NCBI RefSeq assembly: GCF_000003815.2
Contig: NC_049997.1
Span: 12,701,534-12,765,533 of the forward strand
DNA: 64,000 nucleotides
Reading direction: 5' to 3'
From: Branchiostoma floridae
Lineage: Eukaryota > Chordata > Leptocardii > Amphioxiformes > Branchiostomatidae
In this document: positions 1 to 64,000 of the stretch, piece by piece
Numbering within the stretch: position 1 is the first letter of the stretch
Layout: each line of letters opens with the position of its first letter
Notes under the pieces: generated by a model
What the model was told of the DNA's origin: nothing
The model's input: only the letters and a program-made list of their open reading frames with translations
Database searches by the model: none
Made by a program: the position numbers and the translations under genes

Positions 1-185
1 CGAATTTCTCTCTCCTCGCATCTCCTACGGTAAAGGAAACATATATCATGTGAACTTTCTAGAGTATCATTTCAATGCATACATTTACGAAATGATGAAT
101 GTCGGTGTTGACAATTATAATTGCGATATATTTGTGTGTAAATGTATGTGTAAATATAGCCTTAGCGAACCGATTACATGCTGCT

Positions 186-410
186 GCTGCGCTGCGTGCC
201 CGCGAAGCTGGGGTGCAACACCGAAGGGAGGTTACAACGGCTATATATACACAGCTACAGAAGCTGGTGGTGCTCTGAAGGGAATTTCTAAGGCTATTAC
301 ATATAAGGAATTACAGAGGCGGATGTGTTACTCCGAAGGGGATTTTGAACTGGAAATTTAGAAAATATACAGAAGCTGGTGTGTTACTCCGAAAGGGCGG
401 ATATACATGT
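186..410. repeat. Short interspersed repeat cluster (GAAGCTGG...CCGAAGGG)
   Basis: Three diverged copies of a motif built from GAAGCTGGTGTGTTACTCCG followed by AAGGGCGGTTATA lie at about 208-250, 260-345 and 372-410. Further copies are at 1749-1800 (+) and 16540-16587 (-). The family is dispersed and non-coding; the short plus-strand ORF across it looks spurious. Confidence 0.55.
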
Positions 411-510
411 ACAGGTTATGCATATTCAGATATGGATTAGATTCTGTCATTACTTTGGAAAAGATAACTAATCTTGATTTTGAAATGGTTCATTTCTATG
501 CTACCCTATT

Positions 511-614
511 ATACCCTAACTATGAATGAAGACAATTTTGGATGTCCAATAGACTTTGTCTAAGAAGGTCTCCTATTGGACATCTAAAATTGTCTTCATT
601 TATAGTTAGGGTAT
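511..614. mobile_element. Foldback (hairpin) element
   Basis: Two arms of about 42 bp (511-552 and 572-613) are near-perfect reverse complements with two mismatches, around a 19-base spacer. The outer end reads ATACCCTAACTAT. This is a small foldback or MITE-like unit; no coding capacity is seen. Confidence 0.75.
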
Positions 615-649
615 AAAAGATCAGTTTCTTCCAGATCACTTCAGTGTCA

Positions 650-680
650 CTGACGAAGGATAGTGGATACTATCCGAAAC
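650..680 (+). other. Hammerhead-like motif in a dispersed repeat
   Basis: CTGACGA is followed by one extra A, a perfect 7-bp stem (GGATAGT / ACTATCC, loop GGAT) and then GAAAC. That order resembles the conserved core and stem II of a hammerhead ribozyme, with an extra A before the stem. The same layout occurs on the minus strand at 46078-46107 and 48356-48385. Stems I and III and the cleavage site were not identified, so ribozyme activity is only a hypothesis. Confidence 0.3.
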
Positions 681-784
681 GTCTGACCGTTTCCAAAACC
701 ATATCCAGTTGCTTCAGTAACTATTTTTTGGCGTATACCAAGCTATTTTAGAAACGTTTGACAGAGATGAGTTTCGCGTATTAC

Positions 785-3700
785 CTGTTCTCATCCTTCA
801 GTGCCTTGTTGTTATGTTCCAGTGCTTTCCGTTCCTTCTTCTGTCTCGCCATGTCCTCCCTCATTTTGTGAATGACCTGTCTGCCGCGGTAGTCTTCAGA
901 CACAAACCTGTCCTTCTCTAGCTTTGCCTGGATGAACATGAAGTAGTTAAGAAGTCTGTTAGAAACCGTTACGTTAACGTTGTTCAGATACATTACTTCA
1001 GTTATGCAAAATGAGCATGTGACAAGCGGTCTTCTCACTGACGCCTCATTGCGGAATGTTTCTGAAGTACAGCAAAATGTGCTACTTTCTGGCTATGCCT
1101 GGTTTCTAATAATTGTTAGATTACAAACATACGTTTACCGTTGCTTTGTTTACCGTGATAAGTTAACATACTGTATTAGCATGGATTCATTTGGAAATAT
1201 TTCGGCTTACCTTAGTCAATCTTGTGTTAGTTTAGATACGTTTATTTCAGCCCTGCAACCCTTATATTTGTCTTGATGATAAAAAAACCAACAGAAAGTC
1301 TGTGTTTTAGCAATGCACCTGTTACAGGGTTACAGTCATAAGTGGCCTTCTCATCGGCGCCCCCTTTCGGAATATTTACGGTGTACAACAAAACGTTGTG
1401 TGTCACCTTCTTTAGTTGATCCCTGGCCTCGTCCCTCTCCCTGGATGTCCTTGCGAGAGTCATCTCCGCCTTGTGCGTTCTCTTGTAGTATTCCACGTTC
1501 TTGTCTTTTAACAAATCCGCCTGGAAAAGCACAGTAAGAGAGTTCTTTATGTACGAATATTCAAAGCAAAACTGGACGAGCGTACCGGAAAACAACCTAG
1601 AGGTATGTAGGCCATTGGATAACTCACAAACTGGTATTCTACGTATACAGCTCCTACCTGGGCGAATATTATACTCTGCTCTACTATACTATACGTTGTG
1701 TTCCTTAAACACATTTTACATTGACTCTCGCTAGAGTACTATATATAGTAGCTGGTGTGTTACGCCGAAGGGCGGTTATACCGGCTATATAGATACAGAT
1801 ATAGTAATACATGCACAGGGTAACGGTATGTCTATAGCCTTTTTGAGGCCAGAGGAGTAGTGGTTCGTGAGGCCCCCTTTCCACTAGACGGCGATCGCGC
1901 TGCGCTCTCACTGCGACCTAAATAGGATATGTGTAATCTTCACTTTCACACTTGGTACATCATACAGAACGTAAAAGTGTGACTGAGAAGACAACAAAAC
2001 ACACAAGGTGTAAAAAGATTCGTTTCTTTGCTATAGAATTCGATGAGTAATCTGTCAAATTTCAGGTCGCAGAGAGAGCGCGGCGAGAGCGCCGTCCTAG
2101 TGGAAAGGGGGTATTATCTACTTGGGCACGGTATTGGAATATGAAGCCCAACCCTCTCCTTCCACTGCATTTTACCTCCCCAACTGAAGCCAGGCACCTG
2201 TTTTTACATATATGGGCGGACTAAGAGAAATCCTATAAAATGCCTTCCCAATGGCTCAACATTGGTAGCATGTCATGGGACTCGAACACAGGTTCTGGAC
2301 TTAACCTTTACGGCAACACGCTGCCGCATAGTACTAGATTTTGTAACCCCTAGACATATGTCTTCTAGTTTTCTTATCAAATCCTTTCCAAGAGCATAAA
2401 AGAGTTGTGAGCATTTCACCAACATGGAGAAACTTATAATTACGTACCTGAAATTTGTAGTAGTCTATCTTGTGAGTCAACTCTTGCACACACGTTNNNN
2501 NNNNNNNNNNNNNNNNNNNNNNNNNNNNNNNNNNNNNNNNNNNNNNNNNNNNNNNNNNNNNNNNNNNNNNNNNNNNNNNNNNNNNNNNNNNNNNNNNNNN
2601 NNNNNNNNNNNNNNNNNNNNNNNNNNNNNNNNNNNNNNNNNNNNNNNNNNNNNNNNNNNNNNNNNNNNNNNNNNNNNNNNNNNNNNNNNNNNNNNNNNNN
2701 NNNNNNNNNNNNNNNNNNNNNNNNNNNNNNNNNNNNNNNNNNNNNNNNNNNNNNNNNNNNNNNNNNNNNNNNNNNNNNNNNNNNNNNNNNNNNNNNNNNN
2801 NNNNNNNNNNNNNNNNNNNNNNNNNNNNNNNNNNNNNNNNNNNNNNNNNNNNNNNNNNNNNNNNNNNNNNNNNNNNNNNNNNNNNNNNNNNNNNNNNNNN
2901 NNNNNNNNNNNNNNNNNNNNNNNNNNNNNNNNNNNNNNNNNNNNNNNNNNNNNNNNNNNNNNNNNNNNNNNNNNNNNNNNNNNNNNNNNNNNNNNNNNNN
3001 NNNNNNNNNNNNNNNNNNNNNNNNNNNNNNNNNNNNNNNNNNNNNNNNNNNNNNNNNNNNNNNNNNNNNNNNNNNNNNNNNNNNNNNNNNNNNNNNNNNN
3101 NNNNNNNNNNNNNNNNNNNNNNNNNNNNNNNNNNNNNNNNNNNNNNNNNNNNNNNNNNNNNNNNNNNNNNNNNNNNNNNNNNNNNNNNNNNNNNNNNNNN
3201 NNNNNNNNNNNNNNNNNNNNNNNNNNNNNNNNNNNNNNNNNNNNNNNNNNNNNNNNNNNNNNNNNNNNNNNNNNNNNNNNNNNNNNNNNNNNNNNNNNNN
3301 NNNNNNNNNNNNNNNNNNNNNNNNNNNNNNNNNNNNNNNNNNNNNNNNNNNNNNNNNNNNNCTCTATGTCTGCTATTGTAGGGTGTGGCTTAAATACGCC
3401 ATTGATTGGTGGAAGCTCTTTCGATTCGTCCGTTATCTTTTTGAATTCATCGTGAAAGTTGTTGGAACACGTTTTTTTCCAAGGACGTTAGGGTCTCGTA
3501 TAAGAGTTCGATGTCCTTCTCGCCGTATTGGACGTTCTCGTAGGTATCGTTGAGACTTCGTTCCCGTTCGTTAATGTCCGCTCCGAGACGTTTCAGGTTC
3601 CGCTCGCTCGCTTGTAGCTCTTTGTGATACGACTTGAATTCCTCTGCACAAGACCTGGAATGAATAACCATTGATTTGATCATTCACAAAGAAACAAACA

Positions 3701-4423
3701 GACAAACAACATTCAAGAAGCTACTTAGAAAATCATTTGTATTTGAGAATGATTGCATAATATGCAATAAGAAATGTATTCAACACAGAAAGTATTGAAT
3801 TGTTTGTCAATTGTTGCGCTGCGAAATGAAATCCATAAACACAAAACGATTTAAAAGTCCTCCTCGGAACTGTGACGACTTGTTCCTGTTGATACACCAT
3901 GCAATATTCTGTAGTTCAATGTGTACATGTCTTACCGACTTTGTATTCCTGTAGTTTTGAAATTTTAGCACCAATTTGGTTTGGCATATTATATCTCAGT
4001 TCGGCCCTTCTCAAAACAACAACAACAACAAAACGACAATAGCAACGGACATTAGAATTTAAATTATACATACACAGCAACGCAATGCCTACAAATGAAT
4101 ATTTTGGCCAATATAGGAGAATATAGTTCCCTTGGTGACATGGCTTACCTGTATCTCTGGGCTATCCTGAGTTCTCCTTCGTCTTCAGTCCGTGGTTGAC
4201 TCACAAGATTTCTTGAAGACTTCTCCCGAATCTTCGGTGTTTTTACTCGTTCCATACGTTTCCTTTTCTCGCTTGCCCCGGCCGACGTCCCCCTGACCAC
4301 CCCCCGGACCACCGGGTAGTCCCCCCGGGGGGAGTCGGCATCGTACACCGGGGAGATTTCCGTCTTGTCCGCCGACTGCGCCACGTACACCTTGATGCCA
4401 CCGGGTAAAGTCGTCGTAGGCAT
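785..4423 (-). CDS. Coiled-coil protein, 5' part of gene (partial)
   Basis: Four minus-strand exons can be placed: 4149-4423 (ATG at 4423-4421), 3362-3654 (runs into the gap), 1407-1520 and 785-927. The exon 1 to exon 2 join is clean: exon 1 ends AG|GTAAG in phase 2 and exon 2 starts after TTCCAG and completes an Arg codon. Exon 1 encodes a basic, low-complexity N-terminus. The other exons encode Glu/Lys/Arg-rich helix typical of coiled coil, for example EKDRFVSEDYRGRQ and RERDEARDQLKK. No enzymatic motif is seen. More exons probably lie in the gap and beyond the left edge; the last donor, at 785, is in phase 2. Exon 2 holds an apparent one-base frameshift in an A7 run (3472-3478, T7 on the plus strand); beyond it the other frame stays open to the gap and looks coding. 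I do not recognise the family; a cytoskeletal or ciliary coiled-coil protein is possible but unproven. Confidence 0.7.
1873..2111. mobile_element. MITE with CCCCCTTTCCACTAG termini
   Basis: A 239-bp unit has terminal inverted repeats of about 50 bp. The left end starts CCCCCTTTCCACTAGACGGC and the right end finishes with its complement, ending TAGTGGAAAGGGGG. The interior (AAGACAACAAAACACACAA, then TTCGTT) resembles the elements at 19255-19470 and 19887-20140. It lies between two exons of the minus-strand coiled-coil gene. Confidence 0.7.
2260..2345 (-). repeat. tRNA-like SINE fragment (B-box)
   Basis: On the minus strand the stretch contains GTTCGAGTCCC, a good match to the RNA polymerase III B box, but no full tRNA cloverleaf could be folded. 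It is probably a decayed tRNA-derived SINE next to the assembly gap. Confidence 0.3.
2497..3361. other. Assembly gap (865 N)
   Basis: An uninterrupted run of N. It splits the coiled-coil gene and probably hides one or more of its exons. Any reading frame drawn across it has no meaning. Confidence 1.
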
Positions 4424-7400
4424 CTTGGCTTTTTTTCTTCACTCTTCCGATGCTATGGAGTTTCCATCATCTTCCATAGGCGATGTTGGAATGAAGAAAT
4501 GGCTGGTAGAGGGGGGGGGGGGGATATGAAATTAAATTGATTAGAACTTAGCTGATTGTTACGTTACTGCTTAGAGGGGGTGATGTAAGTATATGTTTTA
4601 TAAGGTATTCTGCGACCATAGGTACACAAATGTAAATGCGATGATTTCAATCTAAACAGTATATCGTAATTACAAAGTATAGAAGCATATTAACAATATA
4701 TGGTATTTTAACTACAGTCAACCTGGCACTTTGCGATGACCAAGATGGTATGAGACATAGAACGACTTGTAGATTGGTCCTTTAAAGCAGGGCCTCCTAG
4801 TTGCCAACGAGTTTGATGAAGTAGCTTAACTGTGAGGCTGCTACCTGTTTAGCTACAGGGACACCCCTTACTTAGAAAAAATTACTAACGTTACTGATTT
4901 AACGAGAATGTGATAGTTTAAGAAAGGTAAATAAAACTGTATAACGATTACACAAATGTCTAAACCTTGCCATCTCCCCCGTCGTTTGGAAAATATAACC
5001 ATTAGCTATTCCTCATCGAAACAACCAGTACATCCAAACAACCGAAGGTGAAGGTTCTGTTAGAAACAACATGATAAGAAACTAACAAAACGTTTACATA
5101 GGAGGGAAACGAGGAGGCAAGGCGATCAGTGACACGTGGGACAATGCCAATTTATGTCACCATTGTACACAACCGGCTAAAACACACACCGACCTCTGTC
5201 ACTGACACCTGTGCTATGTGCAGAACAGTAAAGATCCTACCAGCCTTGTATACTCCAAACTGTCAATCCTCACTTCTGATTAAAATCAACTATAGCGACT
5301 AGATATCATAGCTATACGCTTGTGTAATGTATGATTCATGTATGGAACATGTGACTTTGTACACAAGAAAGAAAACTGTAAAAGTTTTTCCTTCTTTCTT
5401 GAAAAGAAAAGATCTTACTTAGGTTTGTTTGAATTGCAGTTTTTTCGTCAACAGATGTTCATAGCAATTAAGTATCAGCCACAGTACCGTTTTTATAACA
5501 GCGCTGTATGTTCTCTTTCTGATAAGGGCACACACTCAATTTCATAAGTTTGAATAACGCAGTCGTAAAGGACAGAGTGCCATAAGAAGTGAATGGGCAT
5601 CGTAGTCAATGTCAAAAACAGATACCTTTTACGTCAACAAAACGTGACGTCAAAAGTTAATCCTGTTTCCAAGCAAACTACAATGTTGACGAAAGTATAT
5701 CCAGGGTCACAGCGTACACTAGAGCCAGACAACCAGAACATCAAACAAACATGGTGTCGTGCGAATCAAAAAAGAACTCACCTGCGAGTCGGCTGTCTGT
5801 CGTAATCCCTTTCCCCCGTTACCAAGTGAGCCCAGCAACCGATATACAACCTTCTTTCAACTCTGGGATAAGTTAGGGAAGAAGTAACTCGTAACTTTCA
5901 AGTTCTAGGGTACAAATAGAAGGAAAAACGTCGCAGCTGACAAACTCCCGGCCCGTAGTTACCATTCTTTATTTTCTGGATGGCAAAAGATCTGAGCTGA
6001 ACTAATCTACCCTTTCACCTCCGACGCAATGGAATAATGCCGCTTGTTTGTGTAGGCATTTGATACTGTATGGCTTCTTCAATGGCGCGGAGGAATATAA
6101 GCCGCCATGTTGCAATTGAGATGTGGTCGTCCAACGCGGACTCATTCAAAGATGGCGGGTAATGTGACGGGGTTGCTAAGGGCAACTGCAGGGACGAAAA
6201 AGTTTGATAGCAGGCAAATGTAGGGACAACAATCATTAAAATTTATGTTAAAAGCCCCTAAACAACAGATCAATCCACAGAAAAGAAATTATAAAGAACT
6301 TTATCCTGTAAATCACAATTGTGAATTATACCACAGTTTTATTCAAGTTTGAAGATGGCAAAAAGAAAGGCACCAAGTCTGCGACATGTTTTCTTAGGAG
6401 CGTTGTCATGCGTTGTAGGTATCATAAGGTCAGTATTAACCAAGCCGTCCGAAGAAAAGGGAAACTTACCATAAACAAGCCGTAACTGTTGCATAAACCA
6501 GATCAGTACGCTATGGAAACAAACAGACCGTTAAGTTCTTTACTACTTAAAATTGCCACGTGATTTGCTTGCAGAGTTCCCATGATCTTTTGACCGATGG
6601 TATTCATTAAGGCTTCCTTAACAAAACCTTTTTGTTCTTAAATTTCCTTCATTCAAAAGAAGCGAGAAGAAGCCGACTCTGTGCAATAGCTTACTGTACT
6701 GTACATTGTATATATGTGTATACGTCTTTCCGACGTTTGGTTTGCAGTAGACCAAAATTAATGGCAATATATGTACAGTGAACGCCTTCATTCAATTAAG
6801 CAACAGTGTATATTGTTGGTCTCATTAAAAAGATAATGATGCAATTGACAGTGAACGCCTTCATTCAATTAAGCAACAGAGTGTATTGTTGGTCTCATTA
6901 AAAAGATGATGATGCAATTGACTCTCCCTTACTTGTCATTCTTCGTCACAGTTAACCTGGTTACCTGGTTATTGGATCATTGCGGTTGTTTATTGATAAA
7001 CTCTAAACTAGTACTCTAAACTAACCCGAATTTCGAGTCAACTGTGACACATTTCAAAGCGACAAAATTGGCCAAAGAAACGTTCCGTTTTTAAGACAAT
7101 AAGAACGTAAACGTATAGGTGTTACAATCGTTTACACCCTTTTGTGGGTAAAACATGCAGTGATTATGTCCTTTCCTTGGGTCATATAGGTGTGTGCGCA
7201 CTACAATGGAGGGCTAGTCCACTATAGTGTGTGTGTTTTCAACTTCCATACCATCTCTGAAAGTTCCTAAGGGCTAAGCCGAGACAAGTAGTTTGCGCCA
7301 TTTTCAATAGCTTCCACCAGACCTTCCTTAAGGGGGACGGGGATCGTAGAATTCGGCAAAAAAAAAAAAATCGGGAAATCAAACAGGGGAGTCAGTCCAC

Positions 7401-8650
7401 GCTTTAAGGTTCGTGTTTCTCCTCATGTTTCCCCTGTGCGGCCCGCCAACTCCTCTGGTAGCAAAACTAGAGACTACATTTTCAAAGTATTTGTTATGAC
7501 CCGACCTAGACCTTCTCAATTAATGCAGAGTGGGCGTTCTAACCACTAAGCTATGGCAAACATTACGTACATCAGACCTTAGGGTATTTGCACTTCTGAA
7601 ATCCCTTATGTAGAAAACCTTATAATATCTATGTTACGTCACAGATTCTTGTTACAATTTCTCAAAAACACTTCTCAGTGAGCGAATCCTTCCCCCTTCT
7701 AAGAAAACTTTGAGGGTTTTGCGCAAGACACTTTTTTGTCCCTCATTGAGAAGTTAGTCACCCCTAAATGACGTATACACAAGGTGCAACGGCGCGAAAG
7801 CTTTCTAAGTGGTTACCTGCCTGCACAAACAAACCGATCCATAAAAGTCAGATTTGTCACCCGTGACAACAAATCTTTCTGTGGATTGTGGATTTTGAAA
7901 GCTGTGGGTTTGTAATCTAAAGATTATTGCATCTGTATTGTTGATTTGAAAAGTTTCAAAGTTTGAGATACTCTTTGTGAATTTAAATTAAAGAATGATG
8001 ATTGTGATGTAGATAAAATTGTTTGCGAACTGTCGTTAAGTTTTTAGTGTCAAAGAGGAGAGAAGTTTGAAATATTTTGCTTTGCGGAGTAGATAGAGAT
8101 TTGATTCTTTACTTCCCACATGTAGTGTTTGTTTTGATAACTACTGTATAAGGTGATATGTCGCGGTGTTTTTTTTATGTTCACAGTTTTCGCAAATACC
8201 TCCGCACTGCGAACCCAAAATCATCGCAAAAATACATGTTCTGTCCTCTGCCCACATACACCCTTGCTTCAACCGCGAATTTAAAACCACAGACCGTTTT
8301 CGAAATCTCCAAGTCCACCGCGAAACTAAATCTCCTCGAACATTTTCCCTTTTTACAGTATCTAAAAGCAATAAGCGTCCGCCGAGTATGTCATGGTTAA
8401 ACTGAACCTGTCACCCGATGTGGGTACTTCTAACAACTGGGTTAGATTAGTGTTTATCTGAAAATCCGCAGGCTTACCGTCCCGTATGTTGTGTATGCAA
8501 CTCTATTGTGAGTATTGTGTTGGAGGGGGGGGGGGGGGGGTAACATACAACAGGTTGGTAGAAAGGCCAACGACCTAGTGGAATTCTTACCTACTTACCC
8601 GTACCCCCGAAAACACAGAAAGAAAAGCGATGAGATTCTGAGTCAGAATT
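4424..8650. other. Head-to-head intergenic region
   Basis: This stretch separates the minus-strand coiled-coil gene from the plus-strand astacin gene. I found no convincing exon. It holds poly-G tracts (about 4510 and 8523), a short A run (about 7359) and a 73-bp direct duplication at 6775-6920. The scattered ORFs of 60-80 codons have no recognisable domains or splice support. Confidence 0.6.
6775..6920. repeat. 73-bp direct tandem duplication
   Basis: Two nearly identical 73-bp copies (6775-6847 and 6848-6920) both begin ACAGTGAACGCCTTCATTC and differ at only a few positions, indicating a recent duplication. No function is apparent. Confidence 0.85.
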
Positions 8651-8741
8651 AGTGAAAATCTAGGTGCGAAAGATACAGGAAAGGTTCAAAACAATATGTG
8701 ACGTACATTTACTACGTCATACGTATCAAAGAGTAGCGCAG

Positions 8742-8749
8742 TGACGTCA
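8742..8749. promoter_or_regulatory. CRE-like palindrome TGACGTCA
   Basis: A perfect cAMP-response-element octamer lies 117 bp upstream of the TATA box of the astacin gene, the usual place for a CREB/ATF site. A partial site (TACGTCA) is nearby at about 8714. Binding is inferred from sequence only. Confidence 0.45.
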
Positions 8750-8866
8750 CATCCGCCACCTTTCACGGTTGACTTCCGGTCTCAAACTTTTGGCACCCGA
8801 TAAGGCGGAACCGTGCTTTCTTTCTTTTTCTTCTCTGATCCGTGAGCGTTTTGTGTGCCCTTTCTG

Positions 8867-8873
8867 TATATAA
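8867..8873 (+). promoter_or_regulatory. TATA box of the astacin gene
   Basis: TATATAA followed by AGG lies 70 bases upstream of the signal-peptide ATG at 8937. Transcription would be expected to start about 25-30 bases downstream, near 8895-8905, giving a short 5' leader of about 35-40 nt with no upstream ATG. Confidence 0.7.
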
Positions 8874-8936
8874 AGGCACTTGCTTCTTGGCACAGGCCAC
8901 AGTTTCAGCAGGAAGAAAGAGACGACAACAGCCAAT

Positions 8937-11900
8937 ATGAATTTGCGCTACACCCTACTACTTGCGTCGGTACTGCTGACCGCTAACTGCATGCCTATGA
9001 AGGTAAGAACTATATTCTTCTTCTTTGATCTATCAAAAAGGAACAATTATTGATGTAAAACTAGACAATCATTTTTAAGTACAGAGATACGTCGACATTC
9101 AAAGCATTTGCAAAAGACGAAAACAGGTTAATGGTAGGTAATTCTTATATATCAGGTGTTTTAAGCCAGCAAGTAAGTATATGGACGCAGCAAATTTTTC
9201 AATGTTCTTTCTTTCTATATATTTCTTAAATGCGCATTAATCGTTCTGCATGTGAAAAGAATGAAACATATTTGCTATTTTCTAAAGCGTCAAACATCTG
9301 GCGCCATCAGTGTACTGTCGACAAACATTTGAATCTTTATTTGCAACTTCATGCCCGAGCGCTGATTGCAATGTAACAAACAGATTCGGAAACATAAAAA
9401 GGTTAAATGTCTAGACTATAGATCGATTTGAAGTTTCCACACAAAACAATGTTTTTTGTGGTAACTTCTTTGGAGACAGTGGCTAATGAATGTCAACACC
9501 ACCAAGAGTAACAGTTTATTAATAAAAATATGTACGCTTTCCTTTGAGCTTCTAAGATTTACAAATGAAGTGTTTTATCTAAAATACATCTCATACGTAC
9601 TGATATTTGACTTGAGCCAAATAGCCCAAATTGGTTGGGGGAATAGCTTGCCAAAGGATCTTACCTTCATTAAGCGTTCACAACCTGAGGCACAACATTT
9701 AAATCCTTCTTGCAATTTTATCCCTTTTTTTCGCGTAGTTTTACTATCAATGCAGGCCCATAGAAGACTCTGGTAGAGACAAAACTTATAACATCACGTA
9801 ATTCGTAAGTTTATGGGCGATAAATAACAGAATTGTCCTTAATTTCAAAGTTCCTATGAATAAATTCTTCAGGTTACAATGTTTGCAACTCTGACACCGT
9901 TGCTTTTTTTCAAGTTCTACTGGGAGGTCCTTACCTCTGGCAAGGTCTAGATTATATATTTTCTCACGGCCATGATTTCAGGAAACCAAATTAGTGCCAA
10001 CGAAAGGACCTATCAACTGTTGTAAAGGCAACATAGCTACGTGTTGCAAAGTATATAAAACTATGGAGATGAAAAGTAACCATAACAAACAGAATGTGAC
10101 AAAAATTCTTGTATCTTTAAGGATTTGCAAGATATGGATTCTGCCGACGACGTGTTACAGATGGTGAAATCTCTGTCTATTGACAAGGTAAGATTCTTTA
10201 TATCTCTAAAACACTAAAACAACACTTAAGAATACCTCAACCTCGAGACCATACGGTAGCGAAAGCCAGTGATAGTCATCATCATCGTAAAATAATGCAA
10301 TTGTCGTTTGGTGTTACCGCTGAAATAATTATAAAAGCTTCGAAGCAGTCCTTTTCGTCGATTTCAAAGGATAAAACAAAAATATACCTTGCCATCAATA
10401 GATTTGTTTTGAGATTAGAACAGTGAAGGGTTAGTGACGTTTATGGTGCCCTAAGGCCTTGCCTTTTGCTGTAAATGACAAATAATTGGGGGTGTCTGAC
10501 TAGAGCCTTGGAATCGGGATCAGTGGTTCCGAGTTCGATACTCGCCATGCCCCTACCCCCATGACGGTGGAGTGACGCCCACTGAGCCTCACGGCTAATC
10601 TGTCTAAAAGGGTACCAAAACACCTGTGTGTCGACATCTGCACATTTGCGAAGACACGTGGAAATGTTTTAACGAATAATTCTATTGAATAAGGAAGCGA
10701 ACGAAATTTTTATGGGCAAAAACACACACAGATCGCAAGCCTTCTAAAGGGGATAACCAGACCAAATCCTGTTCCTTTACTTCTGCGAAAATTTAGATTT
10801 AAAGACCCCATGCAACGACATTTGAGATAATCCGTGCTTTTTTTTATTAGAGAAGTTTAAGGGATAAAACAGAGACTATGAACACAGACTATTGACAAAA
10901 CGCGGCTAGAGATGAGATTAGAATAGCCAGAACACAATGGGAATGTCCGACTATGTCGTGACAGTGAACACTTTATTAACTGTGGGGGCTTAAAGTAAAT
11001 AAGCAATAAGGTCGACTAACCTACATTCTATGGTTTATGCTTCACTGGTCTTTTTGACGAGACCTTAAAGTTGAATAGAATCGTTAGATCTTTTACATGT
11101 TTAATCATCCAGACAATGGACAATAGTCACAATTAGGGCAGGAAAGTGCTAGTCATGAAAGTATGAAAGATAGGATACTGTTATCTTTTGGAGAAAGTTT
11201 TAAAATGATTGTGAAAGCTTCGAAGTAGGCCTATCTTGAGGAAAGACAGAAAGCAAACTATGGCCTACGTCACATTTCCAAACCGGAGCCCGGCAGCGCA
11301 GCTTTTCGGAACAAAAATTATGATATGAAAGACACCAAACTGCACAAGACCTTAAGAGAATAGTCGTTGGCATTATTTGTGTATATTCATATGTATACAT
11401 TTATATTTTTCGTTTCGACAGACAGCCCGGCCGGGCCCCGGTTTGGAAATGTGACGTAATCTTAACGTAGCTTTTGCTAGTCTAGTAGAGTTCTTTAAGT
11501 ATATCAATTTCTTAATCTATTATGCATCGTTTTCCCTTTCGTACATTGATTGATTCATTGAGTCCTTTATTCATTGATTCATGATCTTGTATGGACCTCA
11601 CAGGAGGAAAGTGAGTACGACATTCGTCCCGAGGAGTTGGACGAATCGGGCGCCCTGATGGAGTCCGACATCAAGCTGACCCCGGAGCAGCAGCTTATTC
11701 TGGACGCGCGGATTCAGCAGGCGCAGACGGGGAAGACCGGGAGGAAGGGTACCGCTAACATCGCCGCTAGGTGGACCGGGGACGTGCCGTACACACTCAA
11801 CAGCGCGCTCAGTAAGTTTCCTTTCCATCTTCTTTTGGCCCTCTGGTATGTGACCTCGGTAAGGTTTATTCGGTCACATTAGAAACAAGGGTGGTGTTTA

Positions 11901-14900
11901 AAAACACCCCGGCGACGTGAGGTAGATGATAATGTTGAAAATAAGTAAGGAGAAAATGTAATACATCTATTGGATTTCATAACAGTACTTTCAAACAAAC
12001 GGCGCTCTGCGGGTGTAAGTGAGAAAAAGGGAAGCATCTATTGATGACAATTATGCAAATTGAAGACCCAATTTGCATTTCTAATAAGAAAATGTGAAAA
12101 TTCCATGGTGGTGTATTATAGAAATGCCGTCTCCGCTACGGCTCACGAAAATTTGGCAGGCCAGACTCAAATTCACTTACTGGAAATAATCAGTTCCTCC
12201 CTATGATTTACATCAAATGAAATAGATTCCCTGCGAATGATGGGAAATTAAAATAGCCTGACCAGGCCTTACGGAAAGGAGCACACAGACCCTAGGTAAT
12301 TGTCAGCTGTCTATGTTTTGACAACTATGCCCCTACAGTTCCAGAAGTAAATGTTAGAGGGCTCAAACCTACCCCAATTTGTGCTCACATCAGAAGCTAT
12401 CTGCCACTTAATGACAAGACCATATCATGTTCAGGACAAGATTGTTATCAACGCCGTTCAATGATTGACGTTCCCTAGAAACATTAGCAGTTTGTTTGGA
12501 TTGTAACGTAACGCAAAGACACGATGGATCCGAATGTATGAGATATATATAGTGAAACATTTAGAAAAAAACTAGACTTGAGCAGGGTCTTGTGTTGTCA
12601 GAGAAGGAATGGAGAGTAAGGGGGAACATAGTTATGAGGTAAAAGTGGGGTTCCCGATATGTCGAAACAAATGTAAATCCGAACAGAGGACAAAGGGACA
12701 AGGAATTGAGTACTATCGCAAGATGCTTTGCGAGAGGAAGGGTCTAATACAGAGCACGCCATATGCTCTCACTCGGGTTTAGCTAAGCGGTGAGGAGGGC
12801 GAGCTCGGAGCCCTGAACTACAGGATATAGGAGACGGGTAGTGATTTACAAAAGGAGAGAGTGAGATAGAGAAGGCGTACGTCCGCACAGTAATACACTT
12901 GGTCAACTTGCCACTGATCAGACCTTTGGAATTGGCCCGGATATATCGTATCCTCATTAATTCTGGAAATGACCTCCTATTTTGAATAATTTGTACTTCA
13001 TTTTGTACATCATGGTCTAAGCTACATACATACCAAAATCATGGAAATCCGTTACCTTATTCCTTTCTGGAGAAGTCGTCTTCCGAAAGTCTTGACAAAA
13101 ATTACCTTGCAATTTCAATACTAATCGCTGTGGGCGCAAACGTATGTCTTAGCACAAGAGCTATCTACCAACCATCAATCGTAACCACGGCTTATTCAGA
13201 ACACGAGATATAAAAAGATTAAGCTCCGCTGCAGTTCCAAGTGAAGCCGCTAGGGGCCGAAGATGTAATTATTTCCGTTTTTGTCACACCCCACCAGCAC
13301 ACCAAAATTATTCACCATTCAGCAACAGTTCTTGAGTCATCTTGTTGGCACAAACAATCACAGACATACATACACAGGTGAAAATATAACACCCATGAAT
13401 ATTTCAAAGGGTAATACAGCTGCTTGTCACCATGTAAACAACACGTATCGTAGCTTGAACATGAACATACTACTACCCAGTATTTGTGTCTTATTTATAA
13501 CCTGTAATATCAAATGATAGTTTCTGTATTTCAGTTGAGGCCACAGCAAGTAAATTTTATGGATGACATCAGCGCGCTCATTAATTTTAGCCTGATTTCA
13601 GAAAAAAAAAACAAGAATTTTTTTCTTCTGCAGCAATGGTCAACATGACGATAAAGTACCAAAATGAGCGAATATATTGTGTTGTAGCCTAATAATTGTA
13701 CTTATAGAAGTGGCACTTGCGAGGTACCCAGGACTGTAGTTGTAGAAATGAAACTTATTGGGTAGTTGTAAAAGTGACACCAATATGGAAGCCACGAGTG
13801 TGGTTACCAACTTTGTTGGTGATGCCAGTCTACCACACTAGTGTCACTTTTACCACACCGGTACACGTATTAAATGCAGGAATGAATGCCTCGTTACCTC
13901 TGATACCATGTTTTGTCCCTTTAATTCTTTTTACAACAGTCATCACAACTTTATGGTGCCTATTTTTGAAAATGTAGCCGTCTTGTTTTTTTTCACCCAT
14001 CTTGTTTTTTTCGCCCTATCGCACTATTTTTGCGCTCTGCAGAGGATGTCATCCATAAAATTTACTTGCTGTGGCCTGAATAAAAAATTGCTTTGATGGC
14101 TAACTCTTGCGGTTCTTTTACACGATCTATGAGAATGCTTTTCTCTCCGTTTGAGCCCCGCGAGCACGCACTGACATGTACCTGTAAGTAGTGCGTGCTC
14201 GGAGTCATGTTTGAACCCCGTTTGAGCGTGCGTGCTCCGAGTCATGTGATCTTCGTTTTGCTAACTATGGATAAGCGTCCCGGGGCACTCTGCCCCAGTT
14301 CTCCCGCCTGATACACAATGCCGCTAGTCGAAGAGAGTTTTTTTCCCGAGGATACGTTGGTGCACGTAGTCGGGCCAGTAGTTTCGCCTCAAGGTATCGG
14401 GAACACGAGGAACCACCCCAGGTTAGTGCAAATCGGTACCTGAAAGTTGGTCTAAACAATGCTTATGTTAACGTTTTTGTATAGAATAAGGCGGAACTCG
14501 GAAGCGATTTGTAGTACCATTTTACTGTTACTGTTATATACTCCGCAATTGACACATTTTCGTCTACACTTGTACCCCAATATGCCTCATAATTCAAGGA
14601 CTCCTGCAGACTTCGTGTACAAGAGTTTTTGTTCTCGGCGATAGTTCGTGTGTTGATCATCTCTCTGGTGCTTTTCGTTACTTGTGATCTATCCCGACTC
14701 AGTCATTCAACAGTATTGTTGGGTGTGTAACAAAACCCATCATTTGCCCCATTTCAACTTTTGGGATGTCCATAGACCAAGAATGCATGATCTGATTTGT
14801 GTAGAACTGGCCCGGATCTAATAACATCCTCAGATCAGAGGAACACAAGTCCCGTCGAAAGTAGTACAAACACGCGAAGCTTTTAGGTGTTCGTATTTGT

Positions 14901-17900
14901 CTATCAACATGGTTTCTAGATTGTGATATACATATGTATTTGGCCAGTATCAGGATTATGATCATTGTTTTCTGTGATTTATTGGTTGGTATACAGCTGA
15001 CCCAGTTCAGCAGCGGAGGAATGTATATGAAAAGACAACGAACCGCCGAACTTATCAGTTGAGACGAAACGCGGCTCGGAGAGATCATAGCTTCGTAAGT
15101 ACAGTCTAATTTTTTTATCATAGCCGTCCTGTACTATGATTGTGATATACCCACGTTTTAACTTTTCCATATACATGAAATAGAGTGTAATGGAAATATC
15201 CCTATCTATTCAAAACGACCATGCATCATCACAACAAGGAGGCTTCAGTTAGAAACCTTCATTTTAAAGATTTTAGTGTTTTATTCGTTTTTCTTTTCGA
15301 ATTTCCCTTTAGCAAGACATTTATGAGATGTGTTTTTGGAAGAGTTTGTATGTTTTATTCAATATTCGCACAAGCAACACGCCTAACTGGGGATAAATAT
15401 CATTACATTGATGAATAGATGATGATAAAAATATTTTTTCTCCTTTGGAGTAACAACTATGTGCAATGTTATTTCTTGATCTGTTTACGCTTGTGGGTTG
15501 TCGTGATATCCCGGACCATCCGGCATGTTTGGTACTAATTAAGCTGGGAATGGCTGCGGAGAGACTTCAAGTTTTCCAACGGCTGAGCAGACAAGTCACG
15601 TGTCCCCCTACCTGATGCTCATCCCTCTGACCCCATTTACTCCCTGACCTTTCCCCCCATCTCCCATGTAGGTCATTCGTGGCTTCTCCTTCACTGAGTA
15701 CGGTCATATTTCCCACCCAACCCTACCCTCACTTATCTGACTTCAAGACGCTCATTTAATTATACTGTATGGTCTGTTTCTGCTATAGCGAGTGACAACA
15801 ACGAGGTGTTCCTGACACCCGTCCATATGTCCATCAGGACGACGAAGTTCCACCACAACGTGCACAGTCACAGAGACTCCTACCACAGCAGGGAAAGTTG
15901 GTCGAGACCTTCCACTGCAAGTCGGTGAGACGAGCTGCATCGCTGGATGAGCCGGAATAGACGTCCGTGTGCCTTATAAAGTTGGGAAGAAGGGAACCCA
16001 GAACAGCGCCGTCGACAGGAGGAAGGCAACGAGAGGAGAGTGCCAGACGAGCAGCAGATCTAGAGCAGCCAATCGATTGCGCTGCTACAACCATAGTAAA
16101 CCTAAAACTATTTAGAGAATTCAGACTGGTTTTGAGTTGATTTATACCATGACTATGTATTTTAATGTACCAGGTATACATTGTAAAGTAGTAGTTTATT
16201 GTACATGTATATCAAAGAAGCGTAAAACAGCGACGATGGACCGAATCAAACCTGAGGTGGATATAGTAATGGAGAAAGCCCCCATTGGAATATCCATTAC
16301 AATTATTCTGTATCCAACCTGTGACCGAAGTTAGCGGGGTCAGCATTATGTAGTAACGTCAAACACAGTCTCCCGTGCCCAGTGTACGGAAAACCTTGTC
16401 TCTGCGTCCTTCCTTTATTCTAGCTGTGCTAGTCCTTGTCTTCAAAGTAGAATCTAAACCACTTGAAATCCATTGCTTTCATGACTTGTTTGAAATATGT
16501 GACTTATTAACCTTTCAAAATCAAGCTTTACTTAATATGTATCTATATAGCAGGTATAACTGCCCTTCGGCGTAACACACCAGCTTCAATTCCAAACGAC
16601 AACCACCTGAAAGCACATCACTTCTATTTTATAGATATCGACATAAAACTGTGACATATTCGTCTTCATTATTTTTTTTTACCTCTTGGAAGCATCTCAT
16701 CCCACATTGCGAAAGTGAAGCGCAAAAGATATAAGCAAAAGCTATGCTATATTTGTCTTTATTGGTCTTCTTTAAAAGATCTTATTTTTCTACCTTCAAA
16801 ATCATATTATTTTTCTATCTCCAAAATCATCCTTTCTATAGCTCCAAACGACAACCACTTGAAAGTATTCCATTCCAAATTGTAAAAAGCACAAGCTTAT
16901 ATAGGAAATAAAAGCTGGGACATATTGGTCTTTATTATAACAGTCATAAGCAGGTGAAACATCGTAACAATCTGTAAGAGTGTACTGCCTATGATGTGCA
17001 GTCATTCCCAGCTATTTGAAAAGACCATTCCCTTAAATCATTAATCCTGACACAAAGAATGCATCAACAAAGAAAAATGAACAGCTAGAATTATAGTCCT
17101 CAAATACCACTGTATAGACGACACCCCCGAGGTTTAGCCAAAAATCAATTCCCAAGGGAGTGCATTCGTGGAATTTTCTAAATTCTTTCAAAGCGATCGT
17201 AATACTGTAGAAAATGCCTCCGCCCCTGAGGCGTCGCCAAAAAGGGGCTCGGCCGGGCAGCTATCGGGAGTGAAAAAAATATATAAAAGACATCAAAATA
17301 CACAAAATGTCAAAATAAGATTCAAGGGTATAATTTGTGTACTTTTCTTGGTATATAATTTGATTTTTCGTTTCTTAAGACATCCCGGCCGGGCCACGGC
17401 TCGGAAATGTGACTCAGGCCTAACGCATCAGAATGTCCGTTCTTTATCTTTTGACCGGAACGTGCTATGGTCTTGATATTTTGGTGGCAGGTAAGTTGTG
17501 ATTTAAGAAAGAACTTATGTAGGTTTCGGCCACCTAGTAGCTTGCTCTGCAACTGCAGCTGCTTCTTTGTTAGAAGAATTAATTAATTAGGAGAAGAAAC
17601 AACGGATTTTTCTTACTGTATCTTTCATTACATTTTCCTAAAAGTATAACGTAAATTTAAGAACTAAAAAATATACCAAAAGCAAAAACACACATAGAAC
17701 AGACTAAAATTCATATGAAAGTAGAATGAACTGAATGCAATTCAATTATTTGTGCTGATCGTTTAAATTTAGTAAGCGGTATTCAAATATTGATCATGAC
17801 TGTAAAACTTACTTTAGAAAGGTAAACAAAAGCTGATATCTCACACTATATTATACAGTATAACACAATGAGAATGGGCACTGCAAACTGGCAGGGAAAT

Positions 17901-20900
17901 AGAAATGATTATAAGAAAAGTGGAGGAGAGAAAGATAATTTTCGGATTTTCTCTAGCTCTCCCTCTTGCTATCATGGGTTAAGCTAAGGGCACAACCCGC
18001 CGTACGTGCAATTTGTCCGTATGTTTCTTTGGGAGGCTACGTCCGCCACGCATTTCTGAAAAGATTTAGGCTGTACAGGGCAGGCGCGTCGCCCGTACTG
18101 GTACGTACGGGGAGGCGAACCCGCAGCCCGATGGCACACGAAGTTTTACCTGCACGTAAAGTTCTACGGCGTGTCTGCGTGCTCAAAAATCCGTCGGATT
18201 CCCTACGAGTTCGTACGGAGGCGGTACTTACCAATTACGGATCCCAAAAGATTGCCTACGTTTTGGCATGTAGACAGCACGTATTGCCATCTCTGATTGT
18301 GTTTTTTTCTATTGAAAGGCTCCCAAGCGCGTGAGGGTATTCTGGCCGCTATCCAACACTGGGAAGACAACACCTGTATCCGGTTCCAACAGCTGAGCGG
18401 TTCAATCCCATCCGATCTAAGATACATCGAGTTCGTTTCAGAGGGCGGGTAAGGCATACGTCACAATTCCAAACCGGGACCCGGTCGGGATGTTTTAACA
18501 AACGAAAACTTAAAATGTATACCTAGAAAAAATACACAAAGTATGCTCATGAATCTTATTTTGACATTTTGAGTATTTTGATGTTTTCTATATCATTCTT
18601 TTACCTCCTGAAAGCTACCTGACCGGGCCCCGGACTGGAAATGTGACTTTAGGCTAAGCTACGATAGAAAAATTGTGATGATCTCTTGTAGATTTATTCA
18701 TTTCTTCTTAACGTTTTTATTAAAAGTTTAATATTCATACTATGGAAAGAAAATACACATATATTTCTTTTGTTTCTGTGATCTAAACGTCAATTTTTGT
18801 ACGTTTCAGATGCTGGTCTTACATCGGTAAACTCTCCAACTCTGGACCTCAACAAATCTCTATTGGCCAGGGCTGCGAACGTGTGAGTATAGCTTAGATG
18901 GATAATTGCAACCTTTTTATTTGTGTTGTGAAGACTTACCACTATTTCATTTTAATATCTTTAATCAGTCATTAAGATTGCAAAGAAAGGATTATGGTTT
19001 TGGATTGCGATTTTATCTTTTTAATCAAAGTTTATTCTTATTGTTTATTTACCTCTGTTCTCAGATGGGCACAGTGGCGCATGAGATCGGACATGCCATG
19101 GGTTTCTTCCACGAGCAGTCCAGACCTGAACGGTAAGCCATGAAATACTAAAGTTCAGAAGGTTTTATCACTAGATCCACTCAGCTCCATATATATAGTT
19201 TTTCTTTTAGACCTGTCGTTCAAGTAAGAAGCAGAGTTGTAGCCCACGACAAATTGTGATGGTATCTCACTGCACTTGGGTCACCGTTCACTGCGGCACT
19301 CTTTTTTATTTTCGCCGAATTTGTTTTATAATTTAGATATTGCGTAATACGTAAAAGTATGCCTTAGAAGACAACAAAATACACAAGACGTAAGAAAATT
19401 CGTTCTTTATCTCTTATGTTTGTTGAGCAATCTTCCGAATCCCGCAGTGGGATACCATCTTTACATGAAATGTGTACAGCCGTTACCGCTCGATCGGTAG
19501 GTCTTCTCCAAAGAATTTGTTGCGCTGTCTACTAAAAGACTTCATGCTGAAAGACATTCTTTTCATGGAAACAGGGAGATTCAGTAATTACATGCGTTTG
19601 TACGTTGTACAGGACGAAATATTTTGGCAACATTTGCGGGTGGCCTGATTTGAATGAGGAATGCCAAATGTGTACATCTTGTCTCTCATGGTAGTGAGCA
19701 AGGCATCGGGGTTTATTTGTTTAGACAGAACTATAAAGGCAGATCTTTGACAAAAAGCTATCGCATCAGTGCGTCTTTTTAGTGTCTAGGCGTGCCCATA
19801 TTTGTGAAATGTCAAGCATAGCAATGGTGGCTCTGATCTTTTTTCAGGACTAGCAAAGGCCACACGGCATTCTAGACTTTTCTTTAAGGTTGTACCTCAC
19901 CGCACGTAGGGCACCTGTGCGGCACTGCCGGGTTCGTTCACTGCGGTACTGTTTTGTTATTTTCGCCGATTTTGTATAATTTAGATATTGCGTAATACGT
20001 AAAATGGCCCACAAGACAACAAACCTAAACAACAAATATACACAAAACATAAGAAATTTCGTTCTTTATTTCTCAAATTCGTTGAGTCATCTACGAACCC
20101 CGCAGTGCCACACCAGTGCCGCAAGTGCAGTGAGGTAATTGTTTGCAAGCACAGCAAATATACGAGTTTGATCAAAAGTCCACAACTCCGTACCAGTAAC
20201 AATTACATCTGTTTGAGTACGCAGTTCTCTGATAATTCGTCAGTACAACGATCGAAAAGTATTTTTTTTGGGGGGGGGGGGGTCCTTGCTGTTCTAGCCT
20301 CTGTTAGTATTAGGTATAGCCTTTTATCTTCTCACTACAACTGAAGATTGTTTTCTTTTCTAGGGATGACTACGTCGAGATTCTGTTCGGCAACATCCAA
20401 AGTGGCAAGGAGGGAAACTTCCAAAAGTATGGTCACGACGAGGTGGTGAGTCATGGCGTGCCCTATGACCTCACGTCCATCATGCACTACGGCGGATCGG
20501 TAGGCCATTTTGTTTCAAAACTCTGTTCAAACTTCTGTTCAAAGTCTTGTTACGCACAGTAGAAGCTAAATAAATGACATCCATATAGATGTATTACTGT
20601 TTATCTCGTATCGTTTTTCCTTGTGTTGCAAATACAACCCAGCAGTTTCACCAAATAGATATTGTTTTGGGTTGCATTCTTCCTTTCGAATGCGAGCCTA
20701 AATCTCCAGTATATAGGGAGATTGCGCCAAATCTCTGCGCCATTACACAACACATTTATGAAAAAAAAGTAAGATGACTGATTTGCTTAACTTCATCACA
20801 TTGAAGATATTAAAGCAAAATTATCTTTTTATGGTTAGTACTTCTCGGCCAATGGTGAGCTGACTATCCGGACACGTGATCCAGAGAAGCAAGGCCTGAT

Positions 20901-23900
20901 TGGTAAACGTGAACGCCTCAGCTTCTACGACATCAAATTGGCAAACGAGATGTATAACTGTGGAGGTAGGTTTGTAGCGATCAATTTTTATTTTCTTTAT
21001 CTGTACAAAAGCATATCATCTTATTTTAGCGGTAACAGCATGTATTCGAAATGACAGTGTGTAAAAGACTCCTAAACATTTAACTTTACACACAGATATT
21101 TTGATACAAGTAGACCGATATTAAACTAATCTTCACAAGCGCTTAAACTGTTCTTGTGGGTTCTGCTAGGTGGAGCTCGTAAACGGCGGTGAACCAAACG
21201 CAAACAATAACCCAAATTCTGTGATTGCAGCAAACTGTAACGTGCAGCTGGCGTGTGAGAGTGGCGGGTACGTGGGTCCCCAGTGCACATGCGCCTGTCC
21301 CGTGGGGCTGACGGGAGACACTTGTGGTAGTGTGGATACGTCTTCAGGTACAGTTCAGCTACGTTAATTACTTAATCAACCAATTAACCAATCAATAAAT
21401 CTCCATCCATCCATCTATCCATCCATCCATCCATCCACCCATCCATCCACTCGCGATTTATTGAAAAAACAACAACATAATAACTGAAAAAAAATCACTC
21501 ACTGATAAAAGTTAGTGGATGTAATCTGAAACCTCTGCCACTAAAGAAAATTTATCCAGTTTCATGGCTTATTTGGTATGAATTCATGTTTTACCTGGAT
21601 GTACAACCTTCATTGACGATCTAAATGCATACACCTGTTTCTGTTGTCTTCATGGTTTGTCATGTTACCATCCATTTCTTTTTTATTTGCTTTAGTGTGT
21701 TTTCTTTGCCATATACAAACAGTGGTAAGCAGTAATACAAACAGCAATAAACTTAGTTCATGTCTAATAACCATATGGTTGGGAGTAAATGATCAGATGT
21801 TAGATGCCCTACCGACGGGTTGTAGAACTGCAGGTGAATTTATATTTTCCAGGTTGCGGAGGTGTTCTACAGGGGGACAGAGGGACCTTCACTAGCCCGA
21901 ACTTCCCAAGTAACTACGACGACAACACACAGTGTGACTGGCTCATTAAGGTACAGAAAGGAGCGTTATGATTTACTGGTAAACAATTTAACATACAAAC
22001 GATTAAACAAACAAACAAACAGATGCACATGAGACCCAGTACAAAAAGAAATGGCCAGCAAAAGTGTAATATGAGCCAAATTGGATAAAAAAGCCAAGAG
22101 CCTGCTATGGAGGCTAGATTTTTTTTCATGGCGGGAAATTAAGAATGCATCACATTTTTTTTAACCCCATAACCAATTCAGTTTGGAGTGCTGTTCTTGT
22201 GATTATGCATGATAAGAAACAATGTATTGGTTCCTATCTTGATTGAATTTTTTCATGGCGGGAAATTAAGAATGCATCACATGTTTTGTTTTTTTCAATT
22301 TTACCCCACAAACAATTCAGTTAAAGTGCTGTTCTTGTGATGATGCATGATAAGAAACAATGTATTGGCTCCTATCTTGATAATCTTTTGCATTGTGCAC
22401 AAATGAAATGTTGGATTAAACGCTGGTTTATATCCCCCAGGGTGAGAGAGGAAGCACAGTTCAGCTGGAGTTTGAGGAGTTTGGCCTGGAGGCGCACGAC
22501 AGTTGTGCTTTCGACTCCGTAGAGGTACGACTGGAGGGCCCACAAGTTGGAGGGCGAAGGTGGGTGCTTTTACCTCGATCCATGCAGATGGAAATATTGT
22601 TTTGGATGTGACATGTCTGTGATTCTGAATATTTGTGGTCATCAAATTTCTGAAAAATGGACAAAATTATTTTTGTGCCCCCCCCCCCCCCCCCGGTCGG
22701 CTTCCATGGCACAGCAGCAGAAAGACCTGTTTTTGTGTATTTTTACCTGGATGTGCTATAGCCTTGATTTGTTTTTCTTATGGCAGAAATAAGTGATGTA
22801 GGTTTGTGCCTCTTAGTGGTTTGTCTTTGGTTTGCAATCATAATGTGATAGCTGGTGACAACATTAAATCACTCGAACTATATACTGAAGTTCGTTATCG
22901 TTTCTTCTGACGCCATGTGTTCGTATAGTGACATAGATAGTAAATAGTTCGTTATTTCTAAAATAAAGATTAGAATTTTAACCCTTAAACTGCCATACCC
23001 GGATATATCCGGCACACATAAACATGTCCTGTGCGGATATATCTGGGATAGCGTATTCCCCCGAAGTAACAGCTTTGCGCGCGTGTAGCGCACGAACCCC
23101 GGAATTTAGGGACTAAGGCCTTGTTTGAGGGTTTCTTTTGGGAGGTCAGCGGCCAACCCTGGCACCGATAGCATTTTATAGGGCTGAATCTCTGGCGGTT
23201 TAAAGGTTTTAAATCTTTGGTCAGTTAATTTTTGTTTCTCATGAATTGCTTTTTTTTCCTCATGAAATGTTTTATCTGTCGAAATCAGGAAACAACGTTT
23301 CTGGAATGAACGTTTCTTGATCATCAGTGATATGTAAGCACGACAGTTTTCTGACGTATAATCAAATTCTAACGTTGTTCTATCTTCTATTCCACCGCAG
23401 GTTCTGTGGGTCCGGCCCGGGAGCTGTCGGCCTCGAGTCCGCCACGGAGACGCTGTTTGTCCGGTTCAGAAGTGACCAATCACAGACAGGCAAAGGCTTC
23501 AAGGCCAAGTACACAATTCTAGGCGGCAGTGGAGGTAAATAGTCTTGAAAACTTGCCTTGGAATAATTTTGTTCCTTCTAACTTTCTGTAGATGTAGTCT
23601 GGTGGCTTTAGCCTCACGCACTGAATCTTCAGGCGACACCAAATTTTTTGTTGCTTCTCGGATTTTTTTCAGAAAAAATTGGACCGACAAGTGTAATGAT
23701 TTTTTTCAAAAGGTATAGATGACTTAAATAACACAATAAACAACACCCTGAGGATTTTAGTAACACGTTTTAGGCAAAAAATCGCTTTCTTGAATAAAAG
23801 GTATTGTTTTTAGACAATGTCTATGTGGCCATGAATGGCAATATTTACAGGCTTGTGATAACAAAACCTGTCTTTTTTTTCTCGGGACATATTTTGAAAA

Positions 23901-26900
23901 TGAAAACAAAATGGCCTTACATGCACAAGAAACAAAAAACAAACGTATAGGAGTACACTATTAGCTATCGCAAAGACGTTGCGTTTTGGTTCATTCTTTG
24001 GACGGCCGACTTTCAACTGATGTTTGCTTTCTCGGCTACTTCTAACGGTAACGTTGAAAAATATCGTGATTCTCTTCTTTCCTTCAACAGCAGGTCCTGC
24101 TACTACCGCTAAGCCTGCTGGTCCTGTCACTACTGAGGAGTCAAAAGTTCCCACCACCACTACTCGCCAACCAGAACGCCCCACCACTACTCGCCAACCA
24201 GAACGCCCCACCACTACTCGCCAACCAGAACGCCCCACCACTACTCGCCAACCAGAACGTCCCTCCACCACACAAGCCGCTGTTTCCATTGGTAAACAGA
24301 TGCAATTTTGTTTTTTTCATTTTTGATAGACTTTTGATGGTCCGGCAAAATGCGTAAATATTAAAATTTGGTGGAGCTAGACGGCAAGGGCTGTAGCCTA
24401 AGGCGGGGTTTACATTCGACCTTTCGGATACGGACGTAACGCCAGCGTCCTAGTCTGTGGAACCAATGGAGGTTAGACATCCATAAAGGTTAGACATCCC
24501 AGTTGCCTGAGTAACTGTTTTTTTTTGCAATGAGATTTTTTGCAGATGTTGTCCCTCATCTCCGTTGTCCGAAGCCACAAGGGGTGCCTCCTCGACTCAG
24601 GAGCCGGCCGCTGTTGGGCGCGATTTAATCAGACTATCAGCGACCCCGTGAATGAGGGAGCCCTCAGAAGCTAGTTTGAAACCTCTCTGCCAGTACAAGA
24701 ACCCAACACACCTATCGACAAGAGTAGGGGTGACCCAGTGTGCTTGGCTAGGCTGAAAACATGACCGTGGCGAGACTACATTGGACAACATAGTGCCATC
24801 CATAAATTCTGATCCTCTGTCTAAGTTCGGTCGCTTCACCGTTCTTCAAAGACGAAATACCTTATATTTGTATTTTTACTTACAGGATGCACGGTTGGAA
24901 CGGGCGAGTCGTATCGTGGAAGGCTAGCTAAGACCGCATCGGGACGCACCTGTCAGCGCTGGGACGCACAGACACCGCATCAACACAGCAGGACCCCAGC
25001 CAACTACCCGAATTTCGGGTTGGAAGAGAATTTCTGCAGGTAGGCTGAACATTTTAGAGTCACCTCTGACTCATGACTTTGTTGCTATATATAGTTTTGG
25101 ACTAATTACGACGTTTTATGATGTTAAAATGAATCTTTTATTGGTTGACATTGCGATATTTCTTCCTTTTCCATAGGAACCCGGATGGAGAGCCGTCGCC
25201 ATGGTGTTACACCACTGACCAATCAGTACGCTGGGAGCTCTGTGAGATCCCAACATGCACTACAACCCCACCAGCGCCCCCAGCGGTAACGACTAGAACT
25301 ACAACACTGGCTCCGGCTGTACCGACTACCAAACCGGAGGGAAATTGTGCTGGTAGGTTTGAAACTTACGATTCCAGTTATTTATAAGGGTAATTACATG
25401 TTTGCAGCTGAAAAAAAAAAACTATGTTGTTTTACCCTCGGGTCTGTGGGCCCCGCCATATAGCTTATGACGTAGGTGGTCGGCCATATTGTTTTCTTAC
25501 ATTTTCCTCGAATTGATCACAGGCTCATTGAAACGTAGATTTCGACAAAAATCCAGAAAAGAGAAGCTTAACAAACATTTCCTGGATCTATCAATCTTTT
25601 AGAAGAGTGTGCAGCTGGAACCGGGGCCTCGTACCGTGGGACAGTCTTCGTGACCGCAACAGGACGCACCTGTCAGCGGTGGGACGCACAGGCACCGCAT
25701 CAACACGACAGGACCCCAACTAACTACCAGGACTCGGGTCTGGAGGAGAACTACTGCAGGTAAAGTAACGTTCTTTATATTAGGCCATAGTATTAGTCCA
25801 GAGGCGTAGATGAAAAATTGTGCAAATTTGTCTAAAAGCACCAAATTTGGCACACATGCAGTTGAGTGTTTGTTACTTATTTACTTGCCCTTTGCCCCGC
25901 AGCCCGTTCGGACAACAAGCCACGGATGATACTCCTCCACTGCACACGTCTCTAGCTCTGGGCCTTTCTTCTCAGGTCGTGCCAGCTGTTACTGGTGTAC
26001 CTCATCTCTTCCTTAGTGTCCCTTCTCAAGCTGTTCTTGGGCCTCCCCCTTTTCGATTGCAATGTGGGTTCCAGGTTAGCGCCTGCTGTGTGATGGTGGC
26101 TTCCTACGTGTGTGCCCTATCCAGGACCATTTCCTTCTGAGGATCTGACTTACGTTTGTTACTGGTAGCAAAACATTTTTATTGTGAAACGACGTACATT
26201 GTAACTAAACAATATCCTGTATATAAGTTTGGTCTACATTATAGTTGGTCGTTTGGTTTTGAGGATGTTGGGGTTCTTAGTTATTCTTGTTTTACAAGGG
26301 GGAAGCTTATTTTAAGAATTGTAACCAGTAACGGTCCAGTTACACTTTTTATACACTATTGTTGTTTTAGGAACCCGGATGGTGAAGCATCCCCATGGTG
26401 CTACACCACTGATCGTTTCGTGCGATGGGAGCATTGTTCTATCCCGGCATGCAACACACCTACCGAGGGTGCCAACAGAGGTCAGTGAATATTAAGCTCC
26501 AAGCAGATGTTAGGAGAGAAGAGCTTAACATTCCTAATGTGTCATAACGTGTCAAAATAATATTCGAAGATTCGGCAGGACTTTTCTGTTGTGATGTACT
26601 ATCAAATTCAAAGCTATACTTCCTGTTCATCAATTCTGGCCGGGACAACACCTCGGCGGTTACATGAATTGCTTTTCCTATCAATCCAATCATTTAAAAT
26701 CATGTTGATAACGACAACCTGACCGTTATGGCCAGCCCTTGAGTTAATAGGCACTAAGATATATGTCATTTCATGCTAACTCTGTATCTAATAATATCAT
26801 ATGGTATCTGATGTCAGATACACATTACTAATTATAGTTGTTGTTAGAATTCAAGTCCATTAGAATTAGAAATTCGTCTTAAGTTTAGATATTGTTGGTA

Positions 26901-28106
26901 TTGACTGTTTTGTATCTTAGAAGCGGTCCTTAGTCTGTTTGCAAACACCTAACGCTGCACTCGTTTTCAATAATCAGATACGTGTTACGAAGGCAATGGG
27001 GCGGCATATAACGGAGTGGTCGCCGTGACTGACCGGGGACTGACCTGCCAACACTGGAACGCGCAATCCCCACATAGCCACAGCTTCCACGGACAGGAGG
27101 AAAACTACTGCCGCAATCCGGACGGGTAAGTGTGCCTTCTCCGGATTGATTTGCGGAATTCCGGACTAAGACAATGATAGAACATTGGACTGTCATGGTC
27201 TACTTTAGTGTCTGCCATGAAAGACAGATCATACGAGTACAGTCAAACCTGCCCAAGCGAGCACCTCTTCTTAGCGACCACCTGGCCATTACGACCCCTT
27301 TTTCTTGGTCCCGAAAAAATTCCCCTTTGACGTCAGCATTAAGCGACCTTTTCACAACGACCACCGCAAAAAATTGGGACCAAATCCATGCCCATAACGA
27401 CCGCGCGATTTTCTAATCTTGAGGTGTCATCAATTTTCAATGATAACTAGCGCGATTCTGTGCCGAAATCGGCCAGTTTGCGTCAGATTTTGACTACCAT
27501 TACGATGATATGTTCAAAATAAAGATGACGGCGGATGCACTTGCGTGTGCTTACTATTTGCCATTAAACACAACGGAAACCATTTAAACTATGCATCGGT
27601 CATATTGTGAGTTCATACTCTTCTAACCGACCACCTGGCCAAATCGACCGATTTTGCCCGGCCCCTCGGATTGTCGTCTTGGGCAGGTTTGACTGTACTG
27701 AAAAACTGTAATTTGTATTGTACCTCACGGGTGTAAACCGGATGTACGATGTATGCATGTCTACTGTGAATCAAATGGCGTCTTTAAAAGCCATTATGTG
27801 TTGCTAAAATTGTAGGAGATGGCCAGATTGTTAGAACAATTCGCCAGATTTTTATTCGGCCATCTTAGTAGCCACTTTCCAGCAAACTAAGGAGACTCGC
27901 TAGATTGAAAGCACTTGCAAGCTAGTACCGAAATCTTTGTGATTATGATTGTTTCTTAAATACTAGATTTTCTAATATCAAGATAATTCTTTTGATGGAG
28001 TTTTGTAAATTGGCTTCTTTTCTGCAGAGGCACCCAACCATGGTGCTATACAACAGACTCTAGCGTCCGTTGGCAGTACTGCAGCGTCCCCAAGTGTGAG
28101 GGGTGA
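8937..28106 (+). CDS. Secreted astacin metalloprotease with EGF-like, CUB, Thr-rich and three kringle modules
   Basis: Exons: 8937-9002, 10122-10187, 11604-11811, 18319-18448, 18810-18882, 19065-19132, 20364-20499, 20839-20965, 21170-21347, 21853-21950, 22441-22559, 23401-23534, 24091-24291, 24886-25039, 25177-25352, 25603-25759, 26371-26480, 26978-27125, 28028-28106, about 809 residues. Order: signal peptide (1-18 or so), prodomain, astacin catalytic domain (about 93-290), EGF-like segment, CUB (about 352-465), Thr/Pro repeat linker, kringles 1-3 up to the TGA. Astacins are secreted zinc endopeptidases activated by removal of the prodomain; CUB and kringle modules usually bind substrate or matrix. 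The start was chosen because its ATG opens a hydrophobic signal exon just below a TATA box. Splice phases agree at every junction except exon 8/9, where the obvious sites are one base out of register and give an early stop. This is either a one-base sequence error, an unusual donor or a damaged allele. The substrate is unknown. Confidence 0.88.
10441..10640 (+). repeat. tRNA-derived SINE-like segment
   Basis: A B-box-like GAGTTCGATACTCG lies downstream of a G-rich tRNA-like stretch (GGGGGTGTCTGACTAGAGCC). No complete cloverleaf is seen. Probably a decayed SINE in intron 2 of the astacin gene. Confidence 0.3.
11264..11460. mobile_element. MITE family A copy 1 (CGTCACATTTCCAAACCG ends)
   Basis: Inverted ends of about 35 bp: CTACGTCACATTTCCAAACC on the left and GGTTTGGAAATGTGACGTAA on the right, with GC-rich CCCGGCCGGGCCCCGG just inside. 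Related copies are at about 17221-17425 (right end clear, left end degraded) and 18452-18660. All are in introns 2-4 of the astacin gene. Confidence 0.7.
11604..20965 (+). CDS. Astacin prodomain end and catalytic domain (exons 3-8)
   Basis: Exon 3 carries a prodomain stretch MESDIKLT whose Asp matches the aspartate that caps the zinc in astacin zymogens. It is followed by a dibasic RK at about residues 91-92 and the mature start GTANIAARW. Exon 6 holds the zinc-binding and catalytic signature [18 protein letters not shown] (about 187-204: three His ligands, catalytic Glu). Exon 7 holds the Met-turn SIMHY (about 242-246) with the conserved Tyr. Four Cys (NTC, GGC, QGC, YNC) sit where the two canonical astacin disulfides are formed. 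All catalytic residues are present, so an active enzyme is expected. Confidence 0.92.
13538..14077. mobile_element. 540-bp MITE with perfect 33-bp inverted termini
   Basis: The left end AGGCCACAGCAAGTAAATTT (13538-13570 in full) and the right end (14045-14077) are exact reverse complements. The interior (13658-13925) contains a block that recurs at about 34678-34930 (for example GGTACCCAGGACTGTAGTTG). No transposase is encoded, so it is non-autonomous. It lies in intron 3 of the astacin gene. Confidence 0.8.
15787..15925 (+). other. Exon-like segment of unknown origin
   Basis: In the long third intron of the astacin gene, an acceptor-like CTATAG (ending 15789) precedes an open phase-1 reading frame ([20 protein letters not shown] and onward) that ends at TGA after about 45 codons. 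The local sequence is more GC-rich than its surroundings up to about 16100. It could be an alternative terminal exon, a gene fragment or part of a transposon. No domain is recognised. Confidence 0.25.
16590..16990. repeat. Diverged ~250-bp direct repeat
   Basis: CCAAACGACAACCACCTGAA at about 16593 recurs as CCAAACGACAACCACTTGAA at about 16844, and parts of the following about 150 bp also match (for example GTGACATATTCGTCTT and GGGACATATTGGTCTT). An old tandem duplication inside intron 3. Confidence 0.45.
18452..18660. mobile_element. MITE family A copy 3 abutting a splice donor
   Basis: The left end (CATACGTCACAATTCCAAAC) starts within about 5-10 bases of the exon 4 donor (GG|GTAAGG at 18449); the right end finishes GGAAATGTGACTTTAGGCTA. 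The donor itself still fits consensus, so splicing is probably intact. Confidence 0.65.
19255..20140. mobile_element. Two MITE copies (family C) in one intron
   Basis: Copy 1 (about 19255-19470) is bounded by GATGGTATCTCACTGCAC and its complement ending CAGTGGGATACCATC. Copy 2 (about 19887-20140) is bounded by TACCTCACCGCAC and GTGCAGTGAGGTA. Both share an interior with AGACAACAAA, TACACAA and TTCGTTCTTTAT, also found in the 1873-2111 element. Both lie in the intron between the zinc-signature exon and the Met-turn exon. Confidence 0.6.
21170..21347 (+). CDS. EGF-like exon of the astacin gene
   Basis: The open frame GTG GAG CTC... gives an Asn-rich stretch and then a compact Cys-rich segment ([19 protein letters not shown], then TGDTC) typical of the EGF-like module that follows astacin domains. 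Its 3' end (phase 1) joins the CUB exon correctly. Its 5' end does not: exon 8 ends in phase 1, and joining at the only good acceptor (CTGCTAG, ending at 21169) makes TGA after seven codons. A weak alternative donor (TTT|GTAGCG, after 20977) would restore frame. Confidence 0.7.
21853..23534 (+). CDS. CUB domain (exons 10-12)
   Basis: Three exons (21853-21950, 22441-22559, 23401-23534) join in frame to one CUB domain. It opens with [18 protein letters not shown], has [10 protein letters not shown] for the usual third Cys and acidic strand, then RFCGSGPG and a C-terminal [10 protein letters not shown]. The four Cys and the F-D-x-V-E-V region fit the family. In Tolloid and meprin relatives CUB modules bind substrates or calcium. 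Confidence 0.9.
22120..22385. repeat. ~125-bp direct tandem duplication
   Basis: Two successive copies begin TTTTTTCATGGCGGGAAATT and end ATGTATTGG(T/C)TCCTATCTTGAT. They lie in the intron between CUB exons 1 and 2, just upstream of the CUB exon 2 acceptor. Confidence 0.8.
24091..24291 (+). CDS. Thr/Pro repeat linker with NAGNAG acceptor
   Basis: One phase 1-1 exon encodes a mucin-like linker containing four copies of TTTRQPERP, each encoded by a nearly identical 27-bp repeat (about 24150-24261). The repeat DNA is prone to copy-number change and the Thr residues are likely O-glycosylation sites. The acceptor is a tandem CAGCAG, so either AG can be used and the protein would differ by one residue without a frame change. 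Confidence 0.85.
24590..24840. repeat. Probable SINE-like insertion
   Basis: A GC-richer block before the kringle 1 exon contains TATCGACAAGAGTAGGGGTG, a phrase typical of dispersed repeats, and no credible ORF. Class uncertain. Confidence 0.25.
24886..28106 (+). CDS. Three kringle domains (exons 14-19)
   Basis: Each kringle is split over two exons at the same place, in the Arg codon after the third Cys or in the Gly codon of NPDG. Each shows GRTCQRW or GLTCQHW, then CRNPDG, PWCYTTD and VRW. Kringle 1 and 2 are followed or separated by short Thr/Pro linkers; the gene ends CEG-stop just after kringle 3. Kringles 1 and 2 keep NPDGE, which supplies the Asp-x-acid pair of the lysine-binding pocket, along with the Trp and Arg of PWCYTTD...VRW. 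Kringle 3 has NPDGG and lacks the second acid. Confidence 0.92.
25877..26110 (-). pseudogene. Decayed C-terminal end of a non-LTR retrotransposon polyprotein
   Basis: Read on the minus strand, this part of the kringle 2 intron encodes [20 protein letters not shown] and later [16 protein letters not shown] before a stop at 25879-25877, with one internal stop. The KRGRPKxxxRR...W pattern near the end is typical of the C-terminal tail of RTE/CR1-type endonuclease-reverse transcriptase proteins. It is a short dead remnant in antisense orientation to the host gene. Confidence 0.6.
27240..27695. mobile_element. Tc1/mariner-superfamily MITE (CAGTCAAACCTG ends, TA duplication)
   Basis: A 456-bp unit begins CAGTCAAACCTGCCCAAG and ends with its complement CTTGGGCAGGTTTGACTG, flanked on both sides by TA. 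CAGT termini with a TA target duplication are typical of pogo/Tigger and related Tc1/mariner elements. Internal subrepeats of the AGCGACCACCTGGCC type also occur. Non-autonomous; in the kringle 3 intron. Confidence 0.85.
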
Positions 28107-28364
28107 GGCACAGGCAGAAAAATGCTCCCGCCCTGGAGGCGTCTCCAAACAAGCAACATAACATATATACTAGATTAATCCATACATATGATACTGTGAT
28201 CAATTTAGAATCGAAAAACATTTTGTACGCTATATTGTTAGCTACAGCTATTATGCGCAGTCATAAAATATGTTGTTTTACTGCTAAAGTCTTTTGTCTT
28301 TTCCATGACTCACAAAAGATACGAAACACTCTATATGACATAAACATATATGACTACAAAATAC

Positions 28365-28370
28365 AATAAA
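28365..28370 (+). promoter_or_regulatory. Candidate poly(A) signal AATAAA
   Basis: The first canonical AATAAA after the astacin stop codon, 259 bases downstream. It gives a plausible short 3' UTR before the tandem array begins. Confidence 0.5.
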
Positions 28371-28404
28371 GTAAAATGACACCAAACGAACATGTCAAAA
28401 CTAC

Positions 28405-31400
28405 GAAGCAGGTCGACTAAGCAGTTGCATTTACGTGACTTGCTGTTCCTTTACGTAACTTGCTGTTGCCTACGTGACTTGGTTCTTTTCTCGAGGTCTC
28501 TTAGGACAAGGACATCTTGTTTGTCCATCTTCTTGCCCAGTTGATTACAATTCTACTAAAAGGCTCTATGAAAAAAAGCTAATCTAGTTCTCCACAACGG
28601 TCCTTTGTTGTCTACGCCACATCATCATAGTTTTCATACACTTGATTACTCCACACTGTGTATCTTTATTGTATTCCTATGATTCACCACGAGATAATTA
28701 TAAGGGGAGTATGTATTGAAATGTGACCCTGATACTATAGCTACTGGATGCGTTATTCCATAACTAAAAATTCACGAATAACCTACATTTAACGTTATAA
28801 ACTGAGCATTTTCTGTCTTTTCAATTCATATTTAGAATTTAGTAACCAATTCTCTTTCGGGATCTTTGTTTTCAAAATTAGCCAAGCGTATAATGCAACA
28901 ATGAAAATAGAAACAGTGCAGTTGCTGAGTTTTGAATGCTTTTAGGAGGAATTATTTTCCCATGGCTTATAAAACAGGTTGACTAAACAGTGCAAAACAT
29001 CTCTTTGATAGCGAACCTGTTGCCTTTACATGACTTGGCTCTTTTATCGAGGTCTCTTAGGACAAGGACATCTTGTTTGTCCATCTTCTTGCCCAGTTAA
29101 TTACAATTCTACGAAAAGGCTTTATAAAAAAGAAGCCAATCTAGTTCTCTACAACGGTCCTTTGTTGTCTGCACCACATAATCATAGTTTTCATACACTC
29201 GATTACTCCACACTGTGTATCTTCATTGTATTCCTATGATTCACCACGAGATTTGGGGAGTATGTATTGAAATGTGACCCTGATACTATAGCTACTAGAT
29301 ACGTTATTCCATTACTGAAAATACAAGAGTACCATACATTGATAAATTGAGCATTTTCTGTCTGTTCGATTCATATTTAGAATTTAGTATTCTATTTTCT
29401 TTCGGGATCTATGCTTCCAATATTAGCCAAGCGTACAACGCAACGATAGAAATAGAAACAGGGCAGTTGCTGAGTTTTGAATGCTTTCAGGAGGGATTCT
29501 TTTCACAAGGCTTATAAAACAGGTTGACTTAGCAGTGCAAAACACCTCTTTGATAGCGATCTTGTTGCCTTTACATAACTTGGTTCTTTCATCGAGGTCT
29601 CTTATACCCCCCTCACATTAGGCGCGATTCGATCGGAAGAGTAGTTTACGAGCTCTAAATGACATTTTCGTGAGTAAGACGTCCGGTTTTCTCACGATCA
29701 TCTTGCGATTTTTAGGGATCGCCGGCAATTTTTAGGAGTCTTACGAAGGTGTCGGTGCAGCGAAACATGTTCTTAACATAAGCGACAAGTCGCATGAGAT
29801 CGCAGAGCTCGTTACGGAGTCGCAGATCGTGCGTGCAAATCATGCGTACCTCGCAAAGGCATCGGTCAATATTCTTGCGTCATCCAAACGATTGAAGACC
29901 GATAGCCGAGCACAGAAATAGTATTTACTCATCGAGCGCAAATCGGATGGCGAACGCCCGTCAGTTGGACAACGTTTCGGGCGACGTTCGCCCGACTTCC
30001 GTTTGTTTACAAATATTGAATTTCTGGGAATGTGAGGGTAATTCTAACATTGTGGCCCCTGTGGTAGTATGTAGGCTGGTTTTGTGACACACTTTCCTTT
30101 CTTGTGTCATTTCCATTATGCCCGCGCATTCCATTCATTGGTTAAAAAGATTCCGACAACAAAATAAGCAACATTTATTGATCTCTTGACTTTTTTGAGG
30201 AACGTTTTGTGTTACCTTGTCCGCATGCAAGAGGTCATGGGAGGTTCATTATCATAGATTTATTTATCGTCGATCGCACGAGCCTCGCTTAAATGTGAGG
30301 GGGACAGTTTTTGGGCGAAAAATACGCAAGACCATTTTAAGATCTTATAGTCAGTCGACCTTCCTGCGATCGCGAAGTACGTGGGAAGATCGTATATAAT
30401 GTGAGGGGGGTATAAGGACAACCTTAAGGACATCTTGTTTGTCCATCTTCTTGCCCAGTTGATTACAATTCCACTAAAAGGCTCTATGAAAAGAAGCTAA
30501 TCTAGTTCTCCACAACGGTCATTTGTTGTATACACCACATAATCATAGTTTTCATACACTCGATTACTCCACACTGTGTATCTTTATTGTATTCCTTCGA
30601 TTCACCACGATATTGGGGGAGAACGTATTGAAATGTGACCCTGATACTATAAATACTGGTTACGTTATTACATAACTGAAAATTCACAATTTTAGAACAC
30701 TTCATTTATAAACTGAACATTTTCTGCCCTTCGATTCACATTATAATTTAGTATTCAATTCTCTCTCAATTCTCTATCTTTGTTTTCAAAATGAGGCAAG
30801 CGTACAATGCAACAATAGAAATAGAAACAGGACAGTTGCTGAGTTTTGAATGCTTTTAGGAGGGAGTCTTTTCACATGGCTTACAAAACAGGTCGACTAA
30901 GATGTGCAAAAACACCTCTTTGATAGCGAACCTGTTGCCTTTACTTGACTTGGTTCTTTTATCGAGGTCTCTTAGGACAAGGACATCTTGTTTGTCCATC
31001 TTCTTGCCCAGTTAATTACAATTCTACTAAAAGCCTTTATGAAAAGAAGCTTATCTAGTTCTCCACAACGGTCCTTTGTTGTCTACACCACATAATCATA
31101 GTTTTCATACACTCGATTACTTCACATACTCCACACTGTGCATCTGTATTGTAATCCTCTAATTCATCACGGCGGGAAGGAGAGTATGTTTTGAAATGTG
31201 ACCCTGATATTACTGGACACGCTGTTCCATAACTAAAAATTCACTACATTTATAAACTGATCATGCTCTGTCTTTTCTATTTATATTAGTATTGAATTTT
31301 GTTTCGGAATTTTTGTTTTCAATATTAGCCAAGCGTACTATGCAAGCAATAGAAATAGAAACAGGGAAGTTGCTGGGTTTTGAATGTTTTTGGGAGAGAT

Positions 31401-32890
31401 TCTTTTCACATGCACATGGCTTACCAAATGTCGTTCTGTATGCTTGGATTGTTTTCTATTATTCTACAAAATGTTGTGTGAGATTGCAGAAAAGGAACGG
31501 TAGGAAATGTTTTGCTGTGCCTTAATAAATCCATGCAGCGTTGGCTTGTTTGATATGACTCACAAAAGATACAGAACACACCGTATGACATCAATATATG
31601 CCCCACCACGAAGTGGCATAATGTCAGGCTGTCAAAATTGACAGAAATCAATCATGGCAAAAGCTATAAAACAGGTCGACTAAGCAGTACAAAAACAGGA
31701 AATATAGCTGCTCTTCGATTGCGAACCTGTTGCTTTCACAAGAAGCTACGTGACTTGGTCTCTGATGACAAGGACATCTTGTTTGTCCAGCTCTATTCCC
31801 AGTTAATTACTTCTCTACACAAAAGATAACTTAAGTACCCATTCTAGTTCCGCACACCGGGTCCTTTGTTGTTTACACCACATAATCATAGTTTTCATAC
31901 ACTCGATTACTCCACACTGTGTATCGTTATTGTATTCCTATGATTCACCACAATATTGGGATAATATGTTTTGGATATGACCCTGATATTACTGGCATGG
32001 ATACATCATTCCATAACTAAAAGTTCAAGAGTATTATACATTTATAAATGAAACGTTGTCTGTCTTTAATATCTATATTAGTATTCAATTATATTTCGGA
32101 ATTTTTAATATTGGCCTAGTGTACAATGCAAGCAATAAAATTGAATAGAGTTTTAAATGTGAACGATTCTGAGAGGGATTTTTCCATATTATGTACCAAC
32201 TTATTCTGAATGATTGATTTTTTTCTGTAATTTTGTATACGTTTATAAGGGATTGATGCCGTTTTTAGATGTGCACGGGGCTTGGGAAGGAACACAAGAT
32301 TTTGTTATGCCTCAAAGAAGAAAATCCTGACTGCAATGGCTCACAAATAAATAAAAGATACGGAACACACCGTATAAGAAAATTGTACATTTTATCATTA
32401 GTATACCCAGGCACCACTGCTAAGTACTTTACACCAACCCAACGCAGAACCAGAGGAAGTCACATGTTTAAATATCAATTGATTACAACAAAAAGAGATT
32501 TGTCTGAATTTTTTTCTTGGCACAATCGTGGAGTGGAATCAAGTGACCCCCCCCCCCCCCCCATGCCCTGGTTGGGTAGTATGAGGGTAAATAACAAGAA
32601 GAAGACGAAAATTTACAACTATAAAATGTAATAATGACAGCTGCCAAGTGGCTGCTATCAAACAGGTCGACGGAGAGGTACAAAAACAGCAATAAAGATT
32701 CTGCTCGACAACCTGTCAATGCTCTCATCCATATTGACTCCATGTTGTCCTTCTCCACGCCCAGTCAATTGCAGTAAGTTGTACAATAAAGCTCCATAGA
32801 AAAAAAGCCAATCTAGTTCCCAACAACGGGTCTTTTGTTGACTGCACCACGCAATCATACTTTCCTTACACTCGATTAATCCTATAAGGC
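28405..32890. repeat. Tandem array of ~550-bp non-coding units
   Basis: An anchor GGACATCTTGTTTGTCCATC recurs at about 28510, 29065, 30428, 30981 and (diverged) 31771, with a weak sixth unit near 32740. Spacing is about 555, then about 550 once an insertion is removed, then 553, then longer. Each unit also carries CCACACTGTGTATCTTTATT, GAAATGTGACCCTGATA and TTGCTGAGTTTTGAATGCTT. Copies differ by scattered substitutions and small indels, so the array is not very recent. The anchor can fold into a hairpin (GGACAA/TTGTCC). No shared ORF; it fills the space between the astacin and sushi/EGF genes. Confidence 0.85.
29602..30415. mobile_element. ~0.8-kb inverted-repeat transposon inside the tandem array
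   Basis: The ends are a perfect 19-bp inverted repeat, TTATACCCCCCTCACATTA and its complement. The element interrupts one array unit between TCGAGGTCTC and AGGACA, where other units read continuously, so the boundaries are well defined. A TA target duplication is likely. It contains no transposase ORF and has its own G+C-richer composition. Confidence 0.85.
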
Positions 32891-33078
32891 GCGATGTACT
32901 AAGGAAATCCTTGGATGTAAATATCTATCTGCCTGATTTAGCATGCCAGGATATTTATTTGTATGTTGCCGATCGCGTATCAGAACGATTACAGCCAGGG
33001 AGGATGATCCTTTATGGACAGGTTGCGAATTTTAGTATATACTAACTACTTGACGAAAACTCAGTGAGAACCTCGAGG

Positions 33079-36000
33079 ATGAGAAAGAAAATGGAAAGTA
33101 TCCTAGGCTATCGACTTTTCCTCATGTGGACTTTGCTTCTGGTGGTGACTCAAGTGCCATGTGCCGGTAAGGAAGTTTTAGTATTTTAGTTCTATTGGCT
33201 AACATTCCTTTTCAACCTATTTGTTTTCTATACAGAGAACATGAATCTAGCATTTACCGGTCCATGTTTGTGATCGCAACCTTGAATTCATTTGAATTTA
33301 TGTTAATACAAGGAAGTCAAAGTTAACTTATATGTATTGAATGCTTTCAAAACAAAACATTGGCTATGATATGATCTGAAATGATAATTTGTGTATGATA
33401 TGTGTTATGTGTGTGTTTGTGTGTTTGTTTGTTTGTGTGTGTGTGTGTGTTTGTGTGTGTGAAAACTTCATACAACTGCTCATCCTTTGCCCGGTACTTT
33501 AGTTGGAATTTTTCTTTTTTTTTGCGACAAACTTGTTTCGTCGAGTTGGGATGATATATAAAATCGAGTATATAAAGATATAAAGACGAGGTCTTATATA
33601 TCAGTATTGGCATGGATACATCACAACAAAAGCTTGTGACTAATAACACTATACGTCTTTTTTAACGAGTGGTCTCTCAAAGACCTTGCCATGAATAATT
33701 TAGTGGCAAAACAGTAATGTTGCTGTAATATAAGGGGCGTCTATATGGCACCTAGCTCTACAGCAAGCTCGGCTTCATCATATCATATCTCATATCTCAT
33801 CATATATCGTATCACGTCATAAGCTCAAAATATCTGGCAAGTGACGAAGCAGACGGTCGAGGCTTGCTTACAGAGATAGGTCTCTCAAACAAGACCCACA
33901 CAAATGCGCTTAAGAAGAAAAACATATTAATGCACCATAAGTATACCAGGAGCATTATTTCTGTGAAAAAAGACAGTTTATTTTGAAACAGTTGCATTGA
34001 ATAAGCATACATGCAGTTAATGGAATCACTTCGACGTCCATATTTCGTATTGAAAAACAACAACAACCGTAAAAACGTAGTCAAGTCTGCTATTATAGAA
34101 TAAGAGTACGTTGTTTGGGCGGAAGAAAGAGCCCTTATGGGTGATGGCCATACCTCCCTTTATATAGTCTTGCCACAATCTTGAATCAATAGGTATTCCT
34201 CAAACATCCTTGAAAATAAGAAGGAAAAGGAGAAATACTAAAGAAATCAAACAGGGAAAGGCGACCACAGAAAGCAACATGGAAAACAAAAGAATAACAC
34301 TTTATGTCAATAATCAAATGATAGCAGGTTCTCATAACTGATAACACCATAATAAATGTCAAATTAATTACATTCAACTTTTAAAAAGGGGGGGGGGCAG
34401 TGTACCATGGGAATATACACAACAGAACATTCTTTCTTAATGATCCTCCAAATCAAATTCAAATAATATTTACCAAGTAATTTCCGAACATCGATTGATG
34501 AAGAAAGCTGAAAATACAACAATCCAACTCAAATTCACCTAACTGACGACCAGAGTCTGAAGAGGTATCCCACCGAACTGCGGTATGTAGGTGGTGTCGC
34601 TGTCTCCTAAATTAAGTTTGTGTTCCCCTTGATTTTATGATAAGATTTAATGATATCATGCAAAAACTTAATTGAACTATGTACCAAAATGAGCAAATAT
34701 GTAGCCTAATAAATGTACTTGTAGAAGTGACACTTGCGAGGTACCCAGGACTGTAGTTGTAGAAATAAAACTTATTAGATAGTTGTAAAAGTGACAACAA
34801 TATGGAAGCCATGAGTGTGGTTACCAACTTTGTTAGTGATACCAGTCTGCCACACTAGTCACTTTTACCACAGCAGTACATGTCTTGAATACAGGAATGA
34901 ATGCTTTGTTGGCTCTGATATCATGTTTTCTACATCTACATTCTTATACCCCCAAATGGCCCCGCATGGGGCATCGCGGGGGGGGGGGGGGGGGGGCAAC
35001 TTAAGCCCCCGGGTTAAGGGGGGGAGGCCCCCTGCCTGGGACGGAAACCCTCAACGTTGGGGGGACTTAAAAACGGGGCAGGGAGGGGTTTCCCCCCCGG
35101 AAAGGGGGGGGGGAAAAAAGAGTTTTTATATGGGGCGGGACGGGCAAAAAAGGGGTAAAATTTATGAACGGGGCCCTTGGGGCCCCCTGGGCGGGGTTAA
35201 AAAAGCCGCCAAGGGCCAAATTAAAGGTATTAATAACCACCTTGGAAAAAAAATTGAGGGGGGTTTTGGCCCCTCAATTCTTGGTAAAAAATTTAAAAAA
35301 CCTTTATGGGGGCCATTTTTGGAAAAGGAGCCTTTTTTTCCCCCCATCCCACAATTTTTGCTGGCTGCCCAGGAAGCCCTCCCAAAAAATTACTTGGTGG
35401 GGCCCAATGGAAAAAGGGAAAATTTGGCCTCCAAAAGGGCTGGAAAATTAAAAACATTTCCGAAGCTATGATCAAAAACCCCCATCTTGNNNNNNNNNNN
35501 NNNNNNNNNNNNNNNNNNNNNNNNNNNNNNNNNNNNNNNNNNNNNNNNNNNNNNNNNNNNNNNNNNNNNNNNNNNNNNNNNNNNNNNNNCTCTATAGCAG
35601 GCTCTCTGGGGTAGCGGGAGCATGGTTTTGTCCCATATATGCAAATAACCAGCATGCATACATTAACATGCTAATAAGTACGTGCAAATTAACATAAGCA
35701 CTTTTGTACATTTTGGTTCACACTGTACACTTCACTCTACTCACTCTGGTTCACTGTCTGGTTCACTCCTATACACTCTGGTTCACTCTCATACACTCTG
35801 GTTCACTCCTATACACTCTGGTTCACTCCTACACACTCTTCACACTGTACACTCTAGCTCACCCTGTACTCTCTGGTTCACTCTATTCAATCTTGTTCAC
35901 TCTAGCACACTCTCATACACTCTGGTTCACTGTCTGGTTCCCTCTCATACACTCTGGTTCACTCTTATACACTCTGGGTCACTCTGTTCACTCTGTACAC

Positions 36001-39000
36001 TTTGGTTCACTCTGTATTCTCTAGCTTCACTCTAGCGCACTCTTATACACTCTGGTACACTCTTATACACTCTAGTTCACTCTGTACACTTTGGTTCACT
36101 CTGTACTCTCCAGCTTCACTCTAGCGCACTCTTATACACTCTGGTACACTCTTATACACTCTAGTTCACTCTGTACACTTTGGTTCACTCTGTACTCTCT
36201 AGCTTCACTCTAGCGCACTCTTATACACTCTGGTACACTCTTATACACTCTAGTTCACTCTGTACACTTTGGTTCACTCTGTACTCTCCAGCTTCACTCT
36301 AGCGCACTCTTATACACTCTGGTACACTCTTATACACTCTAGTTCACTCTGTGCACTTTGGTTCACTCTGTACTCCCTAGCTTCACTCTAGCGCACTCTT
36401 ATACACTCTGGTACACTCTTATACACTCTAGTTCACTCTGTACACTTTGGTTCACTCTGCACTCTCTAGCTTCACTCTAGTGCACTCTTATACACTCTGG
36501 TACACTCTTATACACTCTAGTTCACTCTGTACACTTTGGTTCACTCTGCACTCTCTAGCTTCACTCTAGCGCACTCTTATACACTCTGGTACACTCTTAT
36601 ACACTCTAGTTCACTCTGTACACTTTGGTTCACTCTGTACTCTCTAGCTTCACTCTAGCGCACTCTTATACACTCTGGTACACTCTTATTCACTCTAGTT
36701 CACTCTGTACTCTCTGCTTCACTCTAGCGCACTCTTATACACTCTGGTTCCCTCTTATACACTCTAGTTCACTCTGTACTCTCAGCTTCACTCAATTCAC
36801 TCCAGCGCACTCTTATACACTCTGGTTAACTCTTTACACTCTTATACACTCTGCTTCACTCTAGCGCACTCTTATACACTCTGGTTCACTCTTATACACT
36901 CTAGTTCACTCTGTACTATACCGTATAAAAATCGTCATTATTTCCATATCGTATACCTACATGTAATAACGATAATTTCAGGTACGTCTTATAACAATAT
37001 CTTAGCAAAGTGAATTTGCTGCGTACAATGGAGTATAGCGAGACGATGTCGTATACGTACGGCGATATCGTTTTAAGCGGAAGATACGTACATCGTAAAC
37101 CTATTTTCGCTACTTTAAGGTACGTTTTTAGATACGATATTTTGACACGGAAATGATACCATATCAATTATACCACGGAAAAAAACCGGAAGGACAAAAG
37201 TGGGCCTTATGGACGATTCCTAACGTCCCTTACTAATTCATCTTTATAATTTTCGTGTCAAAATATCGCATTAAGATGCATATCATAAACAAGCCTACAA
37301 ACGTGCACAGTATTGCAATAGGGATACACAGACAAACTGCCTAAATATAAGTTTCTTTACTAAGTTATCAAATTTCACAACCCCTTGACATATGTCAGGG
37401 TACAGATAAATCATTTGCTGTGGAGAACGATGAACAAATGAACTAAACTGAGAACGAAAGCAAAATTATAAGGAGTCTAAAAGCAAAGGGTCTCTAGCCA
37501 TGGTTGTCTTTTTCGTGTTCCTATATGACTAATGATGATGATGATGATGGTATGACTAATCGTTACTTACTGCATTTTTTCTTGATAGTTCCTAAGAAGT
37601 GGCGTGATGACTGGCAATGCGGGCAGGGCTACCCTGCTGAAGACCGGTAACCCTGCTGAATGCGAACCCTGACGGTATTTAACCCATGCTGCTCCCCGGC
37701 AAACTGGTGCGGCAAACTGCGGCCACTGTGACTGTCCGGACTGTGTCGACTACTGGAACACCTGGTACTTACTGCGAACCTGTCAAAGATCGGTTTGTTA
37801 TCAGCAAAGATTAAGACATTGAATGTACATGCCAGAACGATACCTATGGCATCATTTCCGTGCCAAGGTGACGGAACATGGAGCAACCTTACTCCAACAT
37901 GCATGCGTAAGAAGACTTACTAGTTCCTATATGCCAGCAATGTCGATGGTATTGTGGTATGCAAATAGTAAATATAGTCTCAGAAAGAAGCTGCATGACG
38001 TTTCCCTCTTCAATGTGTAATTGAGCACAGATTAAAAGACGTTGTTTTGTGCATGGTCAGAAGACAAATAGTACATCTTCCCACAATAAAAGGTTCTTGA
38101 ACATTTGATCAAGTGGGGCATAACTATGTTAGAGTGAGAAGGGGGTGTACGTACCGTATGACTTGTCACGTTACAGCATACATATTTGTTTCAATGTTGC
38201 TATGATATGAGATATTGCGGGAGATCGTAGCACGCTATCGTTACGATATCGTAAAGTCCCTGTTGAAACATCGTACACGTATTTCCCACCTATTTCACGT
38301 TTAAGGTACCCTTTTCCAAAACGTTATTTTGACACGGATATTGTAAAGCTGTGCAAAGGGGACGTATGGGCATCATATTTAAAAACGCACCTTAAACTAG
38401 CGTAAATATATGGCATCATTTCCGTGTCAAAATATCGTATCTAAAAACGTACCTTAAACTAGCGTAAATACGTCTACGATATACGTAATTTTACGTTTAC
38501 GATATCGTCTCGAACCAAAAATATCGATATACTCAGCAATACGCACGTCGATAAGTTATCGGTATAAGACGTACATTTAACTACCGTTATCAGGTATACG
38601 ATATCGCAATTCAGACGATGTTTTTAAATGGTACCGTTCTGGCATGTACATTCTATGTCTGAATATCGTATCACAAAACGTGCGTTAAAGTAGCGAAAAG
38701 ACGTCTACCACATATGTATATGATAGCGCCTTATAAGCGTCTATCGTAAGCGCCACATCGCAAGCTTAGACGATAGGCATGATAAGACGATACGTCTATC
38801 GTGTCGCGCGAGCTGGCCCACTTGGTTGCAGAGCGGTCACACCCCCGTCCGGACAATGGGAACGACCAGTTAAATGAAGCCTTTCCTGCAAAGTATCATC
38901 ACACCCCCTTCCGGCAATGGGAACGACCAAATACCTCAGCACAACGTGTCAACTTCATTATCATTAGCACAGTTGACGCGTGTTATTAAAGACATGTCAG

Positions 39001-42000
39001 GCAGATTTTATAACGGAATTAAATCGAATCCAAACCAATGTTACAGAAAAATTATTCACCTGTAGCTTCTATTGTTGCAAAGACTACAATAATATCTTGA
39101 CAAAAGATTTTAAGTCTCTGTTCATGAAGAATTCTTTTAAATCGCGCTGACAGCATGATCCTGTCAACAATGCAAATTTTCTCACAGCTGTCATGATCGT
39201 CATGTCAACAATGCAAATAGCCACTCCCAAAGAAGCCGGAGACTATTGACAGGATCGTCCTGTCAACAGTGGAAAGAATCAAAGTGTAAAGTTTGCTACT
39301 GTTGACAAGGCAATCCTGCCAACAGTGTAAAGTCTGCTACTCGGGTTGATAGGATTAACAGGACGATCCTGTCAATACCCCAAAGGATGGCTACAAAGAT
39401 CATGCTATTGAAGTATCGTAAACTGGTCAAACTGTCGTGATGCTGCTACGTATACTCTACAAAAATATCGTAAGTTGGGCAAACTGTCGTGATTCTGCAT
39501 AGGTATACGCTACTGAAATATCGTAAGTTGGGCGAACTGTCGTGATGCTGCTTAGGTATACGCTACTGAAATATCGTAAGTTGGGCAAACTGTCGTGATG
39601 CTGCTTAGGTATACGCTACTGAAATATCGTAAGTTGGGCGAACTGTCGCGATGCTGCTTAGGTATACGCTACTGAAATATCGTAAGTTGGGCAAACTGTC
39701 GTGATGCTGCTTAGGTATACGCTACTGAAATATCGTAAGTTGGGCGAACTGTCGTGATGCTGCTTAGGTATACGCTACTGAAATATCGGGCGAACTGTCG
39801 TGATGCTGCCAAGAAACACGCTAACAAAATATCGTAATTAGGACTAACTGTCGCGATATCGCCGCTAAATCGCTTACATTTTAGAGTTATGCCTTTAGAG
39901 TATTTGCTTTCTATACTGTTTACCATTGTCAAGTTTTGTCACCACCAAGAATATGTGAAAAAATCAAACTATATAAACTTTAAACTAGACCTAACCAACA
40001 AGAAACAAATACATTCCATTACCGAAATTAGCGCATATATAATAATGAAACGGTCAGATCATCGCATCTGGCAAAGTTTAACTAAACAGAACCGTGGAAA
40101 TTTTGGCATGTTCCCATGGTGTGAAACGGCGAAGAAATTCCCTTGTGTCACATTAAGTAGATTGGAAAGGGTGTTGCATGTTGGCGAAATAGGCGAACCC
40201 TTCACTTACATCTGTGTTTGAATAGAACATCTACAGACTCTACATATACACATATAATGTATAGAGAGGTGGGGAAGAAATAATCTCCATCTATCAAAGA
40301 TGAGAGGAACTTGCATAAAGATAATTCACGGATATCTTGGGAATGAGGGTATGGGTTCTATCAGTTGATCTGTTACGAATCACAATGACAGAGGTTGACT
40401 GATTTATAACAGCAAAAACAGACGTAATCACTTAGTGGATTCCTTTACTCTTCTTGGTCCGACTTGGGCAAACAATACAGTGTGCCTTTCTTGGTAAACC
40501 TGGAATCCAGTTACTCTCCAAGCAGAGGTTACGCTCCTGCTGGTGTTTAATGTTTTTTTAGACGTTTTTATCGGGCTTTCTATTTTTTTTTATATCTTGC
40601 TGTGTCAAAACCTGGCTGGCGCACTTCAAGAAAAATGACAAAATAGAAAGCCCGATAAAAACGACTAAAAAAACAGCCGGTGCCTAACCTCTGCTTGGAG
40701 AGTAGATTCCAGTCTACTACTGGCTTGGCCTACCGTAGTTAGTGCAGGCTTTGTACGGGGCCAGGGAAGCTCCCAGCCACCAAGGTAATCCACGCTCCTT
40801 CACAGCGTCGTAATAAATTGTCTTGTTCCACTGAATATGCGTGTGCGAGTCTTTTATGCAATTCCCTTTTTGGCCGCATGGGGGCTACTAGTGGTTTGTT
40901 CGCAAAGACAGCCCTGGGACAGAGAACGTATTTTTCTGCGCAAAGCATGCTGGGAGAGCGGTAGTATCCTGGGGACGTGAATGTTGTATACTCCGTAGCA
41001 TACTCCCTTCCGTGACATAAGTCCCCTCTCGGCAATCTAGAAGGGTAATCTAACACCCTCGCAGCGCCACCAAATTAGGTACATTTTAAAGTTCCCTTTG
41101 ATATAACGTATCACCATTGTGGCAACATTTTACCCCCCAAATAGTAAACTTTCGTCTTGTTTTCGCCTCGGTAACTGTAGAAAATACTAGCTAACTAGGG
41201 TACAGTCTCACGTTGTATAGAGACGCACACAAGAGTCACACAACTTACGATTTGCTAAGGTAATTGAGACAAACACAAAACAAAACAAAATGACAGCTGT
41301 GGATTCCATATAGTTTTATTTGTGTATTGGTTGAGCCCACAATCTAAACCTATGGCTTCTTCGCGGCGCTGGGTACGAGCGTGAAGGTAATCGGTCACAC
41401 CCGGTAGGATTTTCCCGCGGTTAGACTTTAGCCCAATGGGTAAAGTCTAACCGCGTGAAAATTCTACGAGTGTGAATGATTATTCCGGCGGCGGAGACCT
41501 ACTCTGGCCCCGTAGTGAGCCTGCACTTACTACGGTAGGCCGTGCCACAAGTAGACTGGATTCCAGGTTACTTTCTTGGTAAATCAAAGACATTTACATT
41601 GCATATCACAATCAGTATATAATATATGACTAACTTACTAGTTGAAACCATCATAACCCTTTGCAGACTTTGTCTTGGCTGGTTTTCATTTATGACGTGG
41701 GGAGGCGCTGTTGCGCTATTTTCAACGTTAGCTCAAGTTCTCTAATGCGGGAAAGGAAGTTCGCTATGGAAGGGAGTTTCTCCGAGATCGGGGTTGGGTA
41801 GTCTTGGGTCTCGGATCCAAGCAAAGTGTTTCGTTCCGCAGCGGTGCGAAACTATCTTCCACAGCAAACTCCCTTACCTGACATTAGAGAACCAGACCCC
41901 TTGGAGGCCGCCTACCTGATGTGTATATATTGATTGTGATATGCAATTTGAATGCCTTCGATTTACCAAGAAAGGCACACTGTATTGTTTACCCAAGTCG

Positions 42001-45000
42001 GACCAAGAAGACTAAAGGAATCCACTAAGTGATTACGTCTGTTTTTGCTGTTGTAAATCAGTCAACCTCTGTCATTGTGATTCGTAACAGATCAACAGAT
42101 AGAACTTCAAATTTTATCCGCTGCTGCAACATGACAGCAGACAAGTTCAGATGCTTGTTGCTCACAGTCAGCTGTGATGTGTATCTAGCAATGTACATTG
42201 TAAGAGCGAGATGCATAGTTTATGCCAATACACCACTTCAGTATGACTTTAATGGATTATTTGTTTCATTTAAGACCAAAAAATTTACATTTTTGGCATA
42301 ATGTGTCTTGTCGCCAAAACGACTTGAAATTTGGAATGGGGGTGCCTAAGTCATTTATACCCGCTTTATCAAAATGATAGCCATACATACACCACTTCAG
42401 AATGATTTATTATATTTCAGGTATACCACAGGTATGGTCAAATATATTGTATTCGTAATGTTTCTGTTTCTTCTCGGTTACCGGTCTAACATCATTGATC
42501 ATCGCCAGAAATACAAGAGGGCCTATCATGGTGCCCTGAGCTATACCGCACATCATGTTTTCCCAATGTGATAATGCTCCCTGGTAACGTACGCACTGTC
42601 GGCGATCTGAGAGAAAATTGCAGACCCAAGGGATTACAGATGGTCTTGCTCCGAGGCTTATCAGCTTAGTTATAGCGGTTGTATGGCATACTCTATCGAC
42701 CTTGTCTTAGCTACGTCTTGATCCTTGAACCTTATACGTCTTATATTATACTATCTTAGTTGTCATCGCGACATTACCTCTCTATCACATCAGTTCAGAG
42801 CTTTTGTTTAAAAATCTGGTAAATTTAGATGTCTATCGGGTCACTGATGAAAGACATTCACATTCATCTGTGGTGGGTTTGGAAACAAAGTGGCGCGTCG
42901 GTACACCCGACCCCTCCATCTCGGAAGTTAAGCAACGCGCAGTCCGGACAGTGCTTGGATGGGAGACCAACCAAGGACGTCCGGATTGCTGTAGCTTCAT
43001 GAAGCTTTCCACGAAATCGTCTTCCGGGAGGGACGTAAAACGGTGGTCCCGTGCTCGAGGAGGTGCCTCGAACACGTTAAACAGCCTCATTACCCTACAC
43101 ATTGGGTACCTGCCTGTGGCACTGGCTGCAAATACACCCGATATTATTATTTTGCCCTCTTTCTAGCATCCCCTTCTTCTCTTTTTTTAAGGTCCAACAA
43201 AACTCTTCACAATGCCCCATATCATATACACCACCAAATCATTCTATTTCCTAGGTGTGCAGTGCCCCACTCTATCCAACCCTACAAACGGTGCTGTGAG
43301 CTACAGCTCCAGGAACTACGGAGATGCGGCCTCCTACTCGTGTAACACAGGATACAACCTGAATGGCTACTCTACACGGACGTGTCAGTCTTCAGGCTCA
43401 TGGAGTTATAGTGCACCAACTTGTCAAGGTATTTAAAGCAGAACTATAGAACATCAAACACGTTGAACTGCAGTGCATATATTCTGTAGCCTCTGCAGTT
43501 ATAGATCATGTTTTCATATCGTAAGGTAATGAGTACAGATAGAGAAAGATGAGTTTAGAACTTTTTAATTGTAATTTTTGAATTAAAAATCGCTATACCT
43601 GATTTGTAACACTAGCCTTGTTTTTTTCTTTCTGTCGTTCGTTCCTATTTTATCTTGTCCTTCTTTGCTTCCTTCAGTTTCCTTCAGTTTTATTTTCTTC
43701 TTTCTTTCTCTTTCTCTCTTTGTCTTTCATTCTTTCTTTGAATGAAGTCTTATATTATATTCTTCAGCCGTGCAGTGCCCGACACTATCCAACCCTACAA
43801 ACGGCGCTGTGAGCTACAGCTCCAGGAACTACGGAGATGTGGCCTCCTACTCGTGTAACACAGGATACAACCTGAATGGCTACTCTACACGGACGTGTCA
43901 GTCTTCAGGCTCATGGAGTCAAACTGCACCAGCTTGTGCAGGTATTCAAAGTGGGATGTGTTTTAACCTTTAACATAGTGAATTATGCCACTCAAAATAA
44001 AATGCAGCTTTCTTTCTTCCTTTAGAATGATTAGATACATTCTATTCTTTAGCCGTGCAGTGTCCCACAGTATCCAACCCTACAAACGGTGCCGTGAGCT
44101 ACAGCTCCAGGAACTACGGAGATGTGGCCTCCTACACGTGTAACACAGGATACAACCTGAATGGCTACTCTACACGGACGTGTCAGTCTTCAGGCTCATG
44201 GAGTTATAGTGCACCAACTTGTCAAGGTATTCAAAGCAGAACTATAGAACATCGAACACGTTGAACTGCAGCGCATATATTCTGTAGCCTCTGCAGTTAT
44301 AGATCATGTTTTCATATCGTAAGGTAATGAGTACAGATAGAGAAAGATGAGTTTAGAACTTTATAATTGTAATTTTTGAATTAAAAATCGCTATACCTGA
44401 TTTGTAACACAAGCCTTGTTTTTTCTTTCTGTCGTTCGTTCCTATTTTATCTTGTCCTTCTTTGCTTCCTTCAATTCCTTCAGTTGTATTTTCTTCTTTC
44501 TTTCTCTTTCTCTCTTTGTCTTTCATTCTTTCTTTGAATGAAGTCTTATATTATATTCTTCAGCCGTGCAGTGTCCGACACTGTCCAATCCAACAAACGG
44601 CGCTGTGAGCTATATCTCCAGGAACTACGGAGATGTGGCCTCCTACTCGTGCAATACAGGATACAACCTGAATGGCTACTCTACACGGACGTGTCAGTCT
44701 TCAGGCTCATGGAGTTATAGTGCACCAACGTGTGGTGGTAAGTGCAACTATGGAACATGGTATAGGTTATATATAGTGTTGCGAGGCTGTTGGAACTAGA
44801 AGTCGCCCCTAATGCTAAATTTCAAGCCATTATATTCCATATAATGAGGAAAGAACACAAAATCCACGTTTGGTCTGACAATAGGCAAATAAAGACCAGA
44901 ATTGATGATAATAAAGGCAGGTATCCAAAGGTGTAAAAACGACGAGTGCCCATATGTCCGACTCCATCCCATGTACATGTCAAGTTTCATGTCAGGTGGA

Positions 45001-48000
45001 TTTTACATGTAATTTCATATACGGTAAGAGTATAGGAAGCTAAGACTAAAATATAACAAGGCTAGGTTGTACTTACTTGGTAGTCTTTTTCTTGCTCTTT
45101 CTGTTCTTTAGCCATGCAGTGCCCCACACTATCCAACCCTGCAAACGGTGCCGTGAGCTACAGCTCCAGGAACTACGGAGATGTGGCCTCCTACTCGTGT
45201 AACACAGGATACAACCTGAATGGCTACTCTACACGGACGTGTCAGTCTTCAGGCTCATGGAGTCAAACTGCACCAACTTGTGGAGGTATTCAGAATAAGA
45301 TGTGTAATATGAAGTATGTCGAAGTCGAAAAGGAACGTAAATAAATAAGATTTTATGTTTCCTTGTCGTAAGGTCATCTGTACAGTGATGACAGAAAACT
45401 GTGTTTAAGAATTTGTTTTAATCGTTGATATAGTATTTTATGCCACTTAAAATACGCTGCAGCTTTTTTTCTTTCATTAGGTGATAATCAAATATATTCT
45501 ATTGTACAGTCGTGCAGTGTCCCACACTATCCAACCCTACAAACGGTGCTGTGACCTACAGCTCCAGGAACTACGGAGATGTGGCCTCCTACTCGTGTAA
45601 CACAGGATACAACCTGAATGGCTCCTCTACACGGACGTGTCAGTCTTCAGGGTCATGGAGTCAAACTGCACCAACTTGTGGCGGTAAGTGTAACTAATGA
45701 TAATCGAATATGCTAAATAGCAGTGTATTGATGCTTATTTGGCTTCGATATAATGGCAAAGCAACATGAGAAATGAATGTTTAGTCTCAAAATAACCAAA
45801 TAAACTTTAAAATGAGTGGCATTCAAGACTAGTGTTCCAAAGGTGTGTATATGTTTCACTCAATGCCATGTACATGTAACATGCCAGGTTTTAGTTGAGG
45901 TAGGTTATACATGTATCGCTAGTTCAGCCTTATTTGCGAGGTAAATGGCATCCATTGTTTTTTTTTTTAAAATAGGGTATTTAGGAAAACCAATTGGAAG
46001 GACGGTGGTTTCAAATTGTAATATTTTCAAGCAAAGTCTTCTTCGTTTTACAACCTTCTTATAATTCTTCCGTAGACGTTTCGGCGACTATCTGTCGTCT
46101 TCATCAGTACAGAAATTGATGTAATATTTTCGAAATGACACATATAATATAGGGAGAGAACACTGGAATATGACAATGTTTAATTGGTTGATTTACTTTT
46201 TCTTTCTTTCTATTCTATATAGACGTGCAATGCCCGGCTCTATCCCACCCTACAAACGGTGCCGTGAGCTACAGCTCCAGGAACTACGGAGATGTGGCCT
46301 CCTACTCGTGTAACACAGGATACAACCTGAATGGCGCCTCTACACGGACGTGTGAGTCTTCAGGCTCATGGAGTAATAGTGCACCAACTTGTGGTGGTAA
46401 GTGTAACTGATGAAAATCGAATATGTTAAATAGCAGTGCATTGATGCTGGAAACTAGACATCAACACACATGTCAAATTTCAAGTCATTTTGCTTCGATA
46501 TAATAACGAAGAAAGATGAGAAATGCATGTTTGGTCTGACAATAGACAAAAATGGTAGAATTTCTTTTTCTTGCTCTTTCTGTTCTCTAGTCGTGCAGTG
46601 CGCCACATTGTCCAACCCTACAAACGGCGCTGTGAGCTACAGTTCCAGGAACTACGGAGATGTGGCCTCCTACTCGTGTAACACAGGATACAACCTGAAT
46701 GGCTACTCTACACGGACGTGTCAGTCTTCAGGCTCGTGGAGTTATAGTGCACCAACTTGTGATGGTAAGTGTAACTGATGAAAATCGAATATGTTAAATA
46801 GTAGTGCATTGATGCTGGAAACTAGACATCAACACACATGTCAAATTTCAAGTCATTTGGCTTCGATATAATCCGTGCAGTGCCCGACACTATCCAACCC
46901 TACAAACGGTGCCGTGAGCTACAGCTCCAGGAACTACGGAGATGTGGCCTCCTACTCGTGTAACACAGGATACAACCTGAATGGCTACTCTACACGGACG
47001 TGTCAGTCTTCAGGCTCATGGAGTTATAGTGCACCAACGTGTGGTGGTAAGTGCACGTTACTATGGAACATAGTATAGGTTATATATAGTATTGCGTGGC
47101 TGTTGGAACTAGAAGTCGCCCCATACAATGAGGAAAGAACACAAAATCCACGTTTGGTCTGACAATAGCCAAATAAACATCAGAATTAATGATAATAAAG
47201 GCGGGTATCAAAAGGTGTAAAAACGACGAGTGTCCATATGTCCGACTCCATCCCATGTACATGTCATGTTTCATGTCAGGTGGATTTTACATGTAATTTC
47301 ATATACGGTAAGAGTATAGGAAGCTAAGACTAAAATATAACAAGGTTGTACTTACTTGGTAGACTTTCTTTTTCTTGCTCTTTCTGTTCTTTAGCCGTGC
47401 AGTGCCCCACACTATCCAACCCTACAAACGGTGCCGTGAGCTACAGCTCCAGGAACTACGGAGATGTGGCCTCCTACTCGTGTAACACAGGATACAACCT
47501 GAATGGCTACTCTACACGGACGTGTCAGTCTTCAGGCTCATGGAGTCAAACTGCACCAACTTGTGGAGGTATTCAGAATAAGATGTGTAATATGAAATAT
47601 GTCGAAGTCGAAAAGGAACGTAAATAAATAAGATTTTATGTTTCCTTGTCGTAAGGTCATCTGTACAGTGATGACAGAAAACTGAGTTTAAGAATTTGTT
47701 TTAATCGTTGATATAGTAATTTATGCCACTTAAAATACGCTGCAACTTTGTTTCTTTCATTAGGCGATAATCAAATATATTCTATTGTACAGTCGTGCAG
47801 TGTCCCACACTATCCAACCCTACAAATGGTGCTGTGAGCTACAGTTCCAGGAACTACGGAGATGTGGCCTCCTACTCGTGTAACACAGGATACAACCTGA
47901 ATGGCTACTCTACACGGACGTGTCAGTCTTCAGGGTCATGGAGTCAAACTGCACCAACTTGTGGCGGTAAGTGTAACTAATGATAATCGAATATGCTAAA

Positions 48001-51000
48001 TAGCAGTGTATTGATGCTTATTTGGCTTCGATATAGTGGCAAAGGAACATGAGAAATGCATGTTTAGTCTCAAAATAACCAAATAAACTTTAAAATGAGT
48101 GGCATTCAAGACTAGTATTCCAAAGGTGTGTATATGTCTGACTCAATGCCATGTACATTCCAGGTTTTAGTTGAGGTAGGTTTTACATGTATCGCAAGTT
48201 CAGACACAGCCTTATTTTCGAGGTAAATGGTATCCATTGTTTTTAAAAAATAGGGTATTTAGGAAAACCAATTCGAAGGACGGTGGTTTCAAATTGTAAT
48301 ATTTTCAAGCAAAGTCTTCTTCGTTTCACAACCTTCTTATAATTCTTCCGTGGACGTTTCGGCGACTATCTGTCGTCTTCATCAGTACAGAAATTGATGT
48401 AATATTTTCGAAATGACACATATAATATAGGGAGAGAACACTGGAATATGACAATGTTTAATTGGTTGATTTTCTTTTTCTTTCTTTCTATTCTATATAG
48501 ACGTGCAATGCCCGACTCTATCCAACCCTACAAACGGTGCCGTGAGCTACAGCTCCAGGAACTACGGAGATGTGGCCTCCTACTCGTGTAACACAGGATA
48601 CAACCTGAATGGCTACTCTACACGGACGTGTCAGTCTTCAGGCTCATGGAGTAACAGTGCACCAACTTGTGGTGGTAAGTGTAACTGATGAAAATCGAAT
48701 ATGTTAAATAGTAGTGCATTGATGCTGGAAACTAGACATGTCAAATTTCAAGTCATTTGGCTTCGATATAATAACGAAGAAAGATGAGAAATGCATGTTT
48801 GGTCTGACAATAGACAAAAATGGTAGAATTTCTTTTTCTTGCTCTTTCTGTTCTCTAGTCGTGCAGTGCGCCACATTGTCCAACCCTACAAACGGCGCTG
48901 TGAGCTACAGCTCCAGGAACTACGGAGATGTGGCCTCCTACTCGTGTAACACAGGATACAGCCTGAATGGCTACTCTACACGGACGTGTCAGTCTTCAGG
49001 CTCATGGAGTAACAGCGCACCAACTTGTGGAGGTATTCAGAGTGGGATGTGGAATATAAAACACAATAGCTATATAAAACATTTTAGCTGCTGCAGTTAG
49101 ACTTTATTTTTCCATGTCGTAAGGTAATCCATAAATTGGAGACAGAACATGAGTCCAAAAATTTGTTTTAATCGTCTACATAATGATTTATGTATCTCAA
49201 AATACGTTATAGATTTATTTCTTTCTTTAGCATGATTAAACACATTCTTCTCTACTCTACAGTCGTGCAGTGCCCGACACTATCCAATCCTACAAACGGC
49301 GCTGTGAGCTACAGCTCCAGGAACTACGGAGATGTGGCCTCCTACTCGTGTAACACAGGATACAACCTGATTGGTGACTCTACACGGACGTGTCAGTCTT
49401 CAGGCTCATGGAGTTATAGTGCACCAACTTGTGGTGGTAAGCGGCACTTGATCTACATCAAACAGGTTCAATAGCAGCGTATCCCTGTCGTACATAGCCT
49501 TCTTTCCACAAGCTTAAGTTCCAAATAAGTTGACTTCTATATACTAGCAGAGGAACAAGAGATAACTACGTTTGGTGAGAGGTAACAGCCAGATAAACAT
49601 TGAAATTAATCATCAAAAATAGATAATTTCAATAGAAAATTTCCCAATGCACGTTTGCCCAACAAAATCTCGTACGAAGTTTTATCCTAGGTAACTTAAA
49701 GGTGCTATACGGAGTTTTTTGGTCCAAAAATTGAAAATATTCTCAAGAACAAAACATTCATGTGAATGACATATACAGACACTCTTTTAACTTAATTGTA
49801 TCATTATTGCGTATTTCCAGCGTCTGTGAACTCTACAAAAACAAGATATACAAGGTTCACTGTATTAGAATTACCATCACAGTAGACCCTCATGGTGTAA
49901 ACAACAGCAGATTATACAGTGGGTAGGTCCTCTAGGGTGGGCTAATTAGCTAGCCATACATCGTGCTGGCCAGCTAATAATAGATAACAACAGATCAGAA
50001 GCTCTCATTTCTTGTAAATACTCATATCATTTCCCATAAGCTTAGAATGGAATTACGAATGTAGTCTATTTTGTATGTAAGACATTAACTAAGTGGGATT
50101 ATTTCCCAATCAAAACTGCAAGAACTCTGGTATTGATGTGACTTGGTTTTCATTGATTCAAACATTCAATATGACAGTCTAGCAGCCAACTGGATGTACA
50201 CGTAGTTAACTAAATTGCACTGTTCAACGAAGTAATATAACGGACTGAAACACTAACAGACGTCTAAGATAAAGGTTTACAAAAGCTGCAGTGAAAGGAC
50301 AATAGACACCCCACTAAGTCACCAGGCTAGGTTGAGCCATCTGTGGCTTGTATTGTTGATAAGATCACCTTTTTAAAAACATGTTTGTTTTGATACTGTA
50401 ACATCACTGAATATTGGTATGCAATGTTATAGGGTTGATTTGACTTACTATGAAAAGAAAAGAAAAGGTAGGATAATTTTCTTTTTGTATTGCCCTAAAA
50501 CTCCGTAGAGCACCTTTATACATACCAAGACATACATGTAAGGAGGGAAATATAACGATAATATAAGAATAATATATTGATACTTCATTCAACTAAAGCG
50601 TTGTATCTATATCTATACTTAACAGCATTCATTCATTGCTTGTCGTTATTGTTTTCCTTAGGGCTTTAATTTGTTTTTACGATATTTCCTCAATTTCTTT
50701 TTCTTTCCATTTGCATGCCTGTCTTTTATCCTCACTTAATTGTAAGTTTCTTGTCTCTTTTTTTGTTATGTCTCTTAGCCTTTACTTATTGCCATGTAAA
50801 GCTGTATTGTGCCTCTTATCGTATCACAAAGGTTGCGTCTGTCCAAAAGTTATCTAAATTTTCTATTCTTTAGTCGTGCAGTGTCCCGCACTATCCAACC
50901 CTACAAACGGCGCTGTGAGCTACAGCTCCAGGAACTACGGAGAGGTGGCCTCCTACTCGTGCAATACAGGATACAACCTGGCTGGCTCCTCTACACGGAC

Positions 51001-54000
51001 GTGTCAGTCTTCAGGGTCATGGAGTTATAGTGCACCAAGTTGTCGAGGTATTCAAAGTGGAAGTATAGAAAATGAAACTAGTTGAATGACAGTGTTTTCT
51101 TTCTTTCTTTCTTTGTCTTTCTTTCTTTTAATTGTTAAAAACATTATGTTTTTCAGTGGTGCAGTGTCCATTTCCGAACAACCCTACAAATGGCGCTGTA
51201 AGCTATATCTCCAGGAATTACGGAGAGGTGGCCACCTACTCGTGTAACGCAGGATACAACTTGGCAGGCTCCTCTACACAAACGTGTCAGTCTTCAGGGT
51301 CATGGAGTCCAAGTGCTCCAACTTGTGATCGTAAGTGAAACTTTGGAACATGAAACAGTTTCAATGTCAGTGTACGGCTCTTGTTATTATGCAGTATTTT
51401 TATGACGATATTCGTCATTCTGCATTCTTAGCAGAAGGTAATGAACATAGTAAATAAAGATAGGAAAGTTTTGAAACAGTTTTGTCTTTTCACGTTTTCT
51501 TTCAGTTGTTGGATTTCTTTTCTTATTTAATATTTCTTCATGTATAAATAGCATAGTGACTGTGTCACGTTCAATCTGCCTACAGTTGGACAGTGCCCCA
51601 TGCTGACAGCTCCTACAAACGGAGTTGTCAGCGGTTCCAACTTCTACGGGGGCATGCTCACATTCACCTGCAATGTAGGATACAACCTGGTCGGTTCCTC
51701 TACACTTTCCTGTCAGTCGAGCCTAACCTGGAGTGGAAGTTCACCAACATGTGCAAGTACGATGTTCAGAAACAAAATAAATAAGATACGTTCAGGCATC
51801 TAGATGAACATAGAATATTCTACAGATAAGGGAAGGCTTGTGCTTAGCTATGAATTTCGGCAGTGATATGAAATATATGATTTTTTTTGCTGATTCTAAC
51901 AAAAACTACCACAACCGTAACTTATCGCACTTTAACGGAAGGTCTTTGTCTCTTTATATGTAACTTTGAACATTAGACCGAAATGACATTTTTAAACATG
52001 TAATTACTCTTTGTACTAGTTGTGCAGTGCTCACTGCTGACAACCCCTGACAACGGTGGAATGAATGGAGGCAATAACTACCAAGACGTAGTGACGTTCA
52101 CCTGCAACCTTGGATATGAGATCGTGGGGAGTTCAAGTGTAACCTGCCAAGCTGACGCTACATGGAGTGCTAACGTCCCAACCTGCACACGTATGCGAAA
52201 AAAAAAATTCTGTCTACTTAAACAATGAACTTTAAATGGCAAGGATGATGATTAGCCACATATTTGGAACGCAGACGGCAATAACAAAAATGACAGTTGA
52301 TTAAATGAGATGTCATTTTAAAAGTAGTCCCAAGCTGCACTGTATGACACAGAATAGAGCTACTGTCTGTATTGACAGACCTTGATGTTTTGGAGAATAA
52401 TCTAGTATACCAATAGAAGGATATTCCATTAGTTCAGCCTCATGTTTTACTTGTGCCATGCATCAGGCGTGCAGTGCCCAGCGTTGCAGTCTCCTACAAA
52501 TGGTGGCTCGAGTGGCAGCAACTACTACCAGGACGTGATGAGCTTCACCTGTGACTCGGGTTACGAACTTGATGGCTCGGCAACCATAACATGCCAGGCA
52601 GACCGCACGTGGACTGACAGCGCTCCGAGTTGTCCCCGTAAGAATCAATTCTATGTCCAGCCTTGTTCAAAATAGTTGAAAAATCTTTACTTTCTTGGAA
52701 TTGATCTATTCAGTTAGCTAGAAATAGATCGTTTTATAAGTCTAGTATTGCTAGTAGTAGACTGGTTTATTAAGAAAGCAATACGCATAATAACAGTCCT
52801 AGCCTAAGAGGCTGAATTGCGAGGAGATTATAATCGTGTTCTATTCCAAAGTACAACTATTAACAAACTTTGTGAGCGGCGTTAAGACAATGGATCAATG
52901 ATAAGATCATAACAATAGTTTCTAATTAAAATACAACTTCGAAGTATTACGGATTTGTTGTGTTCAAAGGTCTGTTCACATGCTTAGACTTTATATAGAC
53001 TTTGAAAACTTCAACAAGACAAATTTGTAACAATGAGTTCGTAAGTCACCATGAGGACACAATTAATCTACATCAATGCTGCATTAGGCTAGTACATCAC
53101 AATATATCGTGGTTCGTAATAGTCAAGCAATACCAATTACCAGCCATCATTTCTATAGTCCCCCAGACTTATGTTCTATGAGGGTGATACAAGCTTAGTC
53201 ATGTTTGTTACCACATCCTTACCGATGCAATGTTGCCTACCAGTAAAATATAGGTCAGTATAGCCATGAGGAAGATACCAAATGGAATTATAGAGAGTAT
53301 TTGGTGTTGGTTGTAATAAAAGAACTATACTGTGAAGTTATCCGTCCAGCTATGCACTTTCAAGCATGCCTTATTTCAATTTTTAGGCGTACAGTGTCCA
53401 CTGCTAGCAGCTCCTGATAATGGTGATATGTCTGGCGAGAATTACTACCAGGACGAGTTGACGTTCTGGTGTGATCTTGGATACGAGCTTGTTGGACCTT
53501 CCAGCATGACCTGCCAAGCTGACAGAACATGGAGTGATAACGTCCCAACCTGCGCACGTATGAAACTTAAATTGTGTCTACTGAAACAGATGGAACTTCA
53601 GTGGCTTCAGAGGATTATGATTACTTCATAGGATTATGATTAGCTACATATTTAGAAAGAAACAAACCAAAACTCTACTTACACTCTATGATGCAGGAGA
53701 TAACTATGATTTGTAATGACCAGGATATTTCTGAAAGTAATCAAATTATCGCAAAAGTTGAAGGATATTCCACTATTTCATATCCATTTGATTTCTGGTA
53801 CCAGGCGTGCAGTGCCAAGCGTTGCAGTCTCCTACAAATGGTGGCTCGAGTGGCAGCAACTACTACCAGGACGTGATGAGCTTCACCTGTGACTCGGGTT
53901 ACGAACTTGATGGCTCGGCAACCATAACATGCCAGGCAGACCGCACGTGGACTGACAGCGCTCCGAGTTGTCCGCGTAAGAATCGATTTTATTTCAAGTC

Positions 54001-55195
54001 TCGTTGAAACTTGTGAAAAGATTTTTTTTAATTCATGCTATCTATTTATGTATCTTTATCAGGTTGGTAAATTACTAGATGTCGTGTTTTTTTGTAGACA
54101 AGCAGCATTAATTGCCAGCCAACTTTTCCGTAGTCCCTCTTTTATCTTCCATGAGGGAGATATATGCATGTTTGAGGCTTTGTTATCACCGTAACGTCTT
54201 CTTGAGACACAGAAGCTTCCTTGTGTCCAAAGGACCACAATGTTTTGTTTTAAATCCAGCGATTCACTTTCAAACATATCGTACTTCATCTTTCAGCCAT
54301 ACAGTGCCCACTGCTAGCAGCTCCTGACAATGGTGAACAGTCTGGCGAGAATTACTACCAGGACGTGATGACGTTCTGGTGTGATCCTGGATACGAGCTG
54401 GTTGGACTTCCCAGCTTGACCTGCCAAGCAGACAGAACATGGACTGGGAACGTCCCAACATGCACACGTAAGACAGAAGTGTTCTGTCTAAAATAATCCG
54501 ATACAGATAACTAGATAGTTACGTCAATGATGACAATATTTTCATGTTGAATTAATTTTCCCCTGTGAAAGTCGATACTGTTTATCAGGTACACATGTTG
54601 TAAATATAACCATGTTGAATGTGGTGCAATAGAACTCTTGACTGTATGAGAGTCTCTTAAAAGGCATATAATGCACGGGAAATGTAGATAACAGCAATGG
54701 AAAAAGTATGTCGGTATATTTGTATAGTCTGATTACAACCTCTTTCCAAGATACTGTTTTGTCACGTCTAAAGCTTTTAATGATATGTATCCCAGGTGTG
54801 CAGTGTCCAGTGTTGTCGTCTCCTGTAAATGGCATTTCCAGTGGCTCCAACTTCTACCAGGACGTGGTGACGTCCACATGTGACCGAGGTTATGATCTGA
54901 TCGGAGATTCCAGTTCTACTTGTCAGGCAGACCGAACATGGAGCAGTAACGCCCCATCATGTAACGGTAGGATACAATAAATATAGAAAAATCCAGTTTT
55001 ACAAATTTAACGTTAGTTTAGTTGATAAGATGACTCCAGAAGGATTTCTGTTAGAATGGTTGTAATTCAACACTTCTGATTGTTATTTTTTATCCCTTTG
55101 TGTGAAACATGCAATCAGTCTGAAATTTCTTATGGGAATCTGATGTTCTTGTTTTTCACAGCTATTCTTTCTATCTCTCTCTCTGTCTCTCTCTG

Positions 55196-55245
<50 letters not shown>

Positions 55246-58200
55246 TTTACACACACACAGCTCTCACACACACAGCTCTCTTACATACACTAGCATACTG
55301 GGATGAAATCTATATCCTACTTCTACTGGATTTGAGCATCCGATTTTCATTGAAAAAACAATACTTCATATAGAACGTTGAGCACCTCCTAAAATAACAC
55401 TGTACATCTATGCTTGAAGCTTATCTCCACAGTCCGGTCTCCAGACAAAATTGTCTGGAAATGGTCGCATCTTCTTTTCTAGGTTTCTTTGTAAGTGTCT
55501 TTATATTAAGCTTCATTGGACAATTGTCTGAAAATCCTGTCAATTGTTCTTATTAGTAATGTATCAACTTCATTAAATATACTTGCCGTAACGTGAATGT
55601 CCTGTTCCCTGTGGCCTGTATGCAGACATTGATGAATGTTCAGCTGCAAATGGTGGCTGTGACCATGTATGTACCAACGCAATGGGCAGCTTCCAGTGTT
55701 CCTGTGTGGATGGCTTCAACTTGAACGTAGATAGCCACACATGTGATGGTAAGAAGCAAAGCATTATCTTACATACGGCAAGACTGTAAGTTTGGACACA
55801 TGCATATATCAATTATCATGTAGATAGTGCCATGTACTTGTAAGTCTTAAATCAGTGTTGAGGATTGTGGCTTTAGCTGTGCTATCTTACAGCTATTTTA
55901 TTTTCAGTCTAATTAAAATCATTTAAGGGAATTTTTAGGTGGGAAAATACTTGTCTTGTAGGCAATGCATAACATTTTATGTGTTGTCCGTTTACATTTT
56001 ACAGACGTCGATGAATGCAACGTTGGAAATGACGGCTGTCAGCAAAACTGCAACAACATCATCGGAAGCTACTGGTGCTCTTGTGGAACTGGTTACAGGT
56101 TAAATAGCGACAGTCGCACTTGTGCTGGTGAGACTCTGCATTGAATAGTACAAAGGATTTAGTATTTCATAGATACGTATACAATTCATGCCCATTTGCC
56201 TGCAACTAAGAAGGCTATATGCCATGTTATAAGCCGGACAAACGGCAGGGAACCCATCAAAGGTCTTGCTACTGAACCATATAACGTGCCACTAAATAAA
56301 AAAAAGAAACAAGAGAACAACACACCTTCTCAGCAACATTTTAAATGCAAGCACGATAATATTTTAGTATGTTTGTCATCTTTTTTAAAATTCAGATGTG
56401 GACGAATGTTCGGGTGCCAACGGTGGCTGTGCCCAGACCTGTACCAACACCATAAGCAGCTTCTTTTGTTCCTGTGGAAATGGCTATAATTTGAATGCCA
56501 ACGGATATTTTTGTGACGGTGAGTAAAATGTCATATCTTGTACCTATCTCAAATATAACAACAGTTCATTCGCCAAATATTTCTGTGCTGCAAGAGGGCC
56601 AAGACGTCTGTCCCTTTTTTCGTGACACAAAAGCTATATATAATTATATGCATCATCCCAATATCATGACTATAGGCCAACACCTACCACATACCAACAA
56701 AATATCTTCGAAAACCTCTCTGGGTGTGTCGTTCAGACGTCCACAGACAGTCAAACAGACAGACACACGTAATCGAAAATATAGCCTTTTTATCAAATGT
56801 AATTAAACGTTAAGACCATGGCTGCATCATAAAAGCACCCAATAAACGAAGCTCACGCAAACACTCACTTGTCGGTTCTGGCTGTTCTGTACACATGAGG
56901 TCTAAAAATGGCTTAGAAAATAAACCGAATAGTATTTTATATTTACATTTTACTAAATATAGACATAGCAGATAAGAGGGTTTGGCTGCACATAAAAAGT
57001 AAATGATATATTCAATTAAACTCATGTTTGTTGATTCACATTTTTTACTTCACAATCTTTTTCTGCCTGCAGAATGAAAGTACGTTTGGTTAAAAGTGTT
57101 CTCGTTTGATTTCGTACTTTTCGTCAATAGAAATTGTAAACAAAGTATAGTTGTCTTGGCTTAACCAAAGAAAATTAAAACACATCTATGATTTTATACA
57201 GACATCAACGAATGCTCCATCGCAAATGGTGGTTGTGGGCAAACCTGCACCAATCTTATCGGGAGTTTCCAGTGCTCCTGCCAAAATGGGTACAGTCTGA
57301 ATAGTGACGGATTTACTTGTGACGGTATGTTTTTTTGTTATTCCTTTTTTTATTTTCAAAAGAAAACATTACAGCAATCTATATTCATTTAATACAGAAC
57401 TTTACATGAAGCAATGTTTAGACAAGAAAAGAAAAATACATTTAGAGATGTGTCAGCTATCCTACTACAGCAATTCTCAGGATAAATGTACACAAGATTA
57501 GTTCAAAATATCGGAAGAAAAATTTTCGTTGGATCCATGAAAAATGTTTATCAACGTCTTAAAACCAAAAGCTAATGACAGAGCAGCGTGTGTAATTTAT
57601 GAAGGCAAGAGTCGCCACTATTAGAAGTATAGTCTATCCATATTCTGAATACAACTTTAGACACTGCATTTCTAGTCTTTAATCCTGCGAGACAAGTATA
57701 CATTTGGTTTTATTTATCTATCAATACAGACGTGGATGAATGCACCTCTACGAACGGTGGCTGTGAGCAGACATGTACGAACAACATCGGGAGTTTTCAA
57801 TGTTCCTGTGGGACTGGGTACAGCATAAACAGTAATGGTTTTACTTGTGACGGTAGGTATTTCTGTTTTGGTATATGTATGTTCTGTTTCGCAAATTCTA
57901 CATGTTATGCTATGATATATTATTTTAGTTGAAAAGGTAACTTATGAGTTTTAGCTTTTTACCAATTGTGGAATCTACCCAAAGGAAATCTTCTCACAGT
58001 CATCACCGCCTTAAAATCCGTTGTCTTCGTCATTATCATAGCCATCATCATCATTATTATATTACTGTTGTCATTATCATGATGCTTGTACTATGCTTTA
58101 CTAGTCTCCACGTCTAGACGTAGAAAAAGCCTACAATGACGATATGTATGTAACAATTTATAGTCTGACATTTCCCGTTACTAACGCCTTGTACGTTCCC

Positions 58201-61200
58201 CATATTTTCCCCACAGATGTAGATGAGTGTGCCTCTGCTAATGGTGGCTGTGAGCAGCATTGCACCAACAACATCGGGAGTTTTGATTGTTCCTGTTCCA
58301 TCGGGTACAGATTGAATAGCGATGGTTTGACTTGTGATGGTAAGTTATGTCCGCCATTTTGCTAAAACATTTGAGACTAATAAGCCACAAGTTCTGTGTA
58401 AAATAGGACATATGTGTCTTACAAGTATTTTGTACATGCATTGATATGAAACATTCGGGCTATTATTAACCCTAGCATCTGTTGATGTATTTTTACTCAC
58501 AATAGCATATTGCTATCTAACATACAGACGTGGATGAGTGCGACACTGCAAATGGTGGCTGTAACCAGACTTGTACCAACTCCATTGGAAGTTTCCAGTG
58601 TTCATGTGGAATTGGCTACACCTTAAACGGCGATGGGTTTTCCTGTGATGGTGAGGAATATCTTTCCGTATTTTTCTGTCTTTTTGCTTCTTATTTACTC
58701 AAATCAACAAATCATTTTTATTAGTATTGCTGTTTTACTTACTGTTAATGTTTCTTTTTTCTTTAGATGTCGACGAATGCCACACAGCAAATGGCGGATG
58801 CGAGCAGATGTGTAGCAACACCATTGGAAGTTTTCAGTGCGTCTGTAACAATGGTTACGTATTGAATGGAGACGGTTTCGCGTGTAATGGTATGTAATGT
58901 GACTTATCGTTGGGTTTCAACATGTACAGATTTTTTTCTCGTGACAGCTTCTTTTCTTCCGTCTTATACAAACTGATTTAAGGTACTTAGGGTCCAATTT
59001 GGCCCTAAGAATACCAGCTTATTACAAAATAAAGAAAACCACCTATAGGTACGGAGAATGTGAAAATGGCGGGTCCGCGGAAGAAAGCATAATTGTAAAA
59101 ACGAGTATTTATGCATTGTCCTTAAAATGGTTTATCGTTTTTTTTTTGCATACACATGACGCAATGACCATTCAGAATATTGAAAAAATGTGTTATTTTT
59201 ATTTCATTCAAAGATATCGACGAATGTGATACTGCAAATGGCGGCTGCGGGCAGATTTGCAACAACACCATCGGTAGTTTTGAGTGCCTCTGTCATTCTG
59301 GCTACATCCTGAATATCGACGAGTTTGCCTGTGATGGTTTGTATGATTTTATTGTTATAATCTATACATAATATGATATCATTGGTTATTGTTCTATACC
59401 ATCCAATGTTATGCAATAGATTAAGTCGTTGCATTTTTTTTGCTGTTAGATATTGATGAATGTGAGACAGCAAACGGAGGCTGTGGGCAGTTCTGTACCA
59501 ACACTATTGGTGGCTTCAACTGCTCCTGTGCAACTGGGTATAACATAAGTACGGACCAGTTTGCTTGTAACGGTAAGGGCTTTGAAAATCTTTAAGTAGT
59601 CAGAGCCTTTTAGTTCAACATGTTGAAAATGACACCATTGCGTAAAGTTGAGATCTCGGAACTGTTTTTCAATCTTAGCTCGCTTCTTGCATGCTTTCAG
59701 GGATAACATTAATTTTTTTCTAACATTATAGTATGTATTTTTGGTCATCAAACAGACATACATTGCCAGTGGAATAGCTTTCAATAGACTTAGAGGCAAT
59801 AAATGTAAGAGACATGCACATATGGACACATAATATGCTTGGGGACTAGAGAGATGATACTAAGCCGATGTGCTGTTTCTGTGCATATCTTATCCTACAG
59901 GATTTGATCCTATGTCACGTCTGACTTGTCTGTCCACAACAACAACCTCCATCTCTGTCAGCTGGACGAAGCCAGTTGCTCACATCATGGGTTACAGTGT
60001 TATGTACATTCCTGTATCCGGTAAGTTTTTCTGTTTTCCCCTTTAGCAGTTCTCTTCTCCTTTATTAATTTTGCGTTTAGAAATTATGAAAAAGGTTTGA
60101 TTCTATATTTGTGCATAATACATTTTTTTCTGAATATTATAACATTATGATATTCGTATAAACACTCTTTAACTCAGTGTATTGATCTCACTAAAATGGA
60201 CACTAATGTACACTTCAAGTATCTTCAACATTTGTTGTGCAATAAAGTTATGATATTCTTCTTTTGGTCACTGATTAGTGAAGTTAGTCATTTTATTACA
60301 TTTTTCCTGCTCAGGATTCTCCCAGTCTTCAGTGATGACAACGTTCCTGAGTCGTAATGACACCAATGTTACAATATCCGGCTTGTTCAGCGGAGTGCAG
60401 TATTCCCTCACGGTTCTTAGCTTTGGACTGTGGAATGACAGCGCTAACGCCGATGTAGAGTGTACAACTGGTGATTAATATGCTATTATGTAGAGAAACA
60501 TTAGATCAAAAATGAATGTTTCACTAATCATCTAACTGGATGCTGGTCAAAAATGAACTATAATTGAAATAAACGTATAAACCCTTGGAAAGCACTACCA
60601 AAAAGTATATTAGATTAAAACATTAATTGCTAAACATTGATGTTGTTTCTCTCAAGAATTGTATTTCGAAGATCGTCTTGATTTTTACAAAGGCCGGTAA
60701 TCAGTGACTATTTTTGTCAGAACGTATGAACTAACCACCTATTTCAAATACAGACCTGCCACCTCCCATGAACTTCACCTTCAGCCACGTCACCGAGAAT
60801 TCAGCCATTTTCCATTGGCAAAAGCCTGTCAGGGCTCAAGTGGTTGCGTACAGGGTGTGGCTGATAGACAAGGAAACAGCGCTCACAGTTTCCACACAGT
60901 ATCTGCTTGACTCAGCGACTTCGACCGCTTTCACGTATCTAACTCCGGCTACGGAGTACGTGGTGGCAATAACATGCATCAGTCCCTCCGTCGAGGGACC
61001 GCAAGCAAGCGTAACCATCATAACAGGTAAAAACTCAGTATCTAATATTAATCTCGCACAAATTTCCATATCACTCATGAAATTCTGTTCTAATTGGTAA
61101 CCTCTACACGTCCACTTTTCTACGATGGCTGCCTTTACGTTTTCTTTAATATAAGTACTACATTCAACACATTTCCATCTCTTATGAAATTTTATTACCA

Positions 61201-63840
61201 TTGGTAACCTCTGCTGCTTTTCTAAACAAGTTGTAATTGAAGCCACAGTGAAGCTGTATTGCTAAAATAGCTACTTGAAAAACGTTAACAAATTATGCTT
61301 CACCTCAATTAAGGATGACTGCGTTACCTTTTCATACTGATGCAAGTACTACGCCATATTTTTCATTTAAACGACAGATACGGATCCTCCAAGGCAGCCC
61401 TCAGTGGACAACATTGGGTACAGCAGCCTGGCTCTGTCCTGGATCCCACCAGTGGCTAAGCTGTCAGAATACCAATTGACGTACAGCAGTGCAGAGCAAA
61501 GTAGAAAACGAAGAGCACTCAATACTGTCACTCTTCCTGGAGACATCAGTAACTATTGGCTACATGGACTTGTTCCTGCAACTCAATACACCATCAGCTT
61601 GACGGCGGTCAGCCGGTTTGGAAGAAGTGGGATAATCGATTTAACGGCTACCACAGGTACGTTTATGTGTTTACATTCTCTTTATTTTGCCACGCCTATA
61701 TTTTTTTTATGTCGAGGAAAGAGAAACGACGATCATCTACTATCGAGTTAAATAATTGTTTTAATGACATGCAGTATGTCATTTTTTCAGTGTAGCATGA
61801 AATATTTTCAACTTTACGACTCTAGAAATTTCTCCCATCAACATTTTCCAACTATTATAAATCATTTAAGAAGACTCATGGTCAACATTCACAATTTCGA
61901 GTCATTAAGTTTTTTCTACACTACCGAAAACAATTACCTGCCGACGTTTCGATAGATCTTCTCCCACATTCCGGAGGACAATACTGAATGTGATTCTGCT
62001 TCCCACTACTTATTGTAGAAGTGTAACTGGTCAGTATTTCCCTGAGGAAAGTAACATTAGGACTACCGAAAAGTTAGTAGGTATAACCTCATACGTCAGT
62101 GAAAATATTCACGGATTCATTACTTTGTAATGTAAAGGTACGGATCCACCGACCGAGTTGAAAGTTAAGACCGTCTCCTCCAGCTGGCTGCACGTGGTAT
62201 GGACTCCACCTGTCGCAGCTGTAATATCCTATGATCTCACGGTAACTGATGCTACAAGTCAGGAAAAGATACATTTTAGGTGAGCTTTCAGCCATTATGC
62301 AATATGATACACATGTAACCTCTGTCATGATTCTTATGCCAGGATGGACTTTAAAAAAATAACAATGCGTTCTGTCTGTAATTGATCATTTAACGTTCTT
62401 TTGTCCAAAGCCATATAAAACCAACAAATAGTTTTTATAAAGTCATCAATAGTTCGCTAGTGTAAGACAGCAGGTGCTGTCCAGTTGGTTTGTACAATTT
62501 ATTGCGTACCTGGATGTCTAATCTTCATCAAAATGCATCATTATTGTAAGCCTTGTGTTTCTTTACAGCATTTCCCCTGCCGAAATGGAGCTCAACATAA
62601 CGGAACTCTTCCCAACGACGAAGTACATCATCAGGATTGAAGCCGTCAGCATGTACGGACGTAGTGTGGAAGTTATGTGCTTTGGTACCACCGGTATGTT
62701 AACAACCCATTTTATAAATCTTATTTATTGTATTCCTCATAAACTGTTTATATTCAAAGGGGATCCGATAATTCTGTCAGGACAATATGTGTATTAATTA
62801 GTATCTCAATAAATACTCTGTTACCAGGTGTAAGTACCGACATTATTCATGAAACTCTAGTATAAGCTTCATTTGATGGTGTCATTTTTTTCAGCTGACA
62901 ACATTGACATGATAAAAGACACAACGACGTCTTTGCCTGTCTCAACAAAGCTGCTGACTACAACGGAGACCGTGCTGACAACCAGTCCGGAATCAAAGAT
63001 CAGTACCAACACGTTTTGGCTTGATGAAGACTTCACCACTCCACCTAAAAGAAAAGGTGACAACAACCTGAATTGACATTTTTGTAAATATGTTATCACA
63101 CAGGACGATTATATATAACGCACACTCCCATTATAGTAGCTTGCTGGCAATAGCTATTTAAGAGGATCCTATGTAATCTTATTAGTTGTCTTGAAGAACC
63201 AATTACGTTTTTGTTGCAGATACCACAGCGAAACCAAGAACATTTGTGATGGATCAGTTCGAGGTAACCTCGACGGCTGCTACAACAGGTCAGGCTAATA
63301 AACACACTCGCAATTATTTGAATTCAGGCGTAGATTAAGGACAAATTTCCCGTGTTTGTTTCATGCGATTCTACAACATTTGGCTCATTTCGAAACATCC
63401 ACGTTTTAATCACTATAGATAAAACATACTTCTCCAGAATACACCAATGACGCCCATACTGTCACTTGTTGTTTTGCAGATCCTCCGCTGACAACTGTCG
63501 CACCAAAGGCACTGACAACACCAAGTGGTATGTATAAAGTAAAAAAAAAAGCACAATCAAACCGGTATCGCAATGCTATGCAATTTTGGAGTAATCATGG
63601 TATTAAGTTTATCTGAAGGGTTTCATTCGGCTTCTTTTTAAATGTATGCCGAGAAGTGTATTTTAAAACCTTTTTTTGCGTCGTGTTAACAAGGCGATTT
63701 ACCACTGATTTACTTCATTTTATGTGTGTTGGAAGGCTAATAATGTACAAGTTACATGTTATCGTTTTTATCCTTTCCTTCAAGACAATGGCGAAGTGGA
63801 TTTGTCCACACCTTACAGGACGCTTAGTCCTCTTGATGCG
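33079..63840 (+). CDS. Giant modular secreted protein: signal peptide, sushi x23, cbEGF x10, FN3 x4, Ser/Thr stalk (3' end uncertain)
   Basis: Exon 1 (33079-33166, phase 1 end) encodes a signal peptide with core [10 protein letters not shown] and a likely cleavage after VPCA. Then follow 23 sushi exons (43255-54966), 10 EGF exons (55626-59572), six exons making four FN3 domains (59901-62693) and four stalk exons (62895-63840). Nearly all junctions are phase 1, so modules are interchangeable. A hevein-like exon at 37589 is frame-broken; skipping it joins exon 1 to sushi 1 in frame. Linking exon 1 to the sushi array over 10 kb is inferred from strand, phase and the need for a signal peptide. 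The last exon either splices at 63840 (GCG|GTAATT) and continues beyond the window, or reads on to a stop at 63924. No clear membrane span is seen. Family members with such modules act in complement-like recognition, adhesion or matrix; its ligand is unknown. I cannot assign an orthologue. Confidence 0.78.
33400..33462. repeat. (TG)n/(TTTG)n microsatellite
   Basis: An interrupted TG and TTTG repeat in intron 1 of the giant gene. The antisense ORF across it is an artefact of the repeat. Confidence 0.95.
34678..34930. mobile_element. Second copy of the 13.7-kb repeat interior
   Basis: About 250 bp matches 13658-13925 (for example GGTACCCAGGACTGTAGTTG and GTGTGGTTACCAACTTTGTT) with scattered differences. 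The 33-bp termini of the first copy were not found here, so this copy is truncated, possibly by the poor sequence that follows. Confidence 0.75.
34965..35589. other. Low-quality sequence and 100-N gap
   Basis: 34965-35489 consists of exaggerated G, C, A and T homopolymers unlike anything else in the window and runs straight into a gap of exactly 100 N (35490-35589). This looks like the untrimmed end of a failing sequencing read. The ORFs of up to 218 codons that cross it should be ignored. Confidence 0.85.
35700..36915. repeat. 89-bp higher-order minisatellite
   Basis: From 36032 to about 36744 an 89-bp unit repeats about eight times; CTAGCGCAC recurs exactly every 89 bases (36032, 36121, 36210, 36299, 36388, 36477, 36566, 36655). 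Each unit is itself made of short subrepeats of the CACTCTGGTT / ACACTCTTAT type, and the flanks (35700-36030, 36745-36915) hold unordered subrepeats. The open frames in it (runs of [10 protein letters not shown]) are by-products of the repeat. Confidence 0.95.
36930..38800. mobile_element. TACG-rich inverted-repeat transposon cluster
   Basis: A 75-bp arm at 37087-37161 (core AAGGTACGTTTTTAGATACG, then ATATTTTGACACGGAAATGA) is about 88% identical to the reverse complement of 38411-38485. Further partial arms lie at about 37232, 37846, 38270-38350, 38372-38400 and 38639-38720. The region is full of TACG/CGTA words in AT-rich DNA. It is probably several nested MITEs. The broken hevein-like exon lies between the two best arms. 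Confidence 0.7.
37589..37763 (+). pseudogene. Hevein-like Cys-rich exon with multiple frameshifts
   Basis: A good acceptor (CTTGATAG, ending 37588) precedes a phase-1 start [19 protein letters not shown]. Coding similarity to a hevein-like Cys-rich module then continues in successive frames: [16 protein letters not shown] and [10 protein letters not shown] can all be read, but only by changing frame at least four times within about 165 bp. The Cys codons are intact. Either the exon died recently by small indels or the consensus is full of single-base errors. Hevein-like modules commonly bind chitin. It sits where the first extracellular domain of the giant gene would be. Confidence 0.55.
39150..39390. 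repeat. Cluster of ACAGGATCGTCCTGTCAACA-type palindromic motifs
   Basis: At least five variants of ATCCTGTCAACA(A/G)TG and its complement are spread over 240 bp, some forming short palindromes such as CAGGATCGTCCTG. No function recognised. Confidence 0.5.
39412..39850. repeat. 53-bp satellite with alternating dimer
   Basis: TATCGTAAGTTGGGC recurs every 53 bases (39466, 39519, 39572, 39625 and onward) for about eight units. Units tend to alternate between GGGCAAACTG and GGGCGAACTG, suggesting that the array grew by 106-bp dimers. The edge units are diverged. Confidence 0.92.
40355..42105. mobile_element. 1.75-kb element with ~150-bp inverted termini and nested hairpins
   Basis: The left arm (40355 to about 40500, starting GTTCTATCAGTTGATCTGTT) and the right arm (about 41955-42105, ending in its complement) match over about 150 bp with few differences. 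Inside, a second inverted repeat around 40490-40730 pairs TTTTTATCGGGCTTTCTATT with its complement, and GGAATCCAG / CTGGATTCC ends recur near 41570. It is a nested foldback structure with no transposase frame. Confidence 0.8.
42425..42735 (-). pseudogene. Reverse-transcriptase fragment of a CR1/L2-like non-LTR retrotransposon
   Basis: On the minus strand about 100 codons read through typical RT blocks: [19 protein letters not shown], then [14 protein letters not shown], then [20 protein letters not shown] (the GxxQGTxxGPxxFLxxIND block). One stop lies upstream, and the catalytic YxDD block that should follow is absent. It is a dead fragment. It ends about 150 bp before a 5S-derived SINE. Confidence 0.8.
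42890..43165 (+). mobile_element. 5S rRNA-derived SINE
   Basis: 42899-42995 closely resembles the 3' two-thirds of eukaryotic 5S rRNA: CATCTCGGAAGTTAAGCAAC (A-box region) and GTGCTTGGATGGGAGACC (C box) are both present, so the internal Pol III promoter is largely kept. A non-5S body follows (GGGACGTAAAACGGTGGTCC and onward). The 5' third of 5S is missing or diverged. It lies 90 bp before the first sushi exon. Confidence 0.8.
43255..54966 (+). CDS. Array of 23 sushi (CCP) exons
   Basis: Exons: 43255-43428, 43768-43941, 44053-44226, 44564-44737, 45112-45285, 45510-45683, 46223-46396, 46591-46764, 46873-47046, 47395-47568, 47793-47966, 48501-48674, 48859-49032, 49263-49436, 50874-51047, 51157-51330, 51586-51756, 52020-52190, 52467-52637, 53387-53557, 53805-53975, 54297-54467, 54796-54966. 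The first 16 are exactly 174 nt, the last seven 171 nt; all are phase 1-1, one domain per exon. Each has four Cys (QC, Y/F-x-C, TC, xC) and the conserved W before the last Cys, as in complement-control modules. Numbers 1-14 are nearly identical in protein ([20 protein letters not shown]), pointing to recent expansion or gene conversion; 17-23 are more diverse. Exon 9 lacks an acceptor AG. Confidence 0.93.
44564..49032 (+). repeat. Tandem duplication of a five-exon sushi block
   Basis: Sushi 4-8 (44564-46764) and 9-13 (46873-49032) match in order, including introns. Start offsets are 2309, 2283, 2283, 2278 and 2268 bases. Shared intron phrases include GTTGGAACTAGAAGTCGCCC, GTCGAAGTCGAAAAGGAACG and GGACGGTGGTTTCAAATTG. 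The junction lies in the 108-bp intron 46765-46872. Confidence 0.88.
46078..48385 (-). other. Two hammerhead-like motif copies in sushi introns
   Basis: At 46078-46107 and 48356-48385 the minus strand reads CTGATGA, one A, a stem of GACGAC/GTCGCC (loop AGATA, one mismatch) and GAAAC. The two are copies of one another through the block duplication. The layout matches the diverged motif at 650-680. Class of the host repeat is not known to me. Confidence 0.3.
49697..50518. mobile_element. ~820-bp MITE between sushi 14 and 15
   Basis: The left end TAAAGGTGCTATACGGAGTT and the right end AACTCCGTAGAGCACCTTTA are inverted copies with one difference over about 21 bp. No transposase frame is seen. 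It accounts for most of the unusually long intron between the near-identical and the more diverse sushi exons. Confidence 0.75.
55171..55242. repeat. (CT)n-(CA)n compound microsatellite
   Basis: A run of CTCTCT/CTGTCT followed by about 14 CA repeats lies in the intron between the last sushi exon and the first EGF exon. Confidence 0.97.
55626..59572 (+). CDS. Array of 10 calcium-binding EGF exons
   Basis: Exons: 55626-55748, 56005-56127, 56396-56518, 57202-57324, 57730-57852, 58217-58339, 58528-58650, 58767-58889, 59214-59336, 59450-59572. Every exon is exactly 123 nt (41 codons), phase 1-1, with six Cys. Each begins with a calcium-binding D-V/I-D/N-E-C motif (DIDEC, DVDEC, DINEC). Most keep the Asp/Asn hydroxylation pattern C-x-N-x(4)-F-x-C-x-C (for example [12 protein letters not shown]). 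Consecutive cbEGF modules with calcium usually make a stiff rod, so this part is probably a spacer between the sushi head and the FN3 region. The array joins sushi 23 in phase (G|AC gives Asp). Confidence 0.95.
59901..62693 (+). CDS. Four fibronectin type III domains
   Basis: FN3-1 is split over 59901-60020 and 60315-60470; FN3-2 is one exon, 60754-61026; FN3-3 is one exon, 61378-61656; FN3-4 is split over 62138-62279 and 62569-62693. Each shows the FN3 hallmarks: a strand-B Trp (SWTKP, FHWQKP, SWIPP, VWTPP), the L-x-P-x-T-x-Y motif ([27 protein letters not shown]) and a C-terminal T-T-G. FN3-1 has LFSGVQYSL in place of the Pro motif. FN3-3 contains SRKRRAL (61500-61520), a furin-type polybasic site, in the region between strands C and E. 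The phases agree at all joins. Confidence 0.9.
62895..63840 (+). CDS. Ser/Thr/Pro-rich stalk exons (3' end uncertain)
   Basis: Small exons 62895-63056, 63220-63288, 63480-63527 and 63785-63840 are in phase with FN3-4. They encode low-complexity sequence rich in Thr, Ser and Pro (for example [20 protein letters not shown]), likely O-glycosylated. The last exon either ends at GCG|GTAATT with the gene continuing past the window, or reads on into a stop at 63924. No membrane anchor or AATAAA is visible. Confidence 0.65.
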
Positions 63841-64000
63841 GTAATTTGCTTATATTTGTATGTTATTTTAGATGCGGAAAGAATACAAAAAATAGATAAC
63901 AATCGCTTTATTGACAATTGCTGAAGATGAATTGCGTTCAATTTCTGCTCCTAAACAATTTTATGATGGGATGGCACTTATATATTTCTGTACATCCTCT

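Follow-up and report, generated by a model that had tools for sequence, protein, structure and literature searches.

A gene with tandem sushi exons in the window, the 64,000-nucleotide stretch of DNA analysed here (C19:12701534-12765533), contains one exon, S9 (46873..47046, + strand), that encodes an intact sushi domain and has no 3' splice site. As assembled, no AG acceptor can bring the whole of S9 into the message, and the acceptor defect is located in the seam left by tandem duplication of a five-exon sushi block. A real silent exon and an assembly error stand at about even odds; the best explanation, to which we give just short of an even chance from sequence comparison, is a real duplication with template switching, in which S9 would be skipped and carried silently.

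Twenty-three sushi exons lie on the + strand at 43255-54966, from S1 (43255-43428) to S23 (54796-54966), and are followed downstream by ten EGF-type exons and two stretches with fibronectin III matches. Exon length is 174 nt in S1-S16 and 171 nt in S17-S23, and all 23 exons are phase 1-1 with a GT donor. As the first-pass annotation of this DNA had stated, S9 is the one exon without an AG: the dinucleotide is found at -2/-1 in 22/22 of the other sushi exons, and S9, directly preceded by CTTCGATATAAT, has AT at 46871-46872 where a functional U2-type internal exon has AG. The exon itself matches Pfam PF00084 (sushi, CCP, or SCR domain) at 52.2 bits, against a cut-off of 20.7, over profile positions 1-56 of 56, and has a GT donor (GGTG/gtaagtgc) and a frame-neutral length of 174 nt. 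A second local duplication was observed at 43255-44737, where S1-I1-S2 matches S3-I3-S4 (97.3% between introns 1 and 3), with its edges within exons and every acceptor retained.

No pyrimidine tract precedes S9. Scored with a small acceptor weight matrix built from the other 22 sites, S9 reached -13.6, where those sites ranged in leave-one-out scoring from -8.7 to 22.0; without the AG columns S9 scored -11.4, compared with a median of 10.1 and a lowest value of -12.6 for the other sushi exons, one normal exon being equally poor. Because S17, a normal exon from the more diverged group S17-S23, is likewise below zero, it is the absent AG and not the score that bears the argument. Five AGs are present in intron 8 (46768, 46800, 46803, 46824, and 46851), four of which had been tested earlier, and with all five checked none (0/5) is in frame. 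A TAA in the S9 reading frame (46869..46871, +), read from the sequence and visible as a stop in the translations, means that any acceptor 5' of it, near or far, stops before S9 is read in frame. A U12-type branch motif was sought in intron 8 and none was found. Three in-frame AGs lie inside S9 (46940, 46967, and 47012), each costing at least 23 residues including the first cysteine; use of the first (46940..46941, +) would lose 23.

A profile of sushi exons was scanned against C19:12681534-12881000 and the stretches L011, L012, and L014, and identified 81 exons, one of them truncated by the end of its stretch (L012:7880). An AG stands at the aligned place in 79 of the 81, and the exon at C19:12784929 has TTACAG with its AG six bases further in, in frame, leaving S9 as the sole exon without a usable AG. 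The word ATATA(A/G)T, at which intron 8 ends, continues into intron sequence in 7/7 other related introns (window introns 4, 6, 7, 11, and 12, and L009 at 4765 and 5504), one further match, in L014, having been left out by eye as unrelated. It is highly improbable that a non-AG acceptor (AT at 46867 or 46871, CG at 46874) or an internal AG brings S9 into use as a full or shortened domain: open, in-frame options of these kinds do exist, and TG acceptors, which are also non-AG, have been reported in 36 human genes (PMC2374985), but the options that give a full-length S9 are AT or CG and not TG, they come without a pyrimidine tract, the internal AGs lose the first cysteine, and all other 80 exons scanned have a usable AG.

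Transcripts might instead take an out-of-frame cryptic AG or retain intron 8 and be cut short, so that the allele would lower expression rather than undergo quiet skipping. The five out-of-frame AGs fit this outcome, as does retention of intron 8, which also runs into stops; we regard it as very unlikely all the same, the best-scoring cryptic AG (46800, score 1.9) leaving a 37-nt intron and the next (46824) scoring -1.9. Skipping of S9 would be frame-neutral, as had been claimed along with the intactness and phase of the exon: the S8-S10 join is open with the frame kept, and S10 (47395..47568, +) would be the probable partner of S8. The intact frame of S9 was considered as a sign of use and rejected, since a simulated unused copy was still open in 51% of runs; an unused S9 would thus be open with a probability of about 0.51 at block divergence, and an intact frame does not speak for its use.

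The duplication pairs block 1, S4-S8 with introns 4-7 (44564..46764, +), with block 2, S9-S13 with introns 9-12 (46873..49032, +). Introns 4-7 and introns 9-12 align with 1239 matches, 37 mismatches, and 8 gaps (2.9% difference) and the exons of the two blocks with 30 mismatches in 870, and S9 shows the homology to neighbouring exons expected of a copy from tandem exon duplication. Between the blocks, pN was 0.021 and pS 0.079, which suggests that the array is under constraint, with the signal blurred by exchange among copies.

Intron 8 (46765..46872, +) is 108 nt long, has a GT donor and no acceptor, and corresponds to the first 108 nt of a 194-nt intron type. Against intron 7 it shows 106 matches and 2 mismatches, after which the final 86 nt are missing, and it aligns to intron 12 at 98/98 positions with one 10-nt gap. 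Introns 7 and 12 extend 86 nt more to the acceptor, these 86 nt being identical in both; in intron 7 the acceptor-bearing stretch that is absent from intron 8 lies at 46505..46590 (+). These alignments bear out the earlier description of the sequence upstream of S9 as the intron after sushi 7 with about 90 bp, acceptor included, removed. The resulting joint, ATAAT/CCGTG (46872..46873, +), is blunt, has no microhomology with the compared copies, and coincides with the first base of S9. A DNA search of the own genome, with 40 of 49 candidates scored, returned no other full-length match that would be a second instance of the joint.

In alignment, intron 3 does not match intron 8 and intron 8 does not match intron 13, so the blocks end within exons. 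S8 and S13 differ at 1/92 of their first positions and 7/82 of their last, and S9 and S4 at 10 of the first 92 and 0 of the last 82; these half-exon differences place the joint inside a seam that runs from the middle of S8 through intron 8 to the middle of S9. The first-pass annotation had set the joint exactly at the boundary of a five-exon block, which is right in that it falls in the seam of a five-exon duplication and too precise in that the homology of the blocks begins within S9 and stops within S8. A simple 86-nt deletion in a copy of intron 7/12 before an S8/S13-type exon was rejected as the whole story because S9 starts with CCGTG and has 8 differences from S8 in its first 92 positions.

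The search of the own genome (513,431,437 bases in 431 contigs) located the window and near copies of it. A near copy at C19:12832131-12862284, 88.5 kb downstream, can be aligned to the gene in the window and to the flank downstream of it; among the matches listed, five pieces of at least 2 kb are 94.9 to 98.1% identical, shorter pieces go down to 81.9%, and none of at least 150 nt lies upstream of C19:12743640. In this copy, the exon at L009:5230-5403 equals S7 in its first half (0/92 differ) and S8 in its second (0/82 differ), and the intron after it matches intron 8 at 107/108 positions and then continues, complete, to CTCTAG. The exon after that is identical to S8 over its first half (0/92 differ) and nearly so to S13 over its second (1/82 differs). 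S8 (46591..46764, +) is accordingly a hybrid, its first half as at L009:5598 (0/92 differ) and its second as at L009:5322 (0/82 differ). The second half of S8 together with intron 8 is 189/190 identical to the gene 88.5 kb downstream, versus 182/190 for exon 7 and intron 7. By halves, S9 is nearest to S10 (1/92 differs) and S4 (0/82 differ), and as a whole to L011:4736-4909 (5/174 differ, with 6 each for S10 and S12); the first half of S4 was possibly converted itself, and S9 is therefore not necessarily the recombinant.

Exons of hybrid make-up are common in this array, as is exchange between copies. A third copy of the gene lies about 36-40 kb downstream, and about 7 kb near the 3' end are 96-98% alike among all three copies, other parts being nearer 85%; such uneven similarity can be taken as a sign of exchange, as after gene conversion. 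The 88.5-kb copy may be a genuine neighbouring gene, or it may be the other haplotype in the wrong place. The three tandem copies of the sushi/EGF gene span C19:12733008-12863845 (window 31475 onward; L009, L010, and L015-L024). In the sister gene an 894-N gap (L009:3539-4432) stands where an S4-type exon and most of its intron are expected.

Under duplication with template switching, ectopic recombination or template switching among the near-identical sushi exons of the gene and its neighbours would have produced the duplication. The copying end would have passed from an S8-type exon into an exon and intron of the preceding type, for which the gene 88.5 kb downstream is the best source found, run 108 nt into the intron (a templated piece of up to 190 bp), and then joined, without microhomology, a further sushi exon at its first base, leaving out the 86 nt with the pyrimidine tract and the AG. 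Splicing would then most likely run from S8 to S10 with S9 as a silent passenger, as the shared phase 1-1 of all exons would allow; splicing to a cryptic AG would mean a frameshift or half a domain. The 189/190 likeness of the left seam piece to the downstream gene fits a duplication in which an insert was templated and the second joint was blunt, and both features have been reported at replication-based rearrangement junctions (PMC5120786). As at the iterative template-switching junctions described there, a nearby piece appears to be copied at the junction and one joint is blunt; unlike them, human joints that were sequenced across, the S9 joint is inferred from one assembly, and its source may equally be an allele. 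Against this explanation, a random break would rarely strike the first base of an exon and template switching does not explain that position, nor would homology, the AG being shared by the other copies as well.

The earlier proposal that S9 was silent on arrival is unproven, as the 86 nt could have gone missing either during the duplication or at some later time. That the joint is a real allele in which one duplication, with the sister gene 88.5 kb away as template, cut an intact domain exon from splicing at birth through a blunt joint at its first base and has held it in reserve is, in our judgment, unlikely; if true, a later exchange with any of the 22 neighbours that brought an acceptor would switch S9 on in frame.

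Somewhat short of an even chance is given to the joint being an artefact of assembly, in which a false join or haplotype switch arose when two divergent haplotypes or near-identical neighbour genes were merged, with S9 having a normal acceptor in the animal or S8-I8-S9 not being present in this form. The genome resembles the B. floridae assembly of PMC7269912, in which Sanger reads from one diploid animal with two divergent haplotypes were merged by HaploMerger2 into 489 Mb of contigs and 19 chromosomal scaffolds, and such assemblies are prone to false joints between haplotypes. Misassemblies have been reported at another locus of an earlier B. floridae assembly (PMC2632668), and the 2.9% intron difference between the blocks comes close to the SNP rate reported for another lancelet, 4.39% (PMC4284660). 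The noisy stretch before the gap at 35 kb of the window, the left seam piece that looks taken from the copy 88.5 kb away, and the placement of a blunt joint on the first exon base point the same way. On the other side, both flanks of the 46872/46873 joint are clean, with no N, noise, or shared repeat where unlike sequences meet, and similar local duplications elsewhere in the array keep normal acceptors. Nor do their flanks support the blocks being plain alleles in tandem, introns 8 and 13 being unlike, though they may form a mixed chimera. The reservation about the assembly made in the first-pass annotation was thus well founded as regards the merged-haplotype type of assembly and the noise before the 35-kb gap, while the plain repeat collapse it envisaged is disfavoured and was rejected here, the joined ends having no shared repeat.

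False duplications and misjoins in heterozygous assemblies (PMC9516828, PMC4284660) resemble this locus in the roughly allelic divergence of the copies and the merged haplotypes, and differ from it in that here the flanks of the two blocks are not allele-like and the joint is free of gap or noise. Obscurin-type tandem exon duplications (PMC9013439) likewise show homologous exon runs grown by repeated local duplication, with an unannotated exon copy among them; in contrast to those, the S9 copy is intact, only its acceptor is missing, and it lies inside the seam of a duplicated block. Titles and abstract openings of the listed papers on duplicated sushi exons in lancelets, on splice sites and breakpoints in tandem exon duplication, and on acceptor loss in duplicated exons showed no such case, and one may still be in print. 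If real, S9 would be a clean natural case of the growth of domain-repeat arrays, in which exchange within near-identical exons preserves splice sites and an intronic break can result in an exon that the DNA carries and the protein lacks, so that exon counts overstate domains. If an artefact, it would be a warning that merged assemblies of very polymorphic animals can yield such 'silent exons'.

A profile search of the window for decayed sushi remnants gave, besides the 23 exons, one weak match only, to the last third of a sushi exon at 37854-37902, about 5.3 kb 5' of S1. About 500 bases of homopolymer-rich noise at 34980-35489 run directly up to a 100-N gap and look by eye like the untrimmed, low-quality end of a capillary read. 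Rfam returned nothing at gathering scores for the window, 42890-43010 included, a segment that looks by eye like 5S rRNA and may be a short 5S-derived repeat. Two segments, 25133-25384 and 26141-26485, match the C-terminal part of a kringle domain, and threonine/proline-rich repeats lie near them at 24154-24268.
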